This document shows positions 1 to 39,460 of a stretch of 39,460 nt of DNA, in pieces. How positions within the stretch are numbered: the first letter of the stretch is position 1; each line of letters opens with the position of its first letter. Source of the DNA: Rhodothermales bacterium (GTDB taxonomy: Bacteria; Bacteroidota; Rhodothermia; Rhodothermales; UBA10348); assembly GCA_028284865.1 (NCBI GenBank), contig JANQQV010000021.1, forward strand, positions 1-39,460, in the 5' to 3' direction. The notes under the pieces are model-generated. The model had not been told where the DNA came from, did no database searches, and was given only the letters and a program-made list of their open reading frames with translations. The position numbers and the translations under genes are program-made.

Positions 1-25
1 GGGGCTTTTGCTGGACTAGCCAGTG

Positions 26-99
26 TGGGTCCGAGTAGATTCGAACTACCGACCTCTACGATGTCAACGTAGCGCTCTAACCAACTGAGCTACGGACCC
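26..99 (-). tRNA. tRNA-Val (anticodon GAC)
   Basis: On the minus strand this folds as a full cloverleaf. The 7-bp acceptor stem is GGGTCCG paired with CGGACCC, the D arm has GCTC/GAGC, the anticodon stem is CTACG/CGTAG around the loop TTGACAT, and the T arm contains TTCGAAT. The anticodon GAC reads GUC, so this is valine. The discriminator base is A at position 26. The next three bases do not spell CCA, so the 3' end must be added after transcription. A likely promoter lies about 35-65 bases upstream. Confidence 0.97.
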
Positions 100-133
100 A
101 TCAGCGATGCGGCGCATCGATTCAAGGGCCGCA

Positions 134-163
134 AATATAGTCCGATCCGCAAACGCGAGTCAA
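134..163 (-). promoter_or_regulatory. Putative promoter of tRNA-Val
   Basis: Read on the minus strand there is TTGACT (158-163), an 18-base spacer and TATATT (134-139), followed by a G-rich start and the tRNA 5' end at 99. The same bases also match the Bacteroidota-type pattern TTG-N21-TATATTTG. No transcript data are available, so this is inferred from motif match and position. Confidence 0.6.
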
Positions 164-200
164 GAAAGCCATTGCGAAGCGAGGAAGAATAGGGTGGGGG

Positions 201-905
201 CTAGAACCGGATGTTCAGCGAGAGAACCGGAGCTGCTTCAACAGGCGGAGCCAGGGAAGCCGTTACCTGGGCACGGCGCGATCGTCCGGCGCTGCGCGCC
301 GCGATCGCGCCGGAAATCAATCGGTTGGCCACGAGCGATGCGATCAGGATCGAGCGACGTCGGCGCAAGGTCTCCGCATCGTCACGCAAGTCCCGATACC
401 GGATGTAATCATCCTCTGACTGCCATTCCCACTGAAAGGCAGGGTCATCGACATAATCGATCCGGTCCCAGGCCCGATTTCGAAGCATCGTCTCTCGATA
501 GATGTCAGACGACTCGAATGAGGCCAGATTCAGGAAGAATGTTCGGTCCTTGCCGTCAACCTGCGCGTTCGCGGAGCCTCGTGCTAGCGTCGTGTACGAC
601 TGAATCAAATGATCCCGTCTCCATTCGCCACCAAACAGGCTCAACCAGAGGCCGATGTCAGCGGCAGCATACGTCTTAGCCCATCCGGTCCATTGATTCT
701 GATTGACATATCGATGTCCCATTCCCGGGAGCAACACGGATAGACCGAATGCCTTGCCTGCAGAACGCTCTATGGAGCCGACGTCCGGCATGGATTCAAG
801 GGACTGGGCGTGGCCTGGCGAAGCGCCAAAAAGCAGAAATGAAGCGAGGATGCCAGCGAGAAAAAGTCGCAATACGTTCTCGAGATGGGGAATGAGCAGC
901 GTCAC
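201..905 (-). CDS. DUF5683-like exported protein
   Basis: The protein has 234 residues and no assigned enzyme function. The N-terminus is a signal peptide with a hydrophobic stretch at about residues 12-28 and a probable cleavage site at GHA-Q near residue 33, so it acts in the envelope. A segment near residues 50-85 (KAFGLSVLLPGMGHRYVN) resembles the small-residue-rich membrane segments of the DUF5683 family of Bacteroidota. The C-terminus ends in LSLNIRF; a final Phe after alternating hydrophobics recalls outer-membrane barrel ends. The start is GTG at 905, because an in-frame stop lies just upstream. It sits behind a lipoprotein gene with an 88-base gap and may be co-transcribed with it. 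The DUF5683 link rests on motif memory and is moderate. Confidence 0.75.
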   Translation of the reverse strand: MTLLIPHLENVLRLFLAGILASFLLFGASPGHAQSLESMPDVGSIERSAGKAFGLSVLLPGMGHRYVNQNQWTGWAKTYAAADIGLWLSLFGGEWRRDHLIQSYTTLARGSANAQVDGKDRTFFLNLASFESSDIYRETMLRNRAWDRIDYVDDPAFQWEWQSEDDYIRYRDLRDDAETLRRRRSILIASLVANRLISGAIAARSAGRSRRAQVTASLAPPVEAAPVLSLNIRF

Positions 906-993
906 CCGCTAAACGAGTCGGGGCTGGACTGGATCCATCGCATGCAAAGTGATATCACAACTGGGCCGGGGGATTCCCAATGCCCGAACGGTG

Positions 994-1779
994 CTACCGA
1001 GCCATTCGCTCCAGGTCGCGGATATCCAGCTCGTCGAACAGGTCCTCGATGAAGTCCTTGTCCATACGCTCGCCCTCAGCGTTGACAGCGATGACAAAAC
1101 GCTGATCCACGATCAGGACACCTTGCATCTCGGTTGAGTCCTCGCGGTATTCGACCGTCTCGAGTCCCGGCCAGCCACGAAATTCACGCGTGCGCTTGTA
1201 TCCGTTCCGGTCCTCTTCGTCGATGTTCTTGTCGATGAAATCGAAGCCCATGGCGGCGAGGCCTTTCATGGTTCCAAGATCGAGAATGGCGATTTCCATG
1301 TTGGATCGACGCCCTTCGTAGACGGCTTCCAGCTTCGAGAAGCGCATGCCGAGAGCACTCTTGTTGGAGCCATCCCAGTTGCGACGATCCATGTCCATGA
1401 GCTCATCCGGAAGAAGCTCCTGAAAATCGCGGTAGTCGGTCACATTGACTTCCGCATCTTCTTGGATCCGTGCACCGATTTCCTCAAGCACCCGACCTAC
1501 CCGGGCAATGCCAGTAGAGACAGACTCTTCCACTTCCTTGCGGATGGACTCGAGTTGTTCGTCAGTCAGATCCTCTTCGTTGAAACGCTCTTCCAGACGA
1601 TCGCGGACTCGGTCAATCTCCTGTTCGGCACGTTCCAACTCTCTATCGAGATCGCGCTCGATCTCACGGGCGACATCCTCAGAGACGATGCCTCCTTCAC
1701 GACGTTGCTGTTCTTCTTCGCATCCGTAGATGCCGAAGAAGAGTACGCCGACGGCCAGCATGACGAAGAAAGTGCGCAT
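994..1779 (-). CDS. Coiled-coil lipoprotein, unknown function
   Basis: The protein has 261 residues. The first 20 form a lipoprotein signal peptide with a lipobox ending GIYGC, so the mature protein should start at Cys20 and be anchored in the outer or inner membrane. From about residue 22 to 105 the chain is very rich in Glu, Arg and Asp with heptad-like spacing (EIERDLDRELERAEQEIDR), predicting a long coiled coil. A globular C-terminal part of about 150 residues follows, with alternating hydrophobic strands and no motif I recognise. The start is ATG at 1779. It lies 130 bases downstream of icmF on the same strand, so read-through from icmF is possible. Confidence 0.8.
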   Translation of the reverse strand: MRTFFVMLAVGVLFFGIYGCEEEQQRREGGIVSEDVAREIERDLDRELERAEQEIDRVRDRLEERFNEEDLTDEQLESIRKEVEESVSTGIARVGRVLEEIGARIQEDAEVNVTDYRDFQELLPDELMDMDRRNWDGSNKSALGMRFSKLEAVYEGRRSNMEIAILDLGTMKGLAAMGFDFIDKNIDEEDRNGYKRTREFRGWPGLETVEYREDSTEMQGVLIVDQRFVIAVNAEGERMDKDFIEDLFDELDIRDLERMAR

Positions 1780-1908
1780 ATGGAGGATTGGAAGATTCCG
1801 TGGTCAGGTCCCGAAGCGGACCTGTACGGGAGGATTCCGGAAAGGTGACAACCGTCCTGAAGATTCACACAACTCCAATCAACACTCCACTCCAGTTCGT
1901 GGAGCGAT

Positions 1909-4900
1909 CTACATGCTGCGACGATACTGCCCGCCAACCTCGAACAGGGCATGCGTGATGTCGCCGAGGGAGCACACGGGCACGGCATCCATGAGGGCGT
2001 CGAACGTGTTCTCGCCGGCGCGAGCGACGTCTTGCAGACGAGCGAGCGCAGCATTGCCTTCATCCGGATTCTGTCCCTGGAACGCCCGCAGATTCCGGAT
2101 CTGACGATCCTTCTCTTCTGTGGTTGAGCGCATCAAGGCGACCGGTTCGCCTTCTTCAGCATCTTCGCCTTCCGAGCGGAACGTGTTGACGCCGATCACG
2201 GGCAGCTCACCCGTGTGCTTTTTGCCTTCATAGTAGAGGCTTTCTTCCTGAATCTTGGAGCGCTGGTACATGGTCTCCATCGCGCCTAGCACACCACCGC
2301 GATCATTGATGCGTTCGAACTCCATCAGGACGGCTTCTTCAACGAGGTCAGTCAATTCGTCGATGATGTACGCGCCCTGAAGCGGGTTCTCGTTCTTCGC
2401 CAGGCCCAACTCGCGGTTGATGATGAGCTGGATGGCGATGGCGCGTCGCACGCTTTCCTCGGTCGGGGTCGTGATGGCCTCGTCGTACGCGTTGGTGTGC
2501 AACGAATTGCAGTTGTCGTAGATAGCCATCAACGCCTGCAGTGTGGTGCGGATGTCGTTGAACTGGATTTCCTGCGCGTGGAGGCTACGGCCTGAAGTCT
2601 GAATGTGGTATTTCAGCTTTTGCGACCGTTCATTGCCGCCATAGCGGTTTTTCATGGCCACAGACCAGATGCGTCGAGCCACACGGCCGATGACCGAGTA
2701 CTCGGGATCCATCCCATTCGAGAAGAAGAAGGACAGGTTCGGCGCAAAGTCATCGATGTTCATCCCGCGCGCCAGGTAGTACTCCACGAACGTGAAGCCA
2801 TTCGAGAGCGTGAAGGCCAGCTGGCTGATCGGGTTGGCGCCGGCCTCTGCAATGTGGTATCCGGAAATGGAAACCGAGTAGAAGTTGCGGACACCGTTGT
2901 CAATAAAGTACTGCTGCACGTCGCCCATCATGCGAAGGGCGAATTCGGTGGAGAAGATGCACGTGTTCTGCGCCTGGTCTTCTTTCAGGATGTCAGCCTG
3001 GACCGTGCCGCGCACCTTCTTGAGCGTGGCTTCCCGGATCGAGCGGTACGTGCCGTCATCCAGAAGCCCCCACTCGACCAGTTGAGCGCCATACGTCCCC
3101 AAGAGGCCCAAGCCGGTTCCGTCGTGGGTTTTAGGGAGGCCGGTTTCAGGGCCGGTGGGTCCGGTAGGGGAGTAGACGGGCGCATCGGGGCCAAGCTTGG
3201 CCTGGATTTTTGCGTACACATCGTCCCATGAGCCTTCAGAACGGAAGTGTCGCTCGATCTGCTGATCGACGGCCGTATTCAAGAACATGGCCAGCAGCAT
3301 CGGGGCCGGACCATTGATGGTCATAGAGACGGATGTCGAAGGATCGCAGAGGTCGAAGCCGGAATACAGCTTCTTCATATCGTCCAGCGTGCAGATCGAG
3401 ACGCCCGCGTTGCCGACCTTGCCGTAGATATCCGGCCGCTCGTGCGGATCGAAGCCGTACAGCGTGACGGAGTCGAAGGCCGTGGACAAGCGCTTGCCCG
3501 GCATGCCCTCGGAAACCAGATGGAAGCGGCGGTTCGTCCGCTCAGGGCTCCCTTCACCGGCAAACATGCGAGTCGGATCTTCGCCCGTCCGTTTGAACGG
3601 AAAGACGCCTGAGGTGAACGGGAAGAAGCCAGGCAGATTCTCCAGCAGCGCGTACCTGAGGCGCTCACCTGGATCTTCCGTGCGAGGAAGGGCGATCTTC
3701 GGGATGTTCAATCCTGACAGCGACTCTGTGTAAAGCGGCACGGTGAATTCGCGGCCGCGGACTGTATACGTGTATTCCTTGGAACGATACTGCTCGGCCA
3801 GCGCGTCCCAGCCTTCCAGAATGGCTTTGGAGCGATGATCCAGTCGGTCCCACCAGCGGGCTGCCATTTTCGTCAGGCGATCCTCCAGCAGTTCCCGATC
3901 TTCGGGATTCCACTCGGACACCTGGGACAGAGCACCGCGCGCTTCACCCCATTTGCGGGCGAACACGATTTGCTCCTCGGCACGGAACCGGTAGTCCCGG
4001 CATGTGTCGGAGATGTCGCCCAGATAGCGCTGGCGCTTGGGCGGAATCAAGGCTTCTGCATCCGATTTGAAGTCTTCGACCGGCTGCGATTCAAACGTTG
4101 CCGAGGCGCGATCGAATGCAAATCGTTCATTCAGCTCGCCCAGCATGGCCAAGTACAGATTGGTCACGCCCTGATCGTTGAAGTGCGAGGCCATGGTAGG
4201 GAAGACCGGCATCTGATCCGGAGCCGTATCCCAGGCACCTCGGTTGCGCTGCATCGTCTTGCGCACGTCCCGAAGCGCATCTTCGCTACCGCGCTTTTCG
4301 AACTTGTTGAGCGCCACGAAATCAGCCGCATCGAGCATGCCGATTTTCTCGAGCTGCGTTGGAGCACCGAATTCCTGCGTCATGACATACAACGTCAGGT
4401 CGGTCATGTCCGCGATCTCGGTGTCGCTCTGGCCGATTCCTGCCGTTTCGAGAATGATCAGGTCGAATCCGGCCGCTTTGCACACCGTGATGGCGTCACG
4501 GAGCGCCTGACTGGTCGCACGGTTGGCCTGTCGCGTGGCCAGGGAGCGCATGTAGACGCGTTCGCCAGCCGTGTCGTAGATGCTGTTCATCCGGATGCGA
4601 TCACCCAGCAAAGCGCCACCCGTGGAGCGGCGAGTGGGGTCGACCGAGAGGACCGCGATGTCCAGATCCTGGAAGTCGGTGATGAATCGTCGGACCAGTT
4701 CGTCGGTCAGGGTCGACTTGCCCGCACCGCCCGTTCCGGTGATACCGATGGTCGGGATGCTGTAGTCCATCTCCGGGGCACCATCGCCGCCGGCAGACAT
4801 CGTTTCCACTTGCGAGATCCCGCGTGCAACGATCTGTGCTTTCTCGGCGCCGTCATTCAAGTCAAGCGTGTTGACGTCGAAATCGCATTCGCGCATCATG

Positions 4901-5370
4901 AGATCAATCATGCCGCGAAGTCCGAGTTCGAGTCCGTCTTCGGGCGAAAAAATGCGCGCTACGCCGTACTCGTGGAGCTCCTGGATTTCCTCGGGGACGA
5001 TAACGCCGCCACCACCGCCATACACGCGAATATGGCCAGCTCCGCGCTCACGCAGCAAGTCGACCATGTAGCGGAAATACTCGTTGTGACCGCCCTGATA
5101 TGAGGAGACCGCGATTCCTTGGGCATCTTCATGGATGGCCGTATCGACAATCTCCTTCACGGACCGATTGTGTCCCAGATGGATGACCTCGGCACCGGCC
5201 GATTGCAGGACGCGACGCATGATGTTGATGGCTGCATCGTGACCATCGAACAGGGAAGCCGCGGTGACGAATCGAACCGGGTGCACCGGTTCGTGCCACG
5301 TTGGCGCTGCGTCAGCGGAAGCGCTTTCGGGAGCGGACGGAGAGGTGGGCTGGGCAGAAGGCGTCTGCAT
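1909..5370 (-). CDS. icmF: Fused isobutyryl-CoA mutase, IcmF
   Basis: This B12-dependent mutase interconverts isobutyryl-CoA and n-butyryl-CoA and carries its own GTPase chaperone. Numbering is from the ATG at 5370 (1153 aa). The B12-binding domain comes first, with DGHDAAIN at 42-49 and His44 as presumed cobalt ligand. The MeaB-like G domain follows, with Walker A GTGGAGKS at 212-219 and a NKFE motif. The large mutase domain is C-terminal, with [16 protein letters not shown] and [14 protein letters not shown] typical of IcmF. Two pocket residues match IcmF rather than methylmalonyl-CoA mutase: Phe590 (Tyr in MCM) and Gln801 (Arg in MCM). The frame stays open upstream to a TTG at 5415, but the added residues are Ser/Pro-rich and unconserved in type. 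It probably has its own promoter near 5506-5536. Confidence 0.96.
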
Positions 5371-5505
5371 GGAGTCGCGGGGTGAACCAGAGAATGATCC
5401 GGGATGGTTGGCCAAACAAGCGCAAGGCTCCGAGAGAGCCGACGAGCGTTTGGCAGATCCTGTAGTTACGCAGGCCGTAGATCGAGGTTTAAGAACCCCG
5501 GACGA

Positions 5506-5536
5506 AAAATAACGGTGTTAACCCCGGTCCGGTCAA
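5506..5536 (-). promoter_or_regulatory. Putative icmF promoter with internal palindrome
   Basis: On the minus strand TTGACC (5531-5536) is followed after about 19 bases by TATTTT (5506-5511). The spacer holds a 14-base near-perfect palindrome at 5513-5526 centred on GTTAAC (CGGTGTTAACCCCG on the plus strand, one mismatched pair). Lying between the -35 and -10 it could be a repressor operator. The promoter call is motif-based and moderate; the palindrome is seen directly. Confidence 0.45.
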
Positions 5537-5560
5537 GCCGAATGGTCGCGGTGGGCGATT

Positions 5561-6202
5561 TCAGGGGGTTGGTTCAACTGCCAGAGCGGCCACGTATCCG
5601 TCAGAAAGGCCGAAGTGGACGTCCCATTCGTGATCGGTCGGATCCTTTACCCGGGCTGTCGAGGCCGCCAAATCGATGTGAACGCGAACGGATCGAGGCG
5701 AACGCCGAAGGCCCGTGCCATTGGCCTTGAGAACGGCTTCCTTCACGGTCCAACAGAGGAACAGCGAGCGATCGGTGTCGAGGTCCAGTTGATGGACGTG
5801 CTCGCGCTCTTCGTCAGCCAGGATGTAGTCCAGCAAGCTGGAAGGTTTCTCACGAATGATCTCCAGATCGAACCCGACGTTTCGGTGGCTGGCCACCGCC
5901 ACGGCCAGGTCTCCGGAGTGGGCAAGGGAGAGGAAGAGGTCCGTTCCCTTGCAGGCCAGTCTTCCCGAAGGGAGGACCGTCAGCGGGACATCGATGGGCG
6001 CAAGATCCAGCGCCTCACCAAGCATTGTCCGCAGTGCGATACGGCCTGCCGTAAAACTGCGTCGACGCTGCTCGTTGCTCATTCCGGCTCGACGATTGAT
6101 TTCCCTGTTGGACAGGATTCGCATCCAGTCACGGGTACTCTCGGCTGAAAACTCCAGCGAGCGGAAAAGAACATCGTCGGGTATGCAGAGGTCGGGCAGC
6201 AT
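5561..6202 (-). CDS. 4'-phosphopantetheinyl transferase (Sfp type)
   Basis: It moves phosphopantetheine from CoA to a serine of acyl or peptidyl carrier proteins in the cytoplasm. The 213-residue length and motifs fit the Sfp/AcpT superfamily: a basic N-terminal segment (FTAGRIALR), LSLAHSGDLAVAVAS, VGFDLEI with the Mg-binding Asp and Glu, and WTVKEAVLKANGTGL with the WxxKEAxxK signature. ATG at 6202 gives a full-length domain. It lies between the sodA terminator and icmF on the same strand. No polyketide or peptide synthase gene is in the window, so its carrier-protein partner may be the fatty acid ACP or something elsewhere. Which subclass it belongs to cannot be told from motifs alone. Confidence 0.92.
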   Translation of the reverse strand: MLPDLCIPDDVLFRSLEFSAESTRDWMRILSNREINRRAGMSNEQRRRSFTAGRIALRTMLGEALDLAPIDVPLTVLPSGRLACKGTDLFLSLAHSGDLAVAVASHRNVGFDLEIIREKPSSLLDYILADEEREHVHQLDLDTDRSLFLCWTVKEAVLKANGTGLRRSPRSVRVHIDLAASTARVKDPTDHEWDVHFGLSDGYVAALAVEPTP

Positions 6203-6263
6203 TATGGGTCAGAGCCGGGAGGAAGCGTGAAATCCCGACCGCAGGAATCTACAAAACGAACAA

Positions 6264-6292
6264 GGCGCGGGCGATCTCCGATCGCCCGCGCC
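6264..6292 (-). terminator. Rho-independent terminator of sodA
   Basis: A perfect 13-bp stem (GGCGCGGGCGATC with its complement) closes a 3-base loop. On the minus strand it is followed by TTGTTCGTTTTGT, a T-rich tract. It lies 28 bases past the sodA stop, so it ends that transcript before the transferase gene. Confidence 0.88.
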
Positions 6293-6319
6293 TCGAAACG
6301 CTTGAAAAGCGCGCCAGCC

Positions 6320-6931
6320 TTACTTGGCAGCAGCGTAGTTCGCGGCGACTGCATTCCAGTCAACCACGTTCCAGAAGGCCGAGACGTAGTCAGGACGGCG
6401 GTTCTGGTAATTCAGGTAGTAGGCATGCTCCCAGACGTCCAGGCCGAGAATAGGCGTGTCGCCCTGCATGAACGGGCTATCCTGGTTGGCAGTGGAGTAC
6501 ACCGCGAGCGAGCCATCGCCTTTAACCACGAGCCAGCCCCAACCGGAGCCGAAGCGAGTGCCTGCAGCAGCAGAGAAGGCGCTTTTGAATTCGTCAAACG
6601 AACCGAATGCGCTGTCGATGGCTGCACCAAGATCACCGGAAGGTGCGCCGCCGCCATTGGGCGACATCACCGACCAGAACAGACTGTGGTTGGCATGGCC
6701 ACCGCCGTTGTTGCGGACGCCGCCCTTAACGGATTCCGGGAGGCTGTCGAACCCTCGGAGCAATTCTTCAACGGACTTGCCGGCCAGGTCGTCGTGGCCT
6801 TCGATGGCTGCGTTGAGTTTGGCTACGTACCCTGCATGATGCTTCCCGTGATGGATTTCCATCGTGCGGGTGTCGATGTGGGGTTCGAGAGCGTCGTGTG
6901 CGTAAGGAAGATCAGGAAGCGTATGAGCCAT
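6320..6931 (-). CDS. sodA: Superoxide dismutase, Mn type
   Basis: It converts superoxide to hydrogen peroxide and oxygen. At 203 residues it is the normal length of the Fe/Mn family. The metal ligands are visible as His27 (EIHHGKHH), His82 ([10 protein letters not shown]), Asp165 and His169 (DVWEHAYY). Two discriminating positions favour manganese: Gly77 in NNGGGHAN where Fe enzymes carry Gln, and Gln150 in TANQDSP where Fe enzymes usually carry Ala or His. There is no signal peptide, so it is cytoplasmic. Single gene: a strong terminator follows it and a 184-base intergenic region precedes it. Metal preference from two residues is a good guide but not proof. Confidence 0.97.
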
Positions 6932-7115
6932 GAGGTTTCAAACGATACAGTTCAGTGGATGTGAGATCAGAGCGCTGCTCAGGTAAGCCAGGTCGGTAAC
7001 CTGAGCCCGGTCACCCGATGAGACATTGAGTAACGCCCGGCACGCAGGGGTTACACGTTGGTAAATACATGGTATAGCCGAGAAGACCAGCTGTTTCCCG
7101 GAACGGGGTCAGCAG

Positions 7116-7418
7116 CTAGATCCACGAAAAATGATTGATGCGACGGGCCAATTCCATGTCCAGCTCCGTCACCTTGTTGCCGGCATCGTGCGTGTTGATG
7201 GAGACGCGTACCCGATTGTAAACATTGTTCAATTCCGGATGATGATCGAGCGCTTCGGCTTCGAAAGCGATGCGGACCATGAAGCTCATTGCCTCCCGGA
7301 ACGTCGAAAAGACGAATGTGCGGCTGATGGCGTCATTCTCGAACGTCCAGCCATCCAATGCCTGAAGGCCAGCGTCCACATCTTGTTGCGAAAGGGGTTC
7401 TCTGCCGTACGTGCCCAT
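7116..7418 (-). CDS. phhB: Pterin-4a-carbinolamine dehydratase
   Basis: It dehydrates 4a-hydroxytetrahydropterin, recycling the cofactor of phenylalanine hydroxylase. The 100-residue length is typical. The family signature is intact: EALDHHPELNNVYNRV, then the third active-site His in INTHDAG, and the closing Asp in TELDMELA. ATG at 7418 lies 13 bases past the antiporter stop, so the two are probably one transcript. No aromatic amino acid hydroxylase gene is in the window; many bacteria carry this gene without one nearby, so the true partner is unknown. Confidence 0.95.
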   Translation of the reverse strand: MGTYGREPLSQQDVDAGLQALDGWTFENDAISRTFVFSTFREAMSFMVRIAFEAEALDHHPELNNVYNRVRVSINTHDAGNKVTELDMELARRINHFSWI

Positions 7419-7431
7419 GATTACTGATTGA

Positions 7432-9021
7432 TTAGAGGATCCAGCCGCTGTAGAAAATGAGGTAGATGACTACATAGACAGGAAGAAGGATCGGAATGGA
7501 GTACTTCACGATGTACCCCATGAATGACGGCGTTTCGACTCCGTTGGCTTCGGCAATCGCTTTGACCATGAAGTTGGGAGCGTTGCCGATGTAGGACATC
7601 GCGCCGAAGAAGACGGCTGCAACAGAAATGGCCTGCAGGAAAATCACCGATTCAGCGCTGTTCGCGAACGCAACCACAGCCTCCGGGCTGTTGACGTCCA
7701 TGCCGAATTTGCCCATGGCTGCGGCAAGGAAATTCAGATAGGTGGGAGCGTTGTCCAGGATTCCAGAGAGCACACCCGTGCCCCAGTAGAACGTGCCCAC
7801 GGACAGCGAGTCTGCATTCTGGGAAGCGAAGTTTGAAATGAGCTGCAGGGCGGGCTGCATCGTGGCAAAAATGCCCAGGAACAGCCATCCCACTTCCCGG
7901 ATGGGCTCGAAGTTGAATTCGTTCTTCTCCATCGACTCCTTGTCTGCCGTCACATAGGCCAGGAAGGCGACGGTGAACATGATGATCTCCCGAATGCCGA
8001 ACGGCACGTGCCAAAGCTCATTCAGGTCGGGCACCCAATCGAACACGTTCGGATCGATGAATACGGAAACGATGATGATGGCGACCCAGATGAAGCTCTT
8101 CACTCCCATCAGCGAGACGGTTTTTTCGCCTGGGATCGGGTCCGGACTCTCATCCTTGTTGCGGGAATCGATGACGTAGAAGATCATCAAGATCAGAGCC
8201 GTTGCCGGTAGCCAGATGTACCAGACGTGCGTGAACGTCCAGAAGAAAGGCACGCCTCGCAGGAAGCCAAGGAACAGCGGGGGATCGCCGATCGGAGTCA
8301 GCGCACCTCCAACATTGGCCACGAGGAAAATGAAGAAGACGATGTGATAGGCCCGCAGTCTACCCTTGTTCAAGCGCATGTAGGAGCGGATGAACAACAT
8401 GGCAGATCCGGTGGTCGCGATGAAGTTGGCGATTACCGACGCCAGGAACAGCAGGATGACATTGTTCTTGGGCGTGCCCTTGACGTTCACATTCACGAAG
8501 ACGCCGGAGGCCGCAATGAACAATGACGCAACGAGCGCAATGAACGAGAGGTATTCAGCAGCCGCATGCTCCATCGGAAGGATGGAGTCCATGACGAAGA
8601 TGTAGTAGGATGCCACTACCAGGCCCAGGCCGATGGCATATTTGGGGTAGTGATGGTGCCAGTGGTGGGCAAAGAACAGGGGGCCCGTCGCGATCAGAAT
8701 CAGGATGAGGGCGAACGGGATGACCAGCCACACCGGGGGCAGAGGTCCATGATCGTCGTGTCCGTGGGCGCCTTCGTCGTGAGCACCTGTGTCATGATCG
8801 TCTGAGTGATCGTCTGCGTGCTCGCCATCTTGCCCCACCTCGTGCGCATCTTCGAGGTCATTCAGGTGGCCATCATCGATCTGCTCCGCATGTTCTCCTG
8901 TATCCTGAGCCAAGACCGACTGAGTGTGCGCGATTCCCGTCAGGAGCAGGACGCTCAGCAGAATTCCCAGCATGCGAAGCACGCGGGAGCCAGCTGGAAG
9001 TACGGGAGATGAGCAGGGCAT
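7432..9021 (-). CDS. NhaD/ArsB-type ion antiporter, His-rich N-terminus
   Basis: This is a membrane transporter of 529 residues, most like the sodium:proton antiporters of the ion-transporter superfamily. A signal-like hydrophobic segment (residues about 15-35) is followed by an acidic, His-rich stretch at about 39-95 with ten His among many Asp and Glu, placed outside the membrane. About 11 membrane helices follow. GGALTPIGDPPLFLG and, later, SGILDNAPTYLNF match the paired conserved segments of this superfamily; a second run of His lies in FAHHWHHHYP. Start choice is ATG 9021 or ATG 8973 (residue 17), and both keep the first hydrophobic segment. The carried ion (sodium, or a metal oxyanion or organic acid) cannot be read from the sequence. 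It heads a probable two-gene operon with the pterin dehydratase. Confidence 0.85.
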   Translation of the reverse strand: MPCSSPVLPAGSRVLRMLGILLSVLLLTGIAHTQSVLAQDTGEHAEQIDDGHLNDLEDAHEVGQDGEHADDHSDDHDTGAHDEGAHGHDDHGPLPPVWLVIPFALILILIATGPLFFAHHWHHHYPKYAIGLGLVVASYYIFVMDSILPMEHAAAEYLSFIALVASLFIAASGVFVNVNVKGTPKNNVILLFLASVIANFIATTGSAMLFIRSYMRLNKGRLRAYHIVFFIFLVANVGGALTPIGDPPLFLGFLRGVPFFWTFTHVWYIWLPATALILMIFYVIDSRNKDESPDPIPGEKTVSLMGVKSFIWVAIIIVSVFIDPNVFDWVPDLNELWHVPFGIREIIMFTVAFLAYVTADKESMEKNEFNFEPIREVGWLFLGIFATMQPALQLISNFASQNADSLSVGTFYWGTGVLSGILDNAPTYLNFLAAAMGKFGMDVNSPEAVVAFANSAESVIFLQAISVAAVFFGAMSYIGNAPNFMVKAIAEANGVETPSFMGYIVKYSIPILLPVYVVIYLIFYSGWIL

Positions 9022-9534
9022 TGCGGGGAGGCGTGGGGAAACCTTGTTCGGAAAAGCCGCTGGTGGACAGCCTGTTGCAGGCAGTCATCCGCCCGCATAA
9101 TCCGGCGAGCAATCTAGCCATCGACGTAGGGTCAAGCAAGACGACCCGATGGGAGGGAGGGCTTCAATTGCACATGCTGTTGGGTAACCGTAGCGAGCCG
9201 CGTGTACTCCATGCGTTCCCACGCTGCGGGATCCCTGAATCCGGGATCGCCCCGACAGTTCAGTCATCCCCGCAAGACCAGGAATCATGTACAACCGCAT
9301 CATCACATCCCTCACGCTCGTGCGACCGCGATTCGCGGACGCACAGACCCGGTAGGATGGTTCCTGCGCCTCAGTCTTGATGGCGCCCCGATCACCTGCC
9401 GGCGCACGCTCTTCTTTTTCAAGCAGGGCAGGTGATTTTGATGCATGTTGTAGGAGACCCCGCATTCGCCGGAACTCCATTTCATCGGACACAGGACGTC
9501 ATGCACTGGTCGCCTCTCGCCACCCGACCTCTAG
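9022..9534. other. 513-base intergenic region, no credible gene
   Basis: This lies between divergent genes and must hold promoters for both. Open frames on either strand (for example minus 9085-9492) have Arg/Ser/Gly-heavy compositions with no domain and no conserved start signal. The clear structures are a 10-bp inverted repeat at 9391-9400 and 9427-9436 with a T-rich loop, and a small GATCCC/GGGATC repeat at about 9230-9248. I see no tRNA, insertion sequence or riboswitch pattern. Confidence 0.6.
9391..9436. repeat. Inverted repeat ATCACCTGCC / GGCAGGTGAT
   Basis: Two perfect 10-base arms are separated by 26 bases that include CTTCTTTTTC. The right arm runs into TTTTG on the plus strand. 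It sits about 100 bases before the MATE gene start in an otherwise featureless gap. It could be an mRNA leader hairpin, a weak terminator or a protein-binding site; nothing in the sequence decides. Confidence 0.5.
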
Positions 9535-10950
9535 ATGACGAATACCCAATCAATACTGCCTGAACAGCAATCGCTGTGGAAGGACATCACCGACGCGCTC
9601 CGAGGGCGTAGTCGGGACTATACCAGCGGAAGTCTCTGGCGAGCCATCATCGTCCTCTCCGTACCGATGGTACTGGAGATGTTGATGCAGTCCGTCTTCG
9701 AGATTGCTGACATCTTCTTCGTTGGACGGCTCGGCTCGGAAGCCGTAGCCGCCGTAGGACTTACCGCTGCTCTTATCATCATTGTGTTTGCCATTGGCCT
9801 GGGCCTTTCGATGGCCGCGACGGCCATGGTGGCGCGGCGCATCGGTGAGAAAGATCCGGACGGCGCTGCCCGCTCGGCCTGGCAGGCCATCGTGCTCACG
9901 GTCGCGTTTGCCATTCCGGCAGGTGCGCTCGGAGCCTTCTTTGCCCCGGACTTGCTGGGTCTCATGGGCGCCACGGACTCGGTCCGCGAAATCGGATCGG
10001 GTTATGCCGCCGTGATGCTGGGCAGCAACCTGGTGATCCTGCTGCTTTTCCTGTTCAACGCCATATTCCGTGGCGCAGGCGATGCCAGCGCGGCCATGAA
10101 GGCGTTGTGGCTGGCCAACATCCTGAACATCATCCTGGACCCGATTTTCATCTTCGGATGGGGCCCTGTTCCCGAGATGGGTGTGACGGGTGCGGCCGTC
10201 GCGACGGCCATCGGCCGTGGCATCGGTGTTGCCTACCAGGTCTGGCTGCTGGTCAGTGGCGGTTCGCGCGTCAAGCTCGAACGCAGACACTGCAAGATCG
10301 ACATCTCCGTGCAGCGCACGATGATCAAGATCGCCGGGCCGGGGATGCTTCAGTACCTCGTGGGTACAGCTTCCTGGCTGGCCGTCATGCGATTGATGGC
10401 CGGTTTCGGGAGCGACGCGCTTGCCGGGTATACCGTCGCGATCCGCATCATCATTTTTGCGCTGCTCCCGTCATGGGGGATCTCGAACGCCGCCGCCACG
10501 CTGGTGGGGCAAAACCTGGGTGCCTCCCAGCCGGATCGGGCCGAGCGCTCGGTCTGGTATTGCACGCTTCTGGACATGGGATTCCTGGCGGCGATGGGGC
10601 TGGTCTTCTGGATATGGGCGCCTGTGACGGTGGCCCTGTTCGTCGACGCGCCGGGTGCGCGAGCAGTCGGGGTGGAATCTATGCGGATCCTGACACTGAT
10701 CTATCCGATCTGGGCGATCGGGATGGTCACCGTGCAGTCCTTCAACGGTGCCGGCGATACCACGACGCCGACCTGGATCCACTTCTTCTGCTTCTGGATT
10801 CTTCAGCTGCCGCTGGCTTGGGCGCTGGCTTACCCTCTCGAGTGGGGTACATCCGGCGTGTTCTGGGCTATTGCGCTGGCGCAGGTGATTGCTGCCTTCA
10901 TTTCAGCTTGGCTCTTCCGGAAAGGGACCTGGAAGACGATCTCCGTCTAG
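9535..10950 (+). CDS. MATE family efflux transporter
   Basis: This inner-membrane pump of 471 residues uses a sodium or proton gradient to export drugs or metabolites. Twelve hydrophobic helices are visible in two halves. The first half opens with LWRAIIVLSVPMVLEMLMQSVFEI, ADIFFVGRLGSEAVAAVGL (typical MATE helix 1-2) and later GAGDASAAMK. The second half has QNLGASQPDRAERSVW and FNGAGDTTTPTW, the expected repeat counterparts. ATG 9535 follows an in-frame stop directly, so there is no longer version; no clear ribosome-binding site is seen. It stands alone and ends at a strong hairpin. The substrate is not predictable. Confidence 0.95.
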   Translation: MTNTQSILPEQQSLWKDITDALRGRSRDYTSGSLWRAIIVLSVPMVLEMLMQSVFEIADIFFVGRLGSEAVAAVGLTAALIIIVFAIGLGLSMAATAMVARRIGEKDPDGAARSAWQAIVLTVAFAIPAGALGAFFAPDLLGLMGATDSVREIGSGYAAVMLGSNLVILLLFLFNAIFRGAGDASAAMKALWLANILNIILDPIFIFGWGPVPEMGVTGAAVATAIGRGIGVAYQVWLLVSGGSRVKLERRHCKIDISVQRTMIKIAGPGMLQYLVGTASWLAVMRLMAGFGSDALAGYTVAIRIIIFALLPSWGISNAAATLVGQNLGASQPDRAERSVWYCTLLDMGFLAAMGLVFWIWAPVTVALFVDAPGARAVGVESMRILTLIYPIWAIGMVTVQSFNGAGDTTTPTWIHFFCFWILQLPLAWALAYPLEWGTSGVFWAIALAQVIAAFISAWLFRKGTWKTISV

Positions 10951-10956
10951 CGGTGC

Positions 10957-10984
10957 GGCGGCGAGGGCGAACGCCCTCGCCGCC
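10957..10984 (+). terminator. Terminator hairpin after the MATE gene
   Basis: A perfect 13-bp stem (GGCGGCGAGGGCG with its complement) has a 2-base apex and is followed by TTAACTCCTCT. It begins 6 bases after the MATE stop. The T tract is short, so termination may be partial. Confidence 0.75.
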
Positions 10985-11064
10985 TTAACTCCTCTGAGCG
11001 TGGGAAAGGAAGCTCAAGCGACTCCAGAACAACGACTTAAAGGAGTCTGATCTCGTCCGATATG

Positions 11065-11091
11065 ATGATTGGAAGCACCCATTCCAATCAT
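11065..11091 (+). promoter_or_regulatory. 10-bp hairpin or operator before the pilin-like gene
   Basis: ATGATTGGAA and TTCCAATCAT form a perfect 10-bp inverted repeat around a 7-base loop (GCACCCA), ending 17 bases before the ATG at 11109. A TATGAT hexamer (11061-11066) overlaps its left edge and could be a -10 box. It may be an operator or an mRNA hairpin that controls access to the start codon. Confidence 0.45.
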
Positions 11092-11108
11092 TCTTCCCCC
11101 TCAGAACC

Positions 11109-11564
11109 ATGGGACAGCAGCAATTGATGGTCATTGTCATGGCCACTGCAGTGTCCATGGCCGCCGTGGCCATGGGATTGCAGGCATTCCAGGAAGGTCA
11201 GCGTAAAGCCAACATTGATGCCATGATGGATGATGCCATCATCATCACAGGCGATATCCAGGCCTGGCGCATTCATCCTGAAGCTCTTGGCGGTGGCATG
11301 GGAGTGAGTCTGGATGGATTCAGCCTTTCGTCCATCAAATACGAAACCAACGGCGACAACGAATACATCACGGCCAACGGCACCTTCACAGCCTATGCGG
11401 TTGACGGCGTGGTCATTGTGCAAGGCGACAATGAGGAGTACGATGGTCGCGTCATCGTCACCGTCAATGGACAGGGATCGTATTGCATGAATACCCGAAT
11501 CACGGATACCGCAGACGATTCCCCTGCCTCGGCCAGTGAACACGGAACCTGCAGCGGAATCTGA
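11109..11564 (+). CDS. MGQQQ-type pilin-like small protein
   Basis: The protein has 151 residues and no assigned function. It starts MGQQQL and runs straight into one hydrophobic helix (residues about 6-27), then an amphipathic stretch (FQEGQRKANIDAMMDDA). A C-terminal globular region follows with Gly/Asp-rich strands and a Cys pair (SYCMN and HGTCSG) that could form a disulfide. This is the shape of a type IV pseudopilin without a classic leader peptide. I recall similar MGQQQ proteins in Rhodothermota and Balneolota, usually called hypothetical. Coding on the plus strand is preferred because the overlapping minus frame (11088-11543) has no membrane or fold logic. It stands alone, between the MATE terminator and the GHMP kinase. 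Confidence 0.75.
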   Translation: MGQQQLMVIVMATAVSMAAVAMGLQAFQEGQRKANIDAMMDDAIIITGDIQAWRIHPEALGGGMGVSLDGFSLSSIKYETNGDNEYITANGTFTAYAVDGVVIVQGDNEEYDGRVIVTVNGQGSYCMNTRITDTADDSPASASEHGTCSGI

Positions 11565-11665
11565 CGCAGAATTTGGGCCGATTGGTTGATCGGAAGGGCG
11601 GATCAGGTCGGACGCCGATTCGTTGAGGGTGACATCGTAGTCGAAGTCCCCTTACCATCGCGTCC

Positions 11666-12955
11666 GTGAACGTCTCGATTCCTGATTCTCTGTTTGCCCG
11701 GTTTGATCACGTTTCCAGTGTAACCGGCATCTCCCGGGATCACGCGATCTGGGTGCCGGGACGCATCGAAGTACTCGGCAAACACACGGACTACGCCGGA
11801 GGCGAAAGTCTTACCTGCGCGTCGACGCACGGCATCGCGGCACTGGTTGAGTCGCATGGAGGCGCGAGCTTGATCATCGAGGATGTCTCGCGTAATCAAC
11901 GCGTTGAGCTTCCCTATGCGGCACCCTCGCCGAAAGCATCGTGGACCCGATACCCCGCCGCAGTGCTCCAGCGAGTCATGCGGCACTTCGGCAAGCCGTC
12001 GGCCGGAATCCGATTGGCCATCCAGTCTGATCTGCCGAGCGCCTCAGGGATGAGTTCGTCGAGTGCGCTCGTGGCGACGGTTTTACTGGCCGTACTTGGA
12101 GAAGGGGAGTACGAGGAGCTGCCGTTCGCCACACGGGCCGATCTGGCCGGATTTGCAGGCGCCATCGAGTCTGGAGCTGACTGGAACGACCTGCCGGGCG
12201 ATGATGGCGTGGGGACACGCGGCGGATCGCAGGACCATACGGCGATCTTATGCGCGAAAAAGGGCATGCTGAGCTTGTTTGGCTATCACCCGATCACCTG
12301 CCACGAGCGAGTAGCACTAAGTGATTCGGTCGGGTTCGTGATTGCGGGAAGCGGTGTGAAAGCGCGCAAAACGGGTGAAGCGAAGGACCTCTACAACAGG
12401 GCAAGCAAGCGCGCCCGCGAGGTCGCTCGGCTGTATTCCGAGGATCTGGACGAGCACTATCCGAACATGGGCGCCATGATGGCGGCACCGCATTTTGATC
12501 TGGAGAGTCTTCGTTGGGCGATAACCGACGATGACCTGTGGGATCGTTTTCGCCAGTTTGAACGGGAAGTGGATCACGTTCTCCCGACGGCCGTGCGAGC
12601 GTTCGCTTCCAGCGATTGGACCGAATTGGGACCGGTGGTCGCCGAATCCCAGCAGATGGCTCAGGACTGGCTTCGAAATCAGATTCCTGAAACAAAGGCC
12701 TTGGTCGCTGCAGCGAAGAATGCCGGCGCCATCGCTGCAAGCAGCTTCGGCGCCGGATTCGGAGGAGCTGTCTGGGCCCTCGTCACGCGTGACGCGCAGG
12801 ATCGATTCAAGCGCGATTGGCAAACAGGATACGCAGCCTCTTATCCGGATCTCGCGCGCGATATGGTGATCCTGGACGATGAACCGGGAATCCCCGCATG
12901 GACATCGACACCTGGACTCCTCTCACGGCTAGACAGCCAGGCAGCTAGGCGGTAG
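11666..12955 (+). CDS. Galactokinase-like GHMP kinase
   Basis: This cytoplasmic sugar kinase has 429 residues and transfers phosphate from ATP to a sugar, probably at C1. The three GHMP motifs are present: PGRIEVLGKHTDYAGG at 31-46, LPSASGMSSSSAL at 123-135 and GAGFGG at 362-367. Arg33 and Asp190 (in GGSQDHTAI) fit the catalytic Arg and Asp of galactokinase. Lys39 stands where galactokinases have Glu, the residue that contacts the sugar C6 hydroxyl, and the usual MDQ is QDH. This variant belongs to a galactokinase-like subfamily whose substrate I do not know, so no galK symbol is given. The start is GTG 11666. It converges on the sodium:solute symporter and may serve the same sugar pathway. 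Confidence 0.85.
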   Translation: MNVSIPDSLFARFDHVSSVTGISRDHAIWVPGRIEVLGKHTDYAGGESLTCASTHGIAALVESHGGASLIIEDVSRNQRVELPYAAPSPKASWTRYPAAVLQRVMRHFGKPSAGIRLAIQSDLPSASGMSSSSALVATVLLAVLGEGEYEELPFATRADLAGFAGAIESGADWNDLPGDDGVGTRGGSQDHTAILCAKKGMLSLFGYHPITCHERVALSDSVGFVIAGSGVKARKTGEAKDLYNRASKRAREVARLYSEDLDEHYPNMGAMMAAPHFDLESLRWAITDDDLWDRFRQFEREVDHVLPTAVRAFASSDWTELGPVVAESQQMAQDWLRNQIPETKALVAAAKNAGAIAASSFGAGFGGAVWALVTRDAQDRFKRDWQTGYAASYPDLARDMVILDDEPGIPAWTSTPGLLSRLDSQAARR

Positions 12956-12990
12956 AGCGGAAGCGCGCAAAGCGCAGCTCGGTCTTCGGA

Positions 12991-14760
12991 TCAATCGAAT
13001 CGCAGGCGCGGCCAGATGCGGGCCAGTCCGAATCCACAAGCGATGGCCAGCGTGCCGACGATCAGAGCCGGCGCCATCTTTCCATACAGCGTGTACCCGG
13101 TCGCAAACAGGGCCCCGTAGATCAGACCCGCCCCCAGAACCATGCCGAGCACGGCCAGCGGGAAGTCAGACCCATCTTCGCCAGCATCAGCTCCAACAGC
13201 CGTGGCTACTTTCGTCCATCCTTTGCCTCCAGGGCGAATCTTCGTGTAGAAAGACTTCAGGGTTTCCTCGTCGGTTGACGGGAATAGGAAGGCGGCGCTG
13301 ACCCAGGCAATCGTTGTCACAACGACGCCGACAAGCAGCTGCTGCCAGCCTTCGAGTCCCATGCCTCCGGTGAACGTGAAGATCAGGGCGATGGCAAAAG
13401 AAACAATCATCGCCGTGAGCTCGGCTTCGGCATTAATGCGCCACCAGAACCAGCGAAGAATGAAGATGAGACCCGTGCCCGCACCGATTTGTAGAATGAT
13501 GTTGAACACCTGCAGCGCATTCTCCAGGAAGAGCGCGAGGGTACAGGCGATGATCATCAAAACCACCGTGGCGACGCGGCCGGCCCAGACCTGTTCGCCC
13601 TCGGTGGCTTGCGGGTTAACAAACCGGTGATAGAGATCATTCACGATGATCGACGATCCCCAGTTCACCTGGGACGACATCGTGGACATGTACGCGGCCG
13701 CCAATGAAGTAACCACGAGGCCCAGCAATCCTGCAGGGAGATAGGTCAGCATGGCTGGGTAGGCGAGGTCATTGCGTACGACTTGCTCGGGGACATGCGG
13801 GAATCGCTCGGCAATGGACGCCAGGTCCGGAAAGACCACAAGCGAAGCCAGTGCGACCAGAATCCAGGGCCAGGGCCGCAGGGCATAGTGCAGGACATTG
13901 AAGAGTAGCGTGGCGCTGGCCGCTTCCCGTTCGTTGCGGGCCGACAGCATACGCTGGGCCAGATAGCCGCCACCGCCTGGCTCGGATCCGGGGTAATAGG
14001 CCGCCCACCACTGGACGGCGATCGGAATCAGGAAAACCGGAACGAGTGTCTCCCAGATGTCCTCGGTGAACGACGGCAGCAGGTTCAACGAGCCCTGGAC
14101 GTTCTCGTGGCTCAGCATCTGTCCCAGACCGCCGACTTCCGGCAGGTTGAGCACGTAGATGGTCGCCCAGATACTGCCGATCATGGCCATCGCGAATTGG
14201 ATCATGTCCGTCAGGACGACTCCGCGTAGTCCTCCGAGCGCCGAATAGACCATCGTGATCGTGGCCGCGATGACCACGGTTTCCAGAGGACTCCAGCCCA
14301 TCATCACGCTGCCAATCTTGATGGCGGCCAGCGTCACGGAGGCCATGATGATGATGTTGAACACGATCCCCAGATACACGGCACGGAAGCCACGCAGGAA
14401 GGCGGCCACCGGCCCGGAGTAGCGGATTTCGTAAAACTCGACGTCCGTGAGCACTCCCGAGCGACGCCACAGACGTGCATACAGGAAGACGGTCAGCATC
14501 CCGGTCAGCAAGAAGGCCCACCAGGTCCAGTTTCCATCCACGCCGCCGCCGCGCACGATGTCCGTGACCAGGTTTGGCGTGTCGGTCGAGAAGGTGGTCG
14601 CCACCATCGAAATCCCCAGAAACCACCAGGGCATGGATTGGCCGGCCAGGAAGAAGGAGCGGAAACTGGTGCCGGAACGACGGGAAACGGACAGCCCGAT
14701 AATCAGGGAAACGGCAAAGAAGCCGCCCATGATGAGCCAGTCGAGAGTGGAGAGCTGCAT
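12991..14760 (-). CDS. Sodium:solute symporter (SSS family)
   Basis: This inner-membrane transporter couples sodium entry to uptake of a solute, often a sugar, amino sugar or organic acid. With the start at ATG 14760 (MQLSTLDWLI) it has 589 residues and about 13-15 helices. Family signs are FFLAGQSMPWWFLGISMVATTFSTDTP near the N-terminus, a conserved SALGGLRGVVLTD and AAYMSTMSSQVNWGSS. Longer starts (ATG 14799, TTG 14811) add a Pro-rich tail unlike the family. It is divergent from the GH109-type gene with 103 bases between starts, a common arrangement for shared regulation. The substrate is inferred only from its neighbours. Confidence 0.93.
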   Translation of the reverse strand: MQLSTLDWLIMGGFFAVSLIIGLSVSRRSGTSFRSFFLAGQSMPWWFLGISMVATTFSTDTPNLVTDIVRGGGVDGNWTWWAFLLTGMLTVFLYARLWRRSGVLTDVEFYEIRYSGPVAAFLRGFRAVYLGIVFNIIIMASVTLAAIKIGSVMMGWSPLETVVIAATITMVYSALGGLRGVVLTDMIQFAMAMIGSIWATIYVLNLPEVGGLGQMLSHENVQGSLNLLPSFTEDIWETLVPVFLIPIAVQWWAAYYPGSEPGGGGYLAQRMLSARNEREAASATLLFNVLHYALRPWPWILVALASLVVFPDLASIAERFPHVPEQVVRNDLAYPAMLTYLPAGLLGLVVTSLAAAYMSTMSSQVNWGSSIIVNDLYHRFVNPQATEGEQVWAGRVATVVLMIIACTLALFLENALQVFNIILQIGAGTGLIFILRWFWWRINAEAELTAMIVSFAIALIFTFTGGMGLEGWQQLLVGVVVTTIAWVSAAFLFPSTDEETLKSFYTKIRPGGKGWTKVATAVGADAGEDGSDFPLAVLGMVLGAGLIYGALFATGYTLYGKMAPALIVGTLAIACGFGLARIWPRLRFD

Positions 14761-14863
14761 GGGTGCGGGTTGGGTTGAAGGCGGCGGCAATGTAGGCATT
14801 GAGAACAACAAGGCGTCCCCCTAACTTGCGCACGCCCCAACCACGACCACAGCATCGGAGATC

Positions 14864-16246
14864 ATGAAACGACGCAACTTCCTTCGCGCAGGCGCCCTGG
14901 CAGGCGTTGGTGCCACCGTCGGCAAAGGAGAGGCCCTCGCCAAGAATGTCGAGTCCAAAGCCGCGGCCATTTTGACCGGCAAGGACGATCAGACCGCGCG
15001 GATCGGCTTCATCGGTGTGGGTCTTCGGGGGCGCAATCACCTGAACATCATCCTGCGTCGCGATGACTGCCAGGTCACGGCAATCTGTGACATCGACCCG
15101 GATGCCTTGGCGCAGTCCCAGAAGATGATCAGCGATTTCGGGAAGCCGGCTGCCGCAGAGTACACTGGCAGCGAGACCGCCTATCAGCAAATGCTCGAGC
15201 GGGATGACATCGACGGCGTGTTCATTTCGACGCCGTGGCTGTGGCACACGCGCATGGCCGTGGACACGATGAAGGCGGGCAAATACGCGGGCGTGGAAGT
15301 ATCGGCGGCCAATACGATCGAAGAGTGCTGGGATCTGGTGAACACGTATGAGGAGACCGGCAAGCCGTGCATGATCCTGGAGAACGTGAACTATCGGCGG
15401 GACGTGATGGCCATCCTGAACATGGTCCGCGAAGGCCTGTTCGGCGAGATGATCCATCTCGAATGTGGTTATCAGCATGATCTCCGCGCCGTCAAGTTCA
15501 ACAACGGAAAGCAGCCATACGGCGGGGGCGTTGAGTTTGGAGAGAATGCGTTCTCCGAGGCCAAATGGCGCACCCACCACTCTGTCCATCGCAACGGCGA
15601 TCTGTATCCGACGCACGGAATTGGTCCCGTCGCCGTCTACACGGACATCAACCGGGGTAATCGCTTTGTGTCGCTGACATCAACTGCTTCCAAAGCGCGG
15701 GGACTGCACAACTACATCGTGGATCAGGCCGGCGAAGATCATCCGAACGCGGACGTCGAATTCAAGCTCGGCGATGTGATCACAACCGTCATTCGAACCC
15801 AGAACGGGGAGTCCATCATTGTCAGCCACGATACGAATCTCCCTCGCCCGTATTCGCTCGGATTCAGGGTGCAAGGGGAGAAGGGCATCTGGATGGATGT
15901 CAACCGGTCGCTGATGATTCAAGGGGTGACTCCCGATCACCAGTGGACACCGGCAGCGGAGTTTCTCGAGCAGTTTGATCACCCGCTTTGGAAGAAATAC
16001 GCCGAAAGGGCAACGGGATCGGGACACGGCGGCATGGACTTCTTCGTGGACCACGCATTCGTCGAGTCGATCAAACGAGGAGTGGATACGCCACTGGATG
16101 CCTACGACGCGGCAGCCTGGAGCGCCATCACTCCGCTGTCCGAAGCCTCAATCGCCGCAGGAAGCGCTCCACAAGCCTTCCCGGATTTCACGCGCGGCCA
16201 GTGGATGAAACGCAAACCGGTATTTGCGCTTGGCGACGACTATTGA
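14864..16246 (+). CDS. Tat-exported Gfo/Idh/MocA protein, GH109-like
   Basis: This protein of 460 residues belongs to the NAD-binding oxidoreductase fold and resembles glycoside hydrolase family 109, which cleaves alpha-N-acetylgalactosaminides by an NAD-dependent redox mechanism. The N-terminus is a Tat signal (MKRRNFLRAGALAG), implying export of the folded protein with its cofactor. The nucleotide-binding strand is IGFIGVGLRGRNHL (about 47-60), followed by ICDIDPD. NVNYRRDVMAILNMV and NGDLYPTHGIGPVAVY are typical of GH109-type members. ATG 14864 directly gives the Tat signal. It is divergent from the sodium:solute symporter, and its end overlaps the pabBC start by 23 bases. GH109-like annotation is often wider than proven activity, so the exact substrate is open. 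Confidence 0.88.
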   Translation: MKRRNFLRAGALAGVGATVGKGEALAKNVESKAAAILTGKDDQTARIGFIGVGLRGRNHLNIILRRDDCQVTAICDIDPDALAQSQKMISDFGKPAAAEYTGSETAYQQMLERDDIDGVFISTPWLWHTRMAVDTMKAGKYAGVEVSAANTIEECWDLVNTYEETGKPCMILENVNYRRDVMAILNMVREGLFGEMIHLECGYQHDLRAVKFNNGKQPYGGGVEFGENAFSEAKWRTHHSVHRNGDLYPTHGIGPVAVYTDINRGNRFVSLTSTASKARGLHNYIVDQAGEDHPNADVEFKLGDVITTVIRTQNGESIIVSHDTNLPRPYSLGFRVQGEKGIWMDVNRSLMIQGVTPDHQWTPAAEFLEQFDHPLWKKYAERATGSGHGGMDFFVDHAFVESIKRGVDTPLDAYDAAAWSAITPLSEASIAAGSAPQAFPDFTRGQWMKRKPVFALGDDY

Positions 16247-18143
16247 TCGGACCCACATTTCGGCCGACCTGGATCGGATTCTGAATCAGCCGGGTGCTGT
16301 GTTGCTGGATGGAGCCGGGGGGCGACCAGGATCGCGATCACTGCTGTTTCACGATCCCATTCGGATCCTGCAAGCGAGAACGGCCGGCGAGCTGGCATCG
16401 GTCCTCGAACTCGTCGAAAAAGCGACTGCCGACCGTCTGCATGTAGCGGGTTTCCTGTCTTATGAAGCAGGCCACGCCTTCTGGGAAGAGCGTTTTCCGG
16501 AATTGCGTACCGATCAGGCACTTCCCGCCGGGGTGCCGTTGGCTTGGTTCGGGGTATACGCGGACATGATGCCCGTTCCCAGTGATGCGTTGGCACAGTG
16601 GGCGTCGTCTGGGGCGGCTTCGACAATTCCAGATATCGGTCCAAGTGAATCGCCGGATGCATTCAAACAACGGGTCGTGGACATCCGGGACCTGATCCAC
16701 GAAGGCGATGTCTACCAGGTCAATCATACCACCCGATTCACCGCGCCGTTTTCTGGTGATCCCATCGCTTTGTACCGAGCGGTTCGGGCGCGGCAGCCTG
16801 TTGGATATGGCGGGATCCTTCGAACGGGATCAGCGACCGTGCTCTCGTTTTCTCCTGAGCTGTTCTTCGAACAATCGGGGCGGGTGATTGAGGCCGAGCC
16901 GATGAAGGGAACGGCGCCCAGGGGCGGTACGCCCGAACAGGACCAACACCTGCAGTCTTGGCTGCAGACGGATGAAAAGAATCGGGCGGAAAATCTGATG
17001 ATTGTTGATCTGCTGCGGAATGATCTTTCGATGATCAGTGAACCGGGCAGTGTGGTTGTGCCCGAGCAGTTTTGCGTGCAGCAGCTGCCCAGCGTTCATC
17101 AAATGACGTCGCGCGTTCGGGCCGAGTTGCAGCCTGGAACTGGATTTCCGGCCATCATTCGTGCTCTTTTTCCGTGTGGCTCGATCACGGGTGCTCCGAA
17201 AGTCAGAGCGATGCGCCGGATTGCCGAGCTGGAATCCGGGCCACGCGGTGTGTATTGCGGAGCGATTGGATATGTGACCGGAGTCGGCGCCGAGCGTCGG
17301 TCCGTGTTTTCGGTGGCCATCCGGACGGCTGTGCTCGACGGCACGGACCTGACGCTCGGCGCCGGTGGCGGTATTGTCTGGGATTCCGATCCGGATGAGG
17401 AATACCGTGAAATGCTGCTCAAAACGCGCTTTTTCTCCTCCCAACCCACCACAGACCGTCTCCAGCTGATCGAAACGATGCGCGCCACGCCGGACGGCCA
17501 GATTTCCTGGCTCTCCTGGCACATGGATCGGATGCATGGCTCGGCGACCGAATTGGGATTTGTCTTCGATCGCGTGACCATCGAGCAGTCCGTCAACGAG
17601 AAGCTGGTGGAAGCAGCGGCAGAAGGGATGCCAGCGGCCGATTCGGGGTCAGCGGATCCTTCTGAAACGGGCACGGACGGAGGCTTTCGTGTGCGGTTGT
17701 TGCTGGATCAGGAAGGCAATCATTCGATTGAGCTGGCGCCGCTCCAGGATCCAGGCAAAGGACCGCTTCCAGTTTGCATGACCGACGTCCGTATTGCTTC
17801 GACACATCCGAGATATCGGCACAAAACCACCGATCGCGGACCGTACGATGAGGCCAGATCTCAGGCTCAAGAAGCCGGCTGCTACGACGGGCTGCTCATC
17901 AACGAGCGGGGAGAGGTCACGGAAGGCGCAATCACCAACATCTTTGTGCGCAAAGGCGCGGATTGGTTCACGCCGCCACTTCCCAGCGGACTATTGGCCG
18001 GTGTTGGCCGACGCGTCTTCTTGCTCGAGCATGCAGCGAAAGAACGCGTGCTCACACCGCGAGACATTCGAGAGGCAGACGAGATCAGAATCACCAATGC
18101 CGTCATCGGGGAGCGTGTGGCCGTTCTTCAAGAGCGCGACTAG
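16224..18143 (+). CDS. pabBC: Fused aminodeoxychorismate synthase I / lyase
   Basis: This bifunctional folate-pathway enzyme has 639 residues. The N-terminal two thirds is PabB: chorismate plus ammonia gives aminodeoxychorismate, with PMKGT at 226-230 holding Lys228 and DEKNRAENLMIVDLLRNDL-type residues at 250-268, plus CGSITGAPK. The C-terminal part, from about residue 415, is a PabC-like class IV aminotransferase fold: LIETMRA, HKTTDRGPYDEAR with the likely PLP lysine, and GLLINERGEVTEGAITNIF. It releases p-aminobenzoate. The start is a TTG at 16224 inside the end of the GH109-type gene; another TTG follows at 16230 and no ATG lies nearby. The amidotransferase PabA is not in the window. Confidence 0.93.
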   Translation: MRLATTIDRTHISADLDRILNQPGAVLLDGAGGRPGSRSLLFHDPIRILQARTAGELASVLELVEKATADRLHVAGFLSYEAGHAFWEERFPELRTDQALPAGVPLAWFGVYADMMPVPSDALAQWASSGAASTIPDIGPSESPDAFKQRVVDIRDLIHEGDVYQVNHTTRFTAPFSGDPIALYRAVRARQPVGYGGILRTGSATVLSFSPELFFEQSGRVIEAEPMKGTAPRGGTPEQDQHLQSWLQTDEKNRAENLMIVDLLRNDLSMISEPGSVVVPEQFCVQQLPSVHQMTSRVRAELQPGTGFPAIIRALFPCGSITGAPKVRAMRRIAELESGPRGVYCGAIGYVTGVGAERRSVFSVAIRTAVLDGTDLTLGAGGGIVWDSDPDEEYREMLLKTRFFSSQPTTDRLQLIETMRATPDGQISWLSWHMDRMHGSATELGFVFDRVTIEQSVNEKLVEAAAEGMPAADSGSADPSETGTDGGFRVRLLLDQEGNHSIELAPLQDPGKGPLPVCMTDVRIASTHPRYRHKTTDRGPYDEARSQAQEAGCYDGLLINERGEVTEGAITNIFVRKGADWFTPPLPSGLLAGVGRRVFLLEHAAKERVLTPRDIREADEIRITNAVIGERVAVLQERD

Positions 18144-18158
18144 CCGACGAACACGTGT

Positions 18159-18959
18159 TCAGCCACGACCCCGGAAGTCGTCCATGGTCCTGGTCACACC
18201 AAAGAAGTCGGCAACCCAGTCGTACAGATCTACGGGGAGGAGGCGAACCAGGAATGTGGTATACACGAAACGCGGCATGATGAGCCTTCGTTTGCGTTTC
18301 TGGATGGCCTTGAAGCTCTTTGCGGCCACTTTTTCCGGGTCGAGAATGGGCAGCAGCCAAGAAAAACGCGTCTTCACGCCGTCGAACATTCCGGTATTGA
18401 TGTAGAACGGGGCGATGAGCGTCGTGTGGATGGGATGGCCCAGACGCTTCATTTCGACGCGGAGCGCATCGTCGAACCCGACGGCGGCAAACTTTGAAGC
18501 GCCGTACGCAGCCATGCGAGCAGTAGCCGCAAACCCACCCGCCGAGGCCACGGTCACGATGTGTCCCGATTCCTTCGCGATCATCGCAGGAAGCACGGCC
18601 TGCGTGGTGTACAGATGCGACTCCACGTTGATGGCGAACGTGCGCCGAACGTCTGCTTGGGTGTGCTCCTGCAACCATTTTCCGGCTACGATCCCCGCAT
18701 TGTTCACCAGGATGTCCACGGTGCCGTGCTCGTCGATCACCTGCGCAAACACGTGGTCAATGTCATCAGGATCGGCCAGGTCGATGCGTGTCGGGATGAA
18801 CCGATCGCCGAAAGCGTCCGAGGCGGCGGCAAGGCCGGATTCATCAATATCCATACCCACCACGCAGTCGCCATTCCGAATGAAATGACCAGCCAGCAGC
18901 CGGCCAATGCCGCTGGCGGCTCCGGTAATCACGATGAGTCGATTCTGTTGATCTGGCAT
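18159..18959 (-). CDS. Short-chain dehydrogenase/reductase
   Basis: This NAD(P)-dependent oxidoreductase of the classical SDR family acts on an alcohol or ketone. From ATG 18959 it has 266 residues. It shows TGAASGIG at about 12-19, an Asp after strand 2 (GMDIDE) suggesting NAD preference, NNAG, then the catalytic Ser, Tyr and Lys in VASAGGFAATARMAAYGASK. The C-terminal segment (KSFKAIQKRKRRLIMPRF, then a hydrophobic stretch) resembles the membrane-associated 17-beta-HSD11/retinol dehydrogenase-like branch. The frame is open upstream to 19040, but those 27 residues precede the first fold strand and look non-coding. It converges on pabBC with a 15-base gap. The substrate is unknown. Confidence 0.92.
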   Translation of the reverse strand: MPDQQNRLIVITGAASGIGRLLAGHFIRNGDCVVGMDIDESGLAAASDAFGDRFIPTRIDLADPDDIDHVFAQVIDEHGTVDILVNNAGIVAGKWLQEHTQADVRRTFAINVESHLYTTQAVLPAMIAKESGHIVTVASAGGFAATARMAAYGASKFAAVGFDDALRVEMKRLGHPIHTTLIAPFYINTGMFDGVKTRFSWLLPILDPEKVAAKSFKAIQKRKRRLIMPRFVYTTFLVRLLPVDLYDWVADFFGVTRTMDDFRGRG

Positions 18960-19158
18960 TCGAACGGGGCCTAAAGGATGGATTGCAGGGCAAGATAACG
19001 ATGGGGCCTGCTCGGGGGCAGAATCAGACCCCAAATGCACGTCCGGATCGCAGCAGGAGGGACCTTCTTTCCGTCGAGGGATTCCCCTACAGGTCTCCCT
19101 GACAGGGACGCTAAATTCGTGACCGCATCACTGATCCATCACCACACCCCTGTTCGTC

Positions 19159-21099
19159 ATGGACGATCGCTACCCGGCCCCCGCAGATTTCGCCGCAAAC
19201 GCACTTATTGGTTCACGTGCGGCCTACGATGAGATGTACCGCCGGTCCATTGAAGACCCCGACGCTTTTTGGCGTGAAATGGGGCAACGCATTGATTGGT
19301 TCACCCCCTACACGAAGGTCAAGAACACCTCTTGGGGTCGCGACAATGTGAGCATCAAATGGTACGAGGATGGTACCACGAATGCTGCTTACAACGCGCT
19401 CGATCGGCACCTTGCAACTCGAGGTGATCAAACAGCGCTGATCTTCGAGCCTGACGATCCGCAGGAGGAAGCCCAGCACATCACGTACCGTCAACTCCAT
19501 GAGCGGGTCAGTCGTCTGGCGAATGTGCTCAAGGCCAACGGCGTGAAGAAGGGCGATCGGGTCACGATCTACCTGCCGATGATTCCGGAGGCTGCCTACT
19601 CCATGCTGGCCTGCGCACGCATTGGAGCCATTCATTCGGTCGTTTTCGGGGGATTCAGCCCCGACTCATTGGCCAGTCGCATCCTGGACTTCGAATCGAC
19701 TGTCCTGATTACCGCCGATGAGTCCAAGCGAGGCGGTAAGTTCGTCCCGCTGAAAGTGAATGCCGACAAGGCACTCGAGCAGTGCCCGGATGTCACGTGC
19801 ACGTTGGTGGCCCGTCGTAGTGGACGCGATGTGCCCATGGCCGACGGTCGCGATATCTGGATGGATGACGCGATGGCTGCAGCGTCCGCCGATTGCCCGG
19901 TGGAAGAACTGAACGCGGAAGATCCACTCTTCATTCTGTACACCAGCGGCTCCACCGGAAAACCGAAGGGATTGCTGCACACCACAGGCGGATACCAGGT
20001 CTGGGCGTCCATGACCCACCAGTACGTATTCGATTATCAGGATGGCGACGTGTTCTGGTGTACGGCCGATGTCGGCTGGATTACCGGACACAGCTACATT
20101 GTTTACGGACCCCTGATCAACGGCGCTACGCAGGTCTTCTTTGAAGGCGTGCCGACCTATCCGGATGCCTCCCGCTTCTGGCAGGTCGTGGACAAGCACC
20201 AGGTCAATCAGTTCTACACGGCTCCAACCGCCATCCGCGCCCTTATGCAAAAAGGCGACGACTTCGTGAAGAGCTCGTCGCGTTCTTCCCTGAAGCTGCT
20301 CGGAACGGTCGGCGAACCGATCAACCCCGAAGCGTGGCGCTGGTATCACGAAGTCATCGGTGAAGGTCGTTGCCCGATTGTTGACACCTGGTGGCAAACG
20401 GAAACAGGTGGCATCATGATCACCCCGATTCCAGGTGCCATCGCTACCAAGCCCGGATCTGCAACCGTACCGTTCTTCGGCATTCAACCCGCCATTCTGA
20501 CCAATGAAGGCGCTGAGCTCGATGGAGCCGTAGAAGGCGTGATGGTCATCAAGGACTCCTGGCCTGGGCAGGCCCGAACGATCTACGGGGATCACGATCG
20601 CTTTTTCCAGACCTATCTCTCGACGTTCGACAACCTGTATTTCACGGGTGATGGCGCTCGTCGTGACGAGGACGGGTACTACTGGATCACGGGTCGCGTC
20701 GATGACGTGATCAACGTGTCCGGTCACCGCATGGGAACGGCTGAAGTGGAGAGTGCCCTCGTGGCCCACGAAACAGTCGCTGAATCGGCTGTCGTGGGAT
20801 TCCCGCACGACGTGAAGGGACAGGGCATCTACTGCTATGTCACACTCAACGCTGGTATCGATGCCACGAACGAACTCCGAGCCGAGCTGGTGAAACACGT
20901 TCGCGCGACTATTGGACCGATTGCCAAGCCGGACTTCATTCAGTTCACACCGGGACTGCCGAAAACCCGTTCCGGCAAGATCATGCGCCGCATCCTGCGC
21001 AAGATCGCGGCGAACGATTACGGCAGCTTGGGCGATACGTCCACATTGGCCGATGCGTCGGTCGTGGACGAGCTGATCGAGAACCGCCAGAACCGCTGA
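19159..21099 (+). CDS. acs: Acetyl-CoA synthetase (AMP-forming)
   Basis: It activates acetate to acetyl-CoA through acetyl-AMP. Its 646 residues are the usual length. Visible motifs in order are the ACS N-terminal domain ([11 protein letters not shown]), [15 protein letters not shown], the P-loop-like [29 protein letters not shown] with the Trp that limits the acyl pocket to two carbons, [20 protein letters not shown], and [10 protein letters not shown] with the Lys that is commonly acetylated to switch the enzyme off. ATG 19159 starts the protein. It is followed 164 bases later by pckA on the same strand, with a hairpin between them; the pair would feed acetate carbon towards the TCA cycle and gluconeogenesis. 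Confidence 0.97.
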
Positions 21100-21130
21100 T
21101 ACCAGCGAAACGGCTCTGAATGACACGGGT

Positions 21131-21157
21131 CGGGTCGCGCAGGGACTGCGCGCCCCG
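21131..21157 (+). terminator. Hairpin between acs and pckA
   Basis: Arms CGGGTCGCGCA and TGCGCGCCCCG pair in 10 of 11 positions around a 5-base loop, 31 bases after the acs stop. No T run follows (ACTTCGTTAAAG), so it may act as an mRNA-end stabiliser or weak terminator. Confidence 0.4.
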
Positions 21158-21263
21158 ACTTCGTTAAAGGGCACTCATCCTCTTGGGGTGATCTTCACCC
21201 TTCCGTGGAAGCGCTTTTGCTATTTTTGGGACTTCATTTTTCGAAGGCCACCCAACCGCCCCC

Positions 21264-22850
21264 ATGAGTGCCGATTTCTCGCTAGAGTATCTCGGAATCG
21301 AGAACCGGAATATTTCCCGCAACCTGTCCCGCGCCAAGCTTTACCAGGAAGCCATTCTTCATGAAGATGGAGCTGCGATCTCCAACGTCGGGGGCTTGAT
21401 GCTCCGCAGTGGAGAAAAGACGGGAAGAAGCCCGAAGGACAAGCGTGTCGTTGAAGTGGAGGGCCTCACGGAAGATGTCTGGTGGGGAAAGGTCAACAAG
21501 CGCTTCGATCCAAAGAACTACGAGATCAATCGCGAGCGTGCCATCGACTACTTCAACGCTGTTCAGCGCTTGTATGTGTTTGATGGGTTTGCAGGCTGGG
21601 CGCCGGAGTACCGAATCAAGGTGCGTGTCATCTGCACGCGGCCCTATCACGCCCTGTTCATGCAGAACATGCTGATCCGTCCGACGGACCAGGAGCTGGG
21701 GGACTTCGGGAAACCGGATTTCACCATCATGAACGCTGGAAAATTCCCGGCCAATCGGCACACGGAGCAGATGTCGTCCAAGACATCAATCGCGCTCAAT
21801 TTCGAGGCGAACGAACTGTGTATTCTCGGTACCGAGTACGCGGGCGAAATGAAAAAGGGTGTCTTCTCGGTCATGCACTACCTCATGCCGAAGCAGGGCG
21901 TTCTATCCATGCATTGCTCGGCCAATGAAGGCGATGACGGAGATGTCTCCTTGTTCTTCGGTCTGTCAGGCACGGGTAAAACGACGCTGTCGGCTGACCC
22001 GCATCGTCACCTCATTGGGGATGATGAGCACTGCTGGTCCGACAACGGTGTCTTCAACATCGAAGGCGGCTGCTATGCCAAGGCGATCGGCCTTTCTGCG
22101 GAAAGCGAGCCGGAAATCTTCAATGCGATTCGTTTCGGATCCGTCCTCGAAAACGTGGTCTACGATCCCAAGACCCACGTCGTTGATTTCGATGACACCA
22201 GCATCACGCAGAACACGCGTGTCGCTTACCCGATCGACTTCATCGACAACGCCAAGATTCCGTGCGTCGGTGGTCATCCGAAGAACATCATCTTCCTGAC
22301 CTACGATGCATTCGGCGTGCTGCCTCCGATCTCGAAGCTGACGTCCGACCAGGCGATGTACCACTTCATTTCGGGGTACACGGCCAAGGTTGCCGGTACG
22401 GAAATGGGCGTGGATGAGCCGCAGGCAACGTTTTCCGCCTGCTTCGGAGATGCATTCCTCGTCCTGCATCCGGCTCGGTACGCCGAAATGCTGGCGGAAA
22501 AGATGCAGCAGCACGGCGCGAAGGCATGGTTGATCAACACCGGGATGACCGGAGGCGCCTACGGGACGGGTAAGCGCATGAGCCTGAAGCACACGCGCGC
22601 CATCATCGATGCCATCCACAACGGCGATTTGGATGATGTAGCCACGTCCGAAGACCCGGTATTCGGGGTAGCCATTCCGAATGCTGTCCCCGGCGTGCCT
22701 TCTGACGTGCTCATTCCTCGGGATACCTGGTCAGATCAGGCAGCCTTCGACGCCATGGCAAAGAAGCTGGCCGGACTTTTCCAGGACAACTTCGAGCAGT
22801 ATCGGGAAGGCTCCTCGGATGCCATTGCTGGTGCTGGCCCCCGCATCTAG
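21264..22850 (+). CDS. pckA: Phosphoenolpyruvate carboxykinase (ATP)
   Basis: It decarboxylates and phosphorylates oxaloacetate to phosphoenolpyruvate, the first committed step of gluconeogenesis. At 528 residues it has the normal length of the ATP type. The signatures are the substrate-binding region RSPKDKRVVE, the kinase loop FFGLSGTGKTTLSADP, metal-binding GDDEHCWSDNGVFNIEGGCYAK, and GGAYGTGKRMSLKHTRAIID near the C-terminus. ATG 21264 starts the protein after a 164-base leader. It converges on the NagK-like gene with only 8 bases between stops. Its place behind acs fits growth on acetate or amino acids. Confidence 0.97.
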   Translation: MSADFSLEYLGIENRNISRNLSRAKLYQEAILHEDGAAISNVGGLMLRSGEKTGRSPKDKRVVEVEGLTEDVWWGKVNKRFDPKNYEINRERAIDYFNAVQRLYVFDGFAGWAPEYRIKVRVICTRPYHALFMQNMLIRPTDQELGDFGKPDFTIMNAGKFPANRHTEQMSSKTSIALNFEANELCILGTEYAGEMKKGVFSVMHYLMPKQGVLSMHCSANEGDDGDVSLFFGLSGTGKTTLSADPHRHLIGDDEHCWSDNGVFNIEGGCYAKAIGLSAESEPEIFNAIRFGSVLENVVYDPKTHVVDFDDTSITQNTRVAYPIDFIDNAKIPCVGGHPKNIIFLTYDAFGVLPPISKLTSDQAMYHFISGYTAKVAGTEMGVDEPQATFSACFGDAFLVLHPARYAEMLAEKMQQHGAKAWLINTGMTGGAYGTGKRMSLKHTRAIIDAIHNGDLDDVATSEDPVFGVAIPNAVPGVPSDVLIPRDTWSDQAAFDAMAKKLAGLFQDNFEQYREGSSDAIAGAGPRI

Positions 22851-22858
22851 GACGGGGA

Positions 22859-23785
22859 TCAACCTTCCAGGGCCCAGGAAAGAGCGCCGTTCACAGGAGG
22901 ATTGGTGAGGCGAAAGACCTGCGTTTCCGACACGCGTTCGTGGATCGCGGCTTTGAGCGCCTGTACGTAACTGGCCCGGTTGGTCAAGCCTCCCCAAACA
23001 GCGATTCGGCGCTGCTTGTGCGCCAGGTTTTCCGACAGCCGCGCGACCTGAATCGCCAGGGATGTACACTGGCGATGAATCAGAGTGCTGGCAACCTCGT
23101 CATCCTCATCGAACAGATCCAGAATGGCTGGAGCGAGGGCGGCCGCATTGAATCCTGGTCGGTAATACGTATCCAGGACGTCGGCAATCGAAGGCCGATG
23201 GATGCCCATCTGGGCAGCAATCACTCGGGAAAAACTACCCAGGGTCTGTCCTTCCAGTTCTGAAAGGACATGCTTGATGGCCGCCCTGCCCAGTTCGCTG
23301 CCACTTCCGGGATCTTCCAGTCCAGGTCCCCATCCTCCTGCGCGGACCAGCTTGCCTTCTGCGTCCAGACCGTAGCAACCGGAGCCCGTTCCTGCGATGA
23401 CCAAGATGCCTTCGTCTTCGCCGAAAGCTGCTCGCAGCGCGATGCGTGCATCCGAAGTGACGATAATCTGCTCTGGCGCGAGGTCGAGCGCTGATGCAAG
23501 CGCCTGCTGACAGTCTGAAGCAATCGAATCCGTCCCGGCACCAGCAGCACCCACGCAGAGTTGAACGTCGTCATGCAGATCCACATCGCCCAGGACCGCT
23601 CCGATATCCTCCGCAATGCGCTGTGCAAACGCCGCAGGCGAGGACTTGCGAAGATTGACGCTGGGTGCCTGCTGAATCGTCGTGTGCTCCCCATCACTCC
23701 AGGCCAACGACAGCCGCGTACCACCGGCATCGATGCCGATGGCTTTGCAGGTGCTGCGCGCGACGGGAGAAGAAGCTGAGGACAT
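22859..23785 (-). CDS. BadF/NagK-type ATPase, probable amino-sugar kinase
   Basis: This cytoplasmic kinase of the ASKHA fold has 308 residues from ATG 23785 (an upstream TTG at 23806 adds 7). The N-terminal phosphate loop GIDAGGTRLSLAW, the second phosphate motif VIAGTGSGCYGLD and GGWGPGLEDPGSGSELGRAAI match the BadF/BadG and N-acetylglucosamine kinase family; the adenosine motif is near AVWGGLTNRA. N-acetylglucosamine is the commonest substrate of this branch, but glucosamine is also possible. It is the last gene of a minus-strand run of PolX-like, acylase-like and kinase genes, with a 30-base gap before it. A role in cell-wall sugar recycling would be an inference. Confidence 0.85.
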   Translation of the reverse strand: MSSASSPVARSTCKAIGIDAGGTRLSLAWSDGEHTTIQQAPSVNLRKSSPAAFAQRIAEDIGAVLGDVDLHDDVQLCVGAAGAGTDSIASDCQQALASALDLAPEQIIVTSDARIALRAAFGEDEGILVIAGTGSGCYGLDAEGKLVRAGGWGPGLEDPGSGSELGRAAIKHVLSELEGQTLGSFSRVIAAQMGIHRPSIADVLDTYYRPGFNAAALAPAILDLFDEDDEVASTLIHRQCTSLAIQVARLSENLAHKQRRIAVWGGLTNRASYVQALKAAIHERVSETQVFRLTNPPVNGALSWALEG

Positions 23786-23815
23786 GGGTCTCGATTCGGG
23801 TGGCAAGCGATCAGA

Positions 23816-25714
23816 TCAGCGTCGGGGGATGAACGTCGTTGATTCATCAGATGCTCCCCGTCTGAATTCATTCAGCGCCGGGGGACGATCGCCTGTCAGG
23901 AAGGTGCCCAGGAATCGATTGAAGTCGACAAACGGTCGACGATAGAACAATGCGCCGTCTCGCAACGACAGCGCTCCTTCCCAAGCGGACGTGATACGCA
24001 GTGAATCCTGAGATGGTGGCGAACCCCAGACCAGAGACTGGGGGTGCCCCGGTGCCCGGATCTGTACGGGTTGGTACTTGTCGACAAAACGCTCTTCGGT
24101 TCGACCTCCGTCCGCCGCGCCCGTTGTAGCGCCTGGAAAGGATACACGTCGTTCCTGGACGGTCTCCCACCTCCACGAGCTCATGTCAGGCCCGTACAGA
24201 CGGGTCAAATTCTCGATGGTCTGTTGAAGGGCCGTTTGATGATCAGCATCGCTCGAATCCGAAGGGGCTAGCAGCGTTGTGAGCGATTCCAGAATCGATG
24301 CGCCCGGCTCGGCCGCGCCGTATTCCAGATTCCAATTGGTCAGATAGCGCACCGCTTCCCGTTCCTGCCTGCTGGCAAGTATTGAGTCGGGGAGGTGCTG
24401 GACAAGCGCATCGAGCCGCTCGCTGGCTGCGCGGGAAAGCGTGGACCCCATCCATGCACCCAATGCTGGGGCACTGCTCATTCCTTCAACCGTTGCCGAG
24501 GGATTCATGGCCGCCGGCGCCGAGGTAACGAACAGGATATTCGACTGAGGCTGGACTGTGGTGGATGGACTTCCGCTGGTCGTGAAGCCCACGCCACCCC
24601 AATGGATACCGTCTGGCGCAAGAAGGGTGGTTCGGGGCGTTGCCCCCGAAAAACTCGATACCCAGGTGGAAGCGTCGGTTTGGGTGGATTGCCCGGACCA
24701 TGTCAGCACGCGTACGGCTCGCGATTCGCCGGCGCGAGGTGGGGGCTCAAGGATCAATCGATCGCCCAGCCGATGGGCGGCTTCGATGATTTCCGTTCCG
24801 CGAAGATTGATGCGGTGATGGGTGGTTTCAACATCATCGCCGTCGACCGTGATCACTTCCGAGGTCCGATCTGACCGCGCCAGAATGCCCCAGGCATCGA
24901 CATCGGTGCGCCCCAAGGGAGCGACCACGGTGCCAGGCATCATCAGGCCGGTGAATCTGCCGACTCCGAAGTTCATTTCCGATTCGGAGAAGAGCGGCAC
25001 CCCTGTGGTCCCGGTGGCCAGTCGGGCCGAGAGATACGGCGAAGTGACATGATTGACGCCGGCAACCCAGTTGACAGCAGATCCATGGAAGCCAAGCAGC
25101 TGTTGAAGTTGCCGGTCGGCACGGCTCCAGTCTTCAGGCAAGATGGCCTCTTCTGACGGAAGGGGAGCTGACGATATCCAGGCGAACAACCGCTCGACCG
25201 CGAGCGAATGCCAAGGCTCCCATGATTCAGACTCGATGCCCAAAATGAGGAAGGGCGCCGCCCGATTCACATCCCTTGCCAACAGCGCCAGATCCACGCC
25301 GGCAGCGTAGGCAGAGACGGCATTGCGTGTGTCGGTATCGAGGGCATCCCACGCCTCTCGGGCGTCTCCGGGAATGTCGAGCCTCCGGATCAACTTGTCG
25401 GCTTCAAGAGCGTCGGGTCCGAACCACTCCGATAGTTGTCCCAGCGCCGCTTGTCTCCACAAGGCCATTTGCCAGGACCGACTGCGAGCATGTCCGTAGC
25501 CAAGCATCAGCAGGCCATCATTCAAGGAGCCTGCTTGAACGGTCGTGCCACCCGATTCTGACCAGGAGACGGTCCCTTCGTTCGAGATCCGGTCCGACAC
25601 CAAACGAGAGGGAGCATCGGGACCTGCCGAGAAGGCCAGATACATGATGAGTGCAATGCTGACCAGAAGTCCGCAAAGAACGATCAACAATGTCCATCCG
25701 AACCTTTTCGGCAT
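23816..25714 (-). CDS. Penicillin acylase-like Ntn hydrolase, divergent
   Basis: Members of this family are amide hydrolases that cut themselves to expose an N-terminal Ser. From ATG 25714 it has 632 residues and begins with one membrane helix (about 6-31), so it is anchored facing the periplasm. The alpha-chain motif GYGHARSRSWQMALWRQAALG, LSEWFG is clear. The cleavage site should be G-S at about residue 211-212 (HGSAVNWVAG), but the usual S-N pair is S-A here and the downstream DPH motif is missing. The chain is also about 100 residues shorter than most family members. Either the substrate differs or activity is reduced. It starts 7 bases past the PolX-like stop, so the two are co-transcribed. 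Confidence 0.78.
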   Translation of the reverse strand: MPKRFGWTLLIVLCGLLVSIALIMYLAFSAGPDAPSRLVSDRISNEGTVSWSESGGTTVQAGSLNDGLLMLGYGHARSRSWQMALWRQAALGQLSEWFGPDALEADKLIRRLDIPGDAREAWDALDTDTRNAVSAYAAGVDLALLARDVNRAAPFLILGIESESWEPWHSLAVERLFAWISSAPLPSEEAILPEDWSRADRQLQQLLGFHGSAVNWVAGVNHVTSPYLSARLATGTTGVPLFSESEMNFGVGRFTGLMMPGTVVAPLGRTDVDAWGILARSDRTSEVITVDGDDVETTHHRINLRGTEIIEAAHRLGDRLILEPPPRAGESRAVRVLTWSGQSTQTDASTWVSSFSGATPRTTLLAPDGIHWGGVGFTTSGSPSTTVQPQSNILFVTSAPAAMNPSATVEGMSSAPALGAWMGSTLSRAASERLDALVQHLPDSILASRQEREAVRYLTNWNLEYGAAEPGASILESLTTLLAPSDSSDADHQTALQQTIENLTRLYGPDMSSWRWETVQERRVSFPGATTGAADGGRTEERFVDKYQPVQIRAPGHPQSLVWGSPPSQDSLRITSAWEGALSLRDGALFYRRPFVDFNRFLGTFLTGDRPPALNEFRRGASDESTTFIPRR

Positions 25715-25721
25715 CGTGCCC

Positions 25722-27401
25722 TCAGCGATTCTTGCGGCTATCGAGCCAGTTCGCAAACGCGTCGCAACTCATGGCATTCAGGCATTCCGCTGATGCAAGC
25801 CCGCCTTTCCTTGCCGCCACTGTACCCCATTTCATCAGATCCAGTTGCTCGATGGAATGGGCATCGGGATTGATGGATACCAGAACTCCCAGTTCGCGGG
25901 CCAACTCGATCCAACGCCAATCCAGGTCCAAGCGATACGGATTGGCGTTCAGCTCTACGGCGACATTGTACGAAGCGCAGGCCTCGAGGATGGCACGATG
26001 ATCGACGGGGTAACCGTTTCGCTTGAGGATCAGTCGTCCGGTCGGATGACCCAGAATGCTGGTAGCCGGGTGGGAGATGGCCTTGATGATCCGATCCGTC
26101 GCTTCGGCTTCCGTCATATTGAATCCGACGTGCACGCTGGCCACAAGGAAATCGAACGTAGCCAGGACGTCGTCCGGATAGTCCAATGACCCGTCCTGCA
26201 GGATGTCGCTTTCCACTCCGGAAAACACCCGGAACGCAGGACCGCCGTCCGACGCGAACTCGGCATTCAGAGCCCGGATTTCCTGTTGTTGCCGGGCAAC
26301 TTCTTCAGCACTCATCCCGCTGGCGACTTTCAGGGACTGGCTGTGGTCGCAGATCCCGAAGTACTCGAACCCTCGGGCGCGAACCGCCTCGCTCATTTCT
26401 CGGAGGGTGTGGGCGCCGTCAGAATAAGTGGAGTGGTTGTGCAGGACGCCTTTCAGATCCGCATCCGTGATCAGATTCCAGCTCGACAATTCGCCGAGAC
26501 GCGAGGCGGCGTCTGGAAGATCGCGAAGTTCCGGGGCCACCCAGGGCAGTCCCATCGATTCGAACAGCGCCGATTCGGTCGGCGAGGAAGCCGCTTGATC
26601 GCTCTGAGCCGGCAATCCTTCCACAAACGAAGACGGGCCCGTGGTGATCAGGATCGCCGAGCCTACACGATCTGGGGCACAGACCAGAATGCGCACGGCC
26701 AACCCGTCGGGAAACGCGCCCGTCCAAGCGCGCCCCAGCGGATCGTCGGACACCTCCAAATCAACGCCTTCGATCAGGGGGTGTTGGTCATTTTCGCTGG
26801 CCGCGACGAGCACAATTTCGCCCGTCTCATTCATGCCCCGGGCAACTTCTCCCGTGATTTCAATCGGATTGAATCCTTGACTCTGCAGTTGTGCTGCCAC
26901 TCGCTCTGCCTCGAGCCGGGCATCAGCCCCACGACGGCGACCTTCAAAGGAGCGCAGCAGGGCGACGTTCTCGATAATGGAAGACTGGCTCTTCTCACCG
27001 AACCCATCCAGTTCGGCGATCCGACCCGTGCGGGCGGCCGTTTCGAGGTCATCCAGTGATTGGATATTGAGCGTTTGCCACAACACGCGGGCCTTCTTGG
27101 CTCCGAGTCCTTTCACACTGAGGACATCCAGCAAGCCGGGTGGGAGGGCGCCAAGCAGATCGTCGCGGACTTCGAATGAGCCATACGTCAGAATCTCCCG
27201 GATCTGGCTCTCGAGGCCCTTTCCGATGCCTTTGATGGAGGTCAACTCGTCACGCTCTATCAGGTCAGTCACCGGTTCCTCGAGCCGCTCGATGGTCCTC
27301 GCCGCCGACGCGAAAGCTCGGGATCGAAACGGGTTGCCACCCGTGAGTTCGATCAAGGCGGAGGTTTCCTTCAGTGGTTTGGCGATGGCTTTGTTCGTCA
27401 T
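25722..27401 (-). CDS. PolX homologue: intact PHP, defunct polymerase palm
   Basis: PolX enzymes join a family X DNA polymerase to a PHP phosphoesterase and act in base-excision repair. At 559 residues the length is standard. Helix-hairpin-helix motifs are present (SIKGIGKGLESQI at 55-67, SVKGLGAKKARVLW at 95-108). The PHP domain is complete: HNHSTYSD at 321-328, CDHSQSL, SGVESDIL, SVHVGF, GHPTGR, NANPYRLDLDW and NPDAHS. In the palm, GEVARGMNETGEIVLV at 184-199 aligns with the family's RRG...GDIDxL, replacing two catalytic Asp by Glu195 and Val197; the third is Arg237. DNA synthesis is therefore unlikely and nuclease or phosphatase action remains possible. ATG 27401 lies in a duplicated 16-base segment. 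Confidence 0.9.
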   Translation of the reverse strand: MTNKAIAKPLKETSALIELTGGNPFRSRAFASAARTIERLEEPVTDLIERDELTSIKGIGKGLESQIREILTYGSFEVRDDLLGALPPGLLDVLSVKGLGAKKARVLWQTLNIQSLDDLETAARTGRIAELDGFGEKSQSSIIENVALLRSFEGRRRGADARLEAERVAAQLQSQGFNPIEITGEVARGMNETGEIVLVAASENDQHPLIEGVDLEVSDDPLGRAWTGAFPDGLAVRILVCAPDRVGSAILITTGPSSFVEGLPAQSDQAASSPTESALFESMGLPWVAPELRDLPDAASRLGELSSWNLITDADLKGVLHNHSTYSDGAHTLREMSEAVRARGFEYFGICDHSQSLKVASGMSAEEVARQQQEIRALNAEFASDGGPAFRVFSGVESDILQDGSLDYPDDVLATFDFLVASVHVGFNMTEAEATDRIIKAISHPATSILGHPTGRLILKRNGYPVDHRAILEACASYNVAVELNANPYRLDLDWRWIELARELGVLVSINPDAHSIEQLDLMKWGTVAARKGGLASAECLNAMSCDAFANWLDSRKNR

Positions 27402-27425
27402 TTCACAGGTTCGTCATTTCTCAGG
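27394..27425 (-). repeat. Tandem 16-base duplication at the polX start
   Basis: Two adjacent 16-base copies (27394-27409 and 27410-27425) differ at one base. Each contains an ATG on the minus strand. The upstream ATG opens a four-codon frame (Met-Thr-Asn-Leu-stop) whose TGA lies two bases before the real start, as TGAAATG. Confidence 0.8.
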
Positions 27426-27457
27426 TGGCCGTGTCCGGCGTCTCGAATCTTCAGGTT

Positions 27458-27481
27458 TGATCGTCAGGAGAATGACGATCA
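27458..27481. promoter_or_regulatory. 8-bp inverted repeat between polX and ctpA
   Basis: TGATCGTC and GACGATCA are perfect 8-base arms around AGGAGAAT, in the 221-base gap between the divergent polX-like and ctpA genes. The position suits an operator serving either gene. No other support is visible. Confidence 0.4.
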
Positions 27482-27622
27482 GCTCTTCCGTTGGATGCGT
27501 CCCGGAATCTAATGAACAGGAGATGTCGACCGGTCATAAAGATTGACCGAATCCCGGGGGATCAATCCTGTCAAAGCTCCCGTAAGGAACGCCTTGAAAT
27601 TGCCCAAACCAGCTCCAGAAGC

Positions 27623-29338
27623 ATGATCAACCAACGGCGAACCTTGTTGTCGAAACGACTGACTTCACCTCGTGGCCTGATTCTCGGATTGCTCGCAGCC
27701 ATTCTGGTCATCACGGGATTGCGTGTCGAGAGCATGCTAAGTGACCGCGAAACGGCTACCGCTTTGCAGCGGATCGAAGACGTTTTCATGTTGATCGATC
27801 GACGCTATGTCGAGGAGACAGATCCCAACGAGATCGCGCAATATGCGATTGACGGCATGCTGGGCGAACTCGATCCCCACAGTGTGTTCTTCGACGCAGA
27901 GACGCTCAAGGGTGAGAATGAATCGTTCGATGCGTCCTTTGAGGGAATTGGCATTTCCTTCGAGCTGCTTCCAGGCGAAGCTGGCTCAGACACGCTCGCT
28001 GTACTGAGCGTGATTCCCGGAGGTCCGAGCGAGGAAGTTGGACTCCAGTCCGGAGACCGGATCCTGGTTGTTGATGGCAAATCCACCATCGGTTTCGACG
28101 AAGAGGACGTCCGGCGCCACCTGAAAGGACCTCGTGGTTCCGAGGTTGCCATCTCCGTCCAGCGTCCGGGCGTGGATGCGATGCTGGAGTTCGACATCGT
28201 TAGAGACAAGATTCCGCTCTACACCCTGGATGCGGCCTACATGATGGAGGACAACACCGGATACATCCGTCTGAATCGCTTTGCCAGGACGACGTACAAC
28301 GAATTCATGGCGAGCTTGCGCACCCTCAAGGCGCAGGGCATGGAGCGCCTGGTGCTTGATCTGCGGGGCAATCGCGGTGGCTATATGCAGATGGCCGTTC
28401 GCATCGCAGGCGAATTCCTGAATGAAGGCGAACTGGTCGTCTCTCAGGATGGGCATACGGAAGACAGCAAGGAAACCTTCTACGCGACGGGCAATGGTCT
28501 GTGGGAAGAAGGCCCGGTCATGGTGCTCGTTGACGGAGCGTCGGCATCTGCGAGTGAAATCGTCGCCGGAGCCTTGCAGGATCACGACCGAGGCCTGGTC
28601 GTGGGCCAACGCACTTTTGGAAAAGGACTGGTCCAGAAGCAGTACGTGCTTCGGGACGGAAGTGCGCTGCGGCTGACCGTGGCCCGTTACTTCACGCCAT
28701 CTGGTCGTCTCATCCAGACAGACTATGAGAGCGGCGATCGCGTGGACTACTACGCCAGCAAGGCTGCGCTGAAGAAAACGGATGGCACGCAAACGGCTCG
28801 AGAGTTGCTCTCCGATGTGCCGGACTCCTTGCGATTCGAAACGGCTTCCGGCAGGGTGGTCATCGCAGGTGGCGGCATCATCCCTGACTACATCGTGCCC
28901 GCTGACAGCTTGTCTCCTTTGATGCGGACCGTGCTTGGCCGGAATCTGGAGAATCAGTTCATCCGCTCGTGGGTCGATCTGTATGGTGCTTCGATCAAAG
29001 AGCGCTGGGGTGAAAATCAGGATGCGTTCATCAATGGCTACCAAGTGGAAGGCGCCATGCTGGATGCGTTCCGCTCATTTGCCGCTGACAAGAATGTTCT
29101 TATCGGCAGTGGTTTGACTGTCGACGACCCTTCAGAATCATTCTCGGATGAGGATCTTGCCGCCGATCGCGAAATGCTGTCTACGCTTCTGAAAGGCCGT
29201 CTGGCGACCCGTTTGTACGATCGGAGCGCTTGGTATCCTGTTTGGCGGCACGTCGATCATTCCCTGGTCGAATCGCAAAAGTTGTGGTCCTCGGCGGGAG
29301 AATTGGCAGACCTCTACTCAGCTGCCGGCTCTCGCTAA
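27623..29338 (+). CDS. ctpA: C-terminal processing protease (S41)
   Basis: This periplasmic, membrane-anchored serine protease trims C-termini of exported proteins. From ATG 27623 it has 571 residues, with a signal-anchor helix at about 17-35. The N-terminal S41 helices (VFMLIDRRYVEETDPNE) come first, then a PDZ domain (SFEGIGISFEL to GLQSGDRILVVDG). The catalytic core follows, with LDLRGNRGG, the nucleophile Ser in DGASASASEIVAGALQD and the general-base Lys in RTFGKGLVQ. The C-terminal extension of about 140 residues is typical of Bacteroidota members. The frame is open to a TTG at 27491, but the extra residues disrupt the signal anchor. It is divergent from the PolX-like gene and lies 280 bases before exbB. 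Confidence 0.94.
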   Translation: MINQRRTLLSKRLTSPRGLILGLLAAILVITGLRVESMLSDRETATALQRIEDVFMLIDRRYVEETDPNEIAQYAIDGMLGELDPHSVFFDAETLKGENESFDASFEGIGISFELLPGEAGSDTLAVLSVIPGGPSEEVGLQSGDRILVVDGKSTIGFDEEDVRRHLKGPRGSEVAISVQRPGVDAMLEFDIVRDKIPLYTLDAAYMMEDNTGYIRLNRFARTTYNEFMASLRTLKAQGMERLVLDLRGNRGGYMQMAVRIAGEFLNEGELVVSQDGHTEDSKETFYATGNGLWEEGPVMVLVDGASASASEIVAGALQDHDRGLVVGQRTFGKGLVQKQYVLRDGSALRLTVARYFTPSGRLIQTDYESGDRVDYYASKAALKKTDGTQTARELLSDVPDSLRFETASGRVVIAGGGIIPDYIVPADSLSPLMRTVLGRNLENQFIRSWVDLYGASIKERWGENQDAFINGYQVEGAMLDAFRSFAADKNVLIGSGLTVDDPSESFSDEDLAADREMLSTLLKGRLATRLYDRSAWYPVWRHVDHSLVESQKLWSSAGELADLYSAAGSR

Positions 29339-29438
29339 CGAAGGATGGCAACTTGTCCCGATCGGTTGTGTCTTGAGTTTGGACGCGGCTCTTGCGGGAG
29401 ATTCCCGATCTACCATGTAGGTCGTCTGGTCATTCGCA

Positions 29439-29467
29439 TTGACAAACGTTGACGGATTGGATATTAT
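29439..29467 (+). promoter_or_regulatory. Near-consensus promoter of the exbB cluster
   Basis: TTGACA (29439-29444), a 17-base spacer and TATTAT (29462-29467) match the sigma-70 consensus almost exactly. The transcript would start near 29474 and carry a leader of about 140 bases before exbB. The strength suggests constitutive high expression. Confidence 0.75.
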
Positions 29468-29601
29468 TCGGCCTGCTTTGCGGCCGGTCATCTTTTCCTA
29501 CCAACGGATGAGCGGCCGTTTGACTGATTGGGAATTTGATTCGTCCTTTTGACGGGCTCCCACCAGCATATCAATTCCATCGACAAACAACTGTTCTGAA
29601 T

Positions 29602-29607
29602 AGGAGG
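29602..29607 (+). promoter_or_regulatory. Shine-Dalgarno AGGAGG deciding the exbB start
   Basis: A perfect AGGAGG is rare among the genes here. Its distance favours the ATG at 29618 over the one at 29609. Confidence 0.75.
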
Positions 29608-29617
29608 GATGACTTCC

Positions 29618-30307
29618 ATGACGCTTTACAACCTGCTTCTGATGTTGCCGCAAGAAGCGGCCGGCGACGAAGGTCTTGTCAACGTTCTCGTCCAGCGCTT
29701 CAATGAGGGTGGCGACTTCATGTGGCCGGTGCTCATTTCGCTCATCATTGGTCTGGCCATTGCTTTTGAGCGCATCATTACGCTCAACCGCGCAGACATC
29801 AACACCCGTAAGTTCATCGTTCAGGTGAAAGGCTCCCTCGAGGAAGGTGGTGTTGCCGCTGCTGAGGAAGTCTGCGCCAACACGCGTGGTCCTGTTGCTT
29901 CCGTCTTTCAGGCTGGTCTTCTTCGTCACGACGAAGGAATCGAGGCTGTCGAAAAGGCTGTTGTCTCCTACGGCTCCATTGAAATGAGCTTCCTCGAGCG
30001 CGGTCTCGTATGGCTTTCCCTCTTCATCTCCCTGGCACCGATGTTCGGCTTCCTCGGAACGGTTGTAGGGATGGTCGAGGCCTTTGACGCCATCGAGTCC
30101 GCCGGTGATATCTCCCCGTCTCTCGTTGCCGGTGGTATCAAGGTTGCTCTCCTTACCACGGTTTTCGGTCTGATCACGGCCATCATCCTGCAGTTCTTCT
30201 ACAACTACATCACATCCAAGATTGACCGGATCGTGATCGACATGGAAGAAGCATCGATAGAACTGATCGACTCGCTCGTACTGCTGAATGCCGGATCGAG
30301 CAACTAA
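29618..30307 (+). CDS. exbB: ExbB/TolQ/MotA proton channel protein
   Basis: This inner-membrane subunit of the proton-driven ExbB-ExbD motor energises outer-membrane transport or envelope integrity. From the second ATG (29618) it has 229 residues. There are three helices: one near residues 30-48 after a short periplasmic tail, and two after the cytoplasmic loop (LVWLSLFISLAPMFGFLGTVVGM, then VALLTTVFGLITAII). The GTVVGM and GLxTAI signatures of the proton path are present. An AGGAGG at 29602-29607 is 10 bases from ATG 29618 but only 1 base from ATG 29609, so the later start is preferred. It leads a four-gene cluster. Confidence 0.95.
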   Translation: MTLYNLLLMLPQEAAGDEGLVNVLVQRFNEGGDFMWPVLISLIIGLAIAFERIITLNRADINTRKFIVQVKGSLEEGGVAAAEEVCANTRGPVASVFQAGLLRHDEGIEAVEKAVVSYGSIEMSFLERGLVWLSLFISLAPMFGFLGTVVGMVEAFDAIESAGDISPSLVAGGIKVALLTTVFGLITAIILQFFYNYITSKIDRIVIDMEEASIELIDSLVLLNAGSSN

Positions 30308-30330
30308 GCTCCGACCGTCTGATTGACCTT

Positions 30331-30362
30331 TTGTTGGCCGGCCGCACGCGGCCGGCCAACAA
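30331..30362 (+). repeat. 15-bp perfect inverted repeat after exbB
   Basis: Arms TTGTTGGCCGGCCGC (30331-30345) and its exact complement (30348-30362) lie 24 bases past the exbB stop. No T run follows on the plus strand. The position suits an mRNA-processing or stabilising hairpin that keeps exbB message higher than the downstream genes. Confidence 0.6.
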
Positions 30363-30384
30363 ACCAACCAATTGCTGAATAGAA

Positions 30385-30660
30385 ATGGCTGGACTCGTAC
30401 CCTATCTCGTTTGGGCCGTAATCATTGTCTCAGGACTGAGCCTGCTTGCCATCGGTCTGTTCGGAATCCGCTCCCTCGTGCAGGGAAAAGTGAATCCGCT
30501 GACCATCGTGCTGACCATGATCCCGATCGCACTCCTTGGCGTGCTTGGGCTCGTCATGGGCGACTGGGCACACGCCGCAGTGCTTGCCTTCCTGATTTCC
30601 CTGGCAATGACCTCCGCGGTTCTGTTGCTCTCCGGACTGAAAGGTCTCATCGGATTCTAG
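30385..30660 (+). CDS. Small three-helix membrane protein
   Basis: The protein has 91 residues, nearly all hydrophobic: helices at about 5-28, 37-58 and 62-85, linked by short polar turns (RSLVQGKVNP, GDWAH). I do not recognise a family. Its fixed place between exbB and exbD, on the same strand with gaps of 77 and 67 bases, suggests a partner of the ExbB-ExbD channel. ATG 30385 is the first start after the intercistronic hairpin. Confidence 0.75.
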   Translation: MAGLVPYLVWAVIIVSGLSLLAIGLFGIRSLVQGKVNPLTIVLTMIPIALLGVLGLVMGDWAHAAVLAFLISLAMTSAVLLLSGLKGLIGF

Positions 30661-30727
30661 CCTCAGGCTGAATCTGATCAGACCATCACTCTTCATTCCA
30701 GAAGACATCCCATAGAGGGAAACGACT

Positions 30728-31285
30728 ATGTCTTTGTTGAAAAAGAAAAAGCGCAGAGAAGCGGAAATCCCGACTTCGTCGATGGCCGACATCGCCTTCC
30801 TGCTGCTGATTTTCTTCCTCGTTACCACGACGATTGACGTCGATACCGGTATCGGTATGGTGCTTCCTCCCAAACTGGAGGAGGACGTTGAGCCACCACC
30901 GATCAAGGAGCGCAATGTGCTCAAGATCCTGGTGAACGAGCAGGGCCTCGTGCTGGTCGAAGATCAGCCGTCAGCCGTTCAGCTCATTCGGGACGAAGTG
31001 AAGAAGCACGTGCTCAACAACGGAGCGGATCCCCGCTACGCTGAAGAGACAGGTAAGGCGCTGGTATCGATCAAGACGGCCCGTCAGACTCCGTATGACG
31101 CCTATGTGGGCGTTCTGGATGAAGTCTGGATGGCGTACTTCGAAATGTGGGATGCCGAAGCGCGCGCGCTCGGATACCCGGATTACGACTCGTACGTAAC
31201 CGCCATCGACGAGCAGGATGCTGAAAACGCCATCCGCGACAAGATCAAAGCCGCTATTTCCATCGCAGAACCGGATGCGGCGTAA
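30728..31285 (+). CDS. exbD: ExbD/TolR protein with extended C-terminus
   Basis: This is the rotor or stator partner of ExbB, with one membrane helix and a periplasmic domain. It has 185 residues. The basic N-terminus leads to SSMADIAFLLLIFFLVTTT with the proton-binding Asp21. The periplasmic part includes NVLKILVNEQGLVLVEDQ, then SIKTARQTPYDAYVGVLDEV. After that comes an addition of about 45 residues rich in Tyr, Trp, Ala and Asp (AYFEMWDAEARALGYPDYDSY), not found in standard ExbD of about 135-145 residues. It is followed 34 bases later by a second ExbD. Confidence 0.93.
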   Translation: MSLLKKKKRREAEIPTSSMADIAFLLLIFFLVTTTIDVDTGIGMVLPPKLEEDVEPPPIKERNVLKILVNEQGLVLVEDQPSAVQLIRDEVKKHVLNNGADPRYAEETGKALVSIKTARQTPYDAYVGVLDEVWMAYFEMWDAEARALGYPDYDSYVTAIDEQDAENAIRDKIKAAISIAEPDAA

Positions 31286-31319
31286 CGCCGATCCTTCTCT
31301 GTAATCGACGCAGAATCCA

Positions 31320-31769
31320 ATGGGTCACTTTCAAAAGAAAGCCGTCACGAAGCAGGATATCCCTACCGCTTCGCTTCCGGACATCATCTTCATGCTGCTG
31401 ATCTTCTTCATGGTCAGTACGGTGCTCCGCGAGACGACAGTTCAGGTTCGTACCACGCTTCCACAGGCTGAAGCACTGACGAAGATTGATCAGAAACGAC
31501 TGGTCTCTTACATCTACATGGGCCCTCGCAAGCTCGATGGCAACCGCCTTGGCGATACGAGCGTCCAGATCGACGATGCCCTCGTCGAGGACCTGGTCAA
31601 TGTCCGCACGATTATGTACCGCAAGCTGGTTGAGCAGCCCAAGTTGATCGTCTCGCTGAAGGTGGATGAGACGTCTGAAATGGGAATCGTGCTTGATGTG
31701 CAGCAGGAACTGCGAGAAGCAGGGACGTTGCGTATCAACTACTCGTCACGCCGCGAAATACCCTCCTGA
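31320..31769 (+). CDS. exbD: Second ExbD/TolR protein
   Basis: The protein has 149 residues, standard length. The helix PDIIFMLLIFFMVSTVLR holds Asp21 at the same place as in its neighbour. The periplasmic domain has YIYMGPRKLDGNRLGDTSVQ and ends LREAGTLRINYS. Two different ExbD proteins in one cluster suggest a mixed ExbD dimer or two alternative complexes with the one ExbB. No tonB gene is near. The transcript ends at a strong terminator 51 bases later. Confidence 0.94.
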   Translation: MGHFQKKAVTKQDIPTASLPDIIFMLLIFFMVSTVLRETTVQVRTTLPQAEALTKIDQKRLVSYIYMGPRKLDGNRLGDTSVQIDDALVEDLVNVRTIMYRKLVEQPKLIVSLKVDETSEMGIVLDVQQELREAGTLRINYSSRREIPS

Positions 31770-31820
31770 TCCGGGTCACGCAGCGGTAGGCAACTGCGTG
31801 AATCAATCCCGAAATCGAAA

Positions 31821-31849
31821 GGGCCCCGCATCCGCGGGGCCCTTTTTTT
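31821..31849 (+). terminator. Rho-independent terminator of the exbB cluster
   Basis: A perfect 9-bp stem GGGCCCCGC/GCGGGGCCC closes a 4-base loop and is followed by seven T. This is the clearest terminator in the window. Confidence 0.95.
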
Positions 31850-31966
31850 GTAGACCGCCCGTAGGTTTGGCGTTCTGAAATTCGCGACAGGCGCTCTGAC
31901 CCTTGTTTTGGGGTATTTCCCCATCGAGTTCCTGATTTGACAGCCTTCGCGCTTCCAAGAACGATC

Positions 31967-32389
31967 ATGATCCAAAGACTTCAAACGGTTTACCTGCTGC
32001 TGGCGGTCACATGCCTGGCCATCCTGTTCCTGGCCGAAGGCGCCTGGACCGGTAATGCCTCAGCATCCTATTCCTGGTATGTCCCCGTTTCCATGGGGCT
32101 GTTCGGACTGGCAGCCGCTGGCGGCGTGACGTCCATCTTCCTTTACAAGGATCGGGATCGTCAGCGCGGTCTGGTCGTGCTCATGCAGCTGGTCATTCTT
32201 GGCGGGCTCCTGCTCAAGGTCGTTGTGACATCCCTGTCTGATGGGTTTGCCTCGATCTCATCGAATGCATCGTTTGAATACTGGGTCGGCTTTGCTGCGC
32301 CCGTTATGGCCTATTTGATGTTCTTGATGGCGCGTCGCGGCATTGACAAGGACATCAATTTGATCAAGTCGATGGATCGACTGCGGTAA
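31967..32389 (+). CDS. DUF4293 membrane protein
   Basis: The protein has 140 residues and four membrane helices, of unknown function. It starts MIQRLQTVYLLLAV and ends IKSMDRLR, both hallmarks of DUF4293, a family largely confined to Bacteroidota and relatives, so it also supports the taxonomic reading. ATG 31967 is preferred over an upstream GTG-type start at 31937 because the family begins MIQR. The stop TAA shares its last A with the ATG of the next gene, so translation of the two is probably coupled. Confidence 0.9.
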   Translation: MIQRLQTVYLLLAVTCLAILFLAEGAWTGNASASYSWYVPVSMGLFGLAAAGGVTSIFLYKDRDRQRGLVVLMQLVILGGLLLKVVVTSLSDGFASISSNASFEYWVGFAAPVMAYLMFLMARRGIDKDINLIKSMDRLR

Positions 32390-33300
32390 TGTCTGCCGCT
32401 GACAGAGCTTCTGAGAAAGGTTCGTTCAAAGCATGGCTGGTTCTCGCGCTCGGTCTGAGCGCCATTTCTACCAGTGTTCTGTTCATCCGCTGGGCGTCTG
32501 ACGCCCCGGGAGAAACCGTGGCCGTTTGGCGCACTGTCTTCGGCGCCATGCTCCTGCTTCCGGCCGCCTGGTCCAAGGCGCGTCCCGAAATCAAGGACCT
32601 GACTTCCAGTGAATGGCTGTTGATTACGATTTCGGGCGTTTTCCTGGGGCTCCACTTCGTGACGTGGATCAATGCACTCTACTTCACCACCGTGGCGTCG
32701 GCGTCTGCGCTCGTTGCCTTGAGCCCCCTCTTCCTGGCCATCCTCGGGTTTTTCCTGCTTCAAGAGCGCCTGACAACTCGTGAATCCATTGCGCTGGTCG
32801 TCGCCATCCTTGGAGCGGCAGCGTTGGGTTGGGTAGATCGAACGCCTTCCAGTGCGGCAGCTTCGAATCCGGTGTTGGGCAACGGTCTGGCCCTCAGCGC
32901 GGCAGGATTTGTGTCCGTGTATCTGCTGGTCGGCCGATTCGTGCGCCAGCGACGGTCGTGGTTGGCCTACGTCGCACCCGTCTATGTGGTCACCGCGCTG
33001 ACTACCCTGCTGGTTTCGGTTGTTACGGGCTCATCCTTGCTGGGATGGGGTTGGGAGATTTACGCGTTGTGTCTGGGGATGGCCATCGTCCCGCATCTGA
33101 TTGGACACGGCTCGGTGAACTGGTCGCTCAAATACCTTTCCGCCGCGTCCGTTGGACTGGCCTCATTGGGCGTACCTGTAATCTCGGCCTTCTGGGGCGC
33201 ACTGGCCTTCGGCGAGATTCCGACATTGCCCGCCCTGGGTGCAATGGCCGTGATCCTGTTGGCATTGGCCCTGTTCATCCATTCGAAGCGGGCCGGCTGA
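32389..33300 (+). CDS. DMT superfamily transporter (EamA)
   Basis: This inner-membrane transporter has 303 residues and ten helices in two EamA repeats, probably exporting a metabolite such as an amino acid. The first repeat has LSAISTSVLFIRWASDAPGETVAVWRT and ALYFTTVASASALVALSPLF; the second has HGSVNWSLKYLSAASVGLASLG and PVISAFWGALAFGEIP. The ATG at 32389 overlaps the DUF4293 stop by one base (TAATG). Its end lies 5 bases from the convergent glycosyltransferase stop. The substrate cannot be predicted. Confidence 0.93.
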   Translation: MSAADRASEKGSFKAWLVLALGLSAISTSVLFIRWASDAPGETVAVWRTVFGAMLLLPAAWSKARPEIKDLTSSEWLLITISGVFLGLHFVTWINALYFTTVASASALVALSPLFLAILGFFLLQERLTTRESIALVVAILGAAALGWVDRTPSSAAASNPVLGNGLALSAAGFVSVYLLVGRFVRQRRSWLAYVAPVYVVTALTTLLVSVVTGSSLLGWGWEIYALCLGMAIVPHLIGHGSVNWSLKYLSAASVGLASLGVPVISAFWGALAFGEIPTLPALGAMAVILLALALFIHSKRAG

Positions 33301-33305
33301 TCAAA

Positions 33306-34334
33306 TCAGATCAAGTTCTCGTTTCCGAAAGCCTCTTTCGGCAACTCGGTGAATCGCTTGCGTCCTCGCAAGAAATAGTCAGCGACGACGGTACCTCGAT
33401 AGGGCAGTGCGATGCGCCGATCTTGATGATCGTCCATCAAGCCTTTCATGCGGTGTGCTGCGGCGTAGGCCCGAATGATGGCCCAGGCATCGCCAGGTTT
33501 GCCCGTCAGCAATGATCGCAGGGCCGCTACGCCATCCAGGAGCGAGCGGACAATGAGCACCTTCCACCAGGTCCTGCGAGGCAGATTGCGATAGAGCATC
33601 AGCAGATTGTTGCGGAAGTTCAGATACGTCTTGCGCGGATTGGCTGCAGGCAGGCTACCTCCTCCGATGTGAAAGACGACCGATGCGGTCACGCATTCGA
33701 TTCGATGACCAGCCCGGCGAATGCGCCAGCACAGGTCGATCTCTTCCATGTGCATGAAAAAGTGCTCCTCGAGTCCGCTCAGGTCTTCCCAAACTGACTT
33801 CCGGACCGCGAGGCAGGTCCCGGACGCCCAGAAAATGTCCCGTTCGGAGTCGTATTGCCCTGTGTCTTTCTCCAGGGTGTCGAACACGCGCCCGCGTGCG
33901 AAGGGGTATCCCCAGCGATCCATGAAGCCTCCAGCTGCCCCCGAATATTCAAAGTGATCGCGCTGATCAAACTGACGCAGTTTCGGTTGGGCGGCGGCAA
34001 GTTCAGCCACACGGTCGAATCGCTCGACGATGGGAGATAGCCAACCCGTTGGTACCTCGACGTCATTGTTCAGGAGCACGATCAGTTCACCCCGCGCATG
34101 TGGTACGGCGACATTGTTTCCCCGTGCAAATCCCCAGTTTTCAGGGTGCTTGACGATGCGAATGTCAGGAAACGTCTTCTTGACCCATTCAGCACTTCCG
34201 TCGGCGGAAGCGTTGTCGGCCAGAATGATCTCGAAACCGTCGAAATCGGTTGCGACCACGCTGGGGAGGCAGCGCTGGAGCAGCTCCAACGCATTCCAGG
34301 AAACGATGATGATGGATACGCGGATCGGACTCAT
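33306..34334 (-). CDS. Family 2 glycosyltransferase
   Basis: This inverting GT-A glycosyltransferase probably acts at the cytoplasmic face in cell-surface polysaccharide synthesis. From ATG 34334 it has 342 residues. VSIIIVSWNALELLQRCLPS opens the fold, EIILADNASADGS binds the nucleotide, and LIVLLNNDVEVPTGWL carries the metal-binding DxD-like motif. GTCLAVRKSVWE and HMEEIDLCWRIRRAG match the rhamnosyltransferase-like (WcaE/RfbN) branch. The start overlaps the rnhB stop as ATGA, and the longer open frame to 34433 is noise. It is the last gene of a four-gene operon. Confidence 0.93.
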   Translation of the reverse strand: MSPIRVSIIIVSWNALELLQRCLPSVVATDFDGFEIILADNASADGSAEWVKKTFPDIRIVKHPENWGFARGNNVAVPHARGELIVLLNNDVEVPTGWLSPIVERFDRVAELAAAQPKLRQFDQRDHFEYSGAAGGFMDRWGYPFARGRVFDTLEKDTGQYDSERDIFWASGTCLAVRKSVWEDLSGLEEHFFMHMEEIDLCWRIRRAGHRIECVTASVVFHIGGGSLPAANPRKTYLNFRNNLLMLYRNLPRRTWWKVLIVRSLLDGVAALRSLLTGKPGDAWAIIRAYAAAHRMKGLMDDHQDRRIALPYRGTVVADYFLRGRKRFTELPKEAFGNENLI

Positions 34335-34984
34335 CGCTGCAGATTGAAGCTGGTCCGGTGCCAGGAAGTGGGGCCGTGCGTGGCCAGGCCCTGATAGTGT
34401 GCCGCTGTCGGATAGCCCATGTTGGTGTCCCATCCGAATCCGGGGTGATCATCGTGAAGCCGCAGCATGAGCGCATCCCGATGGGTCTTTGCCAGGATCG
34501 ATGCCGCTGCTATCGAGTGGGATCGAGCGTCGCCTTTGATGATCGTGCGGGACGGTACATCCAGCCCCGGAATTTCCGTGTTGCCATCGATCAGGACCTG
34601 CTCCGGCTGGGGTGTCAGCCCAGCGACGGCCCGACGCATGGCTTCCATAGCTGCCCAGAGGATGTTCATTTGATCGATCTCTGCTGGAGAACACTCCGCA
34701 ACGCACCATGCCAGGGATTCTGCCCGGATTTGCTCGGCCAATTCATTTCGCTTGGCAGCGCTCAATGCCTTGCTGTCGGTCACGCCTTCGATGCGGATTC
34801 CTGGCTTGAGGATGACCGCTGCAGCTACCACGGGGCCTGCCAGGCAGCCTCTACCAGCTTCGTCCGTGCCCGAAATCCGCTCAATGCCACGTTCCCAGAA
34901 CGAATTTTCGAACGCCAGATCGCCGGCGGTTGAAGACGGCGATCCGAACAGATCGGGCTGATTGGTAACGTGGTTCACAGACAT
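34331..34984 (-). CDS. rnhB: Ribonuclease HII
   Basis: It cuts RNA in RNA-DNA hybrids and single ribonucleotides in DNA. From ATG 34984 it has 217 residues (a TTG at 34996 adds four). Motif GTDEAGRGCLAGPVVAAAV holds the first two acidic catalytic residues, VLIDGN the third and KGDARSHSIAAASILAK the fourth; GYPTAAHYQGLATHGPTSWHR closes the fold as usual. It lies between a Mur ligase and a glycosyltransferase, with a 12-base gap upstream and a 4-base overlap downstream. Confidence 0.97.
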   Translation of the reverse strand: MSVNHVTNQPDLFGSPSSTAGDLAFENSFWERGIERISGTDEAGRGCLAGPVVAAAVILKPGIRIEGVTDSKALSAAKRNELAEQIRAESLAWCVAECSPAEIDQMNILWAAMEAMRRAVAGLTPQPEQVLIDGNTEIPGLDVPSRTIIKGDARSHSIAAASILAKTHRDALMLRLHDDHPGFGWDTNMGYPTAAHYQGLATHGPTSWHRTSFNLQR

Positions 34985-34996
34985 GGTCAATCCCAA

Positions 34997-36646
34997 TCAG
35001 GGGCGGGTTTCCGTGAACTGATCCGGCAGGTCGTTCTCGTAGAGCACCGTGTCCCCGAGCTCGCAATGCTGCGCAATCCACTCTCGCGCTTCAAACAACG
35101 TGTAGACGGGATGGATACGGTCGTCGGGAAATCCCGCTTCGATCAATCCTTCACGAATCGGTGTTGTTCGCTTTGGTCCAACGAGCAGGACATCATCGGC
35201 TCCGGCGGCAATCTGGGCGCCGAACGCCGTGTTCAGGGCCGCCTCCTGTTCGCCCAGCTCAATCATCCCGGGCGTGACGATGACACGGCGGCCATTCATG
35301 GCGGCCAGCACTTCTACAGCGTTGGCGGCGCCGACCGGATTCGAGTTGAATGCATCGTCTATGATGGTGAGGCCTCGTTCTGTGCGCATTGAGAGCCGAT
35401 GGGGGACCGGTTTCATCCGGTCGGCGCCGCGAACCGCCTGACGCAGCTTCATGCCGGCGGCCAGACCCACACCGATGGCCAGCAAAATGTTGAGCACGTT
35501 GTGACGGCCCAACAACGCTGTTTCGACTGACGCGCATTCTCCACTGACCAGGACTACGTCAAAACGGGCTCCGCCGGGGCCATACCGGATGTTCTCCGCC
35601 CAGCAATCGCCCTTGCCAGCCGTCGTGCTCACTACGATCAGCTTCAGGCCTTCGGACGCAGAGTGCGCCTCGACCTTTGCTCGAGCACCGTCCAATACCC
35701 GATCGTCGTCACCGTTCACTACGGCCGTTCCACCACCAGGCAGACCATCCATCAATGACAGCTTTTCGGCGGCGATTGCCTCGATGGATCCCATCGATTC
35801 GAGGTGCGCAACACCAATCGAGGTAATGACGGCGATATCAGGGCGAGCGATATCGACGAGCTCGGCAATGTCCCCGCGATGGCGGATGCCCATCTCGAGC
35901 ACCAGAAAACGGTGATCATCGGTCAGGTCCTGGTTGATGACCTTGCTGACGCCCATTGGGGTATTGAACGAACCTGGAGTCGCCAACACCGGGAATCGCT
36001 GGGTCAACACGTCGCGAACCGCGAATTTGACGGAGGTCTTGCCGTAGGAGCCGGTGATGGCCACGCAGGTCAAGTCTGGCCGCAGAGCCAGGTGTGCACG
36101 GGCTTGTCGCTTGAACCCTTCGTGGATGCGGGCTTCAAAGGGCTTCATGATGCGCGATGCCACGCTGACCCAGATGAAGGCCCCGAAATCAACCAACCAC
36201 CAGGCAGCAAGCCAGACCAAAATGCCTTGGAGGGTACTGGCCTGGAGACCGACAATAGCGGCAACAACCAGGATGACCACACCGAACAAAGTTGCCACGA
36301 CGGTCAGTCGCTTCATGCGCGGGGTCCAGACCGGCGGCTTTTTCGTGCGATCCCGGCGATAGCGCCTGGAGGAGGCAAAGGCCACAGCCCACGAGAGGGA
36401 GAGCCAGACGATCGCATGGGGGAGTGCGCTTCCAACGAAGGCGAATAACGCTAAAAGCGCGAGGCCTATCACATGGGACGCCCGCATCTTCAGGTCGAAA
36501 ACGGGGCCCCTGAGCGAAGCGCCGAAGGCAGCGCGTTTGTATCCCGAGAGCTGCATGCGGTGCAGGAAGAATCGCATGCGTCGTCCGGCGCGCCAAGCGG
36601 CGAATCCTGTAGCCAAGACGGATGCTATGATGGCAAACGAGCTCAT
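34997..36646 (-). CDS. Membrane-anchored MurF-like Mur ligase
   Basis: Mur ligases add amino acids to nucleotide-sugar or related precursors with ATP. The protein has 549 residues. The first 165 contain about four membrane helices (near 1-17, 55-92, 113-135 and 137-163) instead of the soluble MurF N-terminal domain. The central ATPase follows with ITGSYGKTS at 198-205, FLVLEMGIRHRGDIAEL and VAHLESMGS. The C-terminal domain has ADRMKPVPHRL, IDDAFNSNPVGAANAVEVLA and GMIELGEQE, close to MurF. Its product may be a cell-wall precursor handled at the membrane. The ATG at 36646 overlaps the hydrolase stop. True MurF may be encoded elsewhere, so murF is not assigned. Confidence 0.85.
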   Translation of the reverse strand: MSSFAIIASVLATGFAAWRAGRRMRFFLHRMQLSGYKRAAFGASLRGPVFDLKMRASHVIGLALLALFAFVGSALPHAIVWLSLSWAVAFASSRRYRRDRTKKPPVWTPRMKRLTVVATLFGVVILVVAAIVGLQASTLQGILVWLAAWWLVDFGAFIWVSVASRIMKPFEARIHEGFKRQARAHLALRPDLTCVAITGSYGKTSVKFAVRDVLTQRFPVLATPGSFNTPMGVSKVINQDLTDDHRFLVLEMGIRHRGDIAELVDIARPDIAVITSIGVAHLESMGSIEAIAAEKLSLMDGLPGGGTAVVNGDDDRVLDGARAKVEAHSASEGLKLIVVSTTAGKGDCWAENIRYGPGGARFDVVLVSGECASVETALLGRHNVLNILLAIGVGLAAGMKLRQAVRGADRMKPVPHRLSMRTERGLTIIDDAFNSNPVGAANAVEVLAAMNGRRVIVTPGMIELGEQEAALNTAFGAQIAAGADDVLLVGPKRTTPIREGLIEAGFPDDRIHPVYTLFEAREWIAQHCELGDTVLYENDLPDQFTETRP

Positions 36647-37470
36647 GCGCTTGCCAGGCTTCGGATAGCGTTGGTCACGGTGCCCGCTTGATCCAGCTGC
36701 GCATAGTGTCCGGCATCCGGAATGGTATGCAGGCCGCCATCCTTCAAACCATCCACCAAGCGGGTAACCTGGTCGTGGGTGATCGCGACATCATTCTCGC
36801 CCCTTATGACGAGTACCGGGACATGGATGTCGGCCAAGAGTGGTTCGACATAGTGATTAACCGTCTGGACGAACGTCTCTCGCATGGATCCTTCAAGCGC
36901 TCGGTAATCGGAAGAACCGAGAAGGCGCCACACCAATGAATGACGCACCCAGTCCAGACCGAAGTCTCGCATGCGCGTTGGAAGCACCAGAAAAGGAGCT
37001 TTGAGAATGCGCGCTGTCCATGACTTGAGGTGATACTTCAGACTGCGCTTGCGCCGGATCCCTGAAGGCGCAATCAGAGCCAGGTATTGCAATCCTTCCG
37101 GATTGTCAGCTGCCCATGTCAGAGCGGCCCGGCCGCCGTTGGAATGGCCCACGATTCCGTATGTCTTCCATCCCAGGAGATTCAGCACACCACGAATGAC
37201 ATCGAGGTGACCTGGCATTCCGTATCCGGTTGATGGTACAGGAGAGGCCCCATGGCCTGGGAAATCGATGGCGGCCATCCGGAACGTGTCTGAAAGACCG
37301 GTCAGGATAGGTCGCATGAGTTCAGTCGAAGCCCCCCATCCGTGAAGGACCAGAAGTCGGGGTCCTTCAGGTGGGCCTGCCACCTCCATGTGCACGCGCA
37401 TCACAGATCCCTCGATCTCCAGTTCGACCATTTCCCCTGCATCAGAATCCGGATTTTGCTGGAGCCTCAT
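36643..37470 (-). CDS. Alpha/beta hydrolase
   Basis: This soluble hydrolase of 275 residues has no signal peptide. The oxyanion region is LLVLHGWGAS, the nucleophile Ser is in VGHSNGGRAAL, the acid is the Asp in RGENDVAI, and the His is in DAGHYAQLD. The cap between them is basic (IRRKRSLKYHLKSW). The stop overlaps the start of the Mur ligase as ATGA, so the two are translated together; a link to cell-wall precursor or lipid chemistry is inferred from this only. ATG 37470 is used; ATG at residue 14 is also possible. Confidence 0.9.
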   Translation of the reverse strand: MRLQQNPDSDAGEMVELEIEGSVMRVHMEVAGPPEGPRLLVLHGWGASTELMRPILTGLSDTFRMAAIDFPGHGASPVPSTGYGMPGHLDVIRGVLNLLGWKTYGIVGHSNGGRAALTWAADNPEGLQYLALIAPSGIRRKRSLKYHLKSWTARILKAPFLVLPTRMRDFGLDWVRHSLVWRLLGSSDYRALEGSMRETFVQTVNHYVEPLLADIHVPVLVIRGENDVAITHDQVTRLVDGLKDGGLHTIPDAGHYAQLDQAGTVTNAIRSLASA

Positions 37471-37480
37471 GGGGTATTCG

Positions 37481-37509
37481 TTGTCGACAGCGCCGATTGC
37501 GGCTATATT
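37481..37509 (+). promoter_or_regulatory. Putative rho promoter
   Basis: TTGTCG (37481-37486), 17 bases, then TATATT (37504-37509). The message would begin near 37516, giving a leader of about 270 bases before rho. It is a fair match only. Confidence 0.5.
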
Positions 37510-37515
37510 AGGGGG

Positions 37516-37788
37516 TCAGGTGTCGCGCAGACGCTGATTTCTCGTGCGTCATTATGCATTGGAGCCTTCATAAAGGCGTTCACGTGCAGAGACACCTCAT
37601 GCAAACGGAAGCGACCGCAGGACTCGGGTGAAAAACCAGAGCCGGGCGCACCGAGCAGCCGGATGGTGGGCTGCGCATCGTTCCACCGCCGGGTGAACTG
37701 GCGGGAAAGATAGTGATCGTGGCCGTCTTATCCCCCTGACCCGATTGCAGGCTCATCACCTGCGTTACCTCGAAATACCGGATAGAGT
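37516..37788 (+). promoter_or_regulatory. Long, structured rho leader
   Basis: This is the gap between the divergent hydrolase and rho genes and holds no credible gene. Four successive short hairpins can be read on the rho strand: GACGC/GCGTC (37530-37550), GCCTT/AAGGC with a tetraloop (37564-37577), GCAGCC/GGCTGC (37655-37674) and CCGCC/GGCGG (37686-37704). It could support Rho self-attenuation, as in other bacteria. I could not match it to a known riboswitch. Confidence 0.45.
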
Positions 37789-39117
37789 ATGTCCAATCAG
37801 GACTCGAACAATTCCTCCAACCGCGGATCCAACAACCGTTCGCGCGGACAGGGGGGCAACCGCTCCCAGAACAATTCCAACCGGAGTTCCGGAAATCGCT
37901 CCCGGGGCGGGAAAGGTGGTGAGCGCTCCCAGAGTCGTTCTCAGAACCGATCACGGAATCGATCCCGCAATCGTTCACGCCAGAATCGGGGAGGCGGAGG
38001 CGGCGCTACGAAGCCGTTTGAGGGCATCCTGGAGATGATCGGGGACAAGAAGTTCGGGTTCGTTCGGGAGTTGCGGCATGATCTGCCCAAAGGCGAGGCA
38101 GACCCTTTCGTGTCGCCAGCGCTGATCAAGAGGCATAAGCTGCGTGACGGCGTAGTGTTCGATGGTGAACTGAAGCAGGGCCGTAAAGGCGACTGGCAGG
38201 TCAGCAAGGTCAACACCATCATGGGTCTCGAACCCGAGCAATGGGGCAAGACCAAGGACTTCGACAAAGGACATATCGTCTATCCCGATGAGAAGCTGAA
38301 CATGGTCACGTCGCCGTCGAATTTCACGACGCGCATCGTGGACCTGGCAGCGCCCATCGGAAAAGGCCAGCGCGCGCTGATCGTCGCGCCTCCCCGCACG
38401 GGAAAAACCTATCTGCTCAAAGAGATTGCTGCGGCCATCACCGAGAATCACCCGGAAGTGGCTCTGGTTGCTTTGCTTGTGGATGAGCGGCCGGAAGAGG
38501 TCACCGATTTCAAGCGAACAACAAGCGCCACCCTTTTCGCCTCATCGAATGATCGGGGAGAAGACAATCACGTACGCGTTTCCCAGCTTTCACTTGAGTA
38601 TGCCAAGCGATTGGTTGAAATGGGCAAGGACGTAGTCATGCTGCTCGACTCCTTGACGCGCCTGGGACGCAACTTCAACCTGTATCAGCAGGGAAGTGGT
38701 CGCACGCTATCAGGTGGTCTGGACGCCCGCGCTATGAACATCCCACGCAAGATCTTCGGTGCTGCGCGCAATATTGAAGGTGGAGGATCGCTGACGCTGA
38801 TTGCTACCGCACTGGTTGATACGGGCAGCCGCATGGACGAGGTCATCTTTGAGGAATTTAAGGGCACGGGCAATGCCGAAATCGTGCTGGATCGCGAATT
38901 GGCCGACAAGCGCATCTATCCAGCGATCAACATCAGGAAAAGTGGTACCCGAAACGAAGAATTGCTGATTGATCGCGACCTGATCGATCAGCACCATCGA
39001 CTCTTCCGGGCACTCAATAGCCGTTCGCCCTTGGATGCCATGACCGCGCTCCTTCGACACATGCAGCAGAGCCCTTCGAACGATCAATTGCTCAACGACC
39101 TGGTCCCGAGCCGATAG
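37789..39117 (+). CDS. rho: Transcription termination factor Rho
   Basis: This hexameric RNA helicase ends transcription. It has 442 residues. Residues 1-72 form a low-complexity tract of Asn, Arg, Ser, Gly and Gln with repeats such as RSQNRSRNRSRNRSR, in place of the usual N-terminal helical domain. The cold-shock RNA-binding domain follows (GILEMIGDKKFGFVRE at 79-94), then the ATPase with PPRTGKT at 201-207 (usually PPKAGKT), VDERPEEVTDF, LLDSLTRLGRNFN and GGSLTLIATALVDTGSRMDEVIFEEFKGT split over 20-residue limits. Such disordered inserts occur in Bacteroidota Rho and have been tied to condensate formation in Bacteroides. ATG 37789 is the first start after the leader. Confidence 0.96.
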   Translation: MSNQDSNNSSNRGSNNRSRGQGGNRSQNNSNRSSGNRSRGGKGGERSQSRSQNRSRNRSRNRSRQNRGGGGGATKPFEGILEMIGDKKFGFVRELRHDLPKGEADPFVSPALIKRHKLRDGVVFDGELKQGRKGDWQVSKVNTIMGLEPEQWGKTKDFDKGHIVYPDEKLNMVTSPSNFTTRIVDLAAPIGKGQRALIVAPPRTGKTYLLKEIAAAITENHPEVALVALLVDERPEEVTDFKRTTSATLFASSNDRGEDNHVRVSQLSLEYAKRLVEMGKDVVMLLDSLTRLGRNFNLYQQGSGRTLSGGLDARAMNIPRKIFGAARNIEGGGSLTLIATALVDTGSRMDEVIFEEFKGTGNAEIVLDRELADKRIYPAINIRKSGTRNEELLIDRDLIDQHHRLFRALNSRSPLDAMTALLRHMQQSPSNDQLLNDLVPSR

Positions 39118-39186
39118 ATTCCCGGTTGCGCGTTCGGTTTTCCTGGGTCCATATAGTGACCAACAGGGAATCAGCGCGGAGAGGAC

Positions 39187-39460
39187 ATGCAGCGAGAGAA
39201 GGAGGGATGGCCGAGGGAGAGGCTGTTCCAACATGGGCCGGAAGTGCTCAGCAACGCCGAATTATTGGCGCTGATTCTGGGTACAGGAGCGAGAGAGCGC
39301 AGCAGTCTGGATATCGCGGATCGGCTGATGGCAGGCGTGCCCTCATTGCGTGATCTGGCTGCACAAGGTGTTCGCGATTTTTTGCGCGCCGAAGGTGTTG
39401 GTCCTGGCAAAGCATCCCGGCTGGCAGCTGCATTCGAATTGGGTCGGCGCCTCCCGCGGA
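39187..39460 (+). CDS. radC: RadC family protein, N-terminal part
   Basis: The gene runs off the window end after 91 codons. PRERLFQHGPEVLSNAELLA is the usual RadC opening, LILGTG the next block, and RAEGVGPGKASRLAAAFELG the helix-hairpin-helix. The JAB metalloprotease-like domain would lie beyond the window. A GGAGAGG at 39178-39184 sits 2-9 bases before the ATG at 39187 and supports this start. RadC is widely annotated as a DNA repair protein, but its role is unsettled. Confidence 0.92.
   Translation, partial: MQREKEGWPRERLFQHGPEVLSNAELLALILGTGARERSSLDIADRLMAGVPSLRDLAAQGVRDFLRAEGVGPGKASRLAAAFELGRRLPR

Follow-up and report, generated by a model that had tools for sequence, protein, structure and literature searches.

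Which sugar is phosphorylated by a galactokinase-like enzyme that carries lysine in place of the glutamate of the GEHTDY motif? The question is raised by one gene in a Rhodothermales bacterium contig (JANQQV010000021.1), of which the whole stretch of 39,460 nucleotides was analysed and is called the window here. The features of the window that bear on the question are given below.

11666-12955, forward strand: GHMP sugar kinase of the GKHTDY subfamily, predicted GalNAc/HexNAc 1-kinase (Pfam, AlphaFold2, fold comparison, tree)
11777-11803, forward strand: motif 1, GKHTDYAGG, residues 38-46 of the kinase (sequence, alignment)
12215-12238, forward strand: T184-x-G-G-S-Q-D-H191, the opened loop ahead of the catalytic Asp190 (comparison with GALK2 and canonical rows)
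12368-12370, forward strand: Lys235 (alignment columns, comparison with GALK2)
12991-14811, reverse strand: SGLT-like sodium:solute symporter of 606 aa, likely for sugar uptake (PF00474, PDB match)
14864-16246, forward strand: GH109 glycosidase of 460 aa with a twin-arginine-like N-terminus, RRNFLRAG (PF21252, 292.9 bits)

The kinase gene starts with GTG and encodes 429 amino acids, the stop codon being counted in its coordinates. Motif 1 reads PGRIEVLGKHTDYAGG, with the Lys39 codon AAA at 11780-11782, and just ahead of it Glu35 (11768-11770) stands where canonical galactokinases have Asn. Residues 186-191 are GGSQDH, which gives a catalytic-Asp motif of S-Q-D-H versus I-M-D-Q. The pair of signatures expected of a galactokinase, Glu in GEHxDY and M-D-Q, is thus replaced by Lys39 and Q-D-H, and the initial annotation had read both replacements correctly from the sequence. 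The Pfam domains GHMP_kinases_N (PF00288), GHMP_kinases_C (PF08544) and GalKase_gal_bdg (PF10509) were all found above their cut-offs. An AlphaFold2 model obtained from an 80-row alignment had a pLDDT of 94.8, and its comparison by VIA gave Z values of 42.7 with human GALK1 and 40.2 with human GALK2; the modelled protein has the galactokinase fold, which together with the three domains places it in the galactokinase superfamily. None of the NCBIfam models reached its cut-off on this protein and the galactokinase models fell well short, TIGR00131 (galactokinase equivalog, EC 2.7.1.6) scoring 92.3 bits with a cut-off of 226.65. The plasmid collection gave no match. The exact string GKHTDYAGG had no match in a literature search whose coverage of subscription papers was thin, and a bacterial GalNAc kinase of GKHTDY type was absent among the matches listed in the literature searches. 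The missed cut-offs and the absence of the string from the searched literature are in accordance with the initial annotation, where the function had been called unsettled.

The extent of the subfamily was analysed by searching the proteins of 296 genomes from the window's phylum, a search that was free of bias towards Lys and took an E below 1e-60 as a close match. The search returned 11 close matches including the window's own, ten with GKH (Lys) and one with GQH (Gln). A pattern scan of named genome contigs gave 421 loci, and the best 80 of these are assigned by their titles to Bacteroidota, Planctomycetota, Gemmatimonadota, Acidobacteriota, Actinomycetota, Marinimicrobia or unclassified bacteria, that is at least six phyla; one of the two patterns behind this set contained Lys, so the set is biased towards Lys. 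The 80-row alignment consists of the window protein and 79 of the 80 loci, L101 being left out for a frame error. Lys39 was present in 78 of the 78 rows with a letter at that position, across six phyla, the other two rows having a gap. Actinomycetota were sparse, the kinase being found in 1 of 198 genomes of a Cutibacterium's phylum, namely the centre genome itself. A maximum-likelihood tree of 76 rows, calculated without the GALK2 sequence, split off 47 GKH rows and 1 GQH row, at 100/100 support, from the other 28 (25 GEH, 3 GNH). The tree has a midpoint root and long branches, and the GNH row L122 is a possible long-branch join, so it shows separation and not which form is older. The GKHTDY kinases, characterised by Glu35 with Lys39 and forming a single clade apart from the GEH and GNH kinases, are on these alignments a coherent subfamily in which Lys39 is no chance substitution; a coherent subfamily had also been suggested by the initial annotation. 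The GQH relative inside the clade (L013, genome G183, of the window's own family) reads GQHVDYAGG in a PGRIELIGQH context and still has a GH109 gene 5.6 kb off; its Gln is apparently a secondary loss of Lys39 within the clade. The neighbours of this relative and of two others (L137-L139) gave nothing further for or against a GalNAc substrate.

The separate clade also bears on whether the protein is simply a second, divergent galactokinase. The shared fold, with GALK1 as the nearer of the two human enzymes in the VIA comparison, and the same catalytic residues agree with such a role, and SGLT-like transporters of the kind encoded beside the kinase carry galactose. Against it stand the 100/100 separation in the tree and the NCBIfam galactokinase models, which remain under their cut-offs by more than half. 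In addition, a further PF10509 match was found in 9 of 12 checked genomes (8 over the cut-off) as well as in the window's own genome, and neither galT nor galM was seen beside the kinase in a non-systematic look at about 50 annotated neighbours. A divergent galactokinase is therefore improbable, and plain galactose was set aside as the main reading because of the clade, the missed cut-offs and the gene linkage.

The sugar pocket was analysed column by column using 100 family rows, at least 12 of them duplicates from genes fetched twice, against 25 canonical GEH rows. Arg33, His40, Asp42, Asp190 and Tyr243 were retained in the family rows. At position 35, each of the 98 family rows that could be read there has Glu, and the 25 canonical rows all have Asn. 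Position 235 is Lys in every one of the 100 family rows (duplicates counted) and in GALK2, but Leu in 24 of the 25 canonical rows. The loop ahead of the catalytic Asp read T-x-G-G-S/A-E/Q-D-H/Q in most family rows versus mostly V/A-x-C/S-G-I-M-D-Q in canonical rows (CNCGIMDQ in E. coli GalK), the canonical Met189 being changed to Glu or Gln. Since Asn35 to Glu, Met189 to Glu/Gln, Leu235 to Lys and the opened loop (T184, G186, S/A188) occur together, the change at position 39 is not a plain Glu-to-Lys substitution. Glu was found at 35 or at 39, never at both, in the compared family, GQH, GNH and canonical rows, an alternation that may reflect one inherited event per clade. Because Lys39 is always accompanied by Glu35, Glu/Gln189 and Lys235, a salt bridge is possible instead of an orientation towards a substrate carboxylate, and Lys39 may pair with Glu35 or Glu189.

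These residues were compared with those of human GALK2, which is an N-acetylgalactosamine kinase (PDB 2a2c, 2a2d). GALK2 reads IGTEGGGMDQ and SCVEMNKA and thereby has T184, G186, a small residue at 188 and Lys235 in common with the GKHTDY family; at these four positions both differ from most of the 25 canonical rows. The loop of GALK2 type and Lys235 are thus both present in the window kinase, these features having been picked here by the comparison with GALK2 and not from a published definition. The Glu of GEHxDY, which GALK2 has, is replaced by Lys39 in 78 of 78 readable rows. GALK2 further differs from the family in Asn35 and MDQ, is eukaryotic and has about 22% identity to the window kinase. 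As GALK2 keeps Glu39 and Asn35, Lys39 is not required for GalNAc. Four positions in common are a small number, and they could reflect convergence or retained ancestry. Searched against the PDB, the family profile placed GALK2 on top with 129 bits, the best galactokinase reaching 118.7. A control profile of 14 canonical enzymes gave GALK2 233 bits, above yeast Gal1 (191), with the galactokinases of Lactococcus, human, Pyrococcus and Bifidobacterium (300-411 bits) all above GALK2. With a single-sequence query GALK2 and two bacterial galactokinases were tied, and VIA ranked galactokinases slightly over GALK2 for the kinase model.

Other known kinases show the position of the family more clearly. 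Canonical GalK/GALK1 enzymes (TIGR00131) share the fold, the PGR motif, Arg33, His40, Asp42, Asp190 and Tyr243 with it, but have Asn35/Glu39, the C-G-I-M-D-Q loop and Leu235 and lie in a separate clade. Bacteroides FKP (fucokinase and GDP-fucose pyrophosphorylase) has a related fold (VIA Z 27.1 to the kinase model) and likewise couples a GHMP anomeric kinase to a sugar-1-phosphate nucleotidylyltransferase; FKP is a single fused protein acting on L-fucose, whereas the GKHTDY kinase and its nucleotidylyltransferase are two genes. The bifidobacterial NahK route has an anomeric HexNAc kinase feeding UDP-HexNAc, as proposed for the GKHTDY family, although NahK is not known to have the GHMP fold.

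The gene neighbourhoods of the best 80 of 421 loci were examined with genes called by a simple script and grouped by single-linkage clustering. As one or a few members per cluster were identified by family search, the locus counts should be read as approximate. Up to three genes away from the kinase, these best 80 of 421 loci contained the nucleotidylyltransferase in 33, the symporter in 33, a GH109-like gene in 16, a GlmM-like mutase in 10, a GH36-like gene in 5, NagB with PIG-L in 4, ROK in 3, GH20 in 2 and GalE in 2. The nucleotidylyltransferase was directly upstream of the kinase in 32 of the best 80 of 421 loci and overlapped it in 27. Members of the GalE and NagB clusters scored above NCBIfam cut-offs, and those of the GlmM-like (316 of 439 bits), NagC-like and nucleotidylyltransferase clusters below every one. 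None of GH109, GlmM, GH36, NagB, GH20, ROK and GalE was found in 43 of the best 80 of 421 loci, a count taken from partial annotation and short contigs. About 50 neighbours were annotated with Pfam or NCBIfam, and many contigs end close to the kinase.

A family of 683-733 aa (cluster 11; L085:11366-13417 and five other loci) also occurs close to the kinase, with loci from Gemmatimonadota, Acidobacteriota and one of Phycisphaerales. One scanned member had no Pfam match, and in the PDB no significant sequence match was found (best E 0.052 for one member, none with a profile at 0.01). Its low-confidence model (pLDDT 61) is similar to GH36 alpha-galactosidases and to FpGalactosaminidase at a TM of about 0.3, and the cluster may be a so far undescribed family of alpha-galactosidases or alpha-GalNAcases.

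The initial annotation had proposed that Lys39 could favour a C6 carboxylate or another altered group, so that the substrate may be a uronic acid such as galacturonate or an otherwise modified sugar, and had advised a comparison of the neighbourhoods of GKHTDY homologues. Lys39 does occupy the position where the galactokinase Glu (Glu43 in GALK1) contacts the C6 hydroxyl, and at locus L106 a pectate lyase lies two genes upstream of the kinase and directly upstream of the nucleotidylyltransferase-kinase pair. The neighbourhood comparison, however, returned GH109, the nucleotidylyltransferase and amino-sugar genes as recurrent partners rather than uronate genes; the partners act on N-acetylhexosamines, GH109 above all, no further uronate gene was recognised among the roughly 50 annotated neighbours, and Glu35 and Glu/Gln189 could neutralise the lysine. 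A uronic acid substrate is thus very unlikely, and with one pectate lyase locus among those neighbours it was rejected as the main reading. There is likewise a small chance that the substrate is an anionic N-acetylhexosamine (6-sulfated GalNAc, N-acetylgalactosaminuronic acid), for which the invariant Lys39 with Glu35 would be the selectivity switch. The enzyme would then serve the salvage of charged amino sugars, a chemistry for which we know of no anomeric kinase.

The same partners may indicate general amino-sugar salvage, with another N-acetylhexosamine (GlcNAc, ManNAc) or galactosamine phosphorylated at C1. GH20, NagB/PIG-L and GlmM-like mutases near some members fit GlcNAc equally, a ROK regulator beside some members is weakly like NagC/Mlc (below cut-offs), and the two scanned members of the partner nucleotidylyltransferase have archaeal GlmU-type and AglF models as their nearest matches, none of which reaches its cut-off. 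Among the glycosidases, however, GH109 is linked most often, with an alpha-N-acetylgalactosaminidase as its closest characterised relative, and the kinase family has retained the galactokinase Asp42/Tyr243 pair, which presumably recognises the axial O4 in galactokinases. A substrate other than GalNAc among these amino sugars is on balance unlikely.

The linkage was analysed further in whole genomes. Of 60 genomes from the window's order, Rhodothermales, 22 had the kinase (best match over 390 bits), two genomes at about 107 bits not being counted. GH109 was present in 17 of these 22 versus 4 of the 38 without the kinase (Fisher p=2.5e-7, ignoring kinship). Among the 17 genomes with both, the genes were within 11 kb on one contig in 12 (for G306, the shorter of its two kinase pieces was used), 0.95 Mb apart in one and on different contigs in four. 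The second sample comprised 101 genomes of Gemmatimonadota, the phylum of the Gemmatimonadaceae MAG with locus L066, of which 35 had the kinase. The nucleotidylyltransferase was present in 34 of the 35 versus 3 of the 66 others (Fisher 3e-22, ignoring kinship); in all 34 it shared a contig with the kinase, and in 32 it lay within 300 bp of it. GH109 was present in 28 of the 35 versus 35 of the 66 kinase-free genomes (p=0.0096, ignoring kinship) and lay within 7 kb of the kinase in 26 of those 28 (26 of all 35). As GH109 is also common in kinase-free Gemmatimonadota, its presence tells little there, and the case depends on how close the genes lie. That they are tightly linked in two separate phyla is a stronger argument than the Fisher values.

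In the window, the symporter is convergent with the kinase and has vSGLT (2xq2, E=1.5e-30) as its best PDB match. The arrangement of kinase and symporter is repeated in L033-L038 (Rhodothermales, Bacteroidetes or uncultured bacterium), L037 stopping after the symporter. Folding of the gap between the two genes was no better than that of shuffles. The GH109 gene is divergent from the symporter, and residues 43-460 of its product match the Elizabethkingia alpha-N-acetylgalactosaminidase 2ixa with E=5.4e-156 and 523 bits. The partner nucleotidylyltransferase is absent from the window's genome, where the best match was 64 bits (271-422 bits for members elsewhere), and it was found at 130 bits or more in 3 of the 60 genomes of the order. 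The genome also encodes a GH20.

Its second PF10509 galactokinase-like gene (L001, G000:C10:86718-87755) reads GNHTDYNGG with Glu35 and would represent a third motif class grouping near the canonical enzymes. Like the family, the GNHTDY paralogues (L001 and L022) have Glu35 without Glu39, as in 3 of 3 GNH rows; unlike it, they have Asn39 and LLDQ and cluster with canonical enzymes in the tree. The five scanned neighbours of L001 (L136) were a polyprenyl synthetase, FecCD, a periplasmic binding protein, a YegS/DAGK-like protein and an alpha/beta hydrolase; galT was not among these five, and a gal-operon setting for the paralogue was not found in them. Elsewhere in the window, 1909-5415 (reverse strand) encodes a 1168-aa protein in which B12-binding, MeaB-like GTPase and methylmalonyl-CoA mutase domains are fused, presumably in an IcmF-like order. 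A BadF/BadG/BcrA/BcrD-family ATPase at 22859-23806 (reverse strand), about 10 kb from the kinase, is possibly another amino-sugar kinase, the family including GlcNAc and MurNAc kinases. A chorismate-binding and class IV aminotransferase fusion at 16224-18143 (forward strand) is PabB-PabC-like, and its cluster 6 (9 loci) stays near GH109 in several Bacteroidota loci with no evident sugar link.

Taken together, the kinase is probably a GalNAc (HexNAc) 1-kinase feeding UDP-GalNAc, which offers the best explanation for the linkage to GH109 and to the nucleotidylyltransferase, the amino-sugar neighbours, the GALK2-like pocket residues and the profile ranking. Glu39 and Asn35 in GALK2, the 43 of the best 80 loci without amino-sugar clusters, the lack of a nucleotidylyltransferase in the window's own genome and the pectate lyase of L106 count against this reading. 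The analysis establishes the fold, the retained residues, the clade and the gene linkage; substrate, product and pathway direction are predicted as follows. GalNAc would be released outside the cell by the GH109 alpha-N-acetylgalactosaminidase, which is probably periplasmic, or by other glycosidases, and imported by the SGLT-like symporter. The GHMP-fold kinase would then phosphorylate GalNAc, possibly also other N-acetylhexosamines, at C1 to GalNAc-1-phosphate, with catalysis through the conserved Arg33, Asp190, His40, Asp42 and Tyr243. The enlarged T-x-G-G-S loop may give room for the 2-acetamido group, and Glu35/Lys39 would take the place of the canonical Asn/Glu pair at the C4/C6 end of the sugar. 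In many members of other phyla, the nucleotidylyltransferase encoded directly upstream would make UDP-GalNAc, which GalE may link to UDP-GlcNAc for cell-wall or energy use, and GlmM-like and NagB-like enzymes may connect the product to GlcNAc metabolism.

Family models currently recognise the GKHTDY proteins solely as distant galactokinases. If the prediction is true, a kinase family in at least six phyla would consist of GalNAc 1-kinases that often come with a nucleotidylyltransferase of their own. It would give bacteria an equivalent of the GALK2 salvage route of humans, resting on a rewired motif 1. The annotations would be corrected, and enzymes for UDP-GalNAc synthesis would be supplied. 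With the paired change N35E/E39K, the sugar selectivity of the galactokinase fold can be put to a direct test by mutagenesis, and the assignment would give a clue to how these bacteria exploit the GalNAc that GH109 sets free.

What the first reader, a model, noticed from the sequence alone, without database searches (positions are those of the whole stretch)
25722..27401. PolX homologue with a dead polymerase and a live-looking PHP domain
The palm motif aligns cleanly with the family consensus, but all three catalytic aspartates are changed (Glu195, Val197, Arg237), while every PHP metal motif and both helix-hairpin-helix motifs remain. Family knowledge says the palm needs these Asp for synthesis. 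The protein may therefore be a DNA-guided nuclease or phosphatase instead of a polymerase. Conservation of the full length suggests selection, not decay.
Basis: partly seen in the sequence, partly recalled or inferred. Interest (0 to 1): 0.6.

Follow-up and report, generated by a model that had tools for sequence, protein, structure and literature searches.

The report
Dead-polymerase PolX replacing exonuclease III
This gene encodes a bacterial family-X DNA polymerase whose polymerase centre has decayed but whose nuclease (PHP) domain is intact, a kind of protein already described in 2022; what looks new is that its order keeps it almost only where the standard abasic-site repair enzyme, exonuclease III, is missing, so it is probably the cell's stand-in for that enzyme.

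Summary
In detail: 25722-27401(-) is a 559-aa PolX with Glu195, Val197 and Arg237 at the three catalytic Asp positions, a decayed dNTP pocket, truncated fingers, and every PHP metal ligand intact. This is a known kind: 'noncanonical PolX' (Prostova 2022, PMC9226535), about 27.5% of prokaryotic PolXs, shown for two Deinococcus members to lack polymerase and to be Mn-dependent 3'-5' exonucleases. The protein is a new member, not a new class.

Following it further gave something I did not find in the literature held here. The genome has no exonuclease III (Xth), no endonuclease IV (Nfo) and no Ku, but two endonuclease III genes. Across the order, PolX and Xth are nearly complementary (76 of 77 good genomes have one or the other, only 8 both); a phylogeny-aware test supports dependence (p about 1e-4 to 1e-5). 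In five Xth-bearing genomes the polX slot is precisely empty inside an otherwise conserved block.

Most likely the protein is the cell's abasic-site endonuclease and 3'-end cleaner. The NHEJ role proposed for the family does not fit this order. No enzyme activity could be measured here.

The parts
25722..27401 (-). noncanonical PolX gene, 559 aa
27180..27401 (-). N-terminal 8-kDa HHH_8 domain (residues 1-74)
   Evidence: Pfam PF14716, E 1.5e-18
26970..27131 (-). HHH_5 thumb / helix-hairpin-helix region (residues 91-144)
   Evidence: Pfam PF14520, E 1.8e-10
26658..26909 (-). degenerate palm (residues about 165-248); no Pfam palm match, fold retained in the model
26817..26819 (-). Glu195 at first catalytic Asp position
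26811..26813 (-). Val197 at second catalytic Asp position
26691..26693 (-). Arg237 at third catalytic Asp position
26547..26657 (-). truncated fingers (residues about 249-285); dNTP-site residues lost
   Evidence: 50 residues from the third triad position to LPW against 65 in T. thermophilus and a canonical mean of 72.4
25731..26456 (-). PHP nuclease domain (residues 316-557) with nine metal ligands and the basic DNA path R456, R461, N485, R490, K532
23816..25714 (-). penicillin-acylase-family gene, ATG 7 bp after the polX stop; conserved neighbour, function unrelated to repair
27491..29338 (+). divergent S41 peptidase (CtpB-like); other border of the polX slot

Best explanation
A noncanonical PolX: the palm can no longer bind catalytic metals or dNTP and survives only as a scaffold, while the 8-kDa and thumb HHH modules hold gapped or nicked DNA and the tri-metal PHP site hydrolyses phosphoester bonds. 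In this order it stands in for exonuclease III (and endonuclease IV): it nicks 5' of abasic sites and trims the blocked 3' ends (3'-PUA, 3'-phosphate, 3'-phosphoglycolate) left by endonuclease III and oxidation, so that another polymerase (probably Pol I) and ligase can finish base excision repair. Shown here: sequence, predicted fold, conservation, genome content, phylogenetic complementarity, precise locus absence. Inferred: the enzyme activities and the in vivo role.
For: (1) Triad E/V/R, dNTP motif YFTGSKxHN replaced by ITTGPSSFV, fingers truncated. Triad positions drift even between genus-mates (TST, CSE, CSR, VSD). Palm column entropy rises from 1.41 bits in canonical PolX to 2.42 in the order, while PHP stays lowest at 1.08. 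(2) All nine PHP ligands are invariant in 127 of 127 noncanonical sequences, as are the equivalents of B. subtilis R469, R474, N498 and R503; K545 is Lys in 123 of 127. Alanine at those five residues cuts AP-endonuclease efficiency 257- to 1674-fold in B. subtilis PolX (PMC6616362). (3) The own genome (97.7% complete) has one PolX, no Xth, no Nfo, no Ku and two Nth over the cut-off. Its four exo/endo/phosphatase-fold proteins look secreted or lipoproteins and none reaches the Xth cut-off. (4) Order: PolX+Xth+ 8, PolX+Xth- 73, PolX-Xth+ 28, neither 5 (Fisher 1e-14); among genomes at least 90% complete 76 of 77 have at least one, where independence predicts about 14 with neither. Pagel-type dependent-evolution test on an RpoB tree: LR 21.5 (p 2.5e-4), 27.7 (p 1.5e-5) without three incomplete genomes. 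(5) Phylum sample: 20 of 22 genomes lacking both Xth and Nfo have PolX, against 107 of 274 others. (6) In Xth-bearing G003, G023, G091, G092 and G095 the S41 and penicillin-acylase genes abut with PolX missing. (7) Precedent: a D. radiodurans polX xth double mutant, where PolX is noncanonical, shows reduced H2O2 resistance (PMC7548837).
Against: No activity was measured, and AP-endonuclease activity has been reported for canonical PolX, not (in the papers read) for a noncanonical one; B. subtilis PolX prefers ssDNA for AP cleavage. Few independent switches exist (8 PolX, 7 Xth changes); the independent-pairs test cannot reach significance (median p 0.25). Eight genomes keep both genes, so they are not strictly exclusive. 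One good genome (G022) and two in the phylum sample (G369, G373) seem to lack all three. Outside this order most noncanonical PolXs coexist with Xth or Nfo. Pagel's test can be inflated by single-clade events.
Confidence: 0.66

Rival explanations
1. General 3'-5' exonuclease: the protein trims 3' ends (recombination intermediates, mismatched or damaged termini) and the complementarity with Xth reflects that shared exonuclease function, not abasic-site incision.
For: Deinococcus noncanonical PolXs are proven Mn-dependent 3'-5' exonucleases without polymerase activity (PMC9226535); Xth too is a 3'-5' exonuclease.
Against: The genome also lacks the other known AP endonuclease families searched, leaving abasic sites otherwise unserved; the PHP path residues needed for AP cleavage are invariant or nearly so.
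Confidence: 0.22
2. NHEJ end-processing partner of Ku and LigD, as proposed for the family at large.
For: Positive association of altered PolX with NHEJ genes in Bacteroidetes and others (PMC9226535).
Against: In this order Ku occurs in 10 of 114 genomes, 9 of them without PolX (Fisher 5e-5); the own genome has no Ku.
Confidence: 0.04
3. Residual nucleotidyl transfer by the palm using displaced acidic residues.
For: One acidic residue (Glu195) remains; a weak polymerase activity was once claimed for D. radiodurans PolX (discussed in PMC9226535).
Against: Triad positions vary freely; 66 of 71 order members keep at most one acid; the dNTP pocket is lost; the claimed activity was not reproduced.
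Confidence: 0.02
4. Decaying gene on its way out.
For: The gene is missing from several lineages.
Against: Found in 81 of 114 genomes, PHP ligands invariant in 127 of 127, kept in a stable syntenic slot, absences almost confined to Xth-bearing genomes.
Confidence: 0.02

Closest known systems
Noncanonical (altered) prokaryotic PolX, e.g. Deinococcus radiodurans PolX (2W9M, triad AEE), D. gobiensis PolX (ARE)
   Same: Domain order, altered triad and dNTP site, intact nine-residue PHP site, end-to-end fold match; sits with other noncanonical PolXs (one canonical/noncanonical change on the tree)
   Different: Shorter fingers than D. radiodurans PolX; triad EVR; carried in genomes without Xth, Nfo or Ku, whereas D. 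radiodurans has Xth (PMC7548837)
Canonical bacterial PolX (B. subtilis YshC, T. thermophilus PolX 3AU2)
   Same: Same architecture and PHP site
   Different: Canonical enzymes keep DDD/DDE, the YF-TGSK dNTP motif and full fingers; the window protein does not
Exonuclease III (Xth) and endonuclease IV (Nfo)
   Same: Proposed cellular job: AP-site incision and 3'-end cleaning
   Different: Unrelated sequence families; this would be functional replacement, not homology
Actinobacterial 'PolX-like' proteins (PMC12926913)
   Same: PHP domain of the PolX type without polymerase function
   Different: They lack the polymerase region entirely; here a degenerate palm is retained

Membership tests
Noncanonical PolX (Prostova 2022) | PolX architecture: 8 kDa, thumb, palm, fingers, PHP | tested here: met
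Noncanonical PolX (Prostova 2022) | Loss of one or more of the three catalytic acidic residues | tested here: met
   E195, V197, R237
Noncanonical PolX (Prostova 2022) | Altered dNTP-binding residues and truncated fingers (common in the class) | tested here: met
   ITTGPSSFV for YLTGSKAHS; third triad position to LPW 50 residues against 65 in T. thermophilus
Noncanonical PolX (Prostova 2022) | PHP consensus HHHEHHEDH | tested here: met
Noncanonical PolX (Prostova 2022) | Groups with other noncanonical PolXs on the tree | tested here: met
   one canonical/noncanonical change on a 112-row tree
Noncanonical PolX (Prostova 2022) | No polymerase activity, Mn-dependent 3'-5' exonuclease | not testable with these tools
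   needs purified protein
Canonical PolX (NCBIfam PRK08609) | Three acidic residues in the palm | tested here: not met
   also 378 bits against a cut-off of 426
Exonuclease III (TIGR00633) | Exo_endo_phos domain and Xth model match | tested here: not met
   no Pfam or NCBIfam match of that kind in the window protein
PHP-type AP endonuclease / 3'-end processing (functional class) | Metal ligands and basic DNA path required for AP cleavage in B. subtilis PolX | tested here: met
   mutant data in PMC6616362
PHP-type AP endonuclease / 3'-end processing (functional class) | Measured AP-endonuclease activity | not testable with these tools
   needs assay

The most novel reading that the evidence does not exclude
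In a large bacterial order the standard abasic-site endonucleases have been given up and a polymerase-dead PolX is the sole AP endonuclease and 3'-repair enzyme; polX and xth are interchangeable and have been swapped several times, with clean absence of polX from a fixed slot where xth is present.
Probability: 0.55. Interest if true: 0.6.

Novelty: new member of a known kind. Interest (0 to 1): 0.45.

Why it matters
Noncanonical PolXs are common, yet why bacteria keep a polymerase that cannot polymerise is open, and the published suggestion (NHEJ) cannot apply where Ku is absent. A gene-content swap with exonuclease III gives the class a concrete, testable job and suggests that genomes which appear to lack an AP endonuclease are not really without one.

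Tried and rejected
NHEJ link: tested with Ku across the order, found negative. Second, live PolX in the same genome: none; four other genomes of the order do carry a canonical DDD copy as well (L118-L121). Hidden Xth among other exo/endo/phosphatase-fold proteins of the own genome: four found, all apparently secreted or lipoproteins, none reaches the Xth cut-off. Functional hint from the operon: neighbours (penicillin acylase, BadF-type ATPase, S41 peptidase) are metabolic or secreted, so uninformative about repair. The first RpoB tree had three wrongly framed rows and was discarded; one search replaces it. Independent-pairs test: too few pairs to decide. The B. subtilis AP-endonuclease paper (PNAS 2010) is not held, so it is cited only through PMC6616362 and PMC4011885.

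Full report
1. The observation. The 559-aa frame at 25722-27401(-) is intact. It matches PolX end to end: 2W9M from D. radiodurans at E 5e-94 and 3AU2 from T. thermophilus at 2e-79. Pfam sees HHH_8, HHH_5 and PHP but no palm, and the NCBIfam PolX model scores below its cut-off, 378 against 426 bits. The AlphaFold model (pLDDT 93.6) keeps the palm sheet, with the triad positions on its strands, and matches PolX structures over the full length (3AU6 Z 43; ASFV PolX palm rmsd 2.3 A over 137 residues). The tools did not print a residue-by-residue structural alignment, so the triad assignment rests on the sequence alignment plus the strand positions; nothing seen speaks for intact acids at the catalytic positions.

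2. Decay and conservation. The dNTP pocket YFTGSKxHN is ITTGPSSFV here and the fingers are truncated (50 residues between the third triad position and LPW, against 65 in T. thermophilus and a canonical mean of 72.4). The triad drifts even within the genus (EVR, TST, CSE, CSR, VSD), and 66 of 71 order members keep at most one acid. Palm entropy is 2.42 bits in the order against 1.41 in canonical PolX, while PHP is the most conserved domain at 1.08. All nine PHP ligands are invariant in 127 of 127 noncanonical sequences. So are four of the five basic-path residues needed for nuclease and AP-endonuclease activity in B. subtilis PolX, the fifth being Lys in 123 of 127 (PMC6616362).

3. What is already known. 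Prostova et al. 2022 (PMC9226535) described exactly this class: 27.5% of prokaryotic PolXs lack triad acids, mostly in one cluster of Bacteroidetes and Deinococcus-Thermus that also holds a Rhodothermaeota member. D. radiodurans and D. gobiensis members have no polymerase activity but strong Mn-dependent 3'-5' exonuclease. A 2026 survey (PMC12926913) agrees. Our tree needs one canonical/noncanonical change. The protein is a new member of that kind.

4. Surroundings. A close relative is labelled Rhodothermales. polX lies between a divergent S41 peptidase and a penicillin-acylase-family gene whose ATG is 7 bp downstream, followed by BadF, pckA and acs. The block is conserved in the family and the polX-acylase pair through several families of the order.

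5. The new lead. The own genome has one PolX, no Ku, no Nfo, no Xth and two endonuclease III genes. Four exo/endo/phosphatase-fold proteins exist, but their sequences (signal peptides, lipoboxes, one with a weak type IX sorting-tail match) point outside the cytoplasm and none reaches the Xth cut-off. Over the order (114 genomes) PolX and Xth are complementary: 8 both, 73 PolX only, 28 Xth only, 5 neither (Fisher 1e-14). Among 77 good genomes, 76 have at least one; independence would leave about 14 with neither. On an RpoB tree of 70 genomes a dependent model beats an independent one (LR 21.5 and 27.7), although independent-pair counts are too few to be significant. In a phylum sample, 20 of 22 genomes without Xth and Nfo have PolX; 13 of those 20 lie in this order. 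In five Xth-bearing genomes from three families (G003, G023, G091, G092, G095) the S41 and acylase genes are directly adjacent with polX cleanly absent.

6. Interpretation. PHP domains of canonical PolX cut abasic sites and clean 3' ends (PMC6616362), the same job as exonuclease III. A D. radiodurans polX xth double mutant is H2O2-sensitive (PMC7548837). The simplest reading is that here polymerase-dead PolX is the AP endonuclease and 3'-repair enzyme, with gap filling done by another polymerase. The NHEJ role does not fit: Ku is absent here and, in the order, nine of ten Ku genomes lack PolX. Neither of the two surveys mentions exonuclease III in its main text, and the 2022 paper mentions neither Xth nor Nfo; full-text searches found no report of this complementarity, though only open-licence papers are held.

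7. Limits. No activity was measured. Outside the order most noncanonical PolXs coexist with Xth or Nfo, so the swap may be special to this lineage. Exceptions exist (G022; G369 and G373 in the phylum sample). The direction of change (polX lost or gained at the slot) was not established.

Noticed in passing
L122-L133: Stand-alone proteins made only of the PolX N-terminal modules (HHH_8 + HHH_5), some fused to a conserved ~120-aa C-terminal domain, in several families of the order but not in the window's genome.
   Followed up: partly
L118-L121: Four genomes of the order (G054, G055, G074, G020) carry a second, canonical DDD PolX beside the noncanonical one.
   Followed up: partly
window 23816-25714: Penicillin-acylase-family gene 7 bp after polX; the pair is conserved across several families of the order for no evident reason.
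   Followed up: partly
order-wide: Ku goes with Xth (8 of 10 Ku genomes have Xth) and against PolX, opposite to the published PolX-NHEJ association.
   Followed up: partly
window 1909-5415: Fused methylmalonyl-CoA mutase: B12-binding, MeaB GTPase and mutase domains in one 1168-aa frame.
   Followed up: no
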